This document shows, piece by piece, positions 1-64,000 of a stretch of 64,000 nt of DNA (its first letter is position 1; every line of letters begins with the position of its first letter). This stretch comes from Parapedobacter sp. SGR-10. GTDB lineage: Bacteria; Bacteroidota; Bacteroidia; Sphingobacteriales; Sphingobacteriaceae. Where the stretch lies: assembly GCF_011030405.1 (NCBI RefSeq), contig NZ_JAAJTJ010000003.1:124001-188000 (forward strand). The letters are read 5' to 3'. A program made the position numbers and the translations under genes. The notes under the pieces are model-generated. The model saw nothing but the letters and a program-made list of their open reading frames with translations. It had not been told where the DNA came from and did not search any database.

Positions 1-2055
1 AATGTCTCGATCAGCAAACGTAAAGCCTGGGGAGGGACCATACGAGAAGGTGACGGGGGTACGGTTACTTCGGCATTATTGGCGAGAGCCTGGGCATACA
101 GACCGACGACAGGAAAGGCATTTGATGAAGATGAAGATGTATGGGAAGAGGAAGCCGATGAGGATATGATCACCCAATACGATTCAAGGCTCAACCCAGT
201 TGTTACCCAATCCAATATATATAATCCTAAATATACAACGGATATTTCGGCAAATGGTTCCGTGTCTTACAAGATTATTCCTAGTTTGACCTTACGAAGT
301 ACAGGTACTTTATTTACCAGTATGTCCCGGACAGAGGCATTCTATAATTCAAAGACACCACAGGGGAATTTAAGAAGTATTCTAAATATCAGAGGTATCA
401 ATGCTTCGGTCAATAATGGGGAGCGGATCACCTGGTCCAACAATACGACGTTGAACTTTAACAAAACGTATAAGCGGTCCCATAAAATAACGGCTTTGGG
501 AGGTTTGGAGGTACAGGAATCTATGTATAAAACGTATGGCTACGCTGCGCAGAAAATACCCAACGAATCTTTGGGGATGGCCGGTATGAATCAAGGCATA
601 CCTTTGACCATCAGATCTACCTGGAGGGACTATGCGCTGTTTTCAGTTTTTGGAAGGGCAGATTATAGCTATAAGTCCAAATATATCTTTACTGCAACGA
701 TGCGGGCAGACGCGTCTTCAAAATTTTCAGTGGCAAACAGGTGGGGATATTTTCCGGCGATGGCCTTGGGTTGGAATATGGATCGGGAAAAATGGTTTAA
801 GAAACAGCAATTCGTGACTTCTTCAAAAATGAGATTTAGTTATGGTCTGAATGGCAACAATAGAATCGGTGAATATACCCGTTTCCCACTTGTTACGCTT
901 CCGAATGCTGCAGCATATTCCTGGGGCAACAGTACTCCGGAGTGGGGAGCAGTGGTCGACCTGCCTACACCGGATATCAAATGGGAAACCACCGAAAATA
1001 TGGATTTGGGTTTAGAGTTGGGCTTTCTAAAAAAGAAGGTAAACCTAGAGATCGATTTTTATAGAAAAAATACGCGGGACTTATTAATGAATGCCCGGAT
1101 CCCGACGAGTCAAGGATTTGCGACAGCTATGAAAAATATAGGTTCCGTTAGAAATGAAGGTATAGAGATCACCTTGAATACCAAAAATATTAAGAAGAAG
1201 AATTTCTCCTGGAATTCAGATTTTAACATCAGTTTCAACAGAGGAAAAATATTGGCATTAAACGGAGAGGAGGATAAACTGTTCAGTTATCCATCTTTCA
1301 TCAGCCAATACAGTACCAATCCGCTTTATATAGCGGAGGTTGGCAAGCCCGTAGGTTTGTTTTACGGGTATGTATGGGAGGGGACTTATAAATATGCGGA
1401 CTTTGACAATCCGGCAGAAGGTGTGTATGTCTTGAAGAATAACGTGACAGGCAATGGCTCAGATCTTGTACAGCCTGGTGACATCAAATATCGTGATCTG
1501 AATGGTGATCTGACCATTGACGAGAAAGATCTCACCATTATAGGCCGGGGACTGCCCATACATACGGGAGGTTTCAATAATAATTTTACATACAAAAATT
1601 TCTCGCTCAATGTATTCTTGCAATGGAATTATGGAAATAATATCTATAATGCGAACAGGCTGAGCTTCGAAGGAAATGGGAATACCCGTGCAAACTTTAA
1701 CCAATACGCTTCCTATGCAAACAGATGGACTCCCGAAAATCCCGACTCGGATATCTTCAGAACGAAAGGACAAGGCGTGATCGGTTGGCATTCTTCACGT
1801 GTCATTGAGGATGGGTCGTACCTGCGGCTGAAAACCGTCGCACTTAATTACAATCTGCCACTCAACTTGATCAGGAGAGCATATATGAAAAAAGTCACTG
1901 TCGGTGTTGCTGCACAGAATCTGCTCACTTGGACAAATTATTCGGGAATGGATCCGGAGGTTTCGACCCGTAGCAGAAATTTGATGCCTGGATTTGATTA
2001 TATAGCCTATCCTTTGGCGAGGACAGTAGTATTTAAATTGAATACAACCTTTTAA
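1..2055 (+). CDS. SusC-family TonB-linked outer-membrane protein, C-terminal part (5' end outside window)
   Basis: This is the last 684 codons of a SusC/RagA-type beta-barrel that imports oligosaccharides across the outer membrane with TonB energy. The frame is already open at base 1, so the apparent TTG start at 79 is only an internal codon. The visible part is barrel strands with typical segments such as the GYFPAMALGWN and GDIKYRDLNGDLTIDEKD regions, and it closes with the aromatic final strand ending in F that BamA substrates carry. The plug and carboxypeptidase-like N-terminal domains lie to the left of the window. A SusD gene follows after 12 bases, so the two form a normal SusCD pair. 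An acidic stretch near the start of the visible part (EDEDVWEEEADED) is a likely surface loop. Substrate unknown. Confidence 0.95.
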   Translation, partial: NVSISKRKAWGGTIREGDGGTVTSALLARAWAYRPTTGKAFDEDEDVWEEEADEDMITQYDSRLNPVVTQSNIYNPKYTTDISANGSVSYKIIPSLTLRSTGTLFTSMSRTEAFYNSKTPQGNLRSILNIRGINASVNNGERITWSNNTTLNFNKTYKRSHKITALGGLEVQESMYKTYGYAAQKIPNESLGMAGMNQGIPLTIRSTWRDYALFSVFGRADYSYKSKYIFTATMRADASSKFSVANRWGYFPAMALGWNMDREKWFKKQQFVTSSKMRFSYGLNGNNRIGEYTRFPLVTLPNAAAYSWGNSTPEWGAVVDLPTPDIKWETTENMDLGLELGFLKKKVNLEIDFYRKNTRDLLMNARIPTSQGFATAMKNIGSVRNEGIEITLNTKNIKKKNFSWNSDFNISFNRGKILALNGEEDKLFSYPSFISQYSTNPLYIAEVGKPVGLFYGYVWEGTYKYADFDNPAEGVYVLKNNVTGNGSDLVQPGDIKYRDLNGDLTIDEKDLTIIGRGLPIHTGGFNNNFTYKNFSLNVFLQWNYGNNIYNANRLSFEGNGNTRANFNQYASYANRWTPENPDSDIFRTKGQGVIGWHSSRVIEDGSYLRLKTVALNYNLPLNLIRRAYMKKVTVGVAAQNLLTWTNYSGMDPEVSTRSRNLMPGFDYIAYPLARTVVFKLNTTF

Positions 2056-2067
2056 TACGTAAAAGCT

Positions 2068-3675
2068 ATGAAAAGATATTTTAAATACACGATAGTAAGC
2101 TTGTGTGTCTTGTGTCTGACATCTTGCGAAAAATTTTTAGAAAGAAACCCTTACGATATTATGCCTTCTGATTATTACCATACAGAAGAAGAGCTCACGG
2201 CAGGCATTATCGGGGTCTACGACAAATTGGGAGCCTTATATGGAAGCACTTGGCTGTACCTGATGGGGCATGAGGCAGATGAAGGGTATTATGCCAGGGC
2301 AAATCGTCCGCTAGGGCCCCAGAATTTTAATTTTTCGGCTTCACACAGCTATGTGGCAACCGTGTGGCGAAATTGCTATGAGGGTATATACAGAGCAAAT
2401 TTTTTGTTAGAGAATATTGATAAGAATCCGGACATACCTCGTATAAGCCGGAACAGAATACGAGGAGAGGCCTTATTTCTGCGGGGTCATTATTATTTTG
2501 TACTCGTACAAATGTATGGAGGAGTCCCTTTGCTCCTCAAACCAACTAAGGACGGGGCGGCCAATATGAATGTACCCAAAAGTACCGTAGCAGAAGTGTA
2601 TGAACAGATATTGGATGATTTTAAGATGGCAGAAGAAATGGTTCCACCCATTACTGCAATCGGTCATGGCGGGCGAGTGAGTAAATCTGCCGTAAGGGGT
2701 ATGCTGGCAAGAGTATGCCTGTATATGGCAGGCTATCCATTGCAGATAGGAAAACCTAAATATGAAGAAGCCCGGTATTGGGCCGAAAAAGTCATTCAGG
2801 ATGCAGAGGCGGGTCATGCTTTGAATCCCGATTTTACGGATGTTTTCATCAAATATGCCAGAGACGAATATGATATCAAGGAGAGTATCTTTGAAGTAGA
2901 ATTTTGGGGAAATAGGCAGGATTCATATACCGAGACTGGGACTGTGGGCTTCAACAACGGGCCTTTTTGCTCTAACCCGGAGACCGGTAATGGCTTTGGA
3001 GGATTGAAGGTGACGGCAAAGCTGTACAAGACATACAGTTCGGGGGATGTGAGAAGGGACTGGACCATAGCCAATTTTACATATAGAAGTAGTGGTGCAA
3101 ACGGTGCAAAAACAAATATAACGACTACGACTGAATCTTCATTGTATGATAGGGAACCTGCCAAATGGAGAAGGGAATATGAAGCCCTTCTGCCCAAAAC
3201 CACAAGTGCAACCCCACAGAATTTTCCGTTGTTGCGTTATTCTGATATTTTGTTAATGTATGCTGAAGCTGATTTTTACGCCTCGGACGAGCAGGTGACC
3301 ACATCGGCCTTGGAATATGTCAATCAGGTGCGTCGACGAGCGTATGGAAAATTGGTCGATGGAGCGACAAATATAAACCAGTATGACTTGCCTGCTTCCA
3401 CCGATGCAGCAACGTTTGAACAGGAAATCCGTGATGAAAGAATGCGGGAGTTTGCATTCGAACAAATGAGAAAGGCTGACTTGATCCGTTGGGGGATCTT
3501 TATCACAGAAATGAAGAAAGTCGTGAATATGATGGACGCTAATCCACCAAAAGCTGATAATATCTATAGCCGGGATAGATTTGTGAATGCCCTTTACCCG
3601 CGGCATTTGATCTGGCCTATTCCGTCTGTAGAGATTACGATGAATAGTGCTATGGTTCAAAATCCTAACTGGTAA
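2068..3675 (+). CDS. SusD/RagB-family nutrient-binding outer-membrane lipoprotein
   Basis: Surface lipoprotein of 535 residues that caps the SusC barrel and binds the glycan. The signal peptide ends in the lipobox LTSC, giving lipidation at about Cys20. The mature protein begins EKFLERNPYD, a common SusD N-terminus. The TPR-like helical half includes RIRGEALFLRGHYYF, and the C-terminal half has the usual IRDERMREFAFEQMRKADLIRWG segment. It ends in the usual LIWPIPSVEI...QNPNW motif. Length is normal for the family. It lies 12 bases after susC and before two DUF5017-type lipoprotein genes, so all four were probably co-transcribed. Confidence 0.95.
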   Translation: MKRYFKYTIVSLCVLCLTSCEKFLERNPYDIMPSDYYHTEEELTAGIIGVYDKLGALYGSTWLYLMGHEADEGYYARANRPLGPQNFNFSASHSYVATVWRNCYEGIYRANFLLENIDKNPDIPRISRNRIRGEALFLRGHYYFVLVQMYGGVPLLLKPTKDGAANMNVPKSTVAEVYEQILDDFKMAEEMVPPITAIGHGGRVSKSAVRGMLARVCLYMAGYPLQIGKPKYEEARYWAEKVIQDAEAGHALNPDFTDVFIKYARDEYDIKESIFEVEFWGNRQDSYTETGTVGFNNGPFCSNPETGNGFGGLKVTAKLYKTYSSGDVRRDWTIANFTYRSSGANGAKTNITTTTESSLYDREPAKWRREYEALLPKTTSATPQNFPLLRYSDILLMYAEADFYASDEQVTTSALEYVNQVRRRAYGKLVDGATNINQYDLPASTDAATFEQEIRDERMREFAFEQMRKADLIRWGIFITEMKKVVNMMDANPPKADNIYSRDRFVNALYPRHLIWPIPSVEITMNSAMVQNPNW

Positions 3676-3700
3676 AATTATGGAAACCAAAATTTGTAAT

Positions 3701-4660
3701 ATGAAAAGGTTTATATATGCGGTACTGAGTGCTGCGATTTTTACTTCATGTGAAACCTCTCTGGATGTAGGGGCGGCATCTGATTTTGAGGTGACTACGA
3801 AAAAAACAACTTATGCTGTAGGGGAGGAGGTGATTTTTGATGTCAAAGGAAGTCCGATGATGTTGAATTTTTGGTCTGGAGAACTCGGCAACGATTATGG
3901 TCATAAAGAAGGTAGGATTATCCGTCCCGGAGAAATTGAATTTTCATTTCAGTGTCGACACAATTACCCAAACCGCACAGGCGGATTGATGACGGTATGG
4001 GTTTCTACCGATTTTAACGGAAATAGAAGTTCATTTGAAGATGTCAAAGCTGCGACCTGGATCGAAATTACCGATCGATGCCATTTAGACAGAACATCGG
4101 ATCCCTATGTTTCTTCCGGTATTGTCAATGTCACCGATTTACGGGAAGAAGGTAAGCCGATGTACTTTGCCTTCAAGTATGAGTTTGATCCGGATAAGGG
4201 GTCTACCGGGGTGATCATGTATATTAATGATGTCCTCGTCAGGGCTGTGACGGATGTAGGTCCCTATGTTTTTAGTACGGATCTGACCAATGATTTTTTG
4301 CTGAACCCTGCGTGCAATGCTGACAAAAATCCGGTGAAATCCGAGAATAGAGGAAGTGCTCTTATTATGTGGCCCAATGCGAGCACCAGTGAGCATAATG
4401 GCGTAACCTATACGAATACGAAATATACTGAGGAATATTTTGTGACTTCCCCTTTTGAGGTTTCCAAACCTCTGGATGTAGGTCCCGATAAGCCAATAAC
4501 TATAAAATCGCATTCGGACTCAAGAGTGGATTCTTACGTTCATGTATTTTCTAGCCCCGGCGTCTATAAGGTTCGATTTGTTGGAATGGATCATTCCATC
4601 AAGGAAATGAAGGAAACTATCAAGGAGTTGGAAATTACGGTAGTGGAAAGCAATGATTAA
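3701..4660 (+). CDS. DUF5017-type surface lipoprotein, first of a tandem pair
   Basis: Predicted outer-membrane lipoprotein of about 319 residues. I chose the ATG at 3701 because it gives a compact signal peptide (MKRFIYAVLSAAIFTSC) with lipobox FTSC; an ATG at 3680 in the same frame would add seven residues. The mature N-terminus holds a PKD/Ig-like strand pattern (DFEVTTKKTTYAVGEEVIFD), then the motif NFWSGELGNDY and later NVTDLREEGKP, and a C-terminal GVYKVRFVG strand. These match my memory of DUF5017 proteins next to SusCD pairs, thought to bind glycan at the surface. It follows susD directly and is followed after 17 bases by a paralogue. Confidence 0.75.
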   Translation: MKRFIYAVLSAAIFTSCETSLDVGAASDFEVTTKKTTYAVGEEVIFDVKGSPMMLNFWSGELGNDYGHKEGRIIRPGEIEFSFQCRHNYPNRTGGLMTVWVSTDFNGNRSSFEDVKAATWIEITDRCHLDRTSDPYVSSGIVNVTDLREEGKPMYFAFKYEFDPDKGSTGVIMYINDVLVRAVTDVGPYVFSTDLTNDFLLNPACNADKNPVKSENRGSALIMWPNASTSEHNGVTYTNTKYTEEYFVTSPFEVSKPLDVGPDKPITIKSHSDSRVDSYVHVFSSPGVYKVRFVGMDHSIKEMKETIKELEITVVESND

Positions 4661-4677
4661 ACGTTAAACTTATAATT

Positions 4678-5673
4678 ATGAAAAAGATTTTATATACCAT
4701 TTTAGGCCTTACGCTTTTTGTTTCCTGTAATAGGGAGGCTATCTTGGAAGAAGTGACCTGGGGTGATAAGGTGGCGCCACAGTTTGAGGTGAGCACAGCA
4801 AAAGACACCTACAAGATAGGTGAGAAAGTGACTTTCACTATTGACGGGGATGCCGGTATGTTGGATTTTTGGTCGGGAGAGGTTGGCAACGATTATGAAT
4901 ATAGAGAAAGGCGGTTTATGCCTGCCCCGGACGAAATCCTAATGCAGTTAAAGATACGGCATCAATATAAAGATACCCGGACAGCTTCGACTTTTCAAGT
5001 ATTGGTGTCTACGGATTTCGATGGCGACAGATCTTCTTTTGAACAAGTGGATGCAGCTACCTGGACGGATATCACGGACAGATTAGGCGCGTTTAACGAT
5101 GCCACCCAGACGAATACGGAGAAGATTAATATAACGGACTTACGGGAAGAAGGCAAGCCCCTGTACGTTGCTTTCAAATATGTTTTTGATCCGGACCGAG
5201 GGACTGGTACAGGTTCTTGGCCGCAGATTCAGAATGTGTGGATAGAAGCTGTAACGGACGATGGCAACAGTTTTTTTCTGAACGGTGATCTCACTAGTGA
5301 TTTTCCAAGGTATGCGGCGGTCAGTGTCCATAAAAATCCGATACGAAGCCTGAATAGATATTATGATCCTGACCAATCATCAAATATTTTGGTTATACAG
5401 CCCAATGCCACTGCAACAGTAGATGGGGTCAGCTATACTACTACAACTTATACAGAGGAGTATTTTGTAAGTGTTCCGTATCATGTTGGGGAGACAGAGC
5501 TAGAACCGGATAAACCGATCATTCTGACAAACCATTCTAGACCTACGATAGCAACCTTTAGCTATACTTTTACCCAGCCCGGTGTGTACAAGGTGAAATT
5601 CATCGGAACTGATCCTTCGGTGAAAGAACATAAGGAAACTATCAAAGAATTGGAAATTACGGTAACAGAATAG
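4678..5673 (+). CDS. DUF5017-type surface lipoprotein, second of a tandem pair
   Basis: Lipoprotein of 331 residues with lipobox FVSC at about Cys17. It is a paralogue of the preceding gene: it shares the FEVSTAKDTYKIGEKVTF start, the DFWSGEVGNDY motif, a VSTDFDGDRSSFE segment, ITDLREEGKP and the closing GVYKVKFIGTD strand. The two copies clearly arose by tandem duplication and then diverged, most in the middle third, where a binding face would be expected. It has no catalytic motif I recognise. The likely role is surface glycan binding alongside SusD, by inference from position and family. Confidence 0.75.
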   Translation: MKKILYTILGLTLFVSCNREAILEEVTWGDKVAPQFEVSTAKDTYKIGEKVTFTIDGDAGMLDFWSGEVGNDYEYRERRFMPAPDEILMQLKIRHQYKDTRTASTFQVLVSTDFDGDRSSFEQVDAATWTDITDRLGAFNDATQTNTEKINITDLREEGKPLYVAFKYVFDPDRGTGTGSWPQIQNVWIEAVTDDGNSFFLNGDLTSDFPRYAAVSVHKNPIRSLNRYYDPDQSSNILVIQPNATATVDGVSYTTTTYTEEYFVSVPYHVGETELEPDKPIILTNHSRPTIATFSYTFTQPGVYKVKFIGTDPSVKEHKETIKELEITVTE

Positions 5674-5682
5674 AGACTACAG

Positions 5683-5754
5683 GTGAAAAACGTTTTTGGA
5701 GTATGGGTGTTGTTCATTCTTATCCATTTCACTGCAAGTGCGCAAGAGGATTGA
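5683..5754 (+). pseudogene. Orphan signal peptide: remnant of a lost secreted protein gene
   Basis: A GTG-started 23-codon frame reads MKNVFGVWVLFILIHFTASA then QED and stops. That is a complete signal peptide with an AxA-type cleavage site and almost no mature protein. In the same frame after the stop, codons 5755-5820 read on as a plausible polar C-terminus (IDARKNKFNELRNR) to a second stop just before the next gene. It sits where a PUL enzyme gene would be expected. The simplest reading is an internally deleted gene; chance cannot be excluded for so short a frame. Confidence 0.45.
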
Positions 5755-5824
5755 AGTTGTATATATCAAAGTCCTATCGATGCAAGAAAGAATAAATTCA
5801 ACGAATTAAGAAATAGATGATACC

Positions 5825-7429
5825 ATGAGAATACGAAGCATAGGAATATACATTTTGGCGATTGCGTTTTTGGTGAATCCATCTGCGGGCAATTCGCAGT
5901 CGGCAATCCTCAAAGAAGAACCGGCAACGATAAAAGCAAAAACCGTCTCTACCAAATTTATAAATACCTTTGATTACGACTGTGATTATTTCATGATGAA
6001 AAAAGGTATGGGATATATGGCTGCAAATACGGTGCTTTCTATTGACCCTGAGATAAAATATCAAGGGATCGGAAGCCTAAAATGTAAATTTGGTTTTGTG
6101 GGCAGCCCTCATAAAGAAGAAGCTGAAATAATCACAGTGTCTAAAACCTGGGGGAATTATCGTCCAGACCTAAGTTTTCATCCTTTGGGTATTTCCTTAT
6201 GGGTAAAGAGTAGTACACCGAGTGGTAACAAGTTGATCATCAATCTTCTTCAACAAAACGAAAACTATACGTTGTCCAATGAGTCCTTGAAAGTGTACAC
6301 TTTTACAAGTACAGCCGATCTAGGCAAAACGGATTGGCAACAGGTTGTCATCCCCTACAGTTGGTTCAAAGGACAGGATGGAAATGCCGATATCAATTTG
6401 CGCCGTATTGTCGGTTACGAATTTGGAATAGAAAATACGTCTAAGAAACCGCATGATTTTACCGTAAATTTTGACAGCTTTCAACAGCTAACTTCATTTA
6501 AACCTGTTTTTCCTAAAAGTGCAAAGTTTAGCAGCATATTCATTCAGCTACATGCCAAGCCACATGAGCATTTGGATTGGACGGAGACTTTTAAGGCGTA
6601 CAAGGAAGTGGGGATCGATACCGTGATCATACAGCAGGCCACACGTCACGATAAGACAGGTTCTATCACCAATTACCAAGGGACAAAATTGCCACATATT
6701 GTCAAGCAGCATCGGATGATTGAAAATGTATTTGAAGCAGCCAACAAAACCGGGATGAAAGTGGTACTGGGTCTTAATGCGGGTAAATATCCGGTTAAAA
6801 AGAGTGATACCGCTGTATATGAAAAGTTGTTGGAAACCAATAAAATCATTGTTGACGAACTCTATGAGAAATTCTCGGATGATAGGATGATGGTAGGTTG
6901 GTATATTTCTGAAGAATTTCATGATGGTTCATGGAGAGGTTGGTGGAAACCCGAAGATGCTTATCTACTTGCAGATTACAATGAAAGAGTGGCAGCCTAT
7001 GCTAAAGCAAAGCCGAAAAAATTTCTTGTGGCTATCGCTCCGGCACTGTGGCGTGGTCGTCCTGCGGACATGACCTATACGTTTTACAAGCGGATATTGG
7101 AAAAAACACCGAGTGTGGATATCCTGTATCTTCAGGATTGTGCCGGAAGACGTAATATCATCAATGATGACCTTGTCGTGGACCTGTCTAATTATTTTGC
7201 TATGGTCAAGAAGGCGTGTGACGAAACGGGTGTGCAGTTTGGCGTGGATATAGAGTCTTTTACAAAGGGAAACTGCAAGACCACGTATGGTACCAAAAGT
7301 TGGGAAGAGCTAAAGCTATTGGTAAATATTGCAGGAATGTACACGAAAAATATATCCCAGTTTAGCTGGGCTTCCTTCCGTCCCGGTGTGGGTGCATTTG
7401 ATGACTATAGAAGACAACTGTTAAAGTAA
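5825..7429 (+). CDS. Secreted putative glycosidase, jelly-roll domain plus DUF4434-like TIM barrel
   Basis: Secreted protein of 534 residues with an N-terminal signal peptide (about residues 1-24, ending GNSQS). Residues about 45-225 look like a carbohydrate-binding jelly roll (GISLWVKSS..., WQQVVIPYSWFKGQ, VNFDSFQQL). From about 235 onward there is a TIM-barrel-like region beginning SSIFIQLHAKPHEHLDW, with EVGIDTVIIQQATRH, VVLGLNAGKYP and GWYISEEFHDGSW. The paired acids in YISEEFHDG are candidate catalytic residues. This organisation resembles DUF4434-family proteins, which are suspected glycoside hydrolases without a defined substrate. It closes PUL 1. Confidence 0.65.
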   Translation: MRIRSIGIYILAIAFLVNPSAGNSQSAILKEEPATIKAKTVSTKFINTFDYDCDYFMMKKGMGYMAANTVLSIDPEIKYQGIGSLKCKFGFVGSPHKEEAEIITVSKTWGNYRPDLSFHPLGISLWVKSSTPSGNKLIINLLQQNENYTLSNESLKVYTFTSTADLGKTDWQQVVIPYSWFKGQDGNADINLRRIVGYEFGIENTSKKPHDFTVNFDSFQQLTSFKPVFPKSAKFSSIFIQLHAKPHEHLDWTETFKAYKEVGIDTVIIQQATRHDKTGSITNYQGTKLPHIVKQHRMIENVFEAANKTGMKVVLGLNAGKYPVKKSDTAVYEKLLETNKIIVDELYEKFSDDRMMVGWYISEEFHDGSWRGWWKPEDAYLLADYNERVAAYAKAKPKKFLVAIAPALWRGRPADMTYTFYKRILEKTPSVDILYLQDCAGRRNIINDDLVVDLSNYFAMVKKACDETGVQFGVDIESFTKGNCKTTYGTKSWEELKLLVNIAGMYTKNISQFSWASFRPGVGAFDDYRRQLLK

Positions 7430-7458
7430 CTGTTTTAATAAAAAAGGATAGATTATAT

Positions 7459-7490
7459 TTTGGAATTATAGCTTTAATGATTTATCTTTG
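7459..7490 (+). promoter_or_regulatory. Bacteroidota promoter for rpmE2
   Basis: TTTG at 7459-7462, a 20-base spacer, then TATCTTTG at 7483-7490, which matches the Bacteroidota -33/-7 form TTTG-N20-TAnnTTTG. It lies 40 bases before the rpmE2 start. Confidence 0.7.
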
Positions 7491-7530
7491 CACCTCGAAT
7501 TGTTGAATATTAGTAATCATAAGATAAGAA

Positions 7531-7779
7531 ATGAAAAAAGATCTGCATCCATCAAACTACAGGTTAGTTGTATTTAAAGATATGTCAAATGACTATGCTT
7601 TCATGACTAAATCGTGTGTAGAAACAAAAGAAACAATCGCATGGGAAGATGGTAACGAATATCCATTGGTAAAATTGGAAATTTCGCATACTTCACACCC
7701 ATTCTATACCGGTAAGATGAAATTGGTCGATACCGCAGGACGTATCGATAAATTCCGTAGCCGCTACGAAAAGAAATAG
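7531..7779 (+). CDS. rpmE2: Large-subunit ribosomal protein bL31, type B
   Basis: Ribosomal protein L31 of 82 residues in the 50S subunit. It starts [19 protein letters not shown] and includes [20 protein letters not shown] and RIDKFRSRY, all standard for the family. The CxxC zinc-binding pairs of type A L31 are absent and the typical longer internal segment is present, so this is the zinc-independent type B form. In many bacteria type B replaces the zinc form when zinc is scarce; here it may be the only form. It is a single-gene unit with its own promoter and a hairpin terminator just downstream. Confidence 0.97.
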
Positions 7780-7806
7780 TTGCGAAGGTAATTTTCAATA
7801 TACAGG

Positions 7807-7836
7807 ATCCCGACAAGTGCATTGTTGGGATTTTTT
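7807..7836 (+). terminator. Rho-independent terminator of rpmE2
   Basis: Nine-base arms (7807-7815 with 7823-7831, one G-T pair), a seven-base loop, then a run of T, 27 bases after the rpmE2 stop. Confidence 0.75.
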
Positions 7837-7927
7837 GTGAATGGGAAATTGTCTAAAAAGCCGTTGTTCCGGCCGAGACAGACGGAATGACTGTTTTCAG
7901 ACTGTATTCCCTTAAAATTATAGTATC

Positions 7928-8365
7928 ATGTGTACCATAAAAAAAATCACAACTTACACGCCTGAATTGGAGCAAACTGTCACAGATCTCTTGGAACAAT
8001 TGGTCAACAGGGAGATAGATGTGACTACTTCCTTATTGGAGGAATTGCTCCGTTCGGACAATAGCCATTTGTTTTGTGCGTTAGATAGGGAGGGAAGTTG
8101 TGTTGGCATGGTTACGGTAGGAATTTACCTGTCGCCTACGGGTAGGAAGGCTTGGATAGAAGACGTGGTCGTGGCACAGAAAAGCCGAGGACAAGGGATA
8201 GGCGAGGCATTGACTGAGCATGCTGTACAGTTTGCCAAAGAGCAGGGGGTAGGAGCGCTTATGCTGACCTCAAATCCGTCTCGTATTGCAGCCAATCGAT
8301 TGTATCAGAAGCTTGGTTTTGAGCAGAGAGAGACGAATGTATATAGGATGATTTTTAAGCCATAA
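7928..8365 (+). CDS. GNAT-family N-acetyltransferase
   Basis: Small acetyltransferase of 145 residues that moves acetyl from acetyl-CoA to an unknown amine. The acetyl-CoA motif A is clear near residues 78-95 (VVVAQKSRGQGIGEAL, of type QxxGxG), followed by the C-terminal NPSRIAANRLYQKLGF segment that closes the GNAT fold. The length is that of single-domain members. It stands alone between the rpmE2 terminator and the tpiA operon, so the context does not reveal the substrate. Confidence 0.9.
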   Translation: MCTIKKITTYTPELEQTVTDLLEQLVNREIDVTTSLLEELLRSDNSHLFCALDREGSCVGMVTVGIYLSPTGRKAWIEDVVVAQKSRGQGIGEALTEHAVQFAKEQGVGALMLTSNPSRIAANRLYQKLGFEQRETNVYRMIFKP

Positions 8366-8390
8366 GCTATAGCCTATGGCTTACAGCTTA
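8357..8390 (+). terminator. Hairpin over the GNAT stop codon
   Basis: Perfect eight-base arms (8357-8364 and 8375-8382) overlap the GNAT stop codon, with a second alternative pairing of 8363-8368 with 8385-8390. There is no clean T run, so termination is possible but not certain. Confidence 0.4.
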
Positions 8391-8430
8391 ATTAAAATAA
8401 AAATAATATCTTAGCAGTCTTGTCGTGTGG

Positions 8431-8438
8431 TATCTTTG
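8431..8438 (+). promoter_or_regulatory. -7 box of the tpiA-prmA-mpl operon
   Basis: TATCTTTG matches TAnnTTTG and lies 63 bases before tpiA. I could not place a convincing TTTG at the -33 position. Confidence 0.5.
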
Positions 8439-8501
8439 AATGTGGTTACAAGACGATAGAAAAAATATTTAAATAGATTTTTTAAAACAAAACAATACAC
8501 A

Positions 8502-9269
8502 ATGAGCCGCAAAAATATCGTAGCAGGTAACTGGAAAATGAATTTGAATTATGAAGAAGGATTAAGTCTTTTTTCGGAAATCGCCAATATGGCAAAGGAT
8601 GAGGTCATCGGTCATCAAGAGATTGTGGTGTGCAGTCCTTTTATCCACTTGAGCAGTATCGTGAAATTGGCCGAGACATCAAATAAAGTTTCTGTAGGAG
8701 CACAAAACATACATCAAGCTGAAGCAGGAGCTTATACAGGTGAAATTTCAGCTTCACAGGTGCGTTCGGTAGGTGCTGAATATGTTATACTGGGACATTC
8801 AGAACGCCGGGCTTATTTTGGTGAAACGGATGCTTTGTTGGCCCAAAAGGTTGATGTTGCCTTGAAACATCAATTAAAACCTATATTCTGCATCGGTGAA
8901 ACGAAGGAAGAACGTGAATCGGGCCGTTTTTTTGAAGTCATTAAGACGCAATTGGAGCAGGGGGTATTTCATCAGGATGCGACAGATTTTTCGAATATCG
9001 TATTGGCATATGAGCCGGTGTGGGCCATTGGAACCGGTCTGACCGCTTCACCCGAACAAGCACAGGAAGTGCACGCTTTTATCCGGGAAACCTTGACGCA
9101 GCACTACGGTGAGCAGGTTGCCGGACAGACCACCCTATTGTATGGCGGTAGTTGTAATCCATCGAATGCTGCCACTTTGTTTGCGCAAAAGGATATCGAC
9201 GGTGGTCTTATCGGTGGTGCATCGCTCAAGTCGCGCGATTTTATAGATATTGCCAAAGTATTCAATTAA
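8502..9269 (+). CDS. tpiA: Triosephosphate isomerase
   Basis: Cytoplasmic glycolytic enzyme of 255 residues that interconverts dihydroxyacetone phosphate and glyceraldehyde 3-phosphate. All catalytic features are visible: Asn10 and Lys12 in GNWKMN, the electrophile His99 in ILGHSERR, and the base Glu171 in AYEPVWAIGTG, followed by the flexible phosphate loop. The C-terminal GGS and GLIGGASL phosphate-binding segments are also present. The length is normal. prmA begins two bases after the stop and mpl follows, so glycolysis, ribosome modification and wall recycling share one transcript. A -7 box lies 63 bases upstream. Confidence 0.98.
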   Translation: MSRKNIVAGNWKMNLNYEEGLSLFSEIANMAKDEVIGHQEIVVCSPFIHLSSIVKLAETSNKVSVGAQNIHQAEAGAYTGEISASQVRSVGAEYVILGHSERRAYFGETDALLAQKVDVALKHQLKPIFCIGETKEERESGRFFEVIKTQLEQGVFHQDATDFSNIVLAYEPVWAIGTGLTASPEQAQEVHAFIRETLTQHYGEQVAGQTTLLYGGSCNPSNAATLFAQKDIDGGLIGGASLKSRDFIDIAKVFN

Positions 9270-9271
9270 CC

Positions 9272-10111
9272 ATGAAATATTCGGCTGTACGTTTTAGTAC
9301 GACAGATATTCAAGATTGGCAGAAAGACCTGCTGATCGATTCGCTGGGGGAGATAGGTTTCGATACTTTCGAAGATACGGATAAGGGTTTTGATGCCTAT
9401 ATCCCGTCAGCCAATCTGGATATAGCGGCTTTGGAAACTGTACTGTTGGGAGAGGTAGAGGGATATCATTTGGATTACAAGGTTGAAGATCTGAAAGAGG
9501 AAAACTGGAATGAATTGTGGGAAAGCAATTTCAATCCGATCCTTGTGGACGGGCTCTGCTATGTACGGGCGACATTTCACGAATCACACGGACAGTACCC
9601 TTATGAAATCATCATCGACCCTAAGATGTCGTTTGGTACAGGTCATCATCAAACAACTTCGATGATGTTGTCTTTTATTTTAGCGAATGATTTTGAAGGT
9701 AAGAGTGTACTGGATATGGGGTGTGGTACCGGTATCTTGTCAATTTTGGCAAGCATGAGAGGGGCTAAACATGTAATGGCGGTAGACTATGATCCTGTAT
9801 GTGTGGACAGTGTCGTAGAAAACAAACAGTTGAACACTATCTCGAATATAACAGAAAGATTAGGCTCAAAGGAAATCCTTGCAGGTTCGTGTTTTGATAC
9901 GATTCTGGCAAACATTAATCGCAATATATTGTTAGACCAAATGGAAACTTATGCAGCTTGCCTGCAGGTAGGTGGGGAATTGTATCTCAGTGGCTTTTAC
10001 GCTGGAGAGGATCTGGATACATTACGGATAAAGTGTGCAGAGGTAGGGTTAAGGTATGTGGAAAGTAAGGTGCTGGACGGTTGGTGTGCTGCAAAGTTTA
10101 TGAAAGGATAG
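9272..10111 (+). CDS. prmA: Ribosomal protein L11 methyltransferase
   Basis: SAM-dependent methyltransferase of 279 residues that methylates lysines and the N-terminus of ribosomal protein L11. The N-terminal substrate-recognition domain includes NWNELWESNFNPI. The diagnostic segment DPKMSFGTGHHQTT lies at about 116-129, and the SAM site is DMGCGTGILS at about 148-157. A later LANINRNILL replaces the usual NILA motif region. It begins two bases after tpiA and ends three bases before mpl. Confidence 0.96.
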   Translation: MKYSAVRFSTTDIQDWQKDLLIDSLGEIGFDTFEDTDKGFDAYIPSANLDIAALETVLLGEVEGYHLDYKVEDLKEENWNELWESNFNPILVDGLCYVRATFHESHGQYPYEIIIDPKMSFGTGHHQTTSMMLSFILANDFEGKSVLDMGCGTGILSILASMRGAKHVMAVDYDPVCVDSVVENKQLNTISNITERLGSKEILAGSCFDTILANINRNILLDQMETYAACLQVGGELYLSGFYAGEDLDTLRIKCAEVGLRYVESKVLDGWCAAKFMKG

Positions 10112-10114
10112 TAC

Positions 10115-11488
10115 ATGAGAATCCATTTTATTGCAATCGGGGGTAGTGTGATGAGTAACTTGGCCATTAACCTGGCTAAGCTGGGACATCAGGTCACAGG
10201 ATCGGATGACCAGATCGTCGAACCTTCAAAAACCAAACTGCATGAAGCGGGATTGCTGCCTGCTCGTATAGGTTGGGATACAGACAAGATTTCGAGCGAC
10301 CTGGATGCCGTTATTCTCGGTAAGCATGCGTCAGCAGACAATCCCGAACTGCTGCGTGCACAGGAGCTGAACGTAAAGATCTATTCCTTTCCGGAGTTTA
10401 TCTATGAACAGAGTATAGATAAAATAAGGGTCGTTATCGCTGGAACCTACGGCAAGACGACGATCATCAGTATGATCATGCATGTGCTCAAAAAGCTGGG
10501 AAGAGATTTTGATTATCTGATCGGATCCAAATTGGAGGGGTTCGATTCGTTGATCAGATTGACTTCTACGGCTCCCATCATGTTGATAGAGGGGGATGAA
10601 TTTTACGCATCTTCTATCGATGACCATGCAAAATTCCATTATTATCAACCTAATATTGCTTTGATAAGCAATATACAATGGGATAATTTTAAGATGGTTA
10701 TTTCGGAAGAGGAATACAATAGACAATTCGAACGTTTTATCGATACAATCGTTCCTAAGGGAACATTGATCTACAATAAAGACGACCAGAATGTGGTCAA
10801 TATCGTGGAGCAGACCAGGGATTGTAAAATCAATAGACATGGTTACAAATTGTCCCAATATACGATAAACAAAGGGGTGACCTATATCCACGTGGGAGAT
10901 AGAGAGGTTCCATTGCGTATCATTGGCAAGCAAAACCTGTCCAATATTGCAGGGGCATATACTGTGTGTGAATGGCTTGGGATCAAAAGGGATGAATTTT
11001 ATGAAGCAGTCAGTGATTTCAGGAGTTCTATACGCTATTTGGAATTTGTGGCCAGTGCTAATGGAAGTGTGGTATACCAGGATTTTGCACATACCCCATC
11101 CAAATTGCGAACCAGTATTCATGCCGTCAAAGAACAGTTTCCAACAGCAAAATTACTGACTATTATTGAACTGAATCCATACGAGGTTGTGCAGGATGAA
11201 TTTATGGTTCCATATAAGGATAGTATGCAGGAATCAGACTGGGCAGTGGTGTTTATTAATAGGAAAAGTATAAAGGAGAAAAATATTCTATTGGATAATG
11301 TCATTGACCAGGTTAAAAGCATCTTTAATCATAGCAATTTTCTGGTATTGACAGAGATAGAGGATCTGTATAGGTTTTTGGAAAATTTTGATAGTGAGCA
11401 CTTTAATATGTTATTTATGAGCTCTCATCATTATAGTGAATTGAATATGCTCACGTTTGCAGACAAATTTTTGAAAGAATACGTGTAA
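10115..11488 (+). CDS. mpl: UDP-N-acetylmuramate:L-alanyl-gamma-D-glutamyl-meso-diaminopimelate ligase (Mur ligase family)
   Basis: Murein recycling ligase of 457 residues that reattaches the recovered tripeptide to UDP-MurNAc. The start MRIHFIAIGGSVMSNLA is typical of Mpl/MurC N-terminal UDP-binding domains. The ATP P-loop is GTYGKTT at 110-116, with Tyr where most family members have His. The central LIEGDEFYAS and the later VVYQDFAHTPSKLRTS match the Mpl subfamily rather than MurC. The C-terminal part is less conserved. It is the third gene of the tpiA-prmA-mpl unit with only three bases between genes. Confidence 0.9.
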   Translation: MRIHFIAIGGSVMSNLAINLAKLGHQVTGSDDQIVEPSKTKLHEAGLLPARIGWDTDKISSDLDAVILGKHASADNPELLRAQELNVKIYSFPEFIYEQSIDKIRVVIAGTYGKTTIISMIMHVLKKLGRDFDYLIGSKLEGFDSLIRLTSTAPIMLIEGDEFYASSIDDHAKFHYYQPNIALISNIQWDNFKMVISEEEYNRQFERFIDTIVPKGTLIYNKDDQNVVNIVEQTRDCKINRHGYKLSQYTINKGVTYIHVGDREVPLRIIGKQNLSNIAGAYTVCEWLGIKRDEFYEAVSDFRSSIRYLEFVASANGSVVYQDFAHTPSKLRTSIHAVKEQFPTAKLLTIIELNPYEVVQDEFMVPYKDSMQESDWAVVFINRKSIKEKNILLDNVIDQVKSIFNHSNFLVLTEIEDLYRFLENFDSEHFNMLFMSSHHYSELNMLTFADKFLKEYV

Positions 11489-11503
11489 AAAATTGCTTAA
11501 AAA

Positions 11504-11535
11504 TTTGTTGAAAGACTTTTTTTATTTTACTTTTG
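11504..11535 (+). promoter_or_regulatory. Promoter of the HTH regulator gene
   Basis: TTTG at 11504-11507, a spacer of exactly 20 bases, then TACTTTTG at 11528-11535. This is among the best matches in the window to TTTG-N20-TAnnTTTG. Confidence 0.75.
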
Positions 11536-11559
11536 AGGTAAATAAATATTCATTTACCT
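11536..11559 (+). promoter_or_regulatory. Probable operator for autoregulation of the HTH gene
   Basis: A perfect inverted repeat AGGTAAAT - 8 bases - ATTTACCT starts one base after the -7 box and ends one base before the start codon, covering the expected transcription start. This is the position of a classic self-repressing operator. Confidence 0.6.
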
Positions 11560-11560
11560 T

Positions 11561-11896
11561 ATGAACCCACTAGGAAAAAAGATTAGATTATTGAGGCACC
11601 AAAGAGGGTGGAGCCAAGAAGATGTAGCGAAGCGATTGGACATATCCATTCCGGCGTTTTCAAAAATTGAAACAGGTATTACTGATGTCAATCTTTCAAG
11701 GTTGAACCAGATTTCGAAGCTTTTCGGTCTAACATTAGTACAGCTAATGGCTACTACCGATAGTGAAGAGGAAAAGGCAAAAGCAGATGAAGTGGCGGAG
11801 TTGACAAAAAAACTTCAGGCTCGAGAAGTAGAAGTGATTGAACTGCAGAAAAAAGTAATCGATCTGTACGAAAAACTGCACAATAGTCAACAATAG
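11561..11896 (+). CDS. XRE-type helix-turn-helix regulator with C-terminal coiled coil
   Basis: DNA-binding protein of 111 residues. Residues 5-60 form an HTH_3 (Cro/CI) domain: IRLLRHQRGWSQEDVAKRLDISIPAFSKIETGITDVNLSRLNQISKLF. Residues about 66-108 are a charged coiled coil (ELTKKLQAREVEVIELQKKV), probably for dimerisation. A perfect inverted repeat covers its transcription start, so it probably represses itself. It is a monocistronic gene with its own strong terminator. Its other targets cannot be seen here. Confidence 0.88.
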   Translation: MNPLGKKIRLLRHQRGWSQEDVAKRLDISIPAFSKIETGITDVNLSRLNQISKLFGLTLVQLMATTDSEEEKAKADEVAELTKKLQAREVEVIELQKKVIDLYEKLHNSQQ

Positions 11897-11905
11897 TTGC
11901 CAATG

Positions 11906-11939
11906 AAAAAAGGAGCATGATAAAGATGCTCCTTTTTTT
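11906..11939 (+). terminator. Strong terminator of the HTH gene
   Basis: Arms 11906-11918 and 11926-11938 pair perfectly (A-rich then GGAGCAT) around a seven-base loop and end in seven T, nine bases after the stop codon. Confidence 0.9.
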
Positions 11940-11988
11940 GTGATAGTTTTTTCATCAACGAAAAGTTTTTTAATAAGCTTACGACCAG

Positions 11989-12138
11989 TCCTTTATGATT
12001 ATATAAGTAAAGGATGAGATCAATATTCCTGGGCAAGTTCTTCTGCTTTTGTCAATGTTGACAAAGAGGATGATCTCAGATCAAAAACCGACCTTACGAC
12101 AATGTACCTCGCAATGTCGACAATGCTCAGACGAGCAT
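11989..12138. other. Hairpin-rich noncoding stretch
   Basis: This gap between convergent genes holds four perfect inverted repeats: 11989-11995 with 12008-12014; directly abutting it 12015-12022 with 12071-12078; inside that 12048-12055 with 12058-12065; and 12123-12128 with 12133-12138. A structured RNA is possible on either strand. I found no promoter that settles the matter. Confidence 0.35.
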
Positions 12139-12160
12139 CGGCAATAATACAAAACACAAT

Positions 12161-12187
12161 AAAGGCAGAATTCAAGATTCTGCCTTT
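12161..12187. terminator. Hairpin, probable terminator of the small acidic gene (minus strand)
   Basis: Perfect 11-base arms (12161-12171 and 12177-12187) with a five-base loop, 57 bases past the stop of the acidic gene. The strand-symmetric A/T-rich ends could stop transcription from either side. Confidence 0.7.
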
Positions 12188-12244
12188 ATCATGATTTTTT
12201 AAACCAATGCTCTTCGTCCTTTTGGAAGGATTGTGATTTGGAGA

Positions 12245-12403
12245 CTAAAAGTCGTCATCATCGAAATCATCAAAATCCTCAATAGAATCAATTTCCAGAT
12301 CGAAATCATCCTCATCAAAATCATCATCTGCATCATCTTCTGGCCCGTTAAAATTGATTAACTTCTCATCAATTTCCAACTTTTCGTCTGTGGCGTTCAT
12401 CAT
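12245..12403 (-). CDS. Small, extremely acidic protein of unknown function
   Basis: A 52-codon frame with two adjacent ATG codons. After a short N-terminal part (MMNATDEKLEIDEKLINFNG) the protein is almost only Asp, Glu, Phe and Ile, with runs such as EDDADDDFDEDDFDLE, and ends DDDDF. Such a composition does not arise easily by chance in this moderate-GC sequence, and a clean terminator follows. It stands 115 bases downstream of scpB on the same strand. Acidic tails of this type can mimic DNA or bind basic proteins, but no family or function is recognised. Confidence 0.65.
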   Translation of the reverse strand: MMNATDEKLEIDEKLINFNGPEDDADDDFDEDDFDLEIDSIEDFDDFDDDDF

Positions 12404-12518
12404 AATTTCTTTTTCTTGCTATTGTTAATCCAAGGGTAAAATTAGATAAGAAAATCAATACTAAAAATTTTTTTTCAAAATTATTTTGCTGTTAACCAGT
12501 GTGTTGTAGTTTTGAATT

Positions 12519-13079
12519 TTATTCTACATTTTCCCCTATGGTATTTTCCTCATTGATGATGTCTTTGAGCTGCGGTAAGTCTTTGACACTATTGATGCCA
12601 AAGTGGTTCATGAATTGCTCACTGGTGGCGTATAATAATGGCTTGCCAATCGTATCTGCCTTTCCGACGATCTTGATGAGATCCTTTTCCAAAAGGCGCT
12701 GGATGGAATAGTCACAGTTGACCCCCCGTATCTGCTCAACCTCCAGTTTGGTGATGGGTTGGCGATAAGCGATGATCGACAGCGTTTCGAGACCCGCCTG
12801 GCTCAGTTTTTTTTTGTCTCGGTGTGCCTGCAATTGGTTGATAGCATCGTGGTATATTTCCTTGGTCAAAAACTGATACTTATTGTTGTACTGTACCAAA
12901 GAGAAGACCATGTCCTCCTGCTCGTATTTGGTTTTGATTTTGTGTATAAATGACAGCACTTCTTCTTTGTTGATGTCGATCAATAAGGCATCTTGAAGAA
13001 TCTGCTTGATTTCCAATGCAGAGATACCTTCTTCGGAGGCAAAGATCAAGGCTTCTATATTTAATAGGATATCTTTCAT
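12519..13079 (-). CDS. scpB: Segregation and condensation protein B
   Basis: ScpB of 186 residues, the winged-helix (kite) subunit that joins Smc and ScpA in the condensin complex acting on the nucleoid. It starts MKDILLNIEALIFASEEGIS, then carries the signature LETLSIIAYRQPITKLEVEQIRGV and the second winged helix with LLEKDLIKIVGKAD...GKPLLYATSEQFMNHFGI. Length and order are typical. scpA is not adjacent. The gene is followed on the same strand by the small acidic protein gene. Confidence 0.96.
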   Translation of the reverse strand: MKDILLNIEALIFASEEGISALEIKQILQDALLIDINKEEVLSFIHKIKTKYEQEDMVFSLVQYNNKYQFLTKEIYHDAINQLQAHRDKKKLSQAGLETLSIIAYRQPITKLEVEQIRGVNCDYSIQRLLEKDLIKIVGKADTIGKPLLYATSEQFMNHFGINSVKDLPQLKDIINEENTIGENVE

Positions 13080-13119
13080 TATGTTAGTATTCAGTAGAGC
13101 GTATTGAGTATTGCGTATT

Positions 13120-13195
13120 GTTTAGTTAATAAGTTATCAGTTACCGGTATTGCTTTGTAACTCATAACTTACGTAACCCGTAACTACTCTCAATT
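13120..13195. repeat. Degenerate GTTA-type short tandem repeat between mqnC and scpB
   Basis: On the minus strand this spacer reads as GTTAC/GTTAT units 7 to 9 bases apart. It resembles the 9-base repeats at 18155-18216 and 45887-46050 but is more degenerate. No gene is seen in it. Confidence 0.35.
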
Positions 13196-13210
13196 TTTTA
13201 CTTTTTAATT

Positions 13211-14335
13211 TTAATAATCAATGACCTGTTCAACTATACTTTCTGGTATCTCCCTAAACTGATAGGTCTGCGTACGAAGTTGCGATTCAAATCCGGCTTC
13301 GCTTATGGCCTGTTGAATGGATTTTGAAGTAAAACGATGGGGAGCTCCTGCCGCCGAAACGACATTTTCCTCAATCATGATAGAGCCGAAATCATTGGCT
13401 CCGCTGTGTAGGCAGAGTTGTGCGACGGGTTTTCCTACAGTCAGCCAGGAGGCTTGTATGTTTTTGATATTGGGCAACATGATCCTGCTCAAAGCGATCA
13501 TACGGATATATTCGTCACCTGTCACATTGTTGGAAATACCACGAAGACGTTTCAATAGCGTACCATCGTCTTGGAAAGGCCAGGGTATAAAGGCTATGAA
13601 ACCATGATTATCCGCAGGCTTTTCGCTTTGAACCTGTCTTATCCATTCCAAATGCTCGAATCGTTCTTCTATTGTTTCGATATGTCCAAACATCATGGTG
13701 GCCGAAGTAGGTAGGTTGATCTTGTGTGCTGCGCGCATGACATCCAACCACTCCTGGCCTCCACATTTCCCTTTGGAGATCAGTCTACGTACACGGTCAT
13801 TGAGTATCTCTGCCCCGGCTCCTGGCAGAGAATCCAGGCCGGCTTCTTTCAGGGTACTAAGGACTTCCAAATGGCTCATGCCTTCCAGTTTGGCCACATG
13901 GGCAATTTCGGGAGGGCCCAAAGCATGGAGCTTGAGCGTGGGATACAACTCTTTGAGCTGTCTGAAAAGGGTAGCATAAAACTCGATCCCTAAATCGGGA
14001 TGGTGGCCGCCTTGCAACAAGAGTTGGTCGCCTCCGTATTTAAAGGTTTCTTCTATTTTTTGTTTATAGGTCTCTATATCTGTGATATAACTATCTTCAT
14101 GGCCCGGTCTTCGGAAGAAGTTGCAAAACTTGCAATTGGCGATACAGACGTTTGTCGTATTGACATTTCGGTCTATCTGCCAAGTGACTTTTCCGTGGGG
14201 AACCTGGATCTTGCGAAGTTCATTGGCTACATAAGCCAAATCTGCCGTCGCAGCATGTCGATATAAGAAAATGCCTTCCTCCTTTGACAAAAAGTCAAAA
14301 TTCAATGCCCGTTCCAATAAAGAGTTTATATCCAT
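13211..14335 (-). CDS. mqnC: Cyclic dehypoxanthinyl futalosine synthase (radical SAM)
   Basis: Radical SAM enzyme of 374 residues in the futalosine route to menaquinone; it closes dehypoxanthinyl futalosine to its cyclic form. The iron-sulfur motif CxxxCxxC is Cys64, Cys68 and Cys71 in TTNVCIANCKFCNFF. Further family segments are YGGDQLLLQGGHHPDLG, LHALGPPEIAH, GLDSLPGAGAEIL, SATMMFGHIET and GFIAFIPWPFQ. The paralogue MqnE is the main alternative, but length and the GGDQLLLQGG segment favour MqnC. A -7 box ends only five bases before the ATG, so its mRNA may be leaderless. Confidence 0.92.
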   Translation of the reverse strand: MDINSLLERALNFDFLSKEEGIFLYRHAATADLAYVANELRKIQVPHGKVTWQIDRNVNTTNVCIANCKFCNFFRRPGHEDSYITDIETYKQKIEETFKYGGDQLLLQGGHHPDLGIEFYATLFRQLKELYPTLKLHALGPPEIAHVAKLEGMSHLEVLSTLKEAGLDSLPGAGAEILNDRVRRLISKGKCGGQEWLDVMRAAHKINLPTSATMMFGHIETIEERFEHLEWIRQVQSEKPADNHGFIAFIPWPFQDDGTLLKRLRGISNNVTGDEYIRMIALSRIMLPNIKNIQASWLTVGKPVAQLCLHSGANDFGSIMIEENVVSAAGAPHRFTSKSIQQAISEAGFESQLRTQTYQFREIPESIVEQVIDY

Positions 14336-14340
14336 TACTA

Positions 14341-14348
14341 CAAAGGTA
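14341..14348 (-). promoter_or_regulatory. -7 box directly before mqnC
   Basis: On the minus strand TACCTTTG (TAnnTTTG) is separated from the mqnC ATG by five bases. The -33 element is not obvious. Confidence 0.5.
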
Positions 14349-14426
14349 AGTAGTTTTTTTGATTTATTCCTTGTCAGGAAGATGCTAAGGCACCAAGTTT
14401 TCTTCTTTGTGACTTTGTGTCTTCTT

Positions 14427-15194
14427 TTAAAAAAAGAACATCAGCACCGAAGATATAATGACCAGGATTTGGATGATGCGTTTGAAGCGTCGTTCGGGAA
14501 GTTTCTTTAACAGTTTAATTCCTGTTATCCCACCGAGGATAATAAAGGGAATAGCCATCAGATTCAACAGTAGGCCAGCCCAGGTCACATTGTGCCATAC
14601 GAATATCTGTAGGGGTATCTTCACATAGTTCAATATCATGATGAACCATGCTCCTGTCGCAACAAAAGTAAATTTGTCCATTTTTCTGGACAAGAGGTAG
14701 ACCGAGAGAGCCGGGCCGGCGGCATTGCCGATCATTGTCGAGAAGCCCATGATAAAGCCGAAAACAGGAGAGTACCATTTTCCGTTCGATAGGGTCTCTT
14801 TTTGGCTTTCATGGACGTGTTCTGTCCAAAACATAATTCCTACACCAAACAATATACAGGAAGCCATAACGATTTTGAAGGTCTTGTCATCTATGTATTT
14901 TCCGATAATGATTGCAAATACGAGACCGAACAGTGCCATGGGCAATAGTTTGAGCACTTCACTCCAAATCAATTGCTTGCGGTAATAGATGACGCTCATC
15001 AGATCGGACATGGCGAGCAGGATAAGAACTATGCCTGTCGATTCCTTGGCTCCGAACAGAAAGGCAAAGATAGGTACAGCTATACTGCCTATATTCTGTA
15101 TGCCTGTTTTTGCCAATCCCATCAAAAAGGCACAGAAAAAATAAAGTATCCATGCGATAGGGGAGTGTAGCAATTGTAAGGCTTCGTTTAACAT
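14427..15194 (-). CDS. TauE/SafE-family membrane permease (sulfite or organic anion exporter type)
   Basis: Integral membrane protein of 255 residues with about eight hydrophobic segments. It shows the family's glycine-rich helices, FLMGLAKTGIQNIGSIAVP near the N-terminus and GFIMGFSTMIGNAAGPALSVYLL in the second half, which are the repeated TauE/SafE halves. Members export sulfite, sulfoacetate or similar anions across the inner membrane, but the substrate here is unknown. It lies 34 bases after a cytochrome c lipoprotein gene on the same strand and may be read from that operon. Confidence 0.9.
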   Translation of the reverse strand: MLNEALQLLHSPIAWILYFFCAFLMGLAKTGIQNIGSIAVPIFAFLFGAKESTGIVLILLAMSDLMSVIYYRKQLIWSEVLKLLPMALFGLVFAIIIGKYIDDKTFKIVMASCILFGVGIMFWTEHVHESQKETLSNGKWYSPVFGFIMGFSTMIGNAAGPALSVYLLSRKMDKFTFVATGAWFIMILNYVKIPLQIFVWHNVTWAGLLLNLMAIPFIILGGITGIKLLKKLPERRFKRIIQILVIISSVLMFFF

Positions 15195-15228
15195 GCTAAT
15201 AGGTGATGTTGTGTCGTTAGATAGTATG

Positions 15229-15657
15229 CTAAGGACGGCATTCGGCTAAAGCGCTTTTTACTTCTTCATGGGTATATGTGCTGTCGATACCCCCAAATGT
15301 GGTCGTGATGTAAGTCAATACATAGGCAATATCCAAATCTGTGAGTACAGTATTTGCGGGCATGGGTTGGTCGTATTTTTGCCCGGAGACCTCTATCTCT
15401 TCTTGAAGGCCATGGCGTACGATGCAAGCTAATTTTTTTCTGTTTTCGGCAAAGAATTTTTGGTCTGTCAATGGAGGGTACAGTGTGCCCAAACCTTCTC
15501 CTTTGCCGCCATGACAGTTTTCGCAATGGGTTTTATAGATTTTTTGCCCATTGACGGCATATTGAGCTGTCTGTATACTGACGTTGGACTGGCAGGAAGA
15601 TAGATAGGCCAAGAAGGTGACCAACACCAAGATGACGAAAAGAGCAAAGTGTTTCAT
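15229..15657 (-). CDS. Cytochrome c lipoprotein (class I)
   Basis: Membrane-anchored c-type cytochrome of 142 residues. I chose the ATG at 15657 (MKHFALFVILVLV), not the longer frame that overlaps the SCO gene, because it gives a normal lipoprotein signal with lipobox LSSC. The single heme site CENCHGG lies just after the anchor, and the distal ligand is likely the Met in QPMPANTVLTDLDIAYVLTYI. It would carry electrons at the periplasmic face. It starts one base after the SCO-family gene ends, so it is in the same operon. Confidence 0.9.
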   Translation of the reverse strand: MKHFALFVILVLVTFLAYLSSCQSNVSIQTAQYAVNGQKIYKTHCENCHGGKGEGLGTLYPPLTDQKFFAENRKKLACIVRHGLQEEIEVSGQKYDQPMPANTVLTDLDIAYVLTYITTTFGGIDSTYTHEEVKSALAECRP

Positions 15658-15658
15658 T

Positions 15659-16297
15659 TTACTTGTACTCTTGCAGTAATATTTCAATATCCCCTAACAA
15701 TTGCTGTATATGCTCTTTATTGGTTCCGTCGTATGTTCCCCGAATGTGCTTGTCGTGATCTATCAACACCAGAAAACTCGCATGGTCGTATCCGCCGGGT
15801 ACATTGGCATCTTCACTGGTAAAGACCAGGTATCTGTCAGACATGCCGTAGATATCGGCTTTGCTTCCTGTCACGAATTGCCATTGGTCATTGTCCACAC
15901 CTAGATTGGTCGCATATTTTTTCAACACGGATGGTTGATCGTACTTGAAGTCGATGCTATGCGAAAGGAAGGCGATCCGATCATCGTTTTTGTATTTTTT
16001 GTAGACTTCCAACAGGTTGCGTTGCATGGTCGGGCAGATACTGGGACAATGCGTGAAAAAGAAGTTGGTCACGTAAATCTTATTGTCAAAGAATCGATCC
16101 GTGACCAATGTACTGTCCTGGTTCAAGAACTGAAAAGGCGGTATAGTAGGGTAAATTGTATCTGCTATAGTTTTTCCATCTACAACTTTCTCTACAATGT
16201 CAGGCTCTCCAATAAAGGGTAGCCTTTCCTGTCCGGATTGACAGGCAGACAGTAATAGCCCCAGGATAAATAGGGTCGTAAGCTTGTTTTTTAGCAT
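15659..16297 (-). CDS. SCO1/SenC-family copper chaperone lipoprotein
   Basis: Thioredoxin-fold protein of 212 residues anchored by a lipobox (LLSACQ, Cys19). The copper site is complete: CPSIC (Cys84 and Cys88) in FFFTHCPSICPTM, and His172 in YDHASFLVLID. SCO proteins deliver copper to the CuA centre of cytochrome oxidase or act as thiol reductases. The adjacent cytochrome c gene supports a role in respiration. It is the middle gene of a three-gene minus-strand unit. Confidence 0.95.
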   Translation of the reverse strand: MLKNKLTTLFILGLLLSACQSGQERLPFIGEPDIVEKVVDGKTIADTIYPTIPPFQFLNQDSTLVTDRFFDNKIYVTNFFFTHCPSICPTMQRNLLEVYKKYKNDDRIAFLSHSIDFKYDQPSVLKKYATNLGVDNDQWQFVTGSKADIYGMSDRYLVFTSEDANVPGGYDHASFLVLIDHDKHIRGTYDGTNKEHIQQLLGDIEILLQEYK

Positions 16298-16314
16298 GGT
16301 GTTTTAATTTTCTA

Positions 16315-16743
16315 TCAGAACGAGGATAGTTTTTTGTTGCTTTCTTCGGCCACTTTGTCAAACTGTTTTTTCATGGCTTTGACCTTTTCGACTTCGGACT
16401 TTTGGTATTCGATGTCCTCATTGTCTGCTTCGTATTCACGCATCCAGGTCATCATATTTTCCGTAGCGTCTTCTAGATTGGTCTTTAGCGTCTGTAGTTC
16501 GGTTTTCAGTACGGCCGTGTCGATATCGCTGTGTGTATTGGCGATACCGGATAGATTGTTGAGTATAGAATCTATCTTTATGGTCGTACGGTCAAATACT
16601 TTGATCTGCGGCATGATTTCATCATGTACAGCTATGGCTTCTTGGGCCAGTTGCTGGCCTTTGACAGCTTCTTTTGTGGTCGGGGATTGACAGGCAACAG
16701 CTATGAAAACAGATAGGGTTGCTACGAAGGATAATTTTTTCAT
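16315..16743 (-). CDS. Lipoprotein with coiled coil, unknown function, first gene of the SCO operon
   Basis: Predicted lipoprotein of 142 residues: MKKLSFVATLSVFIAVACQ with lipobox AVAC. The rest is nearly all helical and charged, with heptad-like spacing (LKTELQTLKTNLEDATENMMTWM and KSEVEKVKAMKKQFDKVAEES). No catalytic motif. Genes of this kind sit beside SCO genes in related genomes as I recall, sometimes misnamed as viral inclusion-like because of the coiled coil. A scaffold or partner role for SCO is inference. Confidence 0.8.
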   Translation of the reverse strand: MKKLSFVATLSVFIAVACQSPTTKEAVKGQQLAQEAIAVHDEIMPQIKVFDRTTIKIDSILNNLSGIANTHSDIDTAVLKTELQTLKTNLEDATENMMTWMREYEADNEDIEYQKSEVEKVKAMKKQFDKVAEESNKKLSSF

Positions 16744-16897
16744 TGTTTTTATTTTTTTTGAGGTGTTAATGAATCTCCTCTTTTTTGATTTCCTGTACGA
16801 AAATACGGATTTTTCAAAAATTAAATATGGAAAGAATTGTCACTATGTTGTATAAATTGAAAAACTATACTAAATTGACCTGCTTTTAATCTAAACC

Positions 16898-18118
16898 ATG
16901 GTAAGAAAACAGTCTGACAAGGTATGGCTATTGGTTTTTGTAGCCTCTTTGGGATATTTTGTGGATATCTATGATCTGATCATCTTTTCGATCGTACGTG
17001 TGCAGTCTTTTAGGGATATTGGCGTGCCGGAGGAGCTGATGCGAACGAGAGGGGAGTATGTGCTGAATATGCAGATGGGCGGTTTGTTGATCGGAGGGGT
17101 AGTATGGGGTGTTATTGCGGATAAGTTTGGCCGATTGAGAGTATTGTTTGGCTCTATTTTGCTGTATTCTCTAGCTAATATCTATAATGGTTTTGTACAG
17201 GATGTGACAACTTATGGGGTCGTCCGTTTTATAGCGGGTATAGGTCTCGCCGGTGAATTGGGTGCGGGGATCACCTTGGTCAGCGAGACTATGGGCAGGG
17301 GAAAGCGTGGCTACGGAACGATGATCGTGGCGGGTGTAGGGGTGTTAGGGGCCATTCTGGCCTACTATATCTCCGAATGGTTTGATTGGCGGACAGCTTA
17401 TTTTGTAGGAGGGGGTATGGGCTTGCTGTTATTGCTGTTGCGGATAGGTACATTTGAATCTGGCCTGTTTCACAAAGCGACGGAACAGCAGGTGGCCAAG
17501 GGTAGTCTGGCTATGCTTTTTTCAGATCGAAAGCGGGTATTACGGTATGTCTACTGTTTATGTATCGGCCTACCCATTTGGTTTGTGGTAGGAGTATTGG
17601 TCACGCAGGCTCCGGAAATAGGCAAGGCCTTGGGAGCGGAGACTGTGCTCAGTGCAGGCAAGGGAGTTATGTTTACCTATTTGGGGATTTCGTTGGGTGA
17701 TTTCTTTGCAGGTTTGTTGGCACAATGGCTTAAGTCCAGGAAAAAGGTTGTGTTCTTGTGTCAAGTGATGATCATTGTCTCGTCGGTGTGGTATCTGACA
17801 AGTCAAGGGATAACCGAGGCTCAATTCAATTGGTTGGCCTTTTTTATGGGATTTGGGGTGGGGTATTGGGCTACTTTCGTAACCATTGCGGCAGAGCAGT
17901 TCGGTACCAATTTGCGTGCGACGGTGGCGACTACTGCCCCTAACTTTGTCCGAGGTGCATTGATCCCATCGACCTTGCTCTACGGGTATTTTGTACAGCA
18001 GTGGGGAATCATTGCGGCAGCTATGGTGACGTTGCTTTTGTTGACGGCAATAGCTGTTTTTGCATTGACACAACTTGAAGAAAGTTTTGATAAAGACTTG
18101 AATTATTTGGAAGAATAA
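16898..18118 (+). CDS. Major facilitator superfamily transporter
   Basis: Inner-membrane transporter of 406 residues with 12 hydrophobic segments. The N-terminal half has the loop GGVVWGVIADKFGRLRVLFGS, the classic MFS GxxxDRxGRR-type motif between helices 2 and 3, and GIGLAGELGAGITLVSETM in helices 4 and 5. The C-terminal half keeps FWVGYWATFVTIAAEQFGTNLRA-like features typical of sugar and organic-acid/proton symporters (for example the GFGVGYWATF segment). The substrate is unknown. The promoter must lie in the 154-base divergent gap shared with the SCO operon. Confidence 0.9.
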   Translation: MVRKQSDKVWLLVFVASLGYFVDIYDLIIFSIVRVQSFRDIGVPEELMRTRGEYVLNMQMGGLLIGGVVWGVIADKFGRLRVLFGSILLYSLANIYNGFVQDVTTYGVVRFIAGIGLAGELGAGITLVSETMGRGKRGYGTMIVAGVGVLGAILAYYISEWFDWRTAYFVGGGMGLLLLLLRIGTFESGLFHKATEQQVAKGSLAMLFSDRKRVLRYVYCLCIGLPIWFVVGVLVTQAPEIGKALGAETVLSAGKGVMFTYLGISLGDFFAGLLAQWLKSRKKVVFLCQVMIIVSSVWYLTSQGITEAQFNWLAFFMGFGVGYWATFVTIAAEQFGTNLRATVATTAPNFVRGALIPSTLLYGYFVQQWGIIAAAMVTLLLLTAIAVFALTQLEESFDKDLNYLEE

Positions 18119-18154
18119 AATTAGACTGTGAAATTAGCATGAATTTTGCGTCGT

Positions 18155-18216
18155 TATAAATAAAGTGACGAAGGTGATGGTGGTTACGATGGTTAACTCA
18201 CATAACTTTAAAAAGA
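18155..18216. repeat. Degenerate 9-base tandem repeat (single block)
   Basis: Blocks such as GGTGATGGT and GGTTACGAT recur every nine bases, bounded by AAATAAAGTGAC and ATAACTTTAAA. The reverse complement is clearly related to both blocks at 45887-46050. Confidence 0.6.
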
Positions 18217-18218
18217 AA

Positions 18219-18224
18219 AGGAGG
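18219..18224 (+). promoter_or_regulatory. Shine-Dalgarno sequence AGGAGG
   Basis: AGGAGG lies nine bases before the ATG at 18234. True Shine-Dalgarno sites are rare in this phylum, and this one fixes the start of the small gene at 18234 and not at 18165. Confidence 0.7.
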
Positions 18225-18233
18225 TGCTTTACT

Positions 18234-18365
18234 ATGGATATGAACAAATATAAAAGAGACTATAAGTATAGGAGTACGGAGGGTGCTGAAAGTGGAAAAT
18301 GGCTGAAATGGCTGATTATTCTATTGGGGATAGCCGTTGCACTGTTAGCTTATTTTTTGAAATAA
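18234..18365 (+). CDS. Small single-pass membrane protein (43 residues)
   Basis: The start at 18234 is chosen by the AGGAGG site; a longer frame from 18165 would translate the repeat block upstream. The protein has a basic, polar N-terminus (MDMNKYKRDYKYRSTEGAESGK) and a C-terminal membrane helix WLKWLIILLGIAVALLAYFLK that ends at the terminus, so it is a tail-anchored type. Function unknown. A perfect hairpin lies four bases past the stop. The strong ribosome site suggests abundant synthesis. Confidence 0.65.
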   Translation: MDMNKYKRDYKYRSTEGAESGKWLKWLIILLGIAVALLAYFLK

Positions 18366-18368
18366 AAT

Positions 18369-18397
18369 TTAAGGCGAATCGGAGAGAAACGCCTTAA
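18369..18397 (+). terminator. Hairpin after the 43-residue protein gene
   Basis: Perfect eight-base arms TTAAGGCG/CGCCTTAA around 13 bases, directly after the stop. It lacks a T run, so it may be a weak terminator or an mRNA-stabilising end. Confidence 0.55.
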
Positions 18398-18578
18398 AAT
18401 CACACTAACTATTAATATAAAAAAGACCTATGGAACTAGGTGCTTTATCGATTCTAAGGTAAATATTAATTTTGATATTTCAAAAAAATATTTGAAAATT
18501 AATAAAGCGAGAAATTTTTCCCGATATCCAAATGGTTTTGTATGTGCTTTGTCCGGATAGATCTTCTATGATATACCA

Positions 18579-18608
18579 AAGCCCACCCCTTAATCGAGGG
18601 ATAGGCTT
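18579..18608. terminator. Hairpin downstream of the DUF4890-like gene
   Basis: Imperfect hairpin with AAGCC/GGCTT outer arms and a CCCT/AGGG inner pairing, 29 bases past the minus-strand gene's end. The rest of the 18398-18636 gap is AT-rich and shows no gene. Confidence 0.4.
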
Positions 18609-18636
18609 GGCACAAACATGTAAAACTACACTAACA

Positions 18637-19122
18637 CTAACTATTGGAATTTTCTGTATCTGTGGATTTATCTTTTAAGTGCTTTCGTATTGGACGTTCC
18701 CCATTCTTTTTCCCCTTAAATTTATGCTCTTTGTTTTGCATTCTTTTTTCTGATTTTTCAGCTAGAATTTTTTGCTGCTCAGGAGTCAAAAGATTTTTGA
18801 AACGTTCGCGATCAGCCTTCATTTGGTTGCGTAAGGCTTCTCGGCCCTTTTTTTGGATCTCAGCTCTTTCCTTGAACTTATTGGCTTGATCTAGGTTATA
18901 AGCATATACTTCCTTACGCTGAGCATCAGAGAATTTCAATTCCTTGTCCAAGCGTTCGGTCCGGATTTTGGCAATTTCTTCGGGTGATTTTTTCTCAAAG
19001 TGAGTTTGTGCTGCTCTGTTGCGGTGTTTTCCGTCTCTCTTTTGGATGGAAGTACTGTCTTGGGCAGAAGCGAGGAAACCTAGTCCTGCAAATAATACTG
19101 CGAATGATAATATCTTTTTCAT
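18637..19122 (-). CDS. Secreted DUF4890/Spy-like charged helical protein
   Basis: Periplasmic protein of 161 residues with a clear signal peptide (MKKILSFAVLFAGLGFLASA then QDS). The mature part is helical and very rich in Lys, Arg, Glu and Gln. It has KSPEEIAKIRTERLDKELKFSDAQRKEVYAYNLDQANK followed by FKNLLTPEQQKILAEK, an LTxxQ-type motif as in Spy/CpxP stress chaperones and Bacteroidota DUF4890 proteins. The C-terminus is a basic tail. A role in envelope stress is inference from this resemblance. Monocistronic. Confidence 0.7.
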   Translation of the reverse strand: MKKILSFAVLFAGLGFLASAQDSTSIQKRDGKHRNRAAQTHFEKKSPEEIAKIRTERLDKELKFSDAQRKEVYAYNLDQANKFKERAEIQKKGREALRNQMKADRERFKNLLTPEQQKILAEKSEKRMQNKEHKFKGKKNGERPIRKHLKDKSTDTENSNS

Positions 19123-19300
19123 GTGATCTCGTTTTTTTAGTTGATGAACAATTAATTATGTAATAAACAGCCTGTTTATCTTTATAGATGTAGAAGCAAT
19201 GGAAACGTTTAATGTTGCGATGTTAAAATTTGTTAAAGGATTATAGTGTACGATAAAACAAAATCTGAAAAAATACGTTTATAATATATCCAATTATAAA

Positions 19301-19308
19301 AAAGGAGG
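19301..19308 (+). promoter_or_regulatory. Shine-Dalgarno sequence of the DoxX gene
   Basis: AAAGGAGG ends five bases before the ATG at 19314. It is the second near-perfect Shine-Dalgarno site within 1.1 kb, in a phylum that mostly lacks them. Confidence 0.7.
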
Positions 19309-19313
19309 TTGTT

Positions 19314-19760
19314 ATGAACCTTGTAAAACGTATCGAACATTGGGGAGACACACATCACAGTCATTGGCTCTCGATTGTACGGATTGCATTGGGTATATTA
19401 CTCTTTGCACGAGGAATTAGTTTTGTGATGGACAACCAGACTGTTGCCCGTCTTATTGAGTCTACCGGTTTTGGGCTATCTTTGGTTTCGGCAGTACACT
19501 ATGTCGTGTTTGCACATGTGGTAGGCGGCTTGTTTATTTTGTTGGGATTCCAGACCAGACTGGCGGCAATCATACAATTGCCCATACTTTTTGTAGCTGT
19601 ATTTTTTGTCAATATCACTAAAGGGTTCAGCTACCTTAATTCAGAGCTTTGGTTGTCTATTCTGGTGCTGTTTCTGCTGATCTTGTTTTCTGTAGTGGGA
19701 TCGGGCACGTACTCACTGGATAATATGATGAACAAGCCTGGATATAGAAGGCGTATTTAA
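19314..19760 (+). CDS. DoxX-family integral membrane protein
   Basis: Membrane protein of 148 residues with four hydrophobic helices. The first helix region WLSIVRIALGILLFARGISF and the central HVVGGLFILLGFQTRLAAIIQLPIL are typical of the DoxX/DUF417-like family. Members range from quinone-linked subunits to proteins of unknown role; no cofactor motif is visible. It has a strong Shine-Dalgarno sequence and is followed by a long hairpin repeat in the convergent gap. Confidence 0.85.
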   Translation: MNLVKRIEHWGDTHHSHWLSIVRIALGILLFARGISFVMDNQTVARLIESTGFGLSLVSAVHYVVFAHVVGGLFILLGFQTRLAAIIQLPILFVAVFFVNITKGFSYLNSELWLSILVLFLLILFSVVGSGTYSLDNMMNKPGYRRRI

Positions 19761-19772
19761 ATTTGGTGCGGA

Positions 19773-19942
19773 GGCTGTCTAAAAAAGGTCTGGCAATTCA
19801 TATAATCGTCATTTCTAACGAAGAGAGAAATCTATGGGTGAATTAAAATTAACTAATTTTCAACAAGTTGAAAAACTGCTTAACCATAGATTTCTCCTCG
19901 TACCTCGTCGAAATGACGGTATGATTGGTTTTTAAGACAGCC
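19773..19942. repeat. Family A dispersed hairpin repeat, copy 1
   Basis: Core arms 19807-19837 and 19884-19918 (CGTCATTT...AAATCTATGG against CCATAGATTT...AAATGACG) form a long imperfect stem. Outer ends GGCTGTCT (19773-19780) and AGACAGCC (19935-19942) add a second inverted pair seen only in this copy. It sits between convergent doxX and the Zn-ribbon gene. Confidence 0.85.
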
Positions 19943-19951
19943 CCTTTTGCT

Positions 19952-20314
19952 TTATTTTTCCAATTTATTTTTGACGATCAGGTATTGATTCGATTCCAAA
20001 GGCAAATAACCATATTCGTAAATGAATAGATAAGTTTGTCCTTTGCTCGTATGGAGGTGGTGTGTGTGATACTCAAAATTGAAGCCTTTTTTTCTAAGCG
20101 CCTCTCCCTGTATCTTCGTCATTTTTTCATTGCCCAGAACCTCTTCGAGAATGCGACTATTTTTTCTCAGCGCATTGTTGATCTTACGGGTCAAGTTATT
20201 GTGATCACTGTTCCGGCGGTTGTTGTAGGCATTTCTACAGGCATCGTCACAAAAACGCTTATCCGAGCGTCCTTTGATGGGATTTTCGCATTCTAAACAA
20301 ACTTTATCTTCCAT
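19952..20314 (-). CDS. Zn-ribbon protein of DUF2116 type
   Basis: Protein of 120 residues. The N-terminus has a four-cysteine zinc site, CLECENPIKGRSDKRFCDDAC, of the CxxC-CxxxC kind seen in DUF2116 proteins, followed by RNAYNNRRN, a basic helix. The middle is helical (KINNALRKNSRILEEVLG) and the C-terminal half looks like a small beta domain (FNFEYHTHHLHTSKGQTYLFIYEYGYLPL). A nucleic-acid-binding role is plausible but unproven. Its start is ten bases from a perfect 16-base palindrome, a likely operator. Confidence 0.75.
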   Translation of the reverse strand: MEDKVCLECENPIKGRSDKRFCDDACRNAYNNRRNSDHNNLTRKINNALRKNSRILEEVLGNEKMTKIQGEALRKKGFNFEYHTHHLHTSKGQTYLFIYEYGYLPLESNQYLIVKNKLEK

Positions 20315-20324
20315 AACTATCCGA

Positions 20325-20340
20325 TTGTAAACGTTTACAA
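20325..20340. promoter_or_regulatory. Perfect 16-base palindromic operator (LacI-family style)
   Basis: TTGTAAACGTTTACAA lies between the divergent Zn-ribbon and ssb genes. It fits the general TGWAANCGNTWNCA pattern of LacI-family regulators. A second palindrome TAGTCGACTA follows at 20348-20357, within a degenerate direct repeat of about 21 bases. Confidence 0.6.
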
Positions 20341-20480
20341 ATGGTTATAGTCGACTACAAATGTTTAATAACCGACTAAACTTTTGAAGTGTGTGCAACT
20401 TTGTTTCAGCAAATAGCTCTAGGGCTTTTGTTGTTTAGGTTAAATTAACAAAATTTTTTAAATTATTAAATTTTTCAGAC

Positions 20481-20852
20481 ATGAATGCTTTAATTAATCA
20501 AGTTCAATTAATTGGACGCTTAGGTGCCGATGCGGAAATCAAAACAACAGCTCAAGGAACAAAATTGTCGACTTTGCGTCTTGCGACAAATGAGAAGACC
20601 AAACGCAGTAATGGCGAATGGAAGGAAACTACCCAATGGCATCAGTGCGTTGTATGGGGTTCACTGAACAACGTCGTAGAGAAATTTGGCAAAAAAGGAA
20701 ATCAACTGATGGTTTGTGGCTCCTTGAATTATCGGATCTATACCGATTCGGAGGGGATCAAGCGGACCATCCCCGAAATAAAGGTAAATGAGATCCTCGT
20801 GTTGAAAAACCATTATGCCGAAAGCGCTTCTTCTGTAGTGGAGAGTGCATAA
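20481..20852 (+). CDS. ssb: Single-stranded DNA-binding protein, short form
   Basis: OB-fold protein of 123 residues that binds single-stranded DNA. It has NQVQLIGRLGADAEIKT, FKLATNEK-like LRLATNEKTKRSNGEWKETTQWHQCVVWG, and LNNVVEKFGKKGNQLMVCGSLNYRIYTDSEG, the full SSB core. The usual long linker and acidic C-terminal tip (DDDIPF type) are missing; it ends SASSVVESA. It may therefore be a secondary SSB that does not recruit repair partners, with a longer SSB elsewhere. A strong bidirectional terminator follows. Confidence 0.93.
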   Translation: MNALINQVQLIGRLGADAEIKTTAQGTKLSTLRLATNEKTKRSNGEWKETTQWHQCVVWGSLNNVVEKFGKKGNQLMVCGSLNYRIYTDSEGIKRTIPEIKVNEILVLKNHYAESASSVVESA

Positions 20853-20992
20853 GAGGTGCCGTTGTATCTTCTGTATGATTTTGGACATAATTAGAAGATT
20901 CATTAGAACATTGAATCAAGAGAGCCGACTAAAGGATTGTCTTACTCATGTTCGTTGCCCTAAAAGTGTGCAGATACTATGCGCATAATCAA

Positions 20993-21032
20993 AAAAGCCC
21001 TTCCTTGATATTGAAATCAAGGAAGGGCTTTT
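20993..21032. terminator. Strong bidirectional terminator between ssb and alkaline phosphatase
   Basis: Perfect 17-base arms (20993-21009 and 21016-21032) with A and T runs on the outside and a six-base loop serve both convergent genes. Confidence 0.9.
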
Positions 21033-21052
21033 CTGTATTGCTTGTCACAATG

Positions 21053-22465
21053 TTACAGGCTCAGTCCTGCAGCTTCGGCTATTTTCTTGGGAATATCCGT
21101 GTTTTCCATTTTATGACTGAATCTTTCTGCTCCCGAGCCAATAGCAAAAACGGGAACTGCAGCTGCAGAATGACCCTTAGTACCCCATGTCAATGATGCC
21201 AGGCGATTGAGCAGTGCTATGCTCTGGGATGCAATCTTGTCGTCGTTGGCATAAAGTGTTTTCTGCGTTAACTTTTCCTTGTTTACGAAATTGGCCAGAT
21301 AAGTTTCGTATATAGGTTTAGCATCTTTCTCGGATACTTTGATGTCTTTCCAGAGACCGAGGTTGTCCGCTAGTAAATTTTTAACTTCCTCCCAGGTAGC
21401 ATCGGGTTTAGATTCCCGTAGATTGGCTATCAATGTAGACAGTTCAGCTTGGGACATCTTTTGGTTTTGCAGGATTTTTGTGTTCAACTTCGAACCTTTG
21501 TTGCCGATGGTCAACCCACCTGTTTCGTGGTCGGCTGTAATGACGATCAGGGTTTCGTCAGGGTGTTGTTTATAGAATTCGTAAGCTACTCTGACAGATT
21601 CGTTAAAGTCCAATACTTCGTGTAAGGTTGTAGCGGCATCGTTTGCATGGCTGCACCAGTCTATCTTTCCTCCCTCAACCATTAAGAAAAATCCATTTTT
21701 ATTGTTTGCGGAAAGAGATTCTATAGCAGCAGAAGTGATGTCTGCTAGCTTCATTTCATTATCCTTACGGTCGATGGCAAAGGGGAGAGATTGTGATGCA
21801 GAACCGTCTACATTGGTCAATACCAGTTTTCGACTTTTATCGTTTTGTTTTTTGAATTCGTCATATCCTTTTACGATTTTGTATCCGGCCTGCTCCAATT
21901 GTGGGTATATGGATGGTGCGTCTTTCTTATCAAAAGTTGTGTTGGGTTTTAGAAAACCCGATCCGGCAAAAAAATCGAAGTTGGATTTGATAAGGTCTTG
22001 CACTATTTCGTAATACATGCTTCTGGAGGCCTGTCTTGCATAAAAAGAGGCGGGTGTAGCGTGGTCTATGCTTACACTGGTCGTGATACCTACCTTCATG
22101 CCTTTTTCTTTTGCCGAATAAGCAATACTTTTATAAGGTACAGTTGCCGTACTATCCATACCTATAACACCGTTTTTGGTTTTTTTACCTACGGCCAGAG
22201 CAGTTCCACCTGCGGCTGAATCTGTAATACCATGTGATAAGGAATACGTGGTGGCAAACGAAGAATAGGGGAATTGGGAAAAGACCAACGGTACTATCCC
22301 GTTTTGTCCTTGAAGATGGGCTTGGTACACTTCGGCCAGATTGACGTGGTTGAGTCCCATTCCGTCACCGATCATGTAAAAGATATATTTGGCTTGTTGG
22401 CTGAAAGCAAAGGAAGCTTGTGCAACAAGAAAAATAAAAAGGAAACTAATTTTTCTTATCATCAT
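21053..22465 (-). CDS. Alkaline phosphatase, PhoA family
   Basis: Secreted metal-dependent phosphomonoesterase of 470 residues. The signal peptide is about residues 1-22 (ending FAFSQQ). The metal-binding start is FYMIGDGMGLNHVN, the nucleophile is Ser83 in ITDSAAGGTALAVG, and the later metal ligands are visible in EGGKIDWCSHAND and VITADHETGGL; the C-terminal His is in TKGHSAAAVPVFAIGSGAERF. All key residues are present. It releases phosphate in the periplasm or outside. No Pho box was identified in its 5' region. Confidence 0.95.
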   Translation of the reverse strand: MMIRKISFLFIFLVAQASFAFSQQAKYIFYMIGDGMGLNHVNLAEVYQAHLQGQNGIVPLVFSQFPYSSFATTYSLSHGITDSAAGGTALAVGKKTKNGVIGMDSTATVPYKSIAYSAKEKGMKVGITTSVSIDHATPASFYARQASRSMYYEIVQDLIKSNFDFFAGSGFLKPNTTFDKKDAPSIYPQLEQAGYKIVKGYDEFKKQNDKSRKLVLTNVDGSASQSLPFAIDRKDNEMKLADITSAAIESLSANNKNGFFLMVEGGKIDWCSHANDAATTLHEVLDFNESVRVAYEFYKQHPDETLIVITADHETGGLTIGNKGSKLNTKILQNQKMSQAELSTLIANLRESKPDATWEEVKNLLADNLGLWKDIKVSEKDAKPIYETYLANFVNKEKLTQKTLYANDDKIASQSIALLNRLASLTWGTKGHSAAAVPVFAIGSGAERFSHKMENTDIPKKIAEAAGLSL

Positions 22466-22647
22466 TATGTTTAATTGTATTTAGTATTAAATCGATCAAA
22501 TATACACCATTCGTATGAACTAAATATTAAAAAGGCATTAGAAAATACTAAACAGTGTTGTCACTTTTTTGTTGTTGGAAGTCTCTAGGCGGGTTTGATA
22601 AGGGGGGAGATGGATGGGGGGCTAAATTGTTATACACTGGATATTTG

Positions 22648-22655
22648 TACTTTTG
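22648..22655 (+). promoter_or_regulatory. -7 box for the 99-residue protein gene
   Basis: TACTTTTG (TAnnTTTG) with a TTG at 22627-22629, spacer 18 bases, 31 bases before the start codon at 22687. Confidence 0.5.
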
Positions 22656-22686
22656 TTTTTCTATTTGTGTGTATCGGTAAATATTT

Positions 22687-22986
22687 ATGTTTGATAAGAC
22701 AGTTTTAAAAAGAGATTTTGACAAATATGTGCTTGATTTTTATCAGGTGCACAAACGTTTTACGTTTGAGGAGTTTGGTGATTTTGCGACGACTTTGTTG
22801 AATTATTATGTCAATGCGCAGATCATCGATCCGCAAGACAAAATGGAAGCTGCTTATTATTTGACCACTTTGTACAATAGGGGGATAGGCAACAGAATAA
22901 CCGAGCAGGATATGTCAACAATCGCTCGTGTCATTGCCCAAGACCACTCGTTGGATATGCGGATACTAGGTAAGATCTTAGGTTGA
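22687..22986 (+). CDS. Hypothetical helical protein (99 residues)
   Basis: Not recognised. The protein is acidic-basic mixed and mostly helical by eye: MFDKTVLKRDFDKYVLDFYQVHKRFTFEEF opening, then FATTLLNYYVNAQIIDPQDKMEAAYYLTTLYNRG, and ends MRILGKILG. There is no signal peptide or membrane segment, so it is likely cytoplasmic. It has its own promoter and stops eight bases before the end of the convergent lipocalin gene. Confidence 0.7.
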   Translation: MFDKTVLKRDFDKYVLDFYQVHKRFTFEEFGDFATTLLNYYVNAQIIDPQDKMEAAYYLTTLYNRGIGNRITEQDMSTIARVIAQDHSLDMRILGKILG

Positions 22987-22994
22987 TAGTTCTT

Positions 22995-23537
22995 CTAAAT
23001 ATCTTCCTGTATAGTCCATACAAGATCTTGTGTGTGATAGCCTGATTTTTCGGCATAATCCATATACATCTTTTTTATTTCATAGGGGATGCTTTTTTGA
23101 CGGGACAGTATCCACATGTAATCGAGATTTTCCCCAAAGACAAGTGCATATTGATAGTCCTCACCCACATGCATGATGTTGTATCCGGCGTAGAATGGTC
23201 CAAAAAAAGAGACTTTCAAAGCTCCGATATTGGGTTCTGCTATCATTTTGGCTTTGCCTATACTTTGTTTGGGTTTATTGTTCTTTATTTTCACGCCTTG
23301 ATTATTTACCCTGATTGTACCATCTTCGTTCTTTGTGTATTCAGCGGTTACATTCTTTAGTCCTTTTTCCCAAAAAAAGTCCATACGGGCGATTTCGTAC
23401 CATTTGCCGAGATACTTTTCCAGATCGAAGTCCTGTATCACAGGTAGATCTGATTTTACAGGTTTCCAAATGTTGTAGATGACTGCCCCGGCAGCAGTAG
23501 CCGTCAAAAGTAGTAAGGATTTTTTCTTGTCCATCAT
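22995..23537 (-). CDS. Lipocalin (Blc type)
   Basis: Bacterial lipocalin of 180 residues. An N-terminal hydrophobic stretch (LLLLTATAAGAVIYNIW) acts as a membrane anchor or signal but carries no Cys lipobox. The hallmark motifs are present: DFDLEKYLGKWYEIARMDFFWEKGL (GxW) near residue 45, KVSFFGPFYAGYNIMHVGEDYQYALV in the middle and LWILSRQ-type YMWILSRQKSIP later. Blc proteins bind lysophospholipids or fatty acids. ATG codons at 23537 and 23534 are both possible starts. Confidence 0.93.
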   Translation of the reverse strand: MMDKKKSLLLLTATAAGAVIYNIWKPVKSDLPVIQDFDLEKYLGKWYEIARMDFFWEKGLKNVTAEYTKNEDGTIRVNNQGVKIKNNKPKQSIGKAKMIAEPNIGALKVSFFGPFYAGYNIMHVGEDYQYALVFGENLDYMWILSRQKSIPYEIKKMYMDYAEKSGYHTQDLVWTIQEDI

Positions 23538-23590
23538 TATACGCTTTACATTTTAACAGAATATATCCATAAAAGTTTAGCCAAAGTATA

Positions 23591-23598
23591 TAGTTTTG
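23591..23598 (+). promoter_or_regulatory. -7 box before the DUF4268 gene
   Basis: TAGTTTTG (TAnnTTTG) overlaps the GTG codon at 23598, which would put the transcription start inside a GTG-started gene. On the other strand TATACTTTG at 23582-23590 is placed as a near -7 box for the lipocalin gene. Confidence 0.45.
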
Positions 23599-23612
23599 TG
23601 AAAAAAGTAGGT

Positions 23613-24074
23613 TTGTACACAAAAGAAGAAGCCAAACGGCTGAAAGAAAAATTTTGGACGACATTCGGGCAGTATATGTCTGTAGTTCCTTCGGCAGACG
23701 GGGAAAAGGTCAATTGGGTAAACTATAAAACAGGGGTCAAATATCTTTTCTTTCGAATGGATGCGGATAATAAAACCGCCCGGATTTCTATTGAAATTGC
23801 TCACCCTGACGATGGGATCCGCCATTTGATGTATGAACAGTTTCTTGAACTGCGAATCGTATTCGAAAGTTTTTCAGATGCGGAATGGCTCTGGTATGAG
23901 GATCATTCCGATGACTATGACAAGGTGACGTCCCGAATTGTCTCACAGATTGAAAAAGTCAGTATTTTCAATACGGGTGATTGGCCGGATCTGATCTCGT
24001 TTTTTAAGTCAAGGATTGTTGAGCTGGATGGTTTCTGGTCTATGGCCAGATATTCTTTTGATATTTTTAAATAA
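23613..24074 (+). CDS. DUF4268 domain protein, probably TTG-started
   Basis: Protein of 153 residues if started at TTG 23613 (MYTKEEAKRLKEKFWTTFGQYMS). This start matches the usual beginning of DUF4268 proteins, whereas GTG at 23598 would add five residues and overlaps the -7 box. Core segments are VNWVNYKTGVKYLFFRMDADNKTARISIEI and LWYEDHSDDYDKVTSRI, ending WPDLISFFKSRIVELDGFW. DUF4268 also occurs as a C-terminal part of larger nuclease-like proteins; the stand-alone form has no known function. Confidence 0.8.
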   Translation: MYTKEEAKRLKEKFWTTFGQYMSVVPSADGEKVNWVNYKTGVKYLFFRMDADNKTARISIEIAHPDDGIRHLMYEQFLELRIVFESFSDAEWLWYEDHSDDYDKVTSRIVSQIEKVSIFNTGDWPDLISFFKSRIVELDGFWSMARYSFDIFK

Positions 24075-24199
24075 AATAGAAGTTTTTAGTACCAGACCTG
24101 CACAAAGCATGAAAAAATGCACAACATTTTGTTTCTTCCTGGCAAAATAAAAGTAGAGCCGCTTAGACTAAAAAAACTTAGTCCCTTAGCAAATTAACA

Positions 24200-24231
24200 T
24201 TGCCGAATTCCGCGATGAATATGTAACTTTG
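24200..24231 (+). promoter_or_regulatory. Promoter of guaA, start codon four bases after the -7 box
   Basis: TTG at 24200-24202, 21-base spacer, TAACTTTG at 24224-24231, and the guaA ATG at 24236. Transcription would begin at or about the A of the ATG, so guaA mRNA is probably leaderless. Confidence 0.6.
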
Positions 24232-24235
24232 CGGC

Positions 24236-25786
24236 ATGTCTGAAAAAATACTCATTCTTGATTTTGGTTCACAATATACGCAGTTGATCGCAAGACGTGT
24301 CCGTGAACTCAATGTGTACTGTGAAATTCATCCATTTAACAAAGTTCCTGATTTAGACGATAGTGTCAAGGGAGTCATTTTTTCCGGAAGCCCTTATTCG
24401 GTGAGACAAGTTGATGCACCTCAGATAGACTATGCGGCTTTTCAAGATAAATGTCCATTGCTTGCTGTATGCTACGGTGCTCAGTATCTTGCACAGCATA
24501 ATGGAGGTGAGGTGTTACCGTCCGAGATACGGGAGTACGGTCGTGCTAATCTACAGTTTGTAGACCAGGAAAACCCTTTGTTGAAAGGTGTACCTGTACA
24601 GTCACAGGTGTGGATGTCTCATGGGGATACGATCAAGGAAGTACCTTCAGATTTTAGGATTATTGCCAGTACGGACAAGGTTCGGGTCGCTGCCTATCAA
24701 GTCGGCCATTCAAATACCTTCGGTATACAATTCCATCCCGAAGTAACACACAGTACGGATGGGCAGATTTTGCTCAAAAACTTTGTCGTGGATATCTGTG
24801 GCTGTAGCCAAGATTGGACCTCCGAATCTTTTGTGGAATCTACCGTAGCGTCACTTCAAGAAGAGTTGGGCAACGATCATGTTATCATGGCCTTATCAGG
24901 CGGTGTTGATTCTACCGTAGCGGCTGTGTTGTTGCATCATGCCATAGGTAAGAACTTGCATTGCTTCTTTGTCGATCACGGCTTGCTGCGCAAGAATGAG
25001 TACGAGCAGGTATTGGAATCGTACAAACATATGGGGCTCAACATTAAGGGAGTCAATGCGAAAGATCTCTTTTTTGAGAAATTAAAAGGCGTGACAGAGC
25101 CCGAGCAAAAGCGTAAAATTATCGGTGCCGCATTTATCGATGTGTTCGACCAAGCGTCGAAAGATATCCAACAAGAATTGCCGGCAGGAGCTGAAGCCAA
25201 ATGGTTGGGGCAGGGTACGATCTATCCGGACATCATTGAGTCGGTATCGGTCAAAGGACCTTCGGCTACCATCAAATCACACCATAATGTAGGTGGACTG
25301 CCAGACTATATGAAACTCAAGGTCATCGAACCGTTGAAAACCTTGTTCAAGGATGAAGTGCGACGTGTAGGCAAGACTTTGGAGATCGATCCGAACATTC
25401 TAAATAGACATCCATTTCCAGGTCCAGGATTGGGAATCCGTATTTTGGGTGATATCAACGAAGAAAAGGTACGGATTTTGCAGGAAGCTGATGATATCTA
25501 TATCCGAAATCTGAAGGAATCCGGATGGTACGACAAGATATGGCAGGCCGGCACGATCTTTTTGCCGATACAGTCTGTGGGTGTGATGGGTGATGAGCGG
25601 ACCTACGAACATGTAGTGGCATTGAGAGCTGTAGGCTCATTGGATGGTATGACAGCAGATTGGATACATTTACCTTACGAGCTGCTGGCCAAGATTTCCA
25701 ATGAAATCATTAATCATGTAAAAGGTATTAACAGGGTCGTTTATGACATCAGTTCAAAACCGCCCGCAACTATTGAATGGGAGTAA
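24236..25786 (+). CDS. guaA: GMP synthase (glutamine-hydrolysing)
   Basis: Cytoplasmic enzyme of 516 residues that makes GMP from XMP, ATP and glutamine. The N-terminal class I glutamine amidotransferase has its triad Cys79 (LLAVCYGAQ), His167 and Glu169 ([11 protein letters not shown]). The ATP pyrophosphatase P-loop is SGGVDST at 221-227. The C-terminal dimerisation domain includes [14 protein letters not shown] and ends KPPATIEWE. All parts are complete. It heads a three-gene unit with a substrate-binding-like lipoprotein and an RNA methyltransferase. Confidence 0.98.
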
Positions 25787-25789
25787 ACA

Positions 25790-27034
25790 ATGAAATATAT
25801 TTCAGTTCTGTACGGCATAATTTTGTTTCTTGGAGTAGCGGCATGTACCCCAAAGGTGGGTGTATTGCGTTCTCCTGATTATAAAGGCAATGTAGGCAGC
25901 GGAACTGATACTAAGAAGTCGGACGCTGCTTCGGACAAAGAGACGAAGGATGTGGCCGGAAAAAAACATTTGGCTGGTTCCAACATCGCTTTAGTACTGC
26001 CCTTTCAGCTGAATCAGATATCCACATCGTCTATTTTGGAGAAGGATGTCAAGCGTTCGGCCTTGGCATTGGATTTTTATCAAGGCTTTCAGCTGGGTTT
26101 GGAAGACTTGGCCCGTAAAGGGAAAAATTTTTATTTGGATGTACTGGATTCGAGAGATGATGATTTCCAAAATGCCACACTGGCCAAGTCGGAGACTGTC
26201 TCTGAAGCAGCTGTAGTCGTAGGGCCTGTGTACCCCAAGGAGATCAAATCTTTTGGCACCAATCTATCCAACAAGGATGTCTTGCAGATCAATCCCTTGG
26301 CAGCGAGTATGCCTACGGAGTTCAATCTTCCCAATCTGGTATCGCTGAGACCACCGATCAAAGCACATACCCAAGCGATAGCCCGTGAGGTGGCCAATGG
26401 ATTTTCAGGCGGGGACGTCATTATTATCTACAATACAGCAGACAATGACGGACGACAGTTTCTCAACGGTATGTTGGCGGCGATCAGGCAGGTCAAGGCC
26501 AATGTGAATGTTGTGTCCGTATCCAGCATCACGCAGCTCAATGAAAAACTGTCCAATACCGGATTTACCCATGTTATTGCCGGCACGACGGACAAGCTGC
26601 AGATCCGGACGCTCATCAATAACCTAAGCAGTAAAGCCAAAGAAGGGATTTATAATTTTCAATTGTATGGGCATCCGCTTTGGGATCGCTTTGATTGGAG
26701 CATTTATCCGGAATTTGCGGATCTGAAACCCAGGATACCTTCGGAGAGTGTTTTGAAAGAGTGGACTGCTCCGGCAAAGAAATTCAAAGAGGCCTACAGC
26801 ATGAAATATGGTGTACAACCTTCAGACCATTCTTTCAGAGGGTATGACTGTGCGTTATATTTTGGTTCTTTGTTGGCTAAATATGACAAGGCACAGCTCA
26901 AAGATAACCTGGAGAAAGAAGAGTACGAAGGTTTATATAGCCGTTATAAATTTTCGCACAACAATACGTGGGGGTATGTCAATGAGGCTGTTGCTGTCCG
27001 GATATACCGAAACGGAAGCTTTCAGTTACAATAG
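25790..27034 (+). CDS. Lipoprotein with type 1 periplasmic-binding (Leu/Ile/Val-like) fold
   Basis: Lipoprotein of 414 residues (MKYISVLYGIILFLGVAAC, lipobox VAAC). A low-complexity Lys/Asp/Ser linker at about 30-60 leads into a periplasmic-binding fold: NIALVLPFQLNQ, ALDFYQGFQLGLEDLARKGKNFYLDVLDSRDD, AVVVGPVYPKEIKSF and FTHVIAGTTDKLQIRTLINNL. Such proteins in this phylum resemble LpoA-like or amino-acid-binding folds, but no transporter genes are adjacent. Its place four bases after guaA is known to me from related genomes but unexplained. Ligand unknown. Confidence 0.8.
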   Translation: MKYISVLYGIILFLGVAACTPKVGVLRSPDYKGNVGSGTDTKKSDAASDKETKDVAGKKHLAGSNIALVLPFQLNQISTSSILEKDVKRSALALDFYQGFQLGLEDLARKGKNFYLDVLDSRDDDFQNATLAKSETVSEAAVVVGPVYPKEIKSFGTNLSNKDVLQINPLAASMPTEFNLPNLVSLRPPIKAHTQAIAREVANGFSGGDVIIIYNTADNDGRQFLNGMLAAIRQVKANVNVVSVSSITQLNEKLSNTGFTHVIAGTTDKLQIRTLINNLSSKAKEGIYNFQLYGHPLWDRFDWSIYPEFADLKPRIPSESVLKEWTAPAKKFKEAYSMKYGVQPSDHSFRGYDCALYFGSLLAKYDKAQLKDNLEKEEYEGLYSRYKFSHNNTWGYVNEAVAVRIYRNGSFQLQ

Positions 27035-27042
27035 TATTGTAC

Positions 27043-28209
27043 ATGGAATTGAACGAAAAACGTGTACAGCAGCAGATCCGTAACTTTGAAAAGGCCATCA
27101 GTGCGTACACTGGGCAGGAACCTTTGGCACGTTTTTTAACCCGATATTATAAGGAAAATAAGCAAATGGGATCATCTGACCGACGGATGACCTCTCGTCT
27201 ATGCTACAATTATTTTCGGATCGGTGACTGGAAAAAAGGTGCCTCTCCATTGGATAGGGTCGTTCATGCAGAATACTTATGCGAACAGGAGTCGTCCATG
27301 GTTCAATTATTGGCTCCCGAACTCCATGCCACGATAAAAAGACCCTTACCAGAAAAAATTGCTCTTATTCATGCTGATATGCATGTGTTTTTTCCTTTGG
27401 TCAACGAGATTTCTGATGTCATCGACAAGCAGGAATTTCTAGTAAGCCAACTCATTCAACCCGATTTGTTTGTTCGTCTAAAACGAGGAAATGAACGAGC
27501 CGTCCTTTCTGAGCTGGAATACAGACAAATCCCTTTCAAACAATTATCTGAGCAAGCGGTCGCACTACCCAATGGAACAAAACTCCAGGAAATGACAAAA
27601 GTGGCCGGATTGTATGAAATACAAGACCTCTCTTCCCAACGAACATTGGATGATATAGAAGCTCTGAAAGGGGAGAAGTGGTGGGATGCCTGTGCAGCTT
27701 CGGGAGGCAAAGCTCTGCTGTTTTTGGATAAATATCCTCACATAGATCTGTTGGTATCGGATATTCGCCTGTCCATCTTAAGAAATCTGGACGAACGTTT
27801 TGAAAAGGCACGCATAACTGTTCCGTATCGCAAAAAGATCATTGATCTCACACAGGACGTACATTACATATTGCAGGGAGAATTATTTGATGGTATCATT
27901 TTAGATGCGCCCTGCTCCGGATCCGGTACTTGGGGACGTACCCCGGAGATGAAAGCACAGTTTTCCGAAGAAAAGCTTCGGAAGTTTTCCACATTGCAGC
28001 GTACGATTGCCTCCAATGTCGTTCAGGCGCTAAAGCCTGGCAAATCGTTGACTTATATCACATGCTCTGTCTATAAATCAGAAAATGAGGATGTGGTCGA
28101 TTATCTGGTCTCTGACCATGGGATGGCCGTGGACAAGATGCATGTCCTCCATGGCTATCGTGAGAAAGCCGATACCATGTTTGTAGCGAGATTGGTTAAA
28201 CGTCAATAG
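27043..28209 (+). CDS. RsmB/Sun-type RNA m5C methyltransferase
   Basis: SAM-dependent RNA cytosine-5 methyltransferase of 388 residues. I use the ATG at 27043 and not the TTG six bases earlier. The N-terminal helical region (VQQQIRNFEKAISAY...RRMTSRLCYNYFR) is unlike the canonical NusB domain but typical of Bacteroidota members. The catalytic motif IV is LDAPCSGSGTWGRTPEMK and motif VI TCSVYKSENEDVV, giving both conserved cysteines. The SAM site is WWDACAASGGKALLF. It may modify 16S rRNA C967 like RsmB, but the exact site is uncertain. Last gene of the guaA unit. Confidence 0.88.
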   Translation: MELNEKRVQQQIRNFEKAISAYTGQEPLARFLTRYYKENKQMGSSDRRMTSRLCYNYFRIGDWKKGASPLDRVVHAEYLCEQESSMVQLLAPELHATIKRPLPEKIALIHADMHVFFPLVNEISDVIDKQEFLVSQLIQPDLFVRLKRGNERAVLSELEYRQIPFKQLSEQAVALPNGTKLQEMTKVAGLYEIQDLSSQRTLDDIEALKGEKWWDACAASGGKALLFLDKYPHIDLLVSDIRLSILRNLDERFEKARITVPYRKKIIDLTQDVHYILQGELFDGIILDAPCSGSGTWGRTPEMKAQFSEEKLRKFSTLQRTIASNVVQALKPGKSLTYITCSVYKSENEDVVDYLVSDHGMAVDKMHVLHGYREKADTMFVARLVKRQ

Positions 28210-28238
28210 TGGTGGGCTAAAAAAAACTAAATTCAACT

Positions 28239-28320
28239 CGTCATCCTGAGCGAAGTCGAAGGATCTCATTATAGTATTGCTTCACTAGAATAAGATGTTT
28301 CGACTACGCTCAACATGACG
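28239..28320. repeat. Family B dispersed hairpin repeat (CGTCATCCTGAGCGAAGTCG type)
   Basis: Left arm from 28239 (CGTCATCCTGAGCG...GTCGAAGGATC) pairs with the right arm ending CATGACG at 28320, roughly 27-base arms with a few mismatches. This sequence type is common between genes in Bacteroidota. It lies in the convergent gap between the methyltransferase and uspA genes. Confidence 0.85.
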
Positions 28321-28328
28321 GCTTTTTT

Positions 28329-28793
28329 TTAGTCACATTTGCTCGGTACGATCAGTACAGGGCAGTGTGACTTACGGATCACAGAAGTCGACACACTTCC
28401 CGAAATAAACAGATCAAATCCCGTTCTTCCGTTGGTTCCCATGACCAAGAGATCTGCAGCCCATTCCTCACAAGTGTCCAGTATTTCTTCACGGATATTG
28501 CCTATCCTGCTGAAGGTAAAGACCTCCTTTGCCGAGGTAAAATGTGCTGAGATTCTGTCCAGGTAATCCTGTGCCGCCTGTAGTTGGGTCTCTGATACCT
28601 CAGGGACGACGATGGGTTGCTGACCCAATAAAGGGTCGACACCATAGCTTGCAGGCGAGGTGGGTGGAACTATCGTGACCAAGGCAACGGAAGTGCTTTC
28701 TGATACCAGATCACGGGCATATTCGATGACTTTTTCCGAGCAGGGACTGTCATCCAATGCGACCAATATACGTTGAAATTTAGAGTAAGCCAT
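28329..28793 (-). CDS. Universal stress protein, UspA family
   Basis: Single-domain Usp of 154 residues. It starts AYSKFQRILVALDDSPCSEKVIEYA, with the Asp that contacts adenine, and ends with the ATP-binding pattern GTNGRTGFDLFISGSVSTSVIRKSHCPVLIV (G-2x-G-9x-G-S/T). It should therefore bind ATP. The role is stress survival in general; nothing in the neighbourhood is more specific. A near -7 box (TTCCTTTG) lies upstream on the minus strand. Confidence 0.93.
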   Translation of the reverse strand: MAYSKFQRILVALDDSPCSEKVIEYARDLVSESTSVALVTIVPPTSPASYGVDPLLGQQPIVVPEVSETQLQAAQDYLDRISAHFTSAKEVFTFSRIGNIREEILDTCEEWAADLLVMGTNGRTGFDLFISGSVSTSVIRKSHCPVLIVPSKCD

Positions 28794-28885
28794 TTTATGA
28801 TAATTTTAAGTCCATTTATACTTATAAAACAAAGGAATATAGGCATTTGTTTTTGGAAAATGTTGTTGGGATTTTTGGATTGTTG

Positions 28886-28893
28886 TACCTTTG
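28886..28893 (+). promoter_or_regulatory. -7 box of the Crp/Fnr gene
   Basis: TACCTTTG (TAnnTTTG), 46 bases before the start codon. The -33 element could not be placed at normal spacing. Confidence 0.4.
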
Positions 28894-28939
28894 GTATGAG
28901 TAAGGATAAGCTACTTTAGTAACCAACAAATTAAGAGAA

Positions 28940-29506
28940 ATGGGATTTATCAGGGCATATTATGAACAGTTTGTCACCCTAAAGGAGGCAGAATGGGAAT
29001 TTATAGCTTCTCATTTTGAAGCAGTGCACTTTGATAAAAATGAGATCATTACCCCACAGGGAGAAACCGAACGTCGACTCTTGTTCATAGACTCCGGTAT
29101 AGTAAGGTCTTTTGTGCCAGATATAGAAAGTGAACTGACCTTTGGATTTGCCTTTGCGAAGGAATTCACCTGTGTTTACGAGTCTTTTTTGACCCAGACT
29201 CCATCGCAATATGCTTTGCAGGCTTTGACCCCTGTGTCTGGTTGGCAGATATCCTATGATGCTATGCAAAGGGTTTATAGTCAGACCCAGGTAGGTAATT
29301 ATTTGGGACGCTTCGCGTCTGAGCAATTGTACCTCTCAAAAAGTAGACGCGAAATATATCTGCTAAAGCACACGATCAAAGAAAGGTATCTCAAACTGTT
29401 TGAAGAACAACCGCAGATATTGAAGTATATCCCACTTAAATATATAGCCTCGTATATCGGGACGACACCCCAAGGCCTGAGCCGTATCCGTCGGGAGATT
29501 AATTAA
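28940..29506 (+). CDS. Crp/Fnr-family transcription regulator
   Basis: Regulator of 188 residues. The N-terminal cyclic-nucleotide-binding-like beta barrel spans about 20-115 (FDKNEIITPQGETERRLLFIDSGIVRSFV). A long dimer helix follows, and the C-terminal HTH is IPLKYIASYIGTTPQGLSRIRREI at about 160-188. There are no Fnr-type cysteines for an iron-sulfur cluster and no clear cAMP-site Arg-Ser pair, so the effector is unknown. Many such genes in this group control one neighbour, and map or the def remnant is next. Confidence 0.9.
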   Translation: MGFIRAYYEQFVTLKEAEWEFIASHFEAVHFDKNEIITPQGETERRLLFIDSGIVRSFVPDIESELTFGFAFAKEFTCVYESFLTQTPSQYALQALTPVSGWQISYDAMQRVYSQTQVGNYLGRFASEQLYLSKSRREIYLLKHTIKERYLKLFEEQPQILKYIPLKYIASYIGTTPQGLSRIRREIN

Positions 29507-29516
29507 CATTTGTTCA

Positions 29517-29547
29517 TTGCCTCGATGTGGCCAAATCCAGAACTTTG
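29517..29547 (+). promoter_or_regulatory. Promoter before the def remnant and map
   Basis: TTG at 29517-29519, 20-base spacer, GAACTTTG at 29540-29547 (one base off TAnnTTTG). Transcription would begin just before the def remnant and read through into map. Confidence 0.45.
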
Positions 29548-29565
29548 TCAAAAAATATTCTGGAT

Positions 29566-29661
29566 ATGGTGTTACCGATTTTGGCATATGGAAATAAGCT
29601 CTTACAGCAAGAGTGCCTGGATGTGAATCCGGATTTTCCCTGGAAATACAATTTGTTATAA
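29566..29661 (+). pseudogene. def: N-terminal stub of peptide deformylase
   Basis: This 31-codon frame begins MVLPILAYGNKLLQQECLD and continues VNPDFP before it loses similarity and stops (WKYNLL). The first 25 residues match the usual opening of Bacteroidota peptide deformylase (M-LPI-AYG---L------I--D-P). The metal-binding and catalytic motifs (GIGLAAPQ, EGCLS, HExDH) are all missing. It ends one base before map. Deformylase and methionine aminopeptidase act one after the other on new proteins, so a def-map pair has probably lost most of def by deletion. Confidence 0.7.
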
Positions 29662-29662
29662 G

Positions 29663-30421
29663 ATGTCTATTACAAACGAAACCGAATTGATGGGGATGAA
29701 GCAGGTGAGCTATGCTGTCGCTCATACCCTCCGAAGAATGAGAGAATACGCACAAGTAGGTATGACCACAGAGGAATTGGATGATTATGGTGCGCAGATA
29801 TTAAGGGAGTTCGGAGCGAAATCTGCACCTTTTCTGACCTATGGTTTTCCGGGATGGACCTGTATCAGTGTTGGTCATGAGTTTTGTCATGGTATCCCTT
29901 CGAGCCAGCGTATTTTGAAAGAGGGAGATTTGGTGAATATTGATGTTTCGGCAGAACTTGAAGGTTATTGGGCGGACAATGCGTGTTCTTTTGTGCTTGG
30001 AAAAGATATGGAGGGGCATCAAAAATTGGTGGATACCTCCAAGGATATTCTTTACCGGGCTATAATGCGTATCAAGGGCGGTGTGCGAATTTCGGATCTG
30101 GGACTTTTTATACAGACCGAGGCTACAAAAAAAGGGTACAAAGTCATTAAAAACCTGGCTGGCCACGGTGTAGGGCGTAGCCTGCACGAAGAGCCTGACA
30201 ATCTCTTGAATTACAGGGACAGATACGATCACCGCCGCTTCAAAAAAGGGTCGGTTGTGGCCGTGGAGACATTTATCTCTACGACCTCAACCTATGCCGA
30301 TACGCAGGACGATGGTTGGACGATGGTCGGCAACAAGGGAGGCTACATGGCACAGCATGAGCATACGATCCTTATCACCGAAAACAAACCGATTATTTTG
30401 ACGGAGATGAATGGGATATAA
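29663..30421 (+). CDS. map: Methionine aminopeptidase, type I
   Basis: Cytoplasmic metalloprotease of 252 residues that removes the starting methionine. The five metal ligands are visible: Asp in LVNIDVSAELEGYWAD, Asp in ADNACSFVLG, His in GHGVGRSLHEEP, Glu in VAVETFIS and Glu in QHEHTILIT; the substrate His is in SVGHEFCHGIP. It starts one base after a peptide-deformylase stub that carries the promoter. It may be a second map copy, since essential map genes usually sit near ribosomal protein genes in this phylum. Confidence 0.95.
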   Translation: MSITNETELMGMKQVSYAVAHTLRRMREYAQVGMTTEELDDYGAQILREFGAKSAPFLTYGFPGWTCISVGHEFCHGIPSSQRILKEGDLVNIDVSAELEGYWADNACSFVLGKDMEGHQKLVDTSKDILYRAIMRIKGGVRISDLGLFIQTEATKKGYKVIKNLAGHGVGRSLHEEPDNLLNYRDRYDHRRFKKGSVVAVETFISTTSTYADTQDDGWTMVGNKGGYMAQHEHTILITENKPIILTEMNGI

Positions 30422-30423
30422 GA

Positions 30424-30690
30424 TCAATCCACAGCCGGTACCAGTACATTATGCTCCAATCGTACGGGGACAGGGTTGATGCTCGTGAAACCGTCTTCTT
30501 TTTGGACGATGCGCGAGAGGTCCAACCCTTTCTTGGAAAATGCGGCGATGATGGCGGTGCGGAACGTTGCTTTGGCCGAACCCCAACCTTGACCTTTAAC
30601 GGTTTCGTTGTTGAGTTGGATCAATTCCTCGATAGAATAGGTGCTGAACTTTTCCAATAAGTGTTGGTAGAGTTGAATTGTTGTTGACAT
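30424..30690 (-). CDS. Conserved hypothetical protein (88 residues)
   Basis: Small cytoplasmic protein starting MSTTIQLYQHLLEKFSTYSIEEL with a helical first half (IQLNNETVKGQGWGSAKATFRTAIIAAFSKKGLDL) and a short strand-rich tail ending HNVLVPAVD. I recall similar small proteins in Sphingobacteriaceae but no family name. It converges on map with only two bases between the stops, so the two mRNAs must overlap. Confidence 0.7.
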   Translation of the reverse strand: MSTTIQLYQHLLEKFSTYSIEELIQLNNETVKGQGWGSAKATFRTAIIAAFSKKGLDLSRIVQKEDGFTSINPVPVRLEHNVLVPAVD

Positions 30691-30845
30691 ACAATTTAAA
30701 AATTTAAAACGTTAAACCATAAATTGTATTCAGAAATCGTAAGGGAAAATAAGCGTTTTTGCAGACGTTTATTTTGGCTTTTACACCCGTATTATTTTAC
30801 CACCGCGGTGACTGCACTCGGTTGGTATTGCACATGCAATTCTGA

Positions 30846-30875
30846 ATACTCTACAAATATAGTAGAGTATTTTTG
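30846..30875. terminator. Hairpin upstream of the toxin-antitoxin unit
   Basis: Perfect nine-base arms ATACTCTAC/GTAGAGTAT with T5 on the plus side. No plus-strand gene ends just before it; 30691-30845 has no gene that I can support. It may insulate the TA operon. Confidence 0.6.
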
Positions 30876-30921
30876 AAAAAACAAATTTTTGTAATAAATC
30901 ATACCTTAAATTTAAAAAATA

Positions 30922-30953
30922 CGTATAAAATAGATATATTTGTCCGTATAAAA
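30922..30953 (+). promoter_or_regulatory. Toxin-antitoxin promoter flanked by direct repeats
   Basis: Two copies of CGTATAAAA (30922-30930 and 30945-30953) flank the -7 box TATATTTG (30935-30942). This arrangement suits binding by the antitoxin or toxin-antitoxin complex for autoregulation. Confidence 0.5.
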
Positions 30954-30962
30954 AGTAGAAGT

Positions 30963-31217
30963 ATGGATACTAAACTAACACTAAAGCTGAATGATAATGT
31001 GATCGAAAGAGCTAAGAAATATGCTTCGAACAAAAAAACAAGCCTATCCAGATTGATAGAAAATTATCTGGATTCGTTGACCCGCGAACAAAATGACGAT
31101 TTCGAGATTTCGCCTTTTGTAAAAAGTATCTCAAGCGGAAAAAGTATCCCTGTCGATGCAGATTATAAAACAGCGAGAGAAGAGTATATTGATTTTTTAG
31201 ACAAAAAGTATCAATAA
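30963..31217 (+). CDS. Antitoxin of a PIN-domain toxin-antitoxin pair (DUF6364-like)
   Basis: Small DNA-binding-type antitoxin of 84 residues. The start at 30963 follows the promoter at 30935 by the right distance, while the longer frame from 30873 would begin before the promoter. The N-terminus MDTKLTLKLNDNVIERAKKYASNKKTSLSRLIENYLDSL has the ribbon-helix-helix look of DUF6364 antitoxins, and the C-terminal part should wrap the toxin. The toxin ATG follows one base after its stop, so the pair is translationally linked. Confidence 0.8.
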   Translation: MDTKLTLKLNDNVIERAKKYASNKKTSLSRLIENYLDSLTREQNDDFEISPFVKSISSGKSIPVDADYKTAREEYIDFLDKKYQ

Positions 31218-31218
31218 G

Positions 31219-31650
31219 ATGCAACGTGTGTTTTTGGATACGAATGTCGTCATAGACTTTCTTGGAGAAAGGGTAGACTTCTACGAACCTATAGCCAAAG
31301 TTTTGACTTTAGCAGACAAGAAGAAAATTAAGGTATATACTTCTCCAAACTCTATTTCTAATACCTATTATCTCCTTGCCAAATATGAAAATGCAAAAAC
31401 TGCATTGGAAAAGATCAGAAAATTTAAACTGATCTGTAGTATGTCCATTATGGATGATGAAGTGGTCGACAAGGCCATCGTTTCGGGATTCAAAGATTTT
31501 GAGGATGCCATGCAATATTTTAGTGCAGTCGCTACGGGCTGTGATCTGATCATTACCCGAAATGAAAAGGATTTTAAAAATGCCCTCATTCCGGTAATGA
31601 ATGCAGAAAGTTATCTACAAACCCTATCCGGCCCGAATGTCGGTTTATGA
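31219..31650 (+). CDS. PIN-domain toxin (VapC-like ribonuclease)
   Basis: PIN-fold RNase of 143 residues. The first metal-binding Asp is in MQRVFLDTNVVIDFLGE (Asp7), the next acids are in the FKDFEDAMQYFSAVATGCD helix, and the last in ITRNEKDF. These are the four acidic positions of VapC-type toxins, which cut tRNA or rRNA. The upstream antitoxin gene is one base away. Such pairs often stabilise mobile or accessory DNA, but no other mobile gene is adjacent. Confidence 0.88.
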   Translation: MQRVFLDTNVVIDFLGERVDFYEPIAKVLTLADKKKIKVYTSPNSISNTYYLLAKYENAKTALEKIRKFKLICSMSIMDDEVVDKAIVSGFKDFEDAMQYFSAVATGCDLIITRNEKDFKNALIPVMNAESYLQTLSGPNVGL

Positions 31651-31775
31651 CCTTTTTACTGTCTGCCTATTGATATTTTGTCATCATCACCCTGCCATAC
31701 TGTCCTAAAAAGCCAATTGGAACAGGTCTTGCTATAGGATGTTCGATTTTTAATATGTAAAATAGAACTAACTAT

Positions 31776-33665
31776 ATGAGCACAGAAAAAGGTACAATTT
31801 CGATCCACACCGAGAACATCTTTCCGGTCATCAAAAAATTCCTTTATTCGGATAATGAAATTTTCTTGAGGGAGCTGGTCTCCAATGCCGTAGACGCTTC
31901 CCAAAAGATCAAACGTCTTTCTTCTTTGGGCCAATACAACGGCGAGGTAGGAGACCTAACGGTTGATGTAAAGTTTGACGAAGAAGCCAAGACCATCACC
32001 ATTTCGGACAATGGTATAGGGATGACGGCCGAGGAGATCAAGAAGTATATCAATCAGATCGCTTTCTCGGGTGCGACGGAGTTTGTAGAAAAATTTAAAG
32101 AGGCCAAAGATGCGAACGAAATCATCGGCCGTTTCGGGTTAGGCTTTTATTCGGCATTTATGGTCGCCGATAAGGTGGAGATCGAGTCTCTTTCCTATCA
32201 GGATGGTGCCACTCCTGCGCACTGGACCTGTGATGGCAGTACTTCGTATGAGATATCCGAAGGATCACGAACTACACGAGGCACAGATATCATCCTGCAT
32301 ATCAATGCCGATTCTACCGAGTTCCTGAACAAGGCCAGGCTACAGGATATATTGCACAAATATGCTCAATTCCTACCTGTACCTATTCGCTTTGGTACCA
32401 AGACTACTTCTGAGCCTGATGGCGAAGACGAGGAGGGCAAACCAAAATATAAGTCTGTAGAAGTTGACAATATCATCAACAATATGAGTCCTGCATGGAC
32501 AAAGGCACCTTCAGAACTGAAAGACGAGGATTATCTGGCCTTCTATCGGGAGCTGTACCCTTATGCGATGGACGAACCCCTGTTTTGGATACATCTGAAT
32601 GTAGACTATCCGTTCAATCTGACGGGTATCCTTTATTTTCCCAAGATCAAGAACGAACTGGAAATTCAACGCAACAAGATCAAGCTTTATTCCCGCCAAG
32701 TATTCATTACCGATGAGGTCAAAGATATTGTGCCGGAATTTTTGATGCTATTGCATGGTGTGATCGATTCGCCGGATATTCCATTGAACGTTTCCCGTTC
32801 TTTTCTACAGGCGGATAGCAATGTCAAGAAGATCAACAGTTATATCACGAAGAAAGTCGCTGACAAGTTGCAGGAAATCTTCAAATCAGATCGTAAAGGT
32901 TTTGAAGAGAAGTGGAACGATATCGGTCTATTTATCAAATACGGTATGCTGAGTGATGAGAAATTTGCCGAGAAAGCCAACGAGTTCTGCCTGGTCAAAA
33001 ATACGGAAAACGAAAGTTATACCCTCAAGGAGTATTATGAGAAAGTAAAGGATATCCAAGTGGACAAGGATGGCAATATCGTATATCTGTACAGCAGTGA
33101 TCCAGCCCAGCAGGATGGATATATCGCGGCAGCGAAAGGCAAGGGATACGATGTTTTGATATTGGACGGGCCTTTGGATAGCCACTTTACAGGCTATCTC
33201 GAACAAAAAGGAGGAGAGAAGGTACAATTGAAACGTGTGGACTCGGACGTGATCGACAAGCTGATCCAAAAGGATGAAAAAATAGAACTGACCTTGACCG
33301 AGGAAGAAAGCAAAAAGGTCAGCGAACTTTTCCAAAAAGCGATCGATCGTACAGATATGAATGTGCAGATAGAGGCCTTGCATGAAGATGAATTGCCGGT
33401 ATCGGTGACTTTGGACGAATTTATGCGTCGGATGAAAGATATGGCCAAAACAGGTGGCGGTATGGGCTTCTACGGTACATTGCCGGACAATTACAAAGTG
33501 AGTGTCAACGGAAATCATCCTTTGGTCAAACGTATATTGGCTAGTGAGAATGGGGAAGGGGAGAAGCTGGCCAAGCAGGCTTTCGACTTGGCACTTCTAT
33601 CTAGGGGGCTATTGACAGGGTCTGATCTGACTTCCTTTATCAAGCGGAGTGTGGAGATGATTTAA
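31776..33665 (+). CDS. htpG: Molecular chaperone HtpG (Hsp90)
   Basis: Hsp90 of 629 residues. The N-terminal GHKL ATPase shows FLRELVSNAVDASQKI, ISDNGIGMTAEEI and GRFGLGFYSAFMVADKVEI. The middle domain has DEPLFWIHLNVDYPFNLTGILYFPK and LNVSRSFLQ with the catalytic-loop Arg. The C-terminal dimer domain contains the FMRRMKDMAKTGGGMGFYGTLP segment. Domain order and length are normal for bacterial HtpG with a short acidic linker (EPDGEDEEGKPK). Single-gene unit with a very strong terminator. Confidence 0.98.
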   Translation: MSTEKGTISIHTENIFPVIKKFLYSDNEIFLRELVSNAVDASQKIKRLSSLGQYNGEVGDLTVDVKFDEEAKTITISDNGIGMTAEEIKKYINQIAFSGATEFVEKFKEAKDANEIIGRFGLGFYSAFMVADKVEIESLSYQDGATPAHWTCDGSTSYEISEGSRTTRGTDIILHINADSTEFLNKARLQDILHKYAQFLPVPIRFGTKTTSEPDGEDEEGKPKYKSVEVDNIINNMSPAWTKAPSELKDEDYLAFYRELYPYAMDEPLFWIHLNVDYPFNLTGILYFPKIKNELEIQRNKIKLYSRQVFITDEVKDIVPEFLMLLHGVIDSPDIPLNVSRSFLQADSNVKKINSYITKKVADKLQEIFKSDRKGFEEKWNDIGLFIKYGMLSDEKFAEKANEFCLVKNTENESYTLKEYYEKVKDIQVDKDGNIVYLYSSDPAQQDGYIAAAKGKGYDVLILDGPLDSHFTGYLEQKGGEKVQLKRVDSDVIDKLIQKDEKIELTLTEEESKKVSELFQKAIDRTDMNVQIEALHEDELPVSVTLDEFMRRMKDMAKTGGGMGFYGTLPDNYKVSVNGNHPLVKRILASENGEGEKLAKQAFDLALLSRGLLTGSDLTSFIKRSVEMI

Positions 33666-33668
33666 AGT

Positions 33669-33702
33669 AAAAACACGGGAGTCCAAAACTCCCGTGTTTT
33701 TA
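33669..33702 (+). terminator. Terminator of htpG
   Basis: Perfect 14-base arms (33669-33682 and 33688-33701) around a five-base loop, with T5 at the end. Confidence 0.9.
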
Positions 33703-33755
33703 TGTCGCTATAAATGAACTCCTTTTGTTTTTAACCCTTTTTTTGTTCAAAAATA

Positions 33756-33787
33756 TTTGGAGCTAATGTAGTTTTATACTACTTTTG
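33756..33787 (+). promoter_or_regulatory. Promoter of tRNA-His
   Basis: TTTG at 33756-33759, 20-base spacer, TACTTTTG at 33780-33787: a full match to TTTG-N20-TAnnTTTG, 16 bases before the mature tRNA. Confidence 0.75.
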
Positions 33788-33802
33788 TGTCACAAAATCA
33801 CG

Positions 33803-33877
33803 GTAGGCATAGCTCAGTTGGTTAGAGCACTAGATTGTGGTTCTAGGGGTCGTGGGTTCGAGCCCCATTGCTTACCC
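33803..33877 (+). tRNA. tRNA-His (anticodon GTG)
   Basis: All four arms fold: acceptor GTAGGCA with TGCTTAC, D arm with AGCTCAGTTGGTTAGAGC, anticodon loop TTGTGGT giving GTG, and T arm with the GGTTCGAGC loop. The base before G1 is G, as needed for the G-1 of tRNA-His. The 3' CCA appears incompletely encoded, so it would be added by the CCA enzyme. End may shift by one base. Confidence 0.95.
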
Positions 33878-33880
33878 AAG

Positions 33881-33908
33881 AAGCTTCTCAGAAATGAGAA
33901 GCTTTTTT
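33881..33908 (+). terminator. Terminator of tRNA-His
   Basis: Perfect ten-base arms AAGCTTCTCA/TGAGAAGCTT with a GAAA tetraloop and a run of six T, starting four bases after the tRNA. Confidence 0.92.
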
Positions 33909-33980
33909 GTTTTTAGTGGCTTATTATCAGTGTTTTAAATAGCAATTCAAAGAGTCATGGATATTTAAAAAGAATTTTGG

Positions 33981-34170
33981 TGATTATATATTTGTGTAGC
34001 CAAGTTTTATCGTCATTTCGAACGAAGAGAGACCGCGAAGCAGCTCCGAAGGAAAATCTATGGATAGACTATCGTTCTACTTATCCATAGATTTCTCCTC
34101 GTTCCTCGTCGAAATGACGGTTTAATTAATAGGGGTTTATGTCGTTTGGTTAGATAAGTATACAATTACC
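33981..34170. repeat. Family A dispersed hairpin repeat, copy 2, with extended flanks
   Basis: The core hairpin is 34011-34119 (CGTCATTTCGAACGAAGAGAG... to CCATAGATTTCTCC...GAAATGACG) and has an extra insert in its left arm. The bases outside the hairpin on both sides also match copy 3 (AAGTTTTAT before, GGTTTAATTAATAGGG and TACAATTACC after). It lies in the convergent gap between tRNA-His and the reductase gene. Confidence 0.85.
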
Positions 34171-34252
34171 ATAATTTGTAACTCCTGTTGATTTTGTGAT
34201 GGCGGTTTTCGGGTCTTTTGACAAGAACGATCTACCTCCGCCGTTTTCTTGC

Positions 34253-34786
34253 TTATTTCTTTCGTCTGTAATGCAATTGTGCTAATCCTGTGTCAAAAGT
34301 TTTTGCGCTTATCAGTTCAAGTAATTGTTCGGGTCTGTGATCTTTGAAAAGACGAGTTCCGCTGCCAACCAATACGGGAATAATCGAAATAATAAATTCG
34401 TCAATCAAGTCGTTTTTCAAAAGCTCGTTTATTACCTCTGCGCCACCGTCACAATAAATATTCTTTCCGGTTCCTTTTTTGAGCTGTTGCACGAGGTCGT
34501 GTAGGTCTCCTGTATAGAAGGTGGTTCTACCTACATTTGGTCTTTCGTTTCTCGTGATGACATATACATCCCGTTCCCCATTGTCATAATGGGACGTACC
34601 AATTTCTTTAAGTACCCAATCGTAAGTTTTTCTGCCGAGAATTATGGTATCAATGTTTGCCGTAAATTCCGCATAGCCGTAATCTTCGCCTTCTTTCTCT
34701 ACCAATTCCAAGAAACTAAGGTCATCGTTCGGCTTTGCTATGTAGCCGTCCAGGCTCATGGCTATGAAGAGTGATAATGTTCGCAT
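34253..34786 (-). CDS. Dihydrofolate reductase-like protein (RibD C-terminal domain family)
   Basis: NAD(P)H-dependent reductase-fold protein of 177 residues. It begins MRTLSLFIAMSLDGYIAKPNDDLSFLE, with the SxDGYIA motif of the RibD_C/YyaP/YwjB family, then IDTIILGRKTYDWVL, VYVITRN, NIYCDGGAEVINELLKNDLIDEFIISIIPVLVGSGTRLF. The substrate is unknown; the family is related to DHFR by fold but is usually not the essential folate enzyme. It lies 17 bases downstream of the DUF2200 gene on the same strand and may share its transcript. Confidence 0.92.
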   Translation of the reverse strand: MRTLSLFIAMSLDGYIAKPNDDLSFLELVEKEGEDYGYAEFTANIDTIILGRKTYDWVLKEIGTSHYDNGERDVYVITRNERPNVGRTTFYTGDLHDLVQQLKKGTGKNIYCDGGAEVINELLKNDLIDEFIISIIPVLVGSGTRLFKDHRPEQLLELISAKTFDTGLAQLHYRRKK

Positions 34787-34803
34787 GGTGCTCTGTGTAT
34801 TAC

Positions 34804-35163
34804 TTATTTTCTTAAAATTTTTTCCATTGTCCTGCCTTTCGCCAATTCATCGATCAGTTTGTCTAGATAGCGGACTTTTTTCATGACCGGATCTTCTATT
34901 TCTTCTATACGGTAACCACAGATCACGCCTGTGATTTTTGAAACATTCGGATTCAGTTGCGGAGCCTGTGCAAAGAATGTTTCTATGTTGGTTTTGTCGT
35001 CAAGGATCTTTTGCAGATCCTTTTCATTGTATCCTGTCAGCCAGCATATGATTTCATCTACCTCGGCTTTGGTGCGTCCTTTTTTCTCTGCTTTTGCGAT
35101 ATAATGCGGATAGACGCCTGCAAAAGACATTTTGTATACACGTTCGATATTTTTATTGTTCAT
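34804..35163 (-). CDS. DUF2200 domain protein
   Basis: Protein of 119 residues beginning [45 protein letters not shown], the standard start of DUF2200 proteins, and continuing [48 protein letters not shown]. The function of the family is unknown; it is cytoplasmic and widely shared by transfer. It is the first gene of a two-gene unit with the RibD_C-type reductase. Confidence 0.9.
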
Positions 35164-35292
35164 TTTGCCTGTGCTTAATTCTCAAATTTAGGCTTTTTAC
35201 TTTTTAAGATCAATAGATATCCCAAAGCTACAACCTCGATGCGACATTGAACACTTTAGGTTGTTCTATTAAGTAACTTTCGGACGATAGCT

Positions 35293-35379
35293 ATGGATCG
35301 CAAGACGATTACCAAAAATATTATATGGATTTTAGACATGCTCTTAATATCTTTGATAATTGCTTTTACAAAGAGATAA
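35293..35379 (+). CDS. Possible 28-residue hydrophobic peptide
   Basis: The frame MDRKTITKNIIWILDMLLISL continues IIAFTKR to a TAA stop. It is a basic-flanked single membrane helix, the look of a small membrane peptide or type I toxin. A TAACTTTC sequence 25 bases upstream is one base off the -7 box. It ends 18 bases before the DUF2721 gene. It is the only candidate in the 35164-35397 gap, and chance is a real alternative. Confidence 0.3.
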   Translation: MDRKTITKNIIWILDMLLISLIIAFTKR

Positions 35380-35397
35380 CATATTACTGTCAAGCTC

Positions 35398-35865
35398 ATG
35401 ATCACGTACAACACCGCCGCTCTGCTCTTCCCGGCCATCAGTTTAATTATGCTGGCCTATACGAATCGATTTCTGGCTCTGGCTGCTTTGGTCCGGAATC
35501 TACATGCCAAATATCTCGAACACCATAAAGGTGGGGTCATAAAAGGCCAGATAAGTAATCTACGTTATAGGCTTAAACTGCTGCGGCATATGCAGGGTAT
35601 GGGTGTGTTGAGCTTTATAGCCTGCATCCTGTGTATGTATGGTATTTATCTGGAGAATATGCTGATCGCCGAGATTTCCTTTGCATTAAGCCTTTTGTTC
35701 TTTACCACATCGTTAGTCATCTCTTTTGTAGAAATTCAGTTGAGCAACAAAGCGTTAGAGCTTGAGCTGAGTGATATGGAAGAACATCCCGACCCTTCGT
35801 TGGTGCAGTATATAAAGAAAAAAATTGATCCTCGAAAGAAACCCGTTGATAACCAAGAAAAGTAA
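35398..35865 (+). CDS. DUF2721 integral membrane protein
   Basis: Membrane protein of 155 residues with three predicted helices: AALLFPAISLIMLAYTNRFLALAALVRNL at the start, then MGVLSFIACILCMYGIYLENMLIAEISFALSLLFFTTSLVISFVEIQLS. The pattern of an N-terminal helix, the basic loop (KGQISNLRYRLKLLRHMQ) and a two-helix C-terminal hairpin with a soluble tail is that of DUF2721. Function unknown. Confidence 0.88.
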   Translation: MITYNTAALLFPAISLIMLAYTNRFLALAALVRNLHAKYLEHHKGGVIKGQISNLRYRLKLLRHMQGMGVLSFIACILCMYGIYLENMLIAEISFALSLLFFTTSLVISFVEIQLSNKALELELSDMEEHPDPSLVQYIKKKIDPRKKPVDNQEK

Positions 35866-35987
35866 GCTATTCGTTTAGCGCAGAGATTGTCCAACAGATA
35901 GGAGGGATCATACTTTTTAAAACTGTATCAAAGTATTGTTACAGGGAAGTAGATAAGATTTTGGACTGCATCTACTATTTTTAGCGG

Positions 35988-36662
35988 ATGAGAGTATTTT
36001 TCGCCACCTTCATCGGTATTTTTATTACATCAGTATCTTTTGCCCAAAAGGATCCACAGGGTTGGCTGATATATTTCGGCCAGACTAGGATCAAAACAGG
36101 TAAATTTGCAATCCATCATGAACTTCAACTGCGGGATCATCAGTTGATGGGCGATCACAATCAGACTCTTCTTCGTGTCGGACTTCAATATCAGGCCAAA
36201 CCGTATCTATGGACAACGGTGGGCTATGGTTTTATATACAACGAGCAGGCAGGAAGTCCTAATCGGCCTTTTCAGGAAAACAGAATATATCAGGAAGCAC
36301 TTTTTTCGCATAAGGTGTTGCGTGCCGGTATGCGACATCGGTTCCGTCTGGAGGAACGTTTTATAGAAGACAAGGATTTTTCGGGACGTTTTCGCTATTG
36401 CTTATTTGTGGATATTCCATTTACATCGCATGGATTGGGTGCTAAGGGATGGTATGCAGCCCTGTACGATGAGATTTTCTTAAACCTGTCGGATGATGAG
36501 GGTATGGATTTTTTTGATAGAAACCGTGCTTATCTGGGATTAGGCTATAAAATATCGGATGTTCTGGGCATACAGGCGGGATATATGTACCAAAATGTGG
36601 GATCGGCAAGCGGAACCAACCACGCTGTGCTATCGGTACATCATCAGATCAAATGGAAATAG
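35988..36662 (+). CDS. DUF2490 outer-membrane protein
   Basis: Secreted protein of 224 residues with a signal peptide (MRVFFATFIGIFITSVSFA). The mature protein starts QKDPQGWLIYFGQTRI and shows alternating strands (FAIHHELQLRDHQ, LLRVGLQYQAKPYLWTTVGYGFIYN, AGMRHRFRLEERFIE, FDRNRAYLGLGYKISDVLGIQAGYMYQNV). This is the pattern of a small outer-membrane beta barrel and fits DUF2490. The substrate, if it is a pore, is unknown. Confidence 0.85.
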   Translation: MRVFFATFIGIFITSVSFAQKDPQGWLIYFGQTRIKTGKFAIHHELQLRDHQLMGDHNQTLLRVGLQYQAKPYLWTTVGYGFIYNEQAGSPNRPFQENRIYQEALFSHKVLRAGMRHRFRLEERFIEDKDFSGRFRYCLFVDIPFTSHGLGAKGWYAALYDEIFLNLSDDEGMDFFDRNRAYLGLGYKISDVLGIQAGYMYQNVGSASGTNHAVLSVHHQIKWK

Positions 36663-36684
36663 GGGAGATAGCTTTTTATTCAAT

Positions 36685-36924
36685 TTAATCCTTCGGATTA
36701 GGACGAGGTCTAGGGCCACGTTTATAGATAATCAACCCATTAAGGAAGTTGCGGAGCAACTGATCACCGCAAGGTTTAAAATTAGGGTGGTCTTCCTTAC
36801 GGAATATTGCACCCAGTTCAGTTTTCGTCACCCTGAAATCCACCAGGGCCAATACTTCAATTATATCGTCATCGGTAAATTTTAAAGCTACGCGGAGCTT
36901 TTTCATGATATCATTGTTGCTCAT
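36685..36924 (-). CDS. DUF1456 family protein
   Basis: Protein of 79 residues if started at the ATG 36924 (MSNNDIMKKLRVALKFTDDDIIEVLALV), which matches the usual family start; an upstream in-frame ATG at 36948 would add eight residues. The rest follows the DUF1456 plan: TKTELGAIFRKEDHPNFKPCGDQLLRNFLNGLIIYKRG. Many members have two such domains (about 150 residues), so this is the short, single-domain form. Function unknown. Confidence 0.85.
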   Translation of the reverse strand: MSNNDIMKKLRVALKFTDDDIIEVLALVDFRVTKTELGAIFRKEDHPNFKPCGDQLLRNFLNGLIIYKRGPRPRPNPKD

Positions 36925-36948
36925 GGTATAAAAGTATGAAATATCCAT

Positions 36949-37259
36949 GATTACAAAAACAAATAGGAATGAAAATAATTATGGATTAGATAATCATTTG
37001 TTACTAGCACTTCCCGTCATCAAGAAAAAGGTTGATCTTTACGGTTTTCCATATTGATTAATCCCCATAAAATCGCTATTTTGCGGAGAAAACCATGATT
37101 ATTTAGTGCATGACTCATACCTCTCATGATACATCAGTTAGTTTTAGTGGCCCATTGCCGATGAGTACCTTCGAGATATTGATCGAGTCAAAGCAGAGGT
37201 CTATGTCTTGGAGTAGCAGGTATATGGTCTATTGCACGATGTTTTAAACTTTCTGGATT
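36949..37259. other. Gap without a supported gene, left edge of the decayed accessory patch
   Basis: AT-rich spacer. A 46-codon plus frame at 37109-37249 shows no recognisable protein. The partial inverted repeat GGTTTTC...GAAAACC at about 37040-37095 is short and could be chance. Confidence 0.3.
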
Positions 37260-37595
37260 ATGGAGCAACAAAGTGACATTATTATTTATCAAAGCGACGA
37301 CGGCGTTACCCGTATCCAGACCCGGCTGGAGGGTGAGACGGTATGGCTGACACAGGCACAGATGGCAGAGCTTTTTCAGAAGGGTAGAACGACCATTACG
37401 GAGCACATCAAGCATATTTTTGAAGAAGGAGAATTGGAAGAAGACGTGGTATGTCGGAAATTCCGACATACCACTCAACATGGCGCAATCAGTGAAAAAA
37501 CGCAAGAACGCGAGGTAAAATATTACAACCTCGACGTCATCATCTCCGTAGGCTATCGTGTAAGTAGTCATCAGGGTACCAAGTTCCGCCAATGA
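37260..37595 (+). pseudogene. RhuM-family protein, truncated after about 107 residues
   Basis: The N-terminal domain is that of RhuM/virulence-type DNA-binding proteins often found with type I restriction systems: IIIYQSDDGVTRIQTRLEGETVWLTQAQMAELFQKGRTTITEHIKHIF, then REVKYYNLDVIISVGYRV. The family continues past GTKFR for about 200 more residues, but here the frame reads Q and stops. The sequence beyond belongs to a different decayed gene. The remaining protein keeps the HTH part and could still bind DNA if expressed. Confidence 0.8.
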
Positions 37596-38059
37596 ATATG
37601 CACAGCTCAGGCAATAACGGGCATGCTCAAAAAACTTTGTGCATTGGACTATCTGGAATCCGATAATAACGGTCGCTAGACAATATATAAACTTAAGCAA
37701 ATGGTTGACACCTCTACAAAGGTTGACACCTTTTCGAAACGTTTTGAAAGTAAGTATGATAGGGGGCAGAGTGTGAAGAATATTCAGCTAAGGTTGATAC
37801 CTCAACAAGGGTTGACACCTCCATGTCACAGAAAGTAAATCGTTTATCAAAACCTGATCTCGAGCAAGCGATCATGCGCGCGTGCAAGCATGATTATGTA
37901 AAGATGGATGAGGTTGCGAAGATCATCGGAAAATCTGTAGATTATCTGAAAAATAAAATATTGGCAAAGATGATTTCAGACGGTAAGCTGGAAAAGCGTT
38001 TTCCATATACGCATAACCATCCCGAGCAGGCTATCGCCCTCAAACATTTTGAAATATGA
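37596..38059 (+). pseudogene. C-terminal remains of an AAA_4/RecG-like ATP-binding protein gene
   Basis: Several frames hold pieces of one family. 37622-37700 reads GMLKKLCALDYLESDNNGR, a TAG, then TIYKLKQ, the winged-helix part. Then come Val-Asp-Thr repeats, seen as four copies of GGTTGACACC or near it (37703, 37721, 37792, 37810). From 37823 an open 78-codon frame reads RLSKPDLEQAIMRACKHDYVKMDEVAKIIGKSVDYLKNKIL and ends near NHPEQ. This order is that of divergent AAA_4 proteins (ATP-dependent DNA helicase RecG-like in annotations). The N-terminal two thirds are lost and the rest carries stops and a frame change. Confidence 0.7.
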
Positions 38060-38115
38060 AGGGGCCAGCCGTATCTCTTCACTGATTAGCAATATCTTCA
38101 TACCAACACCGTAAA

Positions 38116-39387
38116 TTATTTATTCATCAAATTTCCAATATTTGGCATTGTCGGTGAAGAATCTTCTTTCAGCAACCCCGTATCAGATCGGCTAAACAAG
38201 GATTGGAGAATAATCTTCCGCTCTTCCTCGTTGAGCGCACCTTTCTCGATCATAGATAGGTATAGATAGGTGAGTTTTTCTCTTTCTTCGGCATCACGCG
38301 CCAAGTGAAAATTACTGAACATAAATTTTAATAACGCTCTTACTACTACGAAAAATATAGATACGAAAATCACAAAAACCAAAGACCAACGAATGGCGGC
38401 GGCGCGATCACCATTGAAAATAGAATTTAACATATCAGCTGGCGTGTGCCATAGTAAGAAATATACACAAACGGCAAAGAGGAGTGAAGTAATAATAATT
38501 CCCCCTAATAGTTGGTCACCTTTTCTTCTTAAATCTGTTGCTCTATCAGCCCAATATTTAATAGGTTCTTCCAGTTTCAATTTATCACGGTAACTGGCCT
38601 GTATATTATCAATATCATCTTTGGCCGTTTTCTTAAAAGATTCAACTTCTCCTTTTTCCGTAATGAACCAATCTATAACTAATTTTTCTTTGGCTATTTT
38701 AAAATCTTCTAATGCCGTTGTATGTTCCTTGAAGTCTTCTTTTAACTTAGCTATATAAGAAGTCAAATCGTTCTCGTATTCAACGGCAAGACTCTCAATT
38801 TTAGATTTTAGTTTGTCCAATGATCTTTTTTCTTTTACCCGGCGGTTAAAGATGTCTGAATTTTCCTTATTTCGAAATTCATAAGCCATAATAGCTCCTT
38901 CTAGAATATATGGCGAATTTATGTTTAGACTGTTACCGATCAAATAATTAAAAGCGGCTCTACTTAGATTCTCATCCTTGGACTGAAGTTTCGTTAAAAA
39001 ATCGATTTCGGGTTCATCAAATGGAAACGGATAAATGTTGGGTTGAATTTTGATAGCAGTTAATATATTCCTACTAAATAAGACATTGATAGTATTCTCT
39101 GACGTAGCGGCATTATTTAATTCTTCCTTTATAAACCTTTGTAAAGCAATCAATATATTTCTAAAATATCTATGGCTCTGATTGACTATATAATCTGGTG
39201 CCTCTGACTTCAGTTTCTCCCAACCGACAAACTGTTCATGAACATACTTATATATGTTGTAAAGACCTTTTAATTCGAATTGGATATTCAAATAGGGATA
39301 AGAAATTGTACAAGCCAAATTGCTTAGTTCCTTTACAAACGGAGAATTTGAAATTATATCTCGTGCTTCATTTAGGGGTAAGGCCAT
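38116..39387 (-). CDS. DUF6161-like membrane protein with coiled coil
   Basis: Protein of 423 residues. The N-terminal half (1-180) is soluble and helical (RYFRNILIALQRFIKEELNNA). Residues about 185-280 form a long coiled coil. Two membrane helices follow at about 295-320 (LLGGIIITSLLFAVCVYFLLW) and 335-360 (WSLVFVIFVSIFFVVVRALLKF). The tail HLARDAEEREKLTYLYLSMIEKG...ILQSLFSRSDTGLLKEDSSPTMP is the part I link to DUF6161. Function unknown. Its place among decayed defence-type genes makes a defence or surface-stress role worth testing but not shown. Confidence 0.7.
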   Translation of the reverse strand: MALPLNEARDIISNSPFVKELSNLACTISYPYLNIQFELKGLYNIYKYVHEQFVGWEKLKSEAPDYIVNQSHRYFRNILIALQRFIKEELNNAATSENTINVLFSRNILTAIKIQPNIYPFPFDEPEIDFLTKLQSKDENLSRAAFNYLIGNSLNINSPYILEGAIMAYEFRNKENSDIFNRRVKEKRSLDKLKSKIESLAVEYENDLTSYIAKLKEDFKEHTTALEDFKIAKEKLVIDWFITEKGEVESFKKTAKDDIDNIQASYRDKLKLEEPIKYWADRATDLRRKGDQLLGGIIITSLLFAVCVYFLLWHTPADMLNSIFNGDRAAAIRWSLVFVIFVSIFFVVVRALLKFMFSNFHLARDAEEREKLTYLYLSMIEKGALNEEERKIILQSLFSRSDTGLLKEDSSPTMPNIGNLMNK

Positions 39388-39649
39388 AATTGATAAAAGT
39401 TACTTCGATAATGGTTTGCTTTATTGGAGGACAACCTATTGATAAAGATACTAAAAAAATATCTCATGTTTTAATCGGAAATACTGAAAATTTATGTGGG
39501 CGGAGAATATCGGTGATTTGTTTGTGTGTCGAAAATGCAGCTTACAGCCTTCAAATAATTGGATATAAGCTTGTCAAAATATAGATTAGCAAATCACATA
39601 AAACAACAGACCTCGCTTAAAAAGGCTTAAACGAGGTCAGATATTTTGA
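39388..39649. other. Gap with one hairpin
   Basis: No supported gene. A seven-base hairpin GACCTCG/CGAGGTC spans 39609-39638 just before the FecR fragment frame opens. It does not follow the end of any visible gene. Confidence 0.5.
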
Positions 39650-40042
39650 AAATTCTCTAAAAATCGGAGTTGTGCAACGGTTCCTACCGGGCAGACAGGT
39701 GTGGTACGTGATACATTGATCGCCGCGCAGGGCATAAATTTCGAATCGGCCATCGTGTGGACCAAGGTGGTGCGCCGCTATGACAACATACCCTTGAGGG
39801 CATTTGTCGAGGAAATGAGCCGATGGGAAGGGTTTACGATCAAGGACTGGCGCTGTATACCGGAGGATAAGGTGGTCACGGCAGCCGTCTGTTATCGTAA
39901 TGACAGGGAGCAGGTATTTGCGGCGATCCGTAATTCGGGTGTACAATTGTGGGTGAAGGAGCAGATGCTCAGTTTCTGTCCGGAGGATACCAAGAAATGG
40001 GGAGGACTGGGAGGAGCATCGGGGCAATTGGCTTACAGATAG
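39650..40042 (+). pseudogene. C-terminal fragment of a FecR-type anti-sigma factor
   Basis: The frame opens after a TGA at 39647 and reads CATVPTGQTGVVRDTL, ESAIVWTKVVRRYDNIPLRAFVEEMSRWEGFTI and VTAAVCYRNDREQVFAAIRNSGVQLWV. This resembles the end of Bacteroidota FecR regulators: the PGQ strand, the AIVW...NIPL linker to the periplasmic secretin/TonB-like domain (DUF4974), and that domain itself. No start codon, cytoplasmic domain or membrane helix precedes it, and no sigma factor gene is adjacent. I treat it as a fragment; expression from GTG 39701 is possible. Confidence 0.55.
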
Positions 40043-40052
40043 TTAGAAGGAG

Positions 40053-40364
40053 ATGAAAAAAGCAGATAAGGACGTAGATGCCATCATGTGGCAGATCGAT
40101 ATCAATGAGCTGGTCGAACGTACCAAATGCCGCGCTACGGGCAAGGTGCGCTTTGGATCTAAAGTCGAAGCTACGTTTTTCATCCACTGGCTACATTGGC
40201 GATATCGGAGATGGTTGAGTAGGAAGGATGGCGAGCGGACACGCAAACGATGGGGCAGGAAGCCAACGGCACGTTATACGTACGGCTGTGCCTATTGCAA
40301 AGGCTACCACATCACCCGGCAAAGCCCATGGGATCACGAGAGACGGGTATACAAAGAGGACTGA
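40053..40364 (+). CDS. Basic Cys-containing protein with a CxxC-type C-terminal motif (103 residues)
   Basis: Not assigned to a family. It starts MKKADKDVDAIMWQIDINELVERTKC, has a very basic centre (WRYRRWLSRKDGERTRKRWGRK) and a C-terminal YGCAYCKGYHITR. That last motif resembles half zinc ribbons (CPYCGxWHxT) of small proteins encoded by phages and mobile elements. It begins ten bases after the FecR fragment and is followed by a very strong terminator, so it may be the one living gene of that unit. Confidence 0.6.
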   Translation: MKKADKDVDAIMWQIDINELVERTKCRATGKVRFGSKVEATFFIHWLHWRYRRWLSRKDGERTRKRWGRKPTARYTYGCAYCKGYHITRQSPWDHERRVYKED

Positions 40365-40462
40365 TCGGAGGATAAAAGAGTGGGGTGTTTAACTAAAATG
40401 AAAATACAAAAAGGGTGAATTCACCAAAATGGACGTTTTTCAAAGTAGCCAAAGCTGTTTTT

Positions 40463-40504
40463 AAAAAGACTTCGGTGACTTTCCGAAGTCACCGAAGTCT
40501 TTTT
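40463..40504 (+). terminator. Strong terminator after the Cys-containing protein gene
   Basis: Perfect 18-base arms (40463-40480 and 40487-40504) including ACTTCGGTGACT and flanking A5/T5, loop six bases. Confidence 0.9.
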
Positions 40505-40562
40505 GGAAAGTTGCCGAAGCCAAATTTTAATTGACCACGGCTATTTTTCGTGTTTTTTGGGC

Positions 40563-40599
40563 AAAAAAATAGCGGATGCCCTATAAGGCATCCGCTATT
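40563..40599 (-). terminator. Terminator of the HU-like gene (minus strand)
   Basis: Perfect 13-base arms (40568-40580 and 40587-40599); on the minus strand the stem is followed by seven T. It starts 20 bases past the gene end. Confidence 0.9.
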
Positions 40600-40619
40600 A
40601 GACAACAGCCTGTTTTCTG

Positions 40620-41006
40620 TTAAACGCTGTTTTTCTTGAAAGTTAAGTTTTGCATCGCTGTCCGGATCTGCTTTCCGGCATGGAACAACAATCGGCTGCT
40701 CGTGATGTTGGCGCCCGTTACTTCTTCCTCTAGCTGGCTGCCCTGACTTTTGGTGCTCAGACGGAACGAACCCATATTGCCCAGGCGTACGATGTAGCCT
40801 TTGGATACGTTGCGCGGGATCTCCCGTACCAGACTCTGCAATACGGCATATACATCGGCTTCGGTGATCGATGAAGCGTGCGATATGTCTTCCGCCAGTT
40901 CTTCCAGACTGATTTCGCCTGCATGTACAGGACGTGCGTAAAACTTTTTCGGAGCGTTGGGATCCCCCGGATTGCCAATCTCCTGGATGTTGAATTTAAT
41001 TGCCAT
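40620..41006 (-). CDS. HU-family DNA-binding protein (Bacteroidota long form)
   Basis: Histone-like protein of 128 residues. The extended N-terminus (MAIKFNIQEIGNPGDPNAPKKFYARPVHAGEISLEELAEDI) marks the Bacteroidota variant, which is longer than classic HU. The core has SITEADVYAVLQSLVREIPRNVSKGYIVRLGNMGSFRLSTKS, then a C-terminal helix. Genomes of this group carry many such paralogues, often in accessory regions. It should bend or coat DNA; target specificity is unknown. Confidence 0.88.
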   Translation of the reverse strand: MAIKFNIQEIGNPGDPNAPKKFYARPVHAGEISLEELAEDISHASSITEADVYAVLQSLVREIPRNVSKGYIVRLGNMGSFRLSTKSQGSQLEEEVTGANITSSRLLFHAGKQIRTAMQNLTFKKNSV

Positions 41007-41186
41007 AATCGTAAAAATTAAGCGTTTATAAAATGATTGTCCTTTGTCCCGGACGGTACCATTTCCGATGACAGGATAAAGGTAGGTGATGCTGCAAATA
41101 GGTCTGTCGTTTTTGACGCTTTTGTCGCAATTGGCGTTTTTGTCGTTTTCTATGAAAAAATCGTGGATGGGAAGGTGAATGGATTT

Positions 41187-41306
41187 TTACTGAACTTCAA
41201 ACTCCGCATAGACATTAAAATTTTCTTTTGTCTTTTGATAGTCAGAGTTGAGATAATACTTGACAATCCTGTATTTGCCTACTTTATAACTGATTTGGTC
41301 TTTACA
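41187..41306 (-). pseudogene. C-terminal stub of an unknown protein
   Basis: On the minus strand after a TGA, 39 codons read KDQISYKVGKYRIVKYYLNS then DYQKTKENFNVYAEFEVQ and stop. The alternating hydrophobic pattern looks like the end of a real beta-strand protein. No start codon exists. It lies 43 bases downstream of the lipoprotein gene at 41350 on the same strand. The rest of 41007-41349 shows no gene; a plus-strand frame across it looks like a shadow. Confidence 0.4.
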
Positions 41307-41349
41307 TCACCTTCAATCAAACTTGGTTGGTCTATCGAAAAAGCGTTTT

Positions 41350-42006
41350 TTATTCAGAAATTTGCTCAACCAAAGTCAACATAGCCGATACGGCTTCACT
41401 ACTGCTCATCGGTTCCGGAGCGATTGCTTCCGTATCTGGATGGGAACTAGGGCCAAAAGTTCCGGATAGTGTTATTACCTGATTGTCTTGATTATTGATA
41501 TGGGCAAGCCTAATGTGTAGTTCATACCGCCAATCGCGTTTTTCATTATCCTTGTAACGTAGGGCAAATACGTTTTCATAGGGAGCTTTTCCCAATCTTC
41601 CGTCTGCAACTTCTTCTATATCATCGAACATTTCCAATATTTCATCTTTGGTGTCTTTTCCCATACCAGTCTGTGCACTGATCGAACGAGAGGCATATTG
41701 TTCGTAATGCAGGTGTTTTTGAAAATAGACAGTATAATAATAGATATGTGGTACTTCGGGATAATACCCTGTATTTGTGAAACCACCTGTTCCCTGTATC
41801 TCGTAGCCCTGCATATATCCTCCAAGCGAGCTTGCAACTTGATTAGCTGTAACAAGATGTTTCAACCGAACGCCCGAACCGGATATTTCCGTTGGTTCTT
41901 TATCGTCATTCTTACATGCAGACAGTAGAATGCTTCCTGTAATTACCCCTAACGAAAATGACAAAACCGATAGTTTGTTAAGTCTGGTAAAGATTGTTTG
42001 TATCAT
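41350..42006 (-). CDS. Lipoprotein of unknown function (218 residues)
   Basis: Predicted lipoprotein: a long signal (MIQTIFTRLNKLSVLSFSLG continuing to a lipobox LSAC at about Cys31). The mature part has no family I recognise: GSGVRLKHLVTANQVASSLGG, PHIYYYTVYFQKHLHYEQYASRS, WRYELHIRLAHINNQDNQVITLSGTFG, and a helical tail SEAVSAMLTLVEQISE. It is flanked on the same strand by an OmpA-type fragment and by a gene stub, so it may be a survivor of a decayed operon. Confidence 0.7.
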   Translation of the reverse strand: MIQTIFTRLNKLSVLSFSLGVITGSILLSACKNDDKEPTEISGSGVRLKHLVTANQVASSLGGYMQGYEIQGTGGFTNTGYYPEVPHIYYYTVYFQKHLHYEQYASRSISAQTGMGKDTKDEILEMFDDIEEVADGRLGKAPYENVFALRYKDNEKRDWRYELHIRLAHINNQDNQVITLSGTFGPSSHPDTEAIAPEPMSSSEAVSAMLTLVEQISE

Positions 42007-42041
42007 CGTATATCTTCTGTTTTCTATATTTATCCTATTTT

Positions 42042-42428
42042 TCAGTTTTTTACAAGTTCCACTCTTCGGTTTTGAGATTTTCCGTCTTCCGTATCGTTGC
42101 CTGCTATCGGATTGTCTTGTCCAGATCCTTTGGATGTTAAACGGTCTTTACCTATACCCATTTTTATAATTTCATTTGCCCTGTTTTCTGATAATTTTTG
42201 GTTATGTTCTTTAGTTCCCGTATTGTCAGTGTATCCGTATATAATTTTTTTGATGGTATGGCTGGCAAGCCCAAATTTTCGCAGTTGTGTTTTAAACATT
42301 TGTAAATATTTCTCAACAGCTAAAATACAAAAAAGCCAACACAAAGCTGTATTGACTTTCCTTAATCGATTTATTAGCGTGTGATGTAGCATGCGTTCTA
42401 TCTCTATGCCGTGTTCTTCTTGTATCAT
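42042..42428 (-). CDS. OmpA-type C-terminal domain, probably a gene fragment
   Basis: Residues about 60-128 are a peptidoglycan-binding OmpA domain: YGYTDNTGTKEHNQKLSENRANEIIKMGIGKDRLTSKGSGQDNPIAGNDTEDGKSQNRRVELV. The two residues that grip diaminopimelate are kept (the Asp of YTDNTG and the Arg of SQNRRVE). The first 50 residues (MIQEEHGIEIERMLHHTLINRLR onward) match nothing and include a Cys-rich hydrophobic stretch but no normal signal peptide. The domain also lacks its usual first strands. I think the 5' part is lost or frameshifted. Confidence 0.55.
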   Translation of the reverse strand: MIQEEHGIEIERMLHHTLINRLRKVNTALCWLFCILAVEKYLQMFKTQLRKFGLASHTIKKIIYGYTDNTGTKEHNQKLSENRANEIIKMGIGKDRLTSKGSGQDNPIAGNDTEDGKSQNRRVELVKN

Positions 42429-42549
42429 GTATTTATATTTGAGTGTTTATTTTTGACTTAATACATAACAAAAAAAGTTTTTCGTCATTGTGTATGTCCT
42501 CTTGTTGTTTGTTCTACAACTTTGTTTTCGAATTGCATTTGTAGAACGT

Positions 42550-42690
42550 TGTCCCCCTCTGTGAGGGGGTAGGGGGAGGATGTGAATTAAGAGTTTTATT
42601 TTCATTATTTTGAAAATCTTCCCTCTCCCTGTCCATCCCTTCGCCCTGCGCACCCCTCTCCAGAGAGGGATAGCATTTAACAAAGCTGTT
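42550..42690. repeat. C/G-rich imperfect inverted repeat between divergent genes
   Basis: The left arm GTCCCCCTCTGTGAGGGGGT and right arm ACCCCTCTCCAGAGAGGGAT are related as inverted repeats around an AT-rich middle. Sequences of this kind are scattered between genes in related genomes, as I recall. The 89-codon minus frame across it (PLWRGVRRAKGWTGRG) is the usual spurious translation. No gene is supported in 42429-42799. Confidence 0.6.
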
Positions 42691-42799
42691 GCAGACACCG
42701 CATAAAGTGCAGGCAAGCAACTGTTGTTTTTGGTAATGTATAACCAAAAATTGCTTTTTTATAAATAATAAATTATCTTAGGGTAGATTTTTTAAGGAT

Positions 42800-43000
42800 A
42801 TGGAAATATCTCTAAAAAGATTGGCTGTTTATCCTTCGGATCTGCAAAGGATAACGGGGCAGAGTGTCCGCACCTGCCAACGTCTCCTCAATAAGATCCG
42901 GGATATGTTTGGATTGGATAAAGGTCAGCATGTCACCATCTACCAGGCATCAGAGTATCTTGGTATTCCGGTGGTAGACATGTCGAGATTTATCCGTTAA
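42800..43000 (+). CDS. Small HTH-like protein (66 residues)
   Basis: The protein MEISLKRLAVYPSDLQRITG continues QSVRTCQRLLNKIRDMFG and HVTIYQASEYLGIPVVDMSRFI. The region from YPSDLQRITGQSVRTCQRLL looks like a helix-turn-helix, and the end (TIYQASEYLGIP) is like small Bacteroidota DNA-binding proteins of mobile elements. Name and target unknown. It is followed by a conserved motif and a 13-base hairpin at 43021-43085 that may end its transcript. Confidence 0.6.
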   Translation: MEISLKRLAVYPSDLQRITGQSVRTCQRLLNKIRDMFGLDKGQHVTIYQASEYLGIPVVDMSRFIR

Positions 43001-43020
43001 AAAAACCAAATACTGGCAAA

Positions 43021-43085
43021 CGGTGTTGTCGGGCAGCAAGAACGGAAGAAAAGAACACAATTCCTTAGGGTTATTGTGTTCTTTT
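43021..43085 (+). terminator. Conserved motif leading into a hairpin, copy 1
   Basis: 43021-43049 agrees at 24 of 29 positions with 46141-46169 (core TTGTCGGGCAGCA). Perfect 13-base arms follow, 43049-43061 and 43073-43085. It could terminate the small HTH gene or be the end of a small RNA. Confidence 0.55.
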
Positions 43086-43347
43086 CCTATTAGACCGTGC
43101 AGATAGACTTACCAAAAAGATATTTATGCTGTGGGTGGCAAAACTCATATCTGGAAAAGCGGTGGATTTCTAACAACTACAGTTGGCTTTACAGTGGCTA
43201 GAAAACTTTTGAATCGTGTTGACTGATCGAGGAGCTGAAAAAAGTAGGCAAATAGATTAGCTTTTATAGGGAAAAATATATAGGCATAGCTTACCTTTGT
43301 GACATTAATACTATTCGTTTTTAGCTTTTTTGTTAAAAGAGCAATCA
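43086..43347. other. Gap before the ClC gene
   Basis: No gene is supported. TACCTTTG (TAnnTTTG) at 43292-43299 is the probable -7 box of the ClC gene, 48 bases before its ATG. No convincing -33 element was found. Confidence 0.5.
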
Positions 43348-45144
43348 ATGCAAGGTAAATATTATCGTTATATCGACCGACTGAACAAATGGAGAATGCA
43401 ACGGATATCCAATCGGAATTTTTTGGTACTCGTTGCTGTTCTGGTAGGTGTGATCGGTGGACTGGCGGCTGCGGCCCTGAAAGGTCTTACACATTCTATT
43501 GCCGCTTTTCTACAGGATGAGGTACAGTCGCAATATAAGTACTACATCTATCTGCTTTTTCCTTTGATCGGTATCTTGCTGAGTGTGATCTATGTACGTC
43601 GGTTTGTCCGGAAAGGAAAATTTGAACACGGCATGACGCCGATCATGTATTCCATATCGAGAAACTCCAGTAAGATAGAGCCGCACAATGTCTATTCGCA
43701 GATCATTACCAGTGCTATTACCGTGGGTTTTGGAGGTTCGGCAGGGTTGGAGGCGCCTATTGCTTATAGTGGGGCAGCCATAGGTTCCAATGCAGGACGT
43801 TTTTTTGGCTTAAGTTATCGGGAGGTTACCTTATTGTTGGCGTGTGGAGCGGCCGCAGGCATAGCCGGGGCATTCAACAGCCCCGTGGCGGGAATGATCT
43901 TTGCGATTGAAATCCTGCTGCCGGAGTTTTCTATCCCTGCTTTTATCCCATTGCTGATATCGACTGCTACAGCGGCGGCTATCTCTCGTTCGCTGTACAG
44001 TGAGCCGTTATTCCATTTGGTCACGGATGACTGGGTGTTTCAGGCTCTATTGTTTTATGTGATCCTGGCTATCTTGATAGGAGGTTTTTCTATTTATTTT
44101 GCGCGTCTTACGGTATGGGTAAGGTCTATATACGCCAAGATTACCAATCCATATCGCAAAGTATGGATTGGTGGTATCGGTCTGGGGATTTTGATTTTCG
44201 TGTTTCCGGCATTGTATGGTGAAGGGTACCTGACCATCCAGCAGATTTTGGATGGCAAACACCAGGCTATTATTTCAAACAGTATTTTTTCGGCGTATAG
44301 CCATTCGGGGCCATTCCTTTTGCTCTTTGTCATTGTCACTGTTTTTGCCAAATCTTTTGCTTCGCTGATCACATTGAATAGCGGTGGCAACGGTGGCGTC
44401 TTCGGACCTAGTCTGGTCATGGGCGGCTTGTTGGGGTTTGCATTTGCGTATGGTGTGAACTTGACAGGTCTTGTAGAGCTGAATATCGCCAATTTTACGG
44501 TCGCTGGTATGGCGGCAGCATTGAGCGGTATCATGCATGCTCCTCTGACAGCTATATTTCTGATTGCAGAGATCACGGGAGGATACGCACTGATGGTTCC
44601 CTTGATGCTGGTCACAGCTATAGCTTACCTGATCAACCGTGTGGTCATGAAGCATTCGATCTATACGAAGGTTTTGGCCGAAAAAGGAGATCTCCTAAGC
44701 CATGAAGACAAAGACCGTACCGTGCTGAGTATGATGAGACTTAAGTACGTATTGGAGAACAATTTTACGATCTTGAAGCCTGAGGAAACTCCTGTGGATC
44801 GTCGGCACGATATCATCCATACCAAGAGAAATATTTTTCCTGTAGTGGACGATGGAGGAAAATTATTGGGGATTATTTATAGCGAACGTTTATTTGAAGT
44901 ATTGCTCGGTGAGAAACCTGAAGGTCAGGCCAAGAGCATGCGTGAATTGATGGAAAAACCTACCGATATGGTGACTATAGAGGCCAACATGGAAGATGTC
45001 ATGCAGAAAATGAATCGGGAAGATGTATGGATACTTCCTGTTGTCGATAGGGATGGTATCTATAAAGGATTTGTTTCTAAATCTGCGGTATTTAATAAAT
45101 ACAGGGCTTTATTGATGAGACAAGCTGCGTATTTTGACCAATAA
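43348..45144 (+). CDS. ClC-family chloride channel/antiporter with CBS domains
   Basis: Membrane protein of 598 residues (ATG at 43348; the TTG 18 bases earlier is less likely). The ClC core spans about 20-440 with many helices. Selectivity motifs are visible: GFGGSAGLEAPIAYSGAAIGS in the GxxGxEGP position (Glu kept, but GLEAP instead of GREGP) and NSGGNGGVFGPSLVMGG (GxFxP). The C-terminal 150 residues hold two CBS domains (NIFPVVDDGGKLLGIIYSERLFEVL and DVWILPVVDRDGIYKGFVSKS) that likely sense nucleotides. Channel or proton-coupled exchange is not decided by sequence. Single gene. Confidence 0.93.
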   Translation: MQGKYYRYIDRLNKWRMQRISNRNFLVLVAVLVGVIGGLAAAALKGLTHSIAAFLQDEVQSQYKYYIYLLFPLIGILLSVIYVRRFVRKGKFEHGMTPIMYSISRNSSKIEPHNVYSQIITSAITVGFGGSAGLEAPIAYSGAAIGSNAGRFFGLSYREVTLLLACGAAAGIAGAFNSPVAGMIFAIEILLPEFSIPAFIPLLISTATAAAISRSLYSEPLFHLVTDDWVFQALLFYVILAILIGGFSIYFARLTVWVRSIYAKITNPYRKVWIGGIGLGILIFVFPALYGEGYLTIQQILDGKHQAIISNSIFSAYSHSGPFLLLFVIVTVFAKSFASLITLNSGGNGGVFGPSLVMGGLLGFAFAYGVNLTGLVELNIANFTVAGMAAALSGIMHAPLTAIFLIAEITGGYALMVPLMLVTAIAYLINRVVMKHSIYTKVLAEKGDLLSHEDKDRTVLSMMRLKYVLENNFTILKPEETPVDRRHDIIHTKRNIFPVVDDGGKLLGIIYSERLFEVLLGEKPEGQAKSMRELMEKPTDMVTIEANMEDVMQKMNREDVWILPVVDRDGIYKGFVSKSAVFNKYRALLMRQAAYFDQ

Positions 45145-45156
45145 GTTTTTGCTATG

Positions 45157-45324
45157 GTGATATATATTGGTGTAACTAAGTTTTATCGTCATTTCGAACG
45201 AAGAGAGAAATCTATAGAAAGGCCAATCGTTCTACTTAACCATAGATTTCTCCTCGTACCTCGTCGAAATGACGGTTTAATTAATAGGGTTTTATACCGT
45301 TTGGTAGGTAAGTATATAATTACC
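45157..45324. repeat. Family A dispersed hairpin repeat, copy 3, with extended flanks
   Basis: Core 45187-45274 (CGTCATTTCGAACGAAGAGAG... to CCATAGATTTCTCC...GAAATGACG). The flanks match copy 2 on both sides. It lies between the convergent ClC and SRPBCC genes. A 61-codon plus frame inside it is spurious. Confidence 0.88.
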
Positions 45325-45417
45325 TTTGCTATTTTATAATGGAAAATATTGTCTGTTGTCAAAAATAATCCAAAACAAAGATGCCCACCCCCATTAGGAT
45401 GTGACTTTTTTACAGTT

Positions 45418-45867
45418 TTACTTTTCGCAAATTTCCTTCAGACGATTCAATGCTTTGGGATAGGTCTTGTCAAAATAAGCAATGAAATCGGGTGTGGTGT
45501 CTAAATCTACGGTAACCGTGGTGACGCCATCCTTTTCCTCATACGTATAGTTTTCAAATCCACCTGCCCATTTTTCGACCTGTTCTCCTTCCGTGATTTC
45601 TTTGCCGTCGTCCAGTATACCGTAATGGCGAATGGAGACAAATCGATGGGGGATATGCTCGGCAATTTCAGAAACCATGCCGCCCTTTTTGCCCTCTTCG
45701 TCGATTCCGGTAAAGTAGATTTTATCTCCCTTGCCCCAACTTCCTTCAAAATCGGAAGTAGGTTCAAACTCCGCTGTCCAGAGTTTGTAGGTGTCTTTGC
45801 CTAACATGAGTTCTGTTACTTTGGCGGCAGGAGCATTGATGTCGATTTTATATTGCAGTCGTTCCAT
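45418..45867 (-). CDS. SRPBCC (START-like) domain protein
   Basis: Protein of 149 residues with the helix-grip fold of SRPBCC/AHSA1 proteins: it starts MERLQYKIDINAPAAKVTELMLGKDTYKLWTAEF, has WGKGDKIYFTGIDEEGKKGGMVSEIAEHIPHRFVSIRHYG in the middle, a TTVTVDLDTTPDFIAYFDKTYPKAL strand-helix end. No signal peptide, so cytoplasmic. These proteins bind hydrophobic ligands, but the ligand is unknown. Monocistronic. Confidence 0.9.
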   Translation of the reverse strand: MERLQYKIDINAPAAKVTELMLGKDTYKLWTAEFEPTSDFEGSWGKGDKIYFTGIDEEGKKGGMVSEIAEHIPHRFVSIRHYGILDDGKEITEGEQVEKWAGGFENYTYEEKDGVTTVTVDLDTTPDFIAYFDKTYPKALNRLKEICEK

Positions 45868-45886
45868 GGGGTACTAATTTAAAGTT

Positions 45887-46050
45887 ACGAAGTTATGGTG
45901 GTGACAAAGGTTACATTGGTTATAGAGGCCATGAGCCTCCGTCACTTTATTTTAAAGTTATGTAAGTTATCAAGGTGAAGTAGGTTATGAAGGTATGCTT
46001 TCCGCCCTCATAACTACATCACTATCATCACCTCCGTCACTTTGTTTTAA
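45887..46050. repeat. Degenerate 9-base tandem repeats, two blocks
   Basis: Block 1 from 45887 reads AGTTATGGT, GGTGACAAA, GGTTACATT, GGTTATAGA in 9-base steps and ends GTCACTTTATTTTA. Block 2 from 45951 repeats this plan with AGTTATGTA, AGTTATCAA, GGTGAAGTA, GGTTATGAA, then turns to the opposite strand to end GTCACTTTGTTTTA. The block at 18155-18216 is related. No gene lies in 45868-46294. Confidence 0.65.
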
Positions 46051-46140
46051 AAAACACAAAAAATTCAATAGCTAAATTTATCAACTTATCCGGAATAAAA
46101 AATTGCCATAGGACAAGAAAAGATAGTTCGACAAGGTAAA

Positions 46141-46217
46141 CCGTATTGTCGGGCAGCAGCAATGGAAGAGGGAGTCTCCTACATTTGCTTGAAACAAACA
46201 TAGGAGACACTTCCATT
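46141..46217 (+). terminator. Conserved motif leading into a hairpin, copy 2
   Basis: 46141-46169 is the second copy of the TTGTCGGGCAGCA motif. The stem pairs AATGGAAG with CTTCCATT and GTCTCCTA with TAGGAGAC (46160-46217) and runs into T6 on the plus strand, although no plus-strand gene lies upstream. Confidence 0.6.
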
Positions 46218-46294
46218 TTTTATAGATTGTATATTTATGTTACATTCTCTCCGTAGCGTAATAGCCTAAGGAGCAACACGGAGGTATAAAAACA

Positions 46295-47836
46295 TCAATT
46301 GATCTGTACCGGTAATGTGATTATTTCCGGGTAGAAGCCTCCCTGAAAGTCCTGTACTTCCAGAATAATCTCGTCCGTAGTATGCTGTACATCCAGATTT
46401 CGCAAGTATTTCACTACACCCTGTCGTAACTGTTCTTGCGTAAATGAGCCTCTCTTTCGAAGCGGTCTCCCATTGACCAACACAACTCCCTTTTGAGTGT
46501 CTTCTGAAAGGAAATAGGAAATATTCTTATCACTGGCCCCGGTACCTTGCAGGTTGGTTTTGTCTATTACCTTGAAAAAATCAGCTGAACTTATATTTAC
46601 CGCGTTGACGGTGACGTTTGTGATAATAGTTTCGGGGGTACTTTCGAAAAGGATGTAACTTTTATTGTTAGCAGCATTGGCATGTCCCAGGTGTCCGAAA
46701 TAAACGTTGGGGGAAGACTGGCTCCATACACCGATGTTGACAAAATCCTGATTGTTTTCAAACGCCTGCAATACCGCACGGCTCACATCGGAGGCAAACC
46801 ATTTGTTGCTGTTGCCTGTGCTCGGTATCGAAAAACTGGATTCGAGTTCTCCCATTGCCGGCAAATCGCTGTAACTGGTCGTGCTTTCCTCCCAATCTGT
46901 ATACGCATCGGCATACACATTGATGAGGCTTTCGCTTACACCACTAGCATTGGAAGTTCTGGTATGATAGAGCATTAGCGTAGCACTTCCCAATCTTTCT
47001 TCAAACTCCGGTTCTCGGATTTTATACTGCATGTACAATCTTCTCGTTCCCGTGTTATTGATAGTGGATGCCATCTTCGTTTGAAAATTATCTCCTGTAG
47101 GGTTGATCACTTGATAGCCTGCCTGCGAACTGGCAAACTGTAACAAGACATCTTTTTCGACAAATACGCTGTCTTTACTGAGCTCTAGGTCGTCCGGTTT
47201 GGGATCTTTTTGGCTGCTGGACCGAACGGTATAGGTCGGCATCGGAACCACATGGCCAATCGCATTTTTAAAAGGCAGATCCCGCGATCTTACGGTCACA
47301 GAAGCAGAGGCATATCTGCTCACGGCATTTACCCGGAGAACATACGGATTGGTCGTCGAGCTTTCGCGTCTGAAAAACAAGCTGTCTCCTGTAAGGGACT
47401 CAAATCCCTCATCTTTGCCAACTTCAAAATCCGCCACCTGATATTTGTGTTGGATTATATTATTCAGAATAAAATGCCGCAGAACAGGACGGGGTACTTC
47501 TTCCAGGGAAGTATAGCCATAACCGGTAATCAGGCTGTTCATGGCGTCGTCATTAAAAATCACAATTGTAAAATTGTCGTTCGGATTGTCTAGGAACTCT
47601 TCTAGCCCTGCTAGTCTTACAGCCTGTGCATATAGTTTCAACTGGCTATAGCGGTCTGACTGTTGATAGTCATTAGACTTGATAAATGCGGCAAACGTTG
47701 CATTTTTGGTGTTCTCACCTGCAGGAACCAAGTCCATATCTTCGTCCTTTAATAACTTGAATTTCTCACACCCTATGAAAAGTAATAACAGAGAAATTGA
47801 TAAAAGTTTTAAAGATGTAATGCCTAATTTTTTCAT
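46295..47836 (-). CDS. FAS1 (fasciclin) lipoprotein with CBM96/DNRLRE-like domain, PUL 2
   Basis: Surface lipoprotein of about 513 residues. The ATG at 47836 (MKKLGITSLKLLSISLLLLF) gives a normal signal and lipobox FIGC; a TTG four codons earlier is less likely. Residues about 55-205 are a fasciclin-like domain (LAGLEEFLDNPNDNFTIVIFNDDAMNSLI, NAIGHVVPMPT). Residues about 235-400 look like a CBM96/DNRLRE beta domain (TRRLYMQYKI, VNVYADAYTDWEESTTSYSDLP-like segment, WFASDVSRAVLQAF, NKSYILFES). The rest is a Big-type tail. It follows susD, so it is probably a surface glycan-binding protein. Confidence 0.75.
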   Translation of the reverse strand: MKKLGITSLKLLSISLLLLFIGCEKFKLLKDEDMDLVPAGENTKNATFAAFIKSNDYQQSDRYSQLKLYAQAVRLAGLEEFLDNPNDNFTIVIFNDDAMNSLITGYGYTSLEEVPRPVLRHFILNNIIQHKYQVADFEVGKDEGFESLTGDSLFFRRESSTTNPYVLRVNAVSRYASASVTVRSRDLPFKNAIGHVVPMPTYTVRSSSQKDPKPDDLELSKDSVFVEKDVLLQFASSQAGYQVINPTGDNFQTKMASTINNTGTRRLYMQYKIREPEFEERLGSATLMLYHTRTSNASGVSESLINVYADAYTDWEESTTSYSDLPAMGELESSFSIPSTGNSNKWFASDVSRAVLQAFENNQDFVNIGVWSQSSPNVYFGHLGHANAANNKSYILFESTPETIITNVTVNAVNISSADFFKVIDKTNLQGTGASDKNISYFLSEDTQKGVVLVNGRPLRKRGSFTQEQLRQGVVKYLRNLDVQHTTDEIILEVQDFQGGFYPEIITLPVQIN

Positions 47837-47848
47837 AACTCTAATCAA

Positions 47849-49336
47849 TTATTTATAATATTCGTTCTGTTCTATGGCTGGATTTTGCCTTATGATCCCA
47901 AGATTGATCGGCCAAAGGATATTCCTTGGATCCGATAATCCGTTCAGGGGTTGCATGACTTCTATCGCTTTGTTGTTGCGTACCAGATCAAACCATCTTT
48001 TTCCTTCAAAGGAAAGCTCTCTGGCTCTCTCCTCCAACACTTCTTCTATGGCTTCTTCTTCTGTCTTGATCATAAAATCTTCTGTACCGATCTGCCCTAC
48101 GCCCGCTCTTTGTTTTATTTTGTTCAATAGGGTCAGTGCGGTCTGCCAATCGTTGCCTTGCCCTCTTTTGATCAATGCTTCCGCTTTTAGCAGGCATATA
48201 TCGGCAAGCCTGTAGATGATCACGTTTTTGTCATTCATCGTCGTCCGATCAAACGATCCATCTTTTTCAAAGAATTTTTGTACATAGCGTTTGGTGGATC
48301 CGGTATTGAAAGCGACGTCCCTTCGGGGATCGGCGGCGCTTAATTTTGACAGTGCAATCTCACTGGCTTCAAACTGTGCCTGTCCGCTTCCGCCGTATAT
48401 ACCCCACAGGGAGGACGTAGAATTTTCGTCCATATTAAAGGCTATCTCAAAAATGGATTCTTTGGAATAGCCATTATAGAACATCTGGGCGTATTCAGAA
48501 GTGTACCTTTCGGCTGCTGTCGTACCTGTCAATGCCGTATAACCGTACACAGAACTTGTTGGCTCGCCACTATCATTGACCAGATTGCCAGCATAGGTCA
48601 ACGCATGGTCTACATCACCCTTCCATAGATAAAGATCCGTGAATAGGGCATCTACTCCGCCTCTGGTGATATGCGAGCGCGTGAGTTTGGCATCATATGA
48701 GGCATGATCGGCCAAGAACTCCCGTGCTGTCTCCAGATCGGTGATTATCTGCGTATAGATATCGTCCATGGGTGTTCTGGGAGTTTTGAGTGCATTGATA
48801 TCCTCGATCACTTCTGTAGCTTCGGTTATCAACGGTACTTCGCCCCATATGCGTATCATATAGAAGTAGCACAATGCCCGCAAAGCGTGTGCTTGCCCCA
48901 TTATCCGGTTGTATTCCTTGAGACTGGCTGCCGATGTACTTTGATAGATATTCTGCTCCAGCATGAGGGGTACATATTTCAGTATGAGGTTGCACTGCTG
49001 TACTACCCTATAGAAATTGCCCCAATTGGCAAAGGACATGTTGACGTTCAAGGTATTGTTGATCACACTCAGGGATTGCATGTTATTCTCGACATGTAGT
49101 TTTAATAGGTCGGCCCTGCCTTCTCCGTAGTACACAAACTCCGTATTCAGTGCTAGCTGCAACAAGGAATACGCCCCGTTCAATGCTGCTGAGGCATGGT
49201 TGGGATGCTTCCAGAAGTTATTTTCCGAATAGGCCGTAATGGGGTAGGTGTCCAGTTTCTTACAGGAACCCAACAATAGGCTGATCAATACGAAAGCGCT
49301 AAGGATGCTGTTGAATTTTATTTTTAGGACTTTCAT
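47849..49336 (-). CDS. SusD/RagB-family nutrient-binding lipoprotein, PUL 2
   Basis: Surface lipoprotein of 495 residues with lipobox LGSC (about Cys25) followed by KKLDTYPITAYSENNFWK. The TPR-like half includes GQAHALRALCYFYMIRIWGEVPLI, and the C-terminal half LLNKIKQRAGVGQ and LEERARELSFEGKRWFDLVRN, with the end ILWPINLGIIRQNPAIEQN. All are SusD hallmarks. It lies four bases after susC and is followed by the FAS1 lipoprotein gene. Confidence 0.96.
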   Translation of the reverse strand: MKVLKIKFNSILSAFVLISLLLGSCKKLDTYPITAYSENNFWKHPNHASAALNGAYSLLQLALNTEFVYYGEGRADLLKLHVENNMQSLSVINNTLNVNMSFANWGNFYRVVQQCNLILKYVPLMLEQNIYQSTSAASLKEYNRIMGQAHALRALCYFYMIRIWGEVPLITEATEVIEDINALKTPRTPMDDIYTQIITDLETAREFLADHASYDAKLTRSHITRGGVDALFTDLYLWKGDVDHALTYAGNLVNDSGEPTSSVYGYTALTGTTAAERYTSEYAQMFYNGYSKESIFEIAFNMDENSTSSLWGIYGGSGQAQFEASEIALSKLSAADPRRDVAFNTGSTKRYVQKFFEKDGSFDRTTMNDKNVIIYRLADICLLKAEALIKRGQGNDWQTALTLLNKIKQRAGVGQIGTEDFMIKTEEEAIEEVLEERARELSFEGKRWFDLVRNNKAIEVMQPLNGLSDPRNILWPINLGIIRQNPAIEQNEYYK

Positions 49337-49340
49337 AAAT

Positions 49341-52300
49341 TTATAATTTAATGTTTAATGATAAACTGTAAAACCTTGAGCGTGGAAATGCACCATTGTC
49401 CACCCCAAAACCGAACGGATTGGAACCGGAGCTGATTTCGGGATCGTAACCTGTATAGCTGGCGAATGTAAGCAGGTTTTGTGCACTTATTCCTATATTC
49501 AATCCTTTTAGTTTTACCTTGCTCAGTTGATTTTTGGAAAACTGGTAGTTCAAGGCCAGATTTTGTAACCGGATGAACGATCCGTCTTCTACAAATCGTG
49601 TAGAGACTGCATAGTTTTCCATAGGATCTGCTTTGACCAGAATAGGCACATCCGTCACATCTCCCTGATTTCTCCATCGGCGCAATTGGTCCGTGGTAAA
49701 GTTGACGTCAAACTGGTTGCCATCGATACCTCGTTTCAGTTGGTTCAATAAATTGCCACCAATCGTATAATTGATAAATGCGGTAAGGGTAAACTGTTTG
49801 TAGGTGAATTTATTCTGGAATCCACCGAAGAAATCGGGCGTAGGATCTCCTATGACCTGCAAATCTTCATCGTTGATGATCCCGTCCCTATTCAAATCCT
49901 CAAAAATCACATCACCCCCTTTATAAATCTCTCCGGTAGCCGATCCTTTTCTATAAGGGACGACTGTACCGTCTCCGTTCATGGTGTAGACGTTGTCTTC
50001 GTCCCTGGCATAGACGCCCAATGCCTTAAATCCGTAGAAAATACCTACCGGCTGCCCGACGCGGGCCAGAGAATAGGTCGTCGCAAAATAATCTTCATTA
50101 TCCGGCAGAGAAGTTACTTTGTTTCTGTTTAGCCCCAGGGTGAAATTGGTTGTCCATTTGAAGGTTTTTTTGTTGATCAGTATACCTTCTACCTGCATGT
50201 CAAAACCTTTGTTGCTGATACTGCCGAAATTATAAGGCATCCGGGCATAGCCTGCCTGTGAAGGGATCTGCACGTTGAATAATAGATCATACGAATTTTT
50301 TATATAGTAATCTGCTGTGACATTCAACCGCCCGCGCAGGAATGCCAGATCAACACCGGTGTTGAATTGTTTGGTGGTTTCCCATTTGAGGTTTGGATTG
50401 GCCACGGTTCTGGATATAATGGAAATATTTTCATCATACGTCGAGGCGTTGAACTCATACAGTGAGCGCGTCGCGTAGTTTCCTATTTCCTGGTTTCCGG
50501 TGATACCGTAACTCACCCGTAGTTTGCCGGAGTAGAGTACGCCCATTTTCTTTACAAAATCTTCTTCTGAGAAGAGCCATCCTGTGGATATAGAAGGGAA
50601 GTAACCCCACCTGTTGTTGGGGCCAAAGCGAGATGATCCATCGGCTCTCATCAACATGCTCAAGAGGTATTTAGACTTGTAATTATAGTTTAAGCGGGTG
50701 AAAAAAGACCGTAATACATATTCTTCTTCCCTTTGGGTCTTGTTAGTGACCTGCGCTGTACCGCCGATACCCGACATTTCGTTGTCCAGGGAGTTTATAC
50801 CTCTGATATTGATCTCATTGCTGAGGTTATACTGGTTAGACTGTCCCAATAGGAAGTTTATATTATGATATTTCTGAATCTTTTTTTTCCACGTAAAGAA
50901 GTTCTCATTGATAAATGTCTTTCTTACCAATGGGTTGTATATCGAGTAGACAGACTTACCGGAGCCCGAACTGTTCAATATGGGCGGCTGAAAATAATTG
51001 GTGGTCGTGGCACTGTAGTCCATCGATACATTGGTACGGAATTCCAGATTCTTGAACAGCTCGTAGCTGAACTCCTGCTTTCCTAAAAACCGCCACCTTT
51101 CGACTTCATTTTTCGTGTACATCGCCTGTGCCACCGGATTGATCTTGCCATTGTCTATCAAAGGGATCACCTCGCCCGTATAGGGATCCCATGGGCTATA
51201 TATCGGGAACGATATCAGGTATCTCCGGATCACGCTTCTGTCGTTGTTGCCTGTATTCAACCTGTTGTACTCGTAGTTGGACAGGTTGAAATTGGTAACC
51301 CCGGCCAGCTTGGAGGAAATTTTATAATTCACCTTAGCCGCTCCTGTGTATTGTCTGTATTTGGTATGGATGATGATAGGCTCTTGATCCCTGTATCCGG
51401 CACTCACATAGTAGCCTACAGCCCTGTCCTTGGAGCTTCCCCGCGCACTTATATCTGCTTTGTGCTGCAATGCATTGCGATACATGATATCCTGATAATT
51501 GTAGGATTCTCTATACCATGGATGCAGAGAGTCTATGACCGATACTTTGGTCGTCGGACTGCCTGTCGCATTGAATATTGCGTCTTGATAAGCCGATCTG
51601 AATTGCGGCCCGTTCAGTACACCGAGTTTTCTGGCGAGAGACACGACGGAACTGTTGACCGAAGCATTGATTTCTGCCGGCTTGCCTTCACCCGATTTGG
51701 TGGTGATCAGCAAGACCCCATTGGACGCCCTTGCTCCATAAATGGATGCCGATGCTGCATCTTTCAGTAGCTCTATCGATTCAATATCGGCAGGGTTGAT
51801 ATCGTTCAACGGACTGAATGCCGCACCGTCTTCCAATGATGCAAACTCATCGTTGTTCATCGGTACACCATCTATAATAATGAGAGGAGAGCTACTCCCA
51901 TTGATAGAGGATACCCCTCTCAAAGTGATCGCTGCGCCTGCTCCCGGTTCGCCCGAATTGGTCGTGATATTCAGTCCGGAAATTTTACCCTGCATACTGG
52001 TATTGAGAGAACCGCCTGCATATTCGTCCATATCTTCTGCTCTGATCGATGATATTGCTCCGGTCAGCTCACTCCGTTTCTGCTGCCCGTAACCGACCAC
52101 GACAACCTCATCCAGATCGGTAGCAGTTTCCTGCATGACCATGTCGAAGTTTTTGTTGTTTCCCACTCTTTGCTCCAATGTGGAGAAGCCCATATAGGAG
52201 AATACCAGAATGGATTCGCTGCTCGGAGCGCTTATGGAAAATTTTCCTTCTGTAGTGGACTTGGTTTGTATAGATGTTCCCCTTATGGTTACACTTACAC

Positions 52301-52469
52301 CGATAAGGGGTGTTCCCTGCCGATCTTTTATCGTACCGCTCACTACATTCTGCTGTCTGCTTACGGATTCCTTGGTTGCGAGATGCGTATAGCCAGATGG
52401 CAACACATTTGCCCGGATAGAACCTGTACAGACCATAAAAAATAAGATATGCCACAATCCTGATCTCAT
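49341..52469 (-). CDS. SusC/RagA-family TonB-linked outer-membrane protein, PUL 2
   Basis: Complete SusC of 1042 residues. After a signal peptide (about 1-20) comes the carboxypeptidase-regulatory-like domain (VVSGTIKDRQGTPLIGVSVTIRGT...FSYMGF), then the TonB box region DEVVVVGYGQQKRSELTGAI, the plug (NGSSSPLIIIDGVPMNNDEF, IESIELLKDAASASIYGARASNGVLLITTK) and the 22-strand barrel, ending SLNIKL. Plug motifs are intact, so it should be active with the SusD beside it. It imports the glycan fragments made by the PUL 2 enzymes. Confidence 0.97.
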   Translation of the reverse strand: MRSGLWHILFFMVCTGSIRANVLPSGYTHLATKESVSRQQNVVSGTIKDRQGTPLIGVSVTIRGTSIQTKSTTEGKFSISAPSSESILVFSYMGFSTLEQRVGNNKNFDMVMQETATDLDEVVVVGYGQQKRSELTGAISSIRAEDMDEYAGGSLNTSMQGKISGLNITTNSGEPGAGAAITLRGVSSINGSSSPLIIIDGVPMNNDEFASLEDGAAFSPLNDINPADIESIELLKDAASASIYGARASNGVLLITTKSGEGKPAEINASVNSSVVSLARKLGVLNGPQFRSAYQDAIFNATGSPTTKVSVIDSLHPWYRESYNYQDIMYRNALQHKADISARGSSKDRAVGYYVSAGYRDQEPIIIHTKYRQYTGAAKVNYKISSKLAGVTNFNLSNYEYNRLNTGNNDRSVIRRYLISFPIYSPWDPYTGEVIPLIDNGKINPVAQAMYTKNEVERWRFLGKQEFSYELFKNLEFRTNVSMDYSATTTNYFQPPILNSSGSGKSVYSIYNPLVRKTFINENFFTWKKKIQKYHNINFLLGQSNQYNLSNEINIRGINSLDNEMSGIGGTAQVTNKTQREEEYVLRSFFTRLNYNYKSKYLLSMLMRADGSSRFGPNNRWGYFPSISTGWLFSEEDFVKKMGVLYSGKLRVSYGITGNQEIGNYATRSLYEFNASTYDENISIISRTVANPNLKWETTKQFNTGVDLAFLRGRLNVTADYYIKNSYDLLFNVQIPSQAGYARMPYNFGSISNKGFDMQVEGILINKKTFKWTTNFTLGLNRNKVTSLPDNEDYFATTYSLARVGQPVGIFYGFKALGVYARDEDNVYTMNGDGTVVPYRKGSATGEIYKGGDVIFEDLNRDGIINDEDLQVIGDPTPDFFGGFQNKFTYKQFTLTAFINYTIGGNLLNQLKRGIDGNQFDVNFTTDQLRRWRNQGDVTDVPILVKADPMENYAVSTRFVEDGSFIRLQNLALNYQFSKNQLSKVKLKGLNIGISAQNLLTFASYTGYDPEISSGSNPFGFGVDNGAFPRSRFYSLSLNIKL

Positions 52470-52648
52470 AATTGGTGTTTTTTAGAAGCACTATCCACCC
52501 ACTTCCTTAAAGAAAGGAGAGGTCAGACAGCACTTTATTGTTCTGTTTTCTTTTTTTTAACGTTACTATTGTCTAGTATTCTTCCTTTGCCCCGTTACCG
52601 ATGGCTAGACCTTTTTTTGTTGATCATCGGGCAGTCGGAGAGGGGAGA
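52470..52648. other. Intergenic stretch inside the PUL 2 operon
   Basis: The 179 bases between the CBM6 gene and susC are much longer than other gaps in this operon, so an internal promoter or processing site is possible. I saw no clear box. Confidence 0.4.
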
Positions 52649-53089
52649 CTAATCCATCAGCTCAAACCAATCCAATAATACGCCACCTGCAGTAGATACT
52701 ATGGTGATGGTTTGTTTGCCTTTTGTTTGTGGTATGGTCAAGCTCTGCTCGACATATTTCCCCCAGTTTTTGGATTCTACTTTTAGGGTGCCAAGCAACT
52801 TACCTTTGTGGTCGCCCAATCTTACTTCCAGTTGTGGACTATTTTCTGATCCGCTGCTTACCTTGAATTTGAGCTGCTCCGTTCCCTTGCCAAAATCCAG
52901 GTTGTCAAATTTTATCCAGGCACCTTTGTCAAACTTGTTGACCACGGTTCCTGTTTTTACCTCTTTGGTCGTAGCCCGGTGTATTGTACTAAAGCTTTCT
53001 GCTTCTATACGTTTACCTTTCTCTTGTGCAAATCCTTGCGTTGTCATCCATAATACTGCCGTAAATACTATGCTTACTAACTTTCTCAT
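52649..53089 (-). CDS. Secreted stand-alone CBM6-like carbohydrate-binding protein
   Basis: Secreted protein of 146 residues: signal peptide MRKLVSIVFTAVLWMTTQGFA, then one CBM6-type jelly roll (KRIEAESFSTIHRATTK, GAWIKFDNLDFGKGTEQLKFKVSSG, LEVRLGDHKGKLLGTLKV, KQTITIVSTAGGVLLDWFEL). The IEAESF start and LDWFEL end are standard for CBM6. No enzyme is attached. It lies 13 bases after the GH115-like gene, so it may target that enzyme's substrate. Confidence 0.88.
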   Translation of the reverse strand: MRKLVSIVFTAVLWMTTQGFAQEKGKRIEAESFSTIHRATTKEVKTGTVVNKFDKGAWIKFDNLDFGKGTEQLKFKVSSGSENSPQLEVRLGDHKGKLLGTLKVESKNWGKYVEQSLTIPQTKGKQTITIVSTAGGVLLDWFELMD

Positions 53090-53102
53090 AATTTTTTATT
53101 TT

Positions 53103-55181
53103 TTATTTGTTTAGTGATTGGAGTGAATTCATTGTTTTTTCAAGATTGAAGATCGTATTGTTACTGTACCAGCTTTCGAATGGAGGATACTGCGTGCCGT
53201 GCAATGCTTTTTGTGCCTGTTCCAGTTCGTGTACAGCTTGTTTTACAAGAGCCGATCGTCTGTTTTTATCTGTGCTGCCCTCTTTATAAGCTTGGGCGAG
53301 GTTCCATAAAGTCGTATTGAGGTGGTACATGAAATATGCAGGGCCTCTAAGGTTGGTGTCAAAAAAATCTTTTGAGGTACCGTTTAACGCATTGAACACT
53401 TCGTCACATTCCTGTGTTACCTTTCTGAAAGCGGTGGATGCAGTGGCTGTGCCGTTGATGATGGCATCTACTTGGTTTGCTGCCCCGTTATCTGCCGGAA
53501 CAATCTGGTAGGTACGGTTTTGTACCTGTTCGCCACCCATCTCTTTTAGTGGGTTAGGATCATATGTGCCTTTCATGGCTTTGGCGATACCCTCTATTGC
53601 CCGCCAGTAGCGCAGATCCTGAAAGATATATTGACGGTCGATCCCCTGCAGGTCGGCGTGGCGTGGATACCAGTAGGCATTGTAATAGCTGCGGTACAAT
53701 CTGCTGATACGGTCTGCCTTGTCTGCGCCATAATATTGCCTGCAAAAATCTGCCAGAAACGCATCTGTCCGATAGGTGTTGAAATTCCACATCATTTTGG
53801 CATTGGCAGCCAGTTCCATCACAAACTCGCGTAGATTTCCTGCATTGACGACCGAGAACAGAAGGGGTTTTGTGCTTTTCTGTGCCAGGTAGCGATAGTT
53901 GTCTTCCATTTTCCAGGGGCCCTCACCGGCAGCCAGATGTGAACCGGTAGACGTAAACTGATAATTGAAATAATACCCCAGATTATTATCTGTTTTGTTC
54001 AGCCGCTGTACGTCCATATTGGGAAAATGGTCACGACGTGAGGCAACATAGTTCCATATCAGGTTAGGATCGTCGGGTAGCGTTATGTATCCATCGGCCA
54101 TTAGGTCAGAAAGCTCGTTGTAGAATATGCTTCTGAACTGCACTTTTGGATTTCCGGTAATCTCCAAGACCAGATCGCGTTGCTTTTTTATCATTTTGCT
54201 GATGACGGCACCGCGTTCCTTCATCGAGCCGGGTGCATCTTTGAACGTTTTCCAAAAAGGGTGATCTCCTGCTGCCCTAAAACCTATGACCCATATCATC
54301 TCTACATTGGCACGGTGTAGCGTTTCGATGTGATAGCGCCAGAATTCTTCTATTTTATCTTCATTTGCCAAAGAGAGCTCCGGAACAATGTCGACTTTCT
54401 TAATGCCTTTCCAAAAGTCATCCCAAGCTCTGAATGTCGCATTCAGTGGACTGTGATGGTGTGTGGTGATCACCAAACCATACGAGCTTATTGTTCTGAA
54501 ATTAGAACTTAGCCTATAGGCCGTTTTCTCACTATATGTGCCTTTTTCGTAGTATTCAATGGTATTTATTTTATGTCTTAAAGCTGTCTCCAACCATAGC
54601 TCGTTGTTCTCTTTATTCAAACGGCGCCAAGGGCTGAACATATCCATATCATTCGGAAACCAAGCCCTGTATTTTACCGTAGGCTCATTGATCTGTATAT
54701 CGAGCGAGGCAGGCACGGTGATTGTTTTCTGCACTTCGGGTTTCCAGTTTATGAAATACCATAAGGGAGGTACGCCCAATACCTTCTCGCTAAACTCATA
54801 TATGGCATAAATGGCACCGCGTGTATCTGCTCCCTGCAAAATCAGCTGCTGTTGTGTATTGATGCGTGAGAAATAGATGTGGTGGGCTTCCCATCCTTTC
54901 AGCGTAGGCAATAAATCGTCTTTTTCAGAATTGAGGATAACAATTCCGGGAGATGTCATGGCTGACAGGTTGTGGATTGCCGCTGTACTGCCCGTGACTT
55001 TCTGTATATCTCTCTTTAGGGCTGTCACAGCTTTGTACAGGGGTTCGCCTTCCTGTGCAGAGGTGTATATCTTCACCTCTCCATGTAAGGGGATAGTAAA
55101 GTCCGTTTGCTTGGCATGTACAATCTCCGGCATGGATAGCGTACACCACACTAAGAAAATATAAAAGTTACGTAATAGCAT
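53103..55181 (-). CDS. GH115-like glycoside hydrolase (alpha-glucuronidase type)
   Basis: Secreted enzyme of 692 residues. A signal peptide (about 1-23) precedes an N-terminal alpha/beta domain like those in front of GH20/GH67/GH115 barrels (GIVILNSEKDD, LQGADTRGAIYAIYEFSEKVLGV). The TIM barrel begins VKYRAWFPNDMDMFSPW and has NNELWLETALRHKINTIEYY, LVITTHHHSPLN and MIWVIGFRAAGDHPFW, with the helical C-terminal part AKMMWNFNTYRTDAFLADFCRQYYG. This fits GH115, which removes glucuronic acid side chains from xylan or arabinogalactan. It is shorter than most GH115 and lacks the terminal domain. Confidence 0.75.
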   Translation of the reverse strand: MLLRNFYIFLVWCTLSMPEIVHAKQTDFTIPLHGEVKIYTSAQEGEPLYKAVTALKRDIQKVTGSTAAIHNLSAMTSPGIVILNSEKDDLLPTLKGWEAHHIYFSRINTQQQLILQGADTRGAIYAIYEFSEKVLGVPPLWYFINWKPEVQKTITVPASLDIQINEPTVKYRAWFPNDMDMFSPWRRLNKENNELWLETALRHKINTIEYYEKGTYSEKTAYRLSSNFRTISSYGLVITTHHHSPLNATFRAWDDFWKGIKKVDIVPELSLANEDKIEEFWRYHIETLHRANVEMIWVIGFRAAGDHPFWKTFKDAPGSMKERGAVISKMIKKQRDLVLEITGNPKVQFRSIFYNELSDLMADGYITLPDDPNLIWNYVASRRDHFPNMDVQRLNKTDNNLGYYFNYQFTSTGSHLAAGEGPWKMEDNYRYLAQKSTKPLLFSVVNAGNLREFVMELAANAKMMWNFNTYRTDAFLADFCRQYYGADKADRISRLYRSYYNAYWYPRHADLQGIDRQYIFQDLRYWRAIEGIAKAMKGTYDPNPLKEMGGEQVQNRTYQIVPADNGAANQVDAIINGTATASTAFRKVTQECDEVFNALNGTSKDFFDTNLRGPAYFMYHLNTTLWNLAQAYKEGSTDKNRRSALVKQAVHELEQAQKALHGTQYPPFESWYSNNTIFNLEKTMNSLQSLNK

Positions 55182-55222
55182 TGTTTTTAAAGTTTTTATA
55201 TTTCGCTCTGATCCCAGTTTCT

Positions 55223-56626
55223 TTATTCCACCGTCGTAAACGAAGGCATGGGCAGGCCATCTGTATTATATACTTCGCCAACTACCCAATCTTTCCAGGC
55301 GTAACGTACCGACACAGGGGCTGTGACCTCTTTGGCCTGTGCTTCTATATCTCCTGCCTTGCTGATCTGCGCTTTGGCCGGATAGAACTGTCCATCACTG
55401 CCGGCAACCTCAAACAATGTAATTTCTTTTCCATAAGAGGTGATGCCGTTTGCAAAATTTTCGAAGCTTACGATGATCTTATTTCCCTCTGTCTTATGCG
55501 ATTTGTATATTGGAGAGCGGTAGGTGATTCCTTTTATTCCGTAAGTATTGCCCAATGCCCAATACCCAAGTCGTCTGGCTACCGCAGTTTTGTCCATAGG
55601 ATGGATATAATCGGCCATCCCCACATCAGTGATTGCGGCCATACCGCTATTGGGTATATCTTTCATGGCCTGTAGTTGTATATAGCGCATTTTTACGCCC
55701 GTTCCTTCTTCTGCTTTACCATAAGGTGCAATTTCAGTATAATAGAATGGAAGCTCTCCGGCTCCCCAGTGTTTGCGCCAATCGGCTACCATAGCCGGGA
55801 AAAGTTTGGTGTAGATCTCGGCGTTACTGCGGTTGGATTCGCCTTGGTACCATAGCCAGCCTTTGATACTGAAATTGGCCAATGGATAGATCATACCGTT
55901 AAACAGTACGGTAGGTTCTTTAAAGTTTGTCTTTACACCTTCCAGACTTTCGGGAATCTTGACATGGGGGAATGCCTTTAGTATATCCCTGTCCATCCAG
56001 CTTTCTATTCGGGTACCACCTACAGACGAAACGATGATTCCGACAGGCACATTCAACTGCTTTTGCAACATCTCACCAAATTGATAGGCGACTGCACTGA
56101 ATTCCCGTGCAGACTCAGGCGCACTTACTTTCCATTCTCCTTTCACATCTTCCTGTGGTGTCAAGGAGTAATTCATTCCTACTTTTAACAATCTGAGATT
56201 GGGATTGTCTGCCTGCAGGAGCATCTCATTCGAGTGGAGGATGGGTTGTGACGGGTAACCCCTCATCGGCATCGCCATATTGGACTGGCCGCTGCACAAC
56301 CAGACTTCACCGGTCATCACATTATTCAAGGTGAGGCTTCCGCTTCCGTCACTAAAGGTAAGGGTATGTGGCCCACCTGCTGTTGGTGTCTTTATCTTCA
56401 GCAGCCACTTTCCGTGAGCATCCGCTTTTGTGGTATATTTGTCCGCATTCCACGAAACTGTTACTTCAACAGTTTTATTCTTGTCTGCTGTACCCCAGAG
56501 CTTTACTTCCGTATTTTGCTGTAAGACCATATTGTCGCTCAATACAGCAGGCAATACGACTTTTGCTTCTGTCGTGTGTACAGAAAGGAACAGGAGAAAA
56601 ATAGCGGTCAATATCTTTACTTTCAT
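55223..56626 (-). CDS. SGNH-type sialate O-acetylesterase/acetylesterase
   Basis: Secreted esterase of 467 residues (signal MKVKILTAIFLLFLSVHTTEA). After an N-terminal beta domain, the SGNH catalytic region begins VWLCSGQSNMAMPMRGY with the nucleophile Ser in GQSNM. Further blocks are VGIIVSSVGGTRIESWM, GWLWYQGESNRSNAEIY and, near the C-terminus, DVGMADYIHPMDKTAVARRLGYWAL with the Asp-x-x-His pair. It removes O-acetyl groups from sialic acid or, here more likely, from plant-type glycan. Its ATG overlaps the stop of the preceding esterase gene by four bases. Confidence 0.93.
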   Translation of the reverse strand: MKVKILTAIFLLFLSVHTTEAKVVLPAVLSDNMVLQQNTEVKLWGTADKNKTVEVTVSWNADKYTTKADAHGKWLLKIKTPTAGGPHTLTFSDGSGSLTLNNVMTGEVWLCSGQSNMAMPMRGYPSQPILHSNEMLLQADNPNLRLLKVGMNYSLTPQEDVKGEWKVSAPESAREFSAVAYQFGEMLQKQLNVPVGIIVSSVGGTRIESWMDRDILKAFPHVKIPESLEGVKTNFKEPTVLFNGMIYPLANFSIKGWLWYQGESNRSNAEIYTKLFPAMVADWRKHWGAGELPFYYTEIAPYGKAEEGTGVKMRYIQLQAMKDIPNSGMAAITDVGMADYIHPMDKTAVARRLGYWALGNTYGIKGITYRSPIYKSHKTEGNKIIVSFENFANGITSYGKEITLFEVAGSDGQFYPAKAQISKAGDIEAQAKEVTAPVSVRYAWKDWVVGEVYNTDGLPMPSFTTVE

Positions 56627-57417
56627 TTTTTGGATGTATTTGTGTTTTGTATCGATTGTAGTTCTATCATTTTTGCGGCAAAGCGTTTTCCCAATTCGTC
56701 GGCAGAAGGACCGTCAAAATGGGTGACATCTCCCTTATCTTTCAACCCTTCGGACGTCGCTACTGCTGTGTGGGATACTTTTTGTGGCAATTCTTTTAGG
56801 ACATCGTTGATATTTTGGTAATGTGGCTTGAAATCGCCCAGTTCACCGGCAACAAAAGGAAGATCGGGATTGCCTACCAATGTCCTCACTCGGTCGATCA
56901 GTTCGGTTAACTTGGCAATATATGTTTTTGAGCTTTCTCCGCCGCTGTTGGCTTCTCCCTGATGCCATATGACACCCTTTATCACGCCATATTTCATCGC
57001 TTCTTCGATTCGTTGGACGGCATCGTCATAAGGGTGGGTGTTTGTGGTTTTGTCATAGCCTCCCGGAACCCACTTCTGAATGGACGTTCCTCCTACGGCA
57101 CAGGGAACCAAACCGATCTTAACGTCGGGGTAGGCTTCTGCCATCGTGATGCCGAACGACAACCCGGGGCCCACGCCCGCAACTTTGGGTTTGTCAAAAT
57201 GAACGGGATGTTTGGCTGCTACCCATTTATAATTGGAGTCAAGCATGACCAGATGCTCATGTTGCATGTTTCTGAACTCTGCTGTTATCTTTCCCCGGCC
57301 TGCCATATTAGACTGTCCCATCAAAAGGTAGATATGGAAATCAGTATCCACCTTTTGTGCTGACAACAGAAAACTGTTTAATAGCAATGCTGCCAGTAAA
57401 AATACTTTGTTGTTCAT
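56623..57417 (-). CDS. SGNH-type carbohydrate acetylesterase (CE6-like)
   Basis: Secreted esterase of 264 residues. I use the ATG at 57417 (MNNKVFLLAALLLNSFLLSA, a good signal peptide) and not a TTG nine bases earlier. The catalytic Ser is in IYLLMGQSNMAGRGKI, the oxyanion blocks are LVPCAVGGTSIQKWVPGG and GVIWHQGEANSGG, and the Asp/His pair lies in KGDVTHFDGPSADELGKRFAAKM. This is the CE6/SASA fold of acetylxylan esterases. It is the first gene of the seven-gene minus-strand operon of PUL 2. Confidence 0.9.
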   Translation of the reverse strand: MNNKVFLLAALLLNSFLLSAQKVDTDFHIYLLMGQSNMAGRGKITAEFRNMQHEHLVMLDSNYKWVAAKHPVHFDKPKVAGVGPGLSFGITMAEAYPDVKIGLVPCAVGGTSIQKWVPGGYDKTTNTHPYDDAVQRIEEAMKYGVIKGVIWHQGEANSGGESSKTYIAKLTELIDRVRTLVGNPDLPFVAGELGDFKPHYQNINDVLKELPQKVSHTAVATSEGLKDKGDVTHFDGPSADELGKRFAAKMIELQSIQNTNTSKK

Positions 57418-57854
57418 TGTGTGCAATGTCTAAAGTTATCTAAAATTTTGGGAAGGGTTTTTATACCCTTAATACTGTTTATAAAATTGGCATGTATCCT
57501 GTACAAATGCGTAATGCTAATGTAGAGCTTCCTGTAGTTTCGGACACATGGCATTTTGGCTAATTTTACCTGTTGGATTGGTCTTGGATTTTTGTGGATT
57601 GCTGTAAGTGCCAACCATAACGTTTTTGCCATGTTGGTATAGGGTTGTTCATTCTTGCTGAAATAGTTGACGATGTTTTTTTTGCAACACACTAAATTGT
57701 CAAATTTGACATGCAAACCTATATCATGTGACATGTATTTATATCTTGTCTACTTCTTATCTTAGTGCTAAATACCAGTTATGATGTTTGTCGGTATTTT
57801 GTGCGGGATGAGATAGCGGACTGACGACAATTAAAAAAAACTAAAAAACTACAG
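57418..57854. other. Divergent promoter region of PUL 2
   Basis: The 437 bases between the esterase operon and the divergent GH gene hold no supported gene. A 106-codon minus frame here has no protein-like features. HTCS-controlled promoters of both arms should lie here, but I could not identify a binding site. Confidence 0.5.
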
Positions 57855-59279
57855 ATGAACAAATTATTTATACCCGTTATTGCTTTGTGTATGACTTGGA
57901 TGGCTCCTGTACAGGCGCAACAGAGTGGAAATTACGAATCCGTGACGGTAGAAGCCAAAACACGTAGCCGTGATGCTTCGGGAAGCCCTAAATTTTCGGA
58001 TTGGAAACCTTTTGAAACACGACTGGTCGCCAATATCAAGGATTTTAAACCTGTTGCTGTCGAGCACAACAAATATGGGTCGGTAAAAGATATACGGTCC
58101 AAAGCTACCGGATTCTTTAGGGTAGAAAAAATAAACGATCGTTGGTGGGTTATTGACCCCGAAGGTTGCGCAGGTATAAATATTGCGATGAACAGTGTCA
58201 ATACCGGAAAATCTGCGCGTAATAAGGCAGCCTATGCACAAAAGTTTGCCAATAATACCGATTGGATACAGAAGACAAAGGCCGAATTGCAGGGGGTGGG
58301 CTTCAATGGAACAGGTTCGTGGTCTACCTACACTTCGATCATTAAGGCAAATGCGCAGTCCGATAAGCCGTTGTCGTACACCATAAACTGGAATTTTATG
58401 TCTTCCTATGGAAAGAAACGTGGGGGAACATATAGTGTGCCGGGACATACGGGCTATCCGGGCAATGTTATCTTTGTATTCGATCCCGAATTTGAAAAAT
58501 TTTGTGACGAACATGCCAAGCAGCTTGCGCAATATAAAGACGATCCCAATCTGTTTGGTTATTTCTCGGACAATGAAATGCCTTTCAGCCTGAAAAACCT
58601 GGAAAACTATCTTAAATTGCAGAAAGATGATCCCGGATATATGGCCGCAAAGAAATGGCTGGATGAAAAGGGCATTTCCCCCGAGCAGATCACCGACAAG
58701 GAAAGAGCTGAATTTCTTGCTTTTGCTGCCGAAAGGTATTTTTCTATTGTGGCCAAAGCGATCAAAAAGTACGACCCCAATCATCTTTATCTAGGCAGCA
58801 GGCTCTATAGCAGCGAAAAAAATGTCCCTGAATTTATGAAAGCTGCGGGCAAATATGTCGATCTTATCTCTATAAACTATTATGGCGTATGGACTCCCAA
58901 CAAAAAGCTGATGGCCAATTGGGAAAAATGGTCGGGCAAGCCGTTTATCATTACCGAATACTACACAAAGGGTATGGATTCTGGCCTGCCCAATATCTCG
59001 GGTGCAGGATGGCAGGTCAAGACGCAGGAGGATAGGGGCAAGTTTTACCAGAACTACTGTCTTGCGTTGCTTGAATCAAAAACCTGTGTCGGGTGGCATT
59101 GGTTTAAATATCAGGACAACGACCCCACCAACACCAAAGCAGAACTATCCAATCAGGATGCCAATAAAGGGATCGTTGACAACGATTACAACCTCTATCG
59201 ACCGCTTGCGGACAAGATGAAAGAATTGAACCAGAACTATTTCCAATTGATCAACTATTTCGATAATCTCAATAAATAA
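57855..59279 (+). CDS. Secreted agarase-like glycoside hydrolase (clan GH-A)
   Basis: Secreted enzyme of 474 residues with signal MNKLFIPVIALCMTWMAPVQA. After a short strand region (FFRVEKINDRWWVIDPEG), the TIM barrel follows: KTKAELQGVGFNGTGSWS, VIFVFDPEFEKFCDEHAKQL, LFGYFSDNEMPFS (acid/base candidate Glu after Asn, as in clan GH-A), YVDLISINYYGVWTPN and PFIITEYYTKGMD (nucleophile candidate Glu). These resemble GH50/agarase-like enzymes. The substrate here need not be agar, since GH115 and acetylesterases are its neighbours. Transcribed away from the main operon and toward the HTCS gene. Confidence 0.8.
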   Translation: MNKLFIPVIALCMTWMAPVQAQQSGNYESVTVEAKTRSRDASGSPKFSDWKPFETRLVANIKDFKPVAVEHNKYGSVKDIRSKATGFFRVEKINDRWWVIDPEGCAGINIAMNSVNTGKSARNKAAYAQKFANNTDWIQKTKAELQGVGFNGTGSWSTYTSIIKANAQSDKPLSYTINWNFMSSYGKKRGGTYSVPGHTGYPGNVIFVFDPEFEKFCDEHAKQLAQYKDDPNLFGYFSDNEMPFSLKNLENYLKLQKDDPGYMAAKKWLDEKGISPEQITDKERAEFLAFAAERYFSIVAKAIKKYDPNHLYLGSRLYSSEKNVPEFMKAAGKYVDLISINYYGVWTPNKKLMANWEKWSGKPFIITEYYTKGMDSGLPNISGAGWQVKTQEDRGKFYQNYCLALLESKTCVGWHWFKYQDNDPTNTKAELSNQDANKGIVDNDYNLYRPLADKMKELNQNYFQLINYFDNLNK

Positions 59280-59571
59280 TAATGACCATTAGCCGTATTC
59301 TAATTGTGATACTGTAAGACCGATCTGTCAAATACCTTTAGTTTTTAACATCGGACATGCAATAAATTAGTTGGAAAACATTTTGCTCATTGTGATATTT
59401 AGATTATATTTAATTCCCCGGAGTGGTCTTGAAAGGTTCAAATTCTTCTGATCGGTATGTTTTGACTTTACGGCGTTCTGAACAGAACTGTGTCCGACCA
59501 CTGCTGAATGAACAGGATATTTAAGCTTTTTAGAACCTTCAGTGGCTTATGCACAAAAAATCATAATCTTG
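59280..59571. other. Gap between the GH gene and the HTCS gene
   Basis: AT-rich, 292 bases. No gene and no clear terminator or promoter box was seen. The HTCS start was moved from GTG 59542 to ATG 59572, which begins a normal signal peptide. Confidence 0.4.
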
Positions 59572-62500
59572 ATGAGAAAAGTAGTCTGGTATTGTTGCCT
59601 CCTTATCCTATCGATGCTCACGCTTGGGTTTGCATATGGTCAGCATATAAACTTTAAGCATTATACGATCACCGAAGGATTATCTCAAAACACTGTTTTA
59701 TGTCTGATGCAGGATCGGGAAGGTTTTGTCTGGGTGGGTACGGAGGATGGCCTTAACAGATTTGATGGTTATGAATTTATCAATTACAGACATGAGAATG
59801 ACCACCCTAAAAGTATCAGCAGTAATCATATAAATGCGTTGATGGAAGATACCGACGGAAAGATCTGGGTCGGCACATCCGCAGGGCTTAATATTTTTGA
59901 CCGGAATACAGAAACTTTTGATTTACTATCTACACGTAGCGATACCCGAAAAACCGATTATATATCTTCTATCTTTAAAGACTCTAAGAATAACATCTGG
60001 ATCGGAACTTTTGAGGGACTCAAACGTTACGACCGTACCTCACAATCATTTGAGCTTTATCAATTTTATCAGGACAAAGATTCTTTGGAATTTAATAAAA
60101 TCTATCACATCGGTGAAGGTGCAGATAATATGTTGTGGGTATGTGGATTGAGAGATTTAAAGCGGTTCGACCCCGGTTCAAAAAAATATCTTTCCCTACC
60201 GTCTGTTCTTGAAAAGGATCTGGCGCTGAACAGGTCTATAGCGAGGTATATTGCTTCCGATTCTTTGGGCAACACATGGATAGCTTCTACAAACGAAGGA
60301 CTATTTGTGTACAATACGGGCAAAAACAAGTTGACCAATTATCGTAAGGAGGCAAATACGAACAGTCTACCTTCCAACATTGTAAGAATTGTATCTTTTG
60401 TCAATGACAACGAGGTTTTTGTGGGTACCAGAGATGGACTGAGTATATTCAATAGGCGGAATGGAAAATTCAGGAATTACAATAACGATAAATATGATCC
60501 CCGATCCTTAAGCCACAATTCGGTGCGGTCCATCATAAAGGACAAATCGGGCAATATCTGGATCGGAACTTTTACGGGAGGTTTGAATCTGGTCAATCCG
60601 CATGAAAGATTTTCTTTTATCGGTGAGTATATGGGGAATAACCCTGGTTTAAGCTATCGGGTTATAGGTGCACTTGCCAGTGAAAAAGATGGAGGTTTTT
60701 GGGCGGGCACGGAAGGAGGGGGGCTGAACTTTGTCACGCAGGATATCTCCTCATTCACAAGCTTCGATTTGCCCGGAAGCAACCTTAGCATCTTCAACAA
60801 TACGATTAAGGCTTTATATCCGGACGGCGACTCTTTATGGATCGGTACCTATAGTGGGTTGCTGTTGATGAACAAGCAGACCCGTACCATCAGAGATTAC
60901 CCCATAAACAGCACAAGAGGTGTACAGGCTATCATCAGGAATACAAAGGGACTGTGGCTGGGTACAAACAGTCAAGGATTAATTTGTATCGATCAAAACG
61001 GAAAACAAAAAATCTTCAGAAACCAGACCGGAAATCCCAAGAGCATCAGTGGTAATAATATTACAGCTATCGTAAAAGACGAATCCGACAATCTGTGGAT
61101 CGGTACGGAGCGGGGGTTGAATTATTTTGACGGAAAAGCGTTTACCCAGTTTCTTTATCGGCCCCATGAGGAATATAGTTTAAACAGCAACAACATTTTA
61201 TCGGTGTGCATTGATCGTAAGGGAAGAATATGGGTAGGTACAAAGGGTGGCGGCTTGAATTTATTGGACCGAAAGACGAAGAAGTTTTATGCACTTACCG
61301 AAGAGCAGGGGCTCGGAAATAATGTGATCCATGCCATAGAAGAAGACGATGAAGGCATCTTGTGGGTGAGTACCAATAAGGGCATTTCCAGGATTTCTAT
61401 CAAAGAGCAAGGGACTGTTCCATTGCGCACGGGTGATTTTTCTATAAGCAACTATACCTATGAAGACGGCTTGCACAGCAGCCAGTTTTCCTCCAATGCA
61501 AGCTTTAAAGATGCTCATGGCACACTTTATTTTGGAGGGATCAATGGCATTATATATTTTAACCCTTCCCGGATCAAGGAGGATAAAAACGATCCGGATA
61601 TCGTCTTTACAGATTTTCTCATCCGCAACAGACCTGCAAACTTTAGTCATGAAAACTCGCCTCTACAGCAAACTATCAATGAAACGAAGAAAATTGTCCT
61701 CAGCTATGACCAGGCTTTTATTACGATCAAATTTGCGGCATTAAATTTCCTTAATCCAGGAAAGACACAGTATGCCTACAGGTTGGAAAATTTTTCAAAC
61801 GACGATGACTGGCACTATGTGGGCAATCAACGAACAGCCACTTTTACCAATCTCGATGCAGGAGAATATATACTGAGGGTAAAGGCCACAAATAACGATG
61901 GCATTTGGAGCGACAAGATAAAAGAGGTAAAGATCATCGTATTGCCGCCTTGGTGGAAAACCTGGTGGGCGTACCTGTTGTATATAGCTTTTATCTCTGG
62001 ATTGTTGTATCTGTTTTATTCTTACTCTCTTCGCAACGCAAAGCTAAAGAACGAGCTTTTTTACGAACATTTGAGTCGTGAAAAAGAGCAGGAACTTGCC
62101 GAGCAGAAGCTCAATTTTTTTACAAATATCTCCCATGAGATCAAAACCCCATTGACACTTATCCTAACTCCGCTGGAAAAGTTGATTAATCTTAATGAAG
62201 GGAACAATAAGATTTTAAATCAGCTCATGCTGATAAAACGAAACGGTGATCGTCTCCTTCGTCTGGTCTATCAATTGCTCGATTTTCGAAAGTTTGAGGC
62301 CGGCAATATGGCATTGCAGGTCTCCTCGGAAAATATAGTAGAATTCTGTAAAGAGATTGTACTGATTTTTAAGCCTTATGCCCGGGATAAGGGTATAAAA
62401 ATAGATATTCAGGCTCAGCAATCTGAAATAAATGCCTGGATTGATACCGATAAGATAGAAAAGGTACTTTATAATCTCATCTCGAATGCTTTGAAGTTTA

Positions 62501-63705
62501 CTGCTGAAGGTGGTCATATTGTCCTGCGTATCGATTCGGTACAAAAAGACCTAAAAGAATGGATAACGATCAAGATTATCGACGACGGTATAGGGATACC
62601 GGAGGATCGCATCGATAAAATCTTTGAGCAGTACGCACATTATAACGAGTATAATACGAACGGTTACGGCTCGGGTATAGGTCTCACCTTTTCCAAGGCA
62701 TTGGTAGAGCTGCACCATGGTCAGCTATATGCAGAAAGCACACAGCAAACCCCGGATTCCAAAGGATACACCTGCTTTACCATAGAGTTGTCTGCGGGTA
62801 AGGAACATTTTCAAGAAGGAGATCTCATCCATGAATTTCAAGACGGTGATACAAATGAAGGAGGAGTTGCCACAACGGAATATATCCATTCTTCAGCTCT
62901 GCATGAACAAAGAAAACAGCTGATCCTAGAAGACGCTGCTGACGAAAAAAATATTATGCTGCTCGTAGAGGACAATCTCGATGTACAACAGTTTATAGCC
63001 GACCATTTTGAAGAATTTTTTGATGTCAAGACCGCAAATAATGGTAAAGAAGGGCTTCGTATTGCTTTGGATGTTTCTCCCGATATTATCATCAGCGATG
63101 TGATGATGCCCGAAATGAGTGGCATAGAACTTTGTCAGCACATAAAAACCGATTCCAGGACCAGTCATATCCCCCTTATTTTGCTGACAGCCCGTACACC
63201 ACTTTTGTATAAAATAGAGGGTATAGAAACGGGAGCCGACGATTATATGACCAAACCTTTCAATCTAAGATTGCTGGAAGCGCGGGTATGGAATCTGTTG
63301 GAAGCCAGAAAAAGATTAAGAGACCGGTATAAAGAAAATATCACCCTTGAACCCAAGAATATAGCGATCACCTCTCCGGACGTCAAATTTCTGGAAAGAG
63401 TAATGTCTTATATTGAGGAAAACCTTGATGAACCAAGCCTCAATGTAGAAGAGATTGGGAAAGAAATCGGCATGAGCCGGGTTACACTGTACCGAAAAAT
63501 CAAAGCATTGACGAATCAGACGGTTATTGAATTTATTCGGAGTATCCGATTAAAAAGAGCAGCACAGCTTTTGGAACAAAACCAGTTCAATATCAATGAG
63601 ATCGCTTATATCGTAGGGTTTACAGATGTTGATTATTTCAGAAAGTGCTTCAAGGAGCGATTTGGCAAAACACCTAAAGAATATGCTCATGCTAAGCGGA
63701 GCTAG
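59572..63705 (+). CDS. Hybrid two-component system regulator (HTCS) of PUL 2
   Basis: One-protein sensor-regulator of 1377 residues. A signal peptide leads into a periplasmic sensor made of many reg_prop beta-propeller repeats (WVGTEDGLNRFDGYEF, WIGTFTGGLNLVNP and others) and a Y_Y_Y domain at about 715-790. One membrane helix lies at about 797-820. The histidine kinase has His855 in NISHEIKTPL, the ATPase NLISNALKFT and GSGIGLTFSK. The receiver has phospho-acceptor Asp1176 (IISDVMMPEM) and Lys in TKPF. It ends with an AraC-type HTH (EIGMSRVTLYRKIKALTNQTV). All catalytic residues are present. It should bind a glycan fragment and activate PUL 2. Confidence 0.97.
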   Translation: MRKVVWYCCLLILSMLTLGFAYGQHINFKHYTITEGLSQNTVLCLMQDREGFVWVGTEDGLNRFDGYEFINYRHENDHPKSISSNHINALMEDTDGKIWVGTSAGLNIFDRNTETFDLLSTRSDTRKTDYISSIFKDSKNNIWIGTFEGLKRYDRTSQSFELYQFYQDKDSLEFNKIYHIGEGADNMLWVCGLRDLKRFDPGSKKYLSLPSVLEKDLALNRSIARYIASDSLGNTWIASTNEGLFVYNTGKNKLTNYRKEANTNSLPSNIVRIVSFVNDNEVFVGTRDGLSIFNRRNGKFRNYNNDKYDPRSLSHNSVRSIIKDKSGNIWIGTFTGGLNLVNPHERFSFIGEYMGNNPGLSYRVIGALASEKDGGFWAGTEGGGLNFVTQDISSFTSFDLPGSNLSIFNNTIKALYPDGDSLWIGTYSGLLLMNKQTRTIRDYPINSTRGVQAIIRNTKGLWLGTNSQGLICIDQNGKQKIFRNQTGNPKSISGNNITAIVKDESDNLWIGTERGLNYFDGKAFTQFLYRPHEEYSLNSNNILSVCIDRKGRIWVGTKGGGLNLLDRKTKKFYALTEEQGLGNNVIHAIEEDDEGILWVSTNKGISRISIKEQGTVPLRTGDFSISNYTYEDGLHSSQFSSNASFKDAHGTLYFGGINGIIYFNPSRIKEDKNDPDIVFTDFLIRNRPANFSHENSPLQQTINETKKIVLSYDQAFITIKFAALNFLNPGKTQYAYRLENFSNDDDWHYVGNQRTATFTNLDAGEYILRVKATNNDGIWSDKIKEVKIIVLPPWWKTWWAYLLYIAFISGLLYLFYSYSLRNAKLKNELFYEHLSREKEQELAEQKLNFFTNISHEIKTPLTLILTPLEKLINLNEGNNKILNQLMLIKRNGDRLLRLVYQLLDFRKFEAGNMALQVSSENIVEFCKEIVLIFKPYARDKGIKIDIQAQQSEINAWIDTDKIEKVLYNLISNALKFTAEGGHIVLRIDSVQKDLKEWITIKIIDDGIGIPEDRIDKIFEQYAHYNEYNTNGYGSGIGLTFSKALVELHHGQLYAESTQQTPDSKGYTCFTIELSAGKEHFQEGDLIHEFQDGDTNEGGVATTEYIHSSALHEQRKQLILEDAADEKNIMLLVEDNLDVQQFIADHFEEFFDVKTANNGKEGLRIALDVSPDIIISDVMMPEMSGIELCQHIKTDSRTSHIPLILLTARTPLLYKIEGIETGADDYMTKPFNLRLLEARVWNLLEARKRLRDRYKENITLEPKNIAITSPDVKFLERVMSYIEENLDEPSLNVEEIGKEIGMSRVTLYRKIKALTNQTVIEFIRSIRLKRAAQLLEQNQFNINEIAYIVGFTDVDYFRKCFKERFGKTPKEYAHAKRS

Positions 63706-63738
63706 ACGAATATAAGGATATCTCGTGCTTTGCTTTAT

Positions 63739-63776
63739 TGTAGAGACACTGTATGTACAGTGTCTCTACATTTTTT
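63739..63776. terminator. Terminator between the HTCS gene and the convergent gene
   Basis: Perfect 13-base arms (63739-63751 and 63758-63770), six-base loop, then T6. The minus side also reaches the stop of the convergent gene at 63778. Confidence 0.9.
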
Positions 63777-63777
63777 A

Positions 63778-64000
63778 CTATTTCCTTACCTCAAAGAAGC
63801 CTTGCAGAAGTTGTCGTTTTCCTTCGGCCGTCACAACAAGACGGTAGAAGTACGTGCCATTCTGAATATTTGTGGCCGTAAATACACGCTGATTGTTGTC
63901 ATACCCATTGATTTCCTTTAAGATATTTCCTTTACTATTGAAGATGATGACCCGGTTGTCCGAATACTTCTCTATTCCCTCAATACTGAGGAAATCGTTT
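63778..64000 (-). CDS. C-terminal end of a protein with a gliding-motility/T9SS type B sorting domain (partial)
   Basis: The last 73 residues of a gene that enters from the right edge, stop codon at 63778-63780. It reads NDFLSIEGIEKYSDNRVIIF, NSKGNILKEINGYDNN, RVFTATNIQNGTYFYRLVV and GKRQLLQGFFEVRK. This is the CHU_C / gliding-motility-associated C-terminal domain: ND-f-I-gi--y--N-v-IfN--Gn, then GTYFYRL. The domain directs large proteins to the type IX secretion system and the cell surface. NSKG stands in place of the usual NRWG. The rest of the protein is outside the window. Confidence 0.85.
   Translation of the reverse strand, partial: NDFLSIEGIEKYSDNRVIIFNSKGNILKEINGYDNNQRVFTATNIQNGTYFYRLVVTAEGKRQLLQGFFEVRK

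Follow-up and report, generated by a model that had tools for sequence, protein, structure and literature searches.

Do the two copies of a short motif in the genome of Parapedobacter sp. SGR-10 belong to a small RNA family, as an earlier note proposed? The window, here the whole stretch of 64,000 nucleotides that was analyzed, contains the motif at 43021-43049 (copy 1) and at 46141-46169 (copy 2). The agreement claimed for these two segments was confirmed by the alignment count, 24 of 29 positions being identical, and the ungapped match extends to 43015-43049 and 46135-46169 on the plus strand, with 29 of 35 bases identical. Folding also bore out that both copies lead into strong hairpins, and the T6 said to end copy 2 is indeed found on the plus strand, at 46216-46221. 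In 20 simulated windows of the same length (first-order Markov), no direct pair of this quality (29/35) appeared. The real window has nine direct pairs at this level, the copy 1/copy 2 pair among them; the remaining eight look like three gene paralogs and five pairs from one dispersed repeat. The inner parts of the hairpins found 3' of copy 1 and copy 2 are unrelated to each other, as they would be if two unrelated terminator leaders were similar by chance; the simulations speak against such a coincidence.

Outside these two places, the motif is rare. A 26-base core with up to three mismatches occurs in a single genome of the 93-genome genus set, namely this one, in two copies. The genus is taken to be Sphingobacterium, since the sequences of four genus-mates are identical to those in named Sphingobacterium records; Parapedobacter genomes were searched as a separate set. 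A core pattern with 20 fixed bases gave no match in the species collection, from which records very near that of the window may be omitted. The genome has 10 other near matches (one mismatch) of the 13-base core TTGTCGGGCAGCA, all of them within open reading frames that are 179 codons long or longer.

Copy 1 starts just past the stop codon of a 66-codon gene (42800-43000, plus strand) encoding a small helical protein. The AlphaFold model has a mean pLDDT of 91.5, and its predicted helices suggest a possibly HTH-like product. No Pfam or NCBIfam family matched the small protein, and the fold search returned nothing at E 0.001. Matches to a TAL effector profile were taken as a repeat artefact, since no stretch passed singly. 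Behind the gene, all on the plus strand, three parts can be delineated. Hairpin 1 is proposed at 43013-43032, in the same place as behind the orthologs, with 7 bp including two G-U pairs (CTGGCAA/TTGTCGG). The linker GCAGCAAGAACGG occupies 43033-43045. The last part, at 43048-43086, is a terminator-like hairpin visible by folding, with an outer stem of 14 bp and a T-rich part in its 3' arm. As the T-rich stretch sits within the stem, this is not a textbook terminator. Hairpin 1 is absent from the lowest-energy fold of copy 1.

The layout of copy 2 is similar, without the 66-codon gene. A relic of the small gene upstream of it was considered and rejected, the local score being reached by 238 of 1000 and by 342 of 500 shuffles. 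The fold was read from 46112. On the plus strand, folding and comparison place hairpin 1 at 46128-46152, with 7 bp (TCGACAA/TTGTCGG), or 9 bp if 46126-46154 is taken; the folded linker GCAGCAGC occupies 46153-46160, and the terminator, identified from sequence and folding, occupies 46161-46221, with a basal stem AATGGAAG/CTTCCATT followed by T6. The 5' arm of hairpin 1, TCGACAA (46128-46134), differs from the arm of copy 1 at three positions, at each of which the pair is retained by G-U. This arm lies 5 bases upstream of the counterpart of the copy 1 arm in the 35-base match, and the loop is longer; hence, different bases pair in copy 1 and copy 2. A terminator consensus scan, which covers loops of 3-8 only, flagged neither copy.

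The loop of the copy 2 terminator is filled by a palindrome, GTCTCCTA..TAGGAGAC, at 46174-46208, which has relatives in this genome and in the genus. By the author's count of distinct places, the palindrome (GTCTCCTAYRTTTG..CAAAYRTAGGAGAC) occurs at eight places in this genome, copy 2 counted, and it is present in nine of 39 other genomes searched. Its places include L019, L026, L029, L032 and L035. In genome G004, all five places border a repeated element on one side; the reading frame of that element resembles a transposase, which we take to be of the IS110 family. In copy 2, the palindrome appears to have been inserted into the loop of an older terminator. The recurrence of this hairpin interior at seven other places in the genome and its position at the edge of the IS110-like element are what would be expected if the two copies were traces of a mobile or recombination element, such as a REP-like palindrome or an insertion sequence end. 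The same likeness connects it with REP sequences that serve as insertion-sequence targets, as described in PMC1525189; unlike the sequences presented there, the 35-base motif lies outside the repeated palindrome. Dispersed REP-like sequences have many intergenic copies, whereas the 35-base motif has two only, in one of 93 genomes, its core pattern is absent from the species collection, and copy 1 carries no such palindrome. An origin of the two copies as a repeat at the DNA level is thus improbable.

The element behind the small gene is also found in relatives. Some match to the small protein is present in 37 of the 93 genus genomes. Matches of 63-86% identity were regarded as close orthologs, together with a partial one in G013 (58%, residues 31-66), and those of 42% or less were excluded. 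This leaves 17 loci, one per genome: that of the window, four in Parapedobacter, those of SGR-19, S. haloxyli, S. gobiense, SGG-5 and G013, and seven in other genus-mates. By eye, 10 of the 17 loci have, after the stop codon, a short hairpin separated by an unpaired stretch from a terminator hairpin; these are, besides copy 1, the four Parapedobacter and five genus-mate loci; the seven loci where this layout is absent all belong to the other genus-mates. A T-run is present in the nine layout-bearing loci other than copy 1. The element is intact in G013 although the protein match covers the C-terminal half only. In SGR-19, S. haloxyli and S. gobiense (L146-L148), the element is immediately followed by imperfect tandem repeats (CAACACGAAT.. 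units).

The unpaired stretch carries GCAGC(A/G) in seven of the 10 elements, the variants being ACAGCG in P. luteus, GCAGAG in SGR-19 and AACAAC in SGG-5. Both strands of the window together contain 54 GCAGC(A/G) sites; a fitting stem precedes all three sites in the two copies and one of the 51 elsewhere. The position 3' of the stop codon, the T-runs of the relatives and the seven close orthologs that manage without the module would all agree with an ordinary mRNA end, that is, with hairpin 1 and the terminator just stopping transcription and protecting the 3' end, while copy 2 would be a duplicated remnant, either functionless or stopping read-through. This explanation is a serious one, but the recurrence of the GCAGC stretch in two genera counts against it.

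A different kind of array lies nearby. On the minus strand at 41104-41145, upstream of the HU-HIG gene (40620-41006), there are five 9-base units CGnCAnnnn, then GGTACC at 41055-41060. In three Parapedobacter (L142, L143, L145) and at several genus-mate loci, comparable arrays lie in the stretch that separates the small gene from the HU gene. The three-unit pattern occurs at one place in this genome and in 11 of the 93 genus genomes including this one, not always beside the HU gene; its reversed control matches two genomes. Possibly a regulator binds to this array. The idea that the element pairs with the start of the HU gene was rejected: copies 1 and 2 were at shuffle level, and in Parapedobacter, where 20, 8 and 2 of 300 shuffles reached the observed values, the self-complementarity of the hairpin confounds the comparison.

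Over hairpin 1 and the linker, copy 1 is 66, 66, 69 and 77% identical to P. koreensis, P. luteus, P. composti and P. pyrenivorans, respectively; out of 300 shuffles, 8, 4, 2 and 0 did as well, so that this part is conserved across two genera. In the same four comparisons, neither the terminator nor the 100 bases on the 5' side of the gene did better than shuffles. This is the reverse of what a plain terminator would predict, and conservation of hairpin 1 and the linker rather than of the terminator points to a role beyond termination. Together with the empty result of the 20 simulations, the conservation above shuffle level also disfavors a chance similarity of the two copies, and the layout and linker recur behind the small-gene orthologs; such a coincidence is highly improbable.

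When 11 elements, among them copy 2, were aligned by hand, all seven positions of the 7-bp core of hairpin 1 were paired in seven elements; one mismatch is found in each of SGR-19, S. haloxyli and G013, and two in S. gobiense. Two pairs are changed on both sides (ACCGACC/GGCCGGT vs. ACTGACT/AGTCAGT). In a MAFFT alignment of seven elements from other species, pairing holds for 88.9% of cells, with a covariation score above that of 500 of 500 shuffles. Seven of 18 pairs are changed on both sides, but 54 of 500 shuffles have at least as many; for further pair types, 483 of 500 reach the observed count. Hairpin 1 accounts for two of these seven pairs and is paired in 78.6% of cells. Independent events are few, because the aligned sequences form two clades. 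For copy 1 and the four Parapedobacter elements, RNAalifold recovers hairpin 1, though with a register that pairs poorly in copy 1 itself. Among the lowest-energy folds of 10 single sequences, hairpin 1 is present in copy 2, P. luteus, P. pyrenivorans and SGG-5, partly present in SGR-19 and S. haloxyli, and missing in P. koreensis, P. composti and S. gobiense, as in copy 1.

Three models were used for searches. A sequence-only model of the two copies (R1) gave no further match better than E 0.04 in the 93 genomes under strict filters. A second model (R2), built from seven other-species elements with the terminator, recovers two elements that had been held out, that of P. composti at E 8e-17 and that of SGG-5 at E 1e-6. 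On the window, it places copy 1 at rank 6 (E 0.11), and copy 2 is unlisted up to E 10. At E 0.1, R2 has matches in 97 of 301 genomes of the family; the best 30 matches comprise seven with 67-93 bits, which are this element located 3' of the small gene, and 23 with 27-42 bits, which resemble plain terminators. Weak second matches were found in G058, G060 and G181. The third model (R3) consists of hairpin 1 and the linker, with copy 1 in the training set. Copy 2 comes second on the window (E 0.11) and is unlisted up to E 1 on the whole genome; the elements of the five genus-mates were all missed. Within Parapedobacter, R3 gives a single strong match in each of four of nine genomes and weaker ones at E 0.036 or above, and a second strong match is found in none of the nine.

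No Rfam 15 family reached its gathering threshold on either copy, and in the region 42980-46300, Rfam gave three chance-level matches (E 2-5), none of them on the copies. The matches above threshold in the window are a tRNA and a SAM-I/IV riboswitch, both elsewhere; the riboswitch lies at 30760-30854 on the minus strand.

The argument that no plus-strand gene precedes copy 2, so that its transcript must start in the gap, needs correction: the nearest plus-strand gene on the 5' side, a ClC gene, ends at 45144, about 1 kb away with a minus-strand gene in between, and read-through from it into copy 2 is possible. A dispersed hairpin repeat (ATCGTCATTTCGAACGAAGAGAGAAATC...) was noticed at about 19797, 33982 and 45158, one copy being directly behind the ClC gene. 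Between the minus-strand gene at 45418-45867 and copy 2, a 21-base direct repeat, 95% identical, is located at 45936-45956 and 46031-46051, with starts 95 bases apart.

The weak promoter proposed for copy 2 found no support. Its TTG, placed at about 46113, actually lies at 46103-46105, and the -7 element TAGTTCG (46124-46130) overlaps the 5' arm of hairpin 1. Since the start deduced from the position of this -7 element would be near 46137, such a promoter would exclude the arm from the transcript. The Bacteroidetes promoter consensus is TTTG/TANNTTTG; the best match of this type before copy 2 is TAAATTTA at 46073, with a poor upstream half, and the promoter scans revealed no convincing promoter before copy 2.

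Taken together, the idea of a small RNA family stands in part. A like-built element with compensatory changes does exist behind orthologs in other species, but this evidence comes from the orthologs of copy 1, not from stand-alone copies. Likewise, the compensatory changes anticipated in other copies were found among the ortholog elements of copy 1; the strong matches elsewhere, never more than one to a genome, follow the small gene, and copy 2 is therefore not the typical form. The reading tentatively preferred here is that of a conserved 3'-UTR module, the putative source of a short RNA acting via GCAGCA, with copy 2 as an orphan copy of the module. Copy 1 would form the structured 3' end of the mRNA of the 66-codon gene, with hairpin 1, an unpaired GCAGCA linker and the terminator-like hairpin, and copy 2 would be the second copy without a gene, its terminator loop filled by the palindrome that occurs elsewhere. 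The module would yield a short RNA with a protected 3' end, freed from the mRNA at copy 1 and transcribed alone from copy 2, and the exposed GCAGCA stretch would pair with target mRNAs. A GCAGC stretch exposed between two hairpins would suit the pairing segment of a small RNA. Confidence in this reading is lowered because the fold of copy 1 itself and the whole-genome search with R3 oppose it. The ordinary mRNA end, which gains from the missing promoter of copy 2 and from its poor scores with models from the relatives, is nearly as likely.

Known small RNAs of Bacteroides offer a comparison. PMC7366714 describes 21 UTR-derived small RNA candidates in Bacteroides thetaiotaomicron, a species that according to the paper has no obvious Hfq or ProQ; one 5' and one 3' example were confirmed by northern blot. 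Like the 3'-UTR-derived ones described there, the present putative module is found downstream of a coding gene, with which it would have the terminator in common; those candidates are defined by a start or processing site seen in RNA-seq. The intergenic GibS of Bacteroides (PMC7366714) is also comparable, since an RNA transcribed on its own, with a terminator and a conserved segment left unpaired, would act in a similar way; in GibS, however, the single-stranded pairing segment is at the 5' end, and the unpaired part of the element is between two hairpins. Copy 1 and its nine relatives lie in the 3' region of a coding gene, as 3'-UTR-derived small RNAs do, and copy 2 does not. Conservation of sequence and structure beyond the terminator was found in the lineage of copy 1 and is weak for copy 2.

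Among the papers listed from an open library, judged for Sphingobacterium by title and opening of the abstract, none dealt with small RNAs in Sphingobacterium or Parapedobacter. A further-reaching proposal, rather unlikely and weakened by the same two findings as the preferred reading, is that the module represents a small-RNA family outside Rfam, attached to the end of a small-protein gene in Parapedobacter and in some Sphingobacterium, with copy 2 as a freed second gene sharing GCAGCA. If this were true, the two copies would be a sibling pair midway between a 3'-UTR RNA and an independent sRNA. A confirmed transcript would open a way into RNA regulation in Sphingobacteriaceae and would exemplify how a 3'-UTR RNA turns into its own gene.
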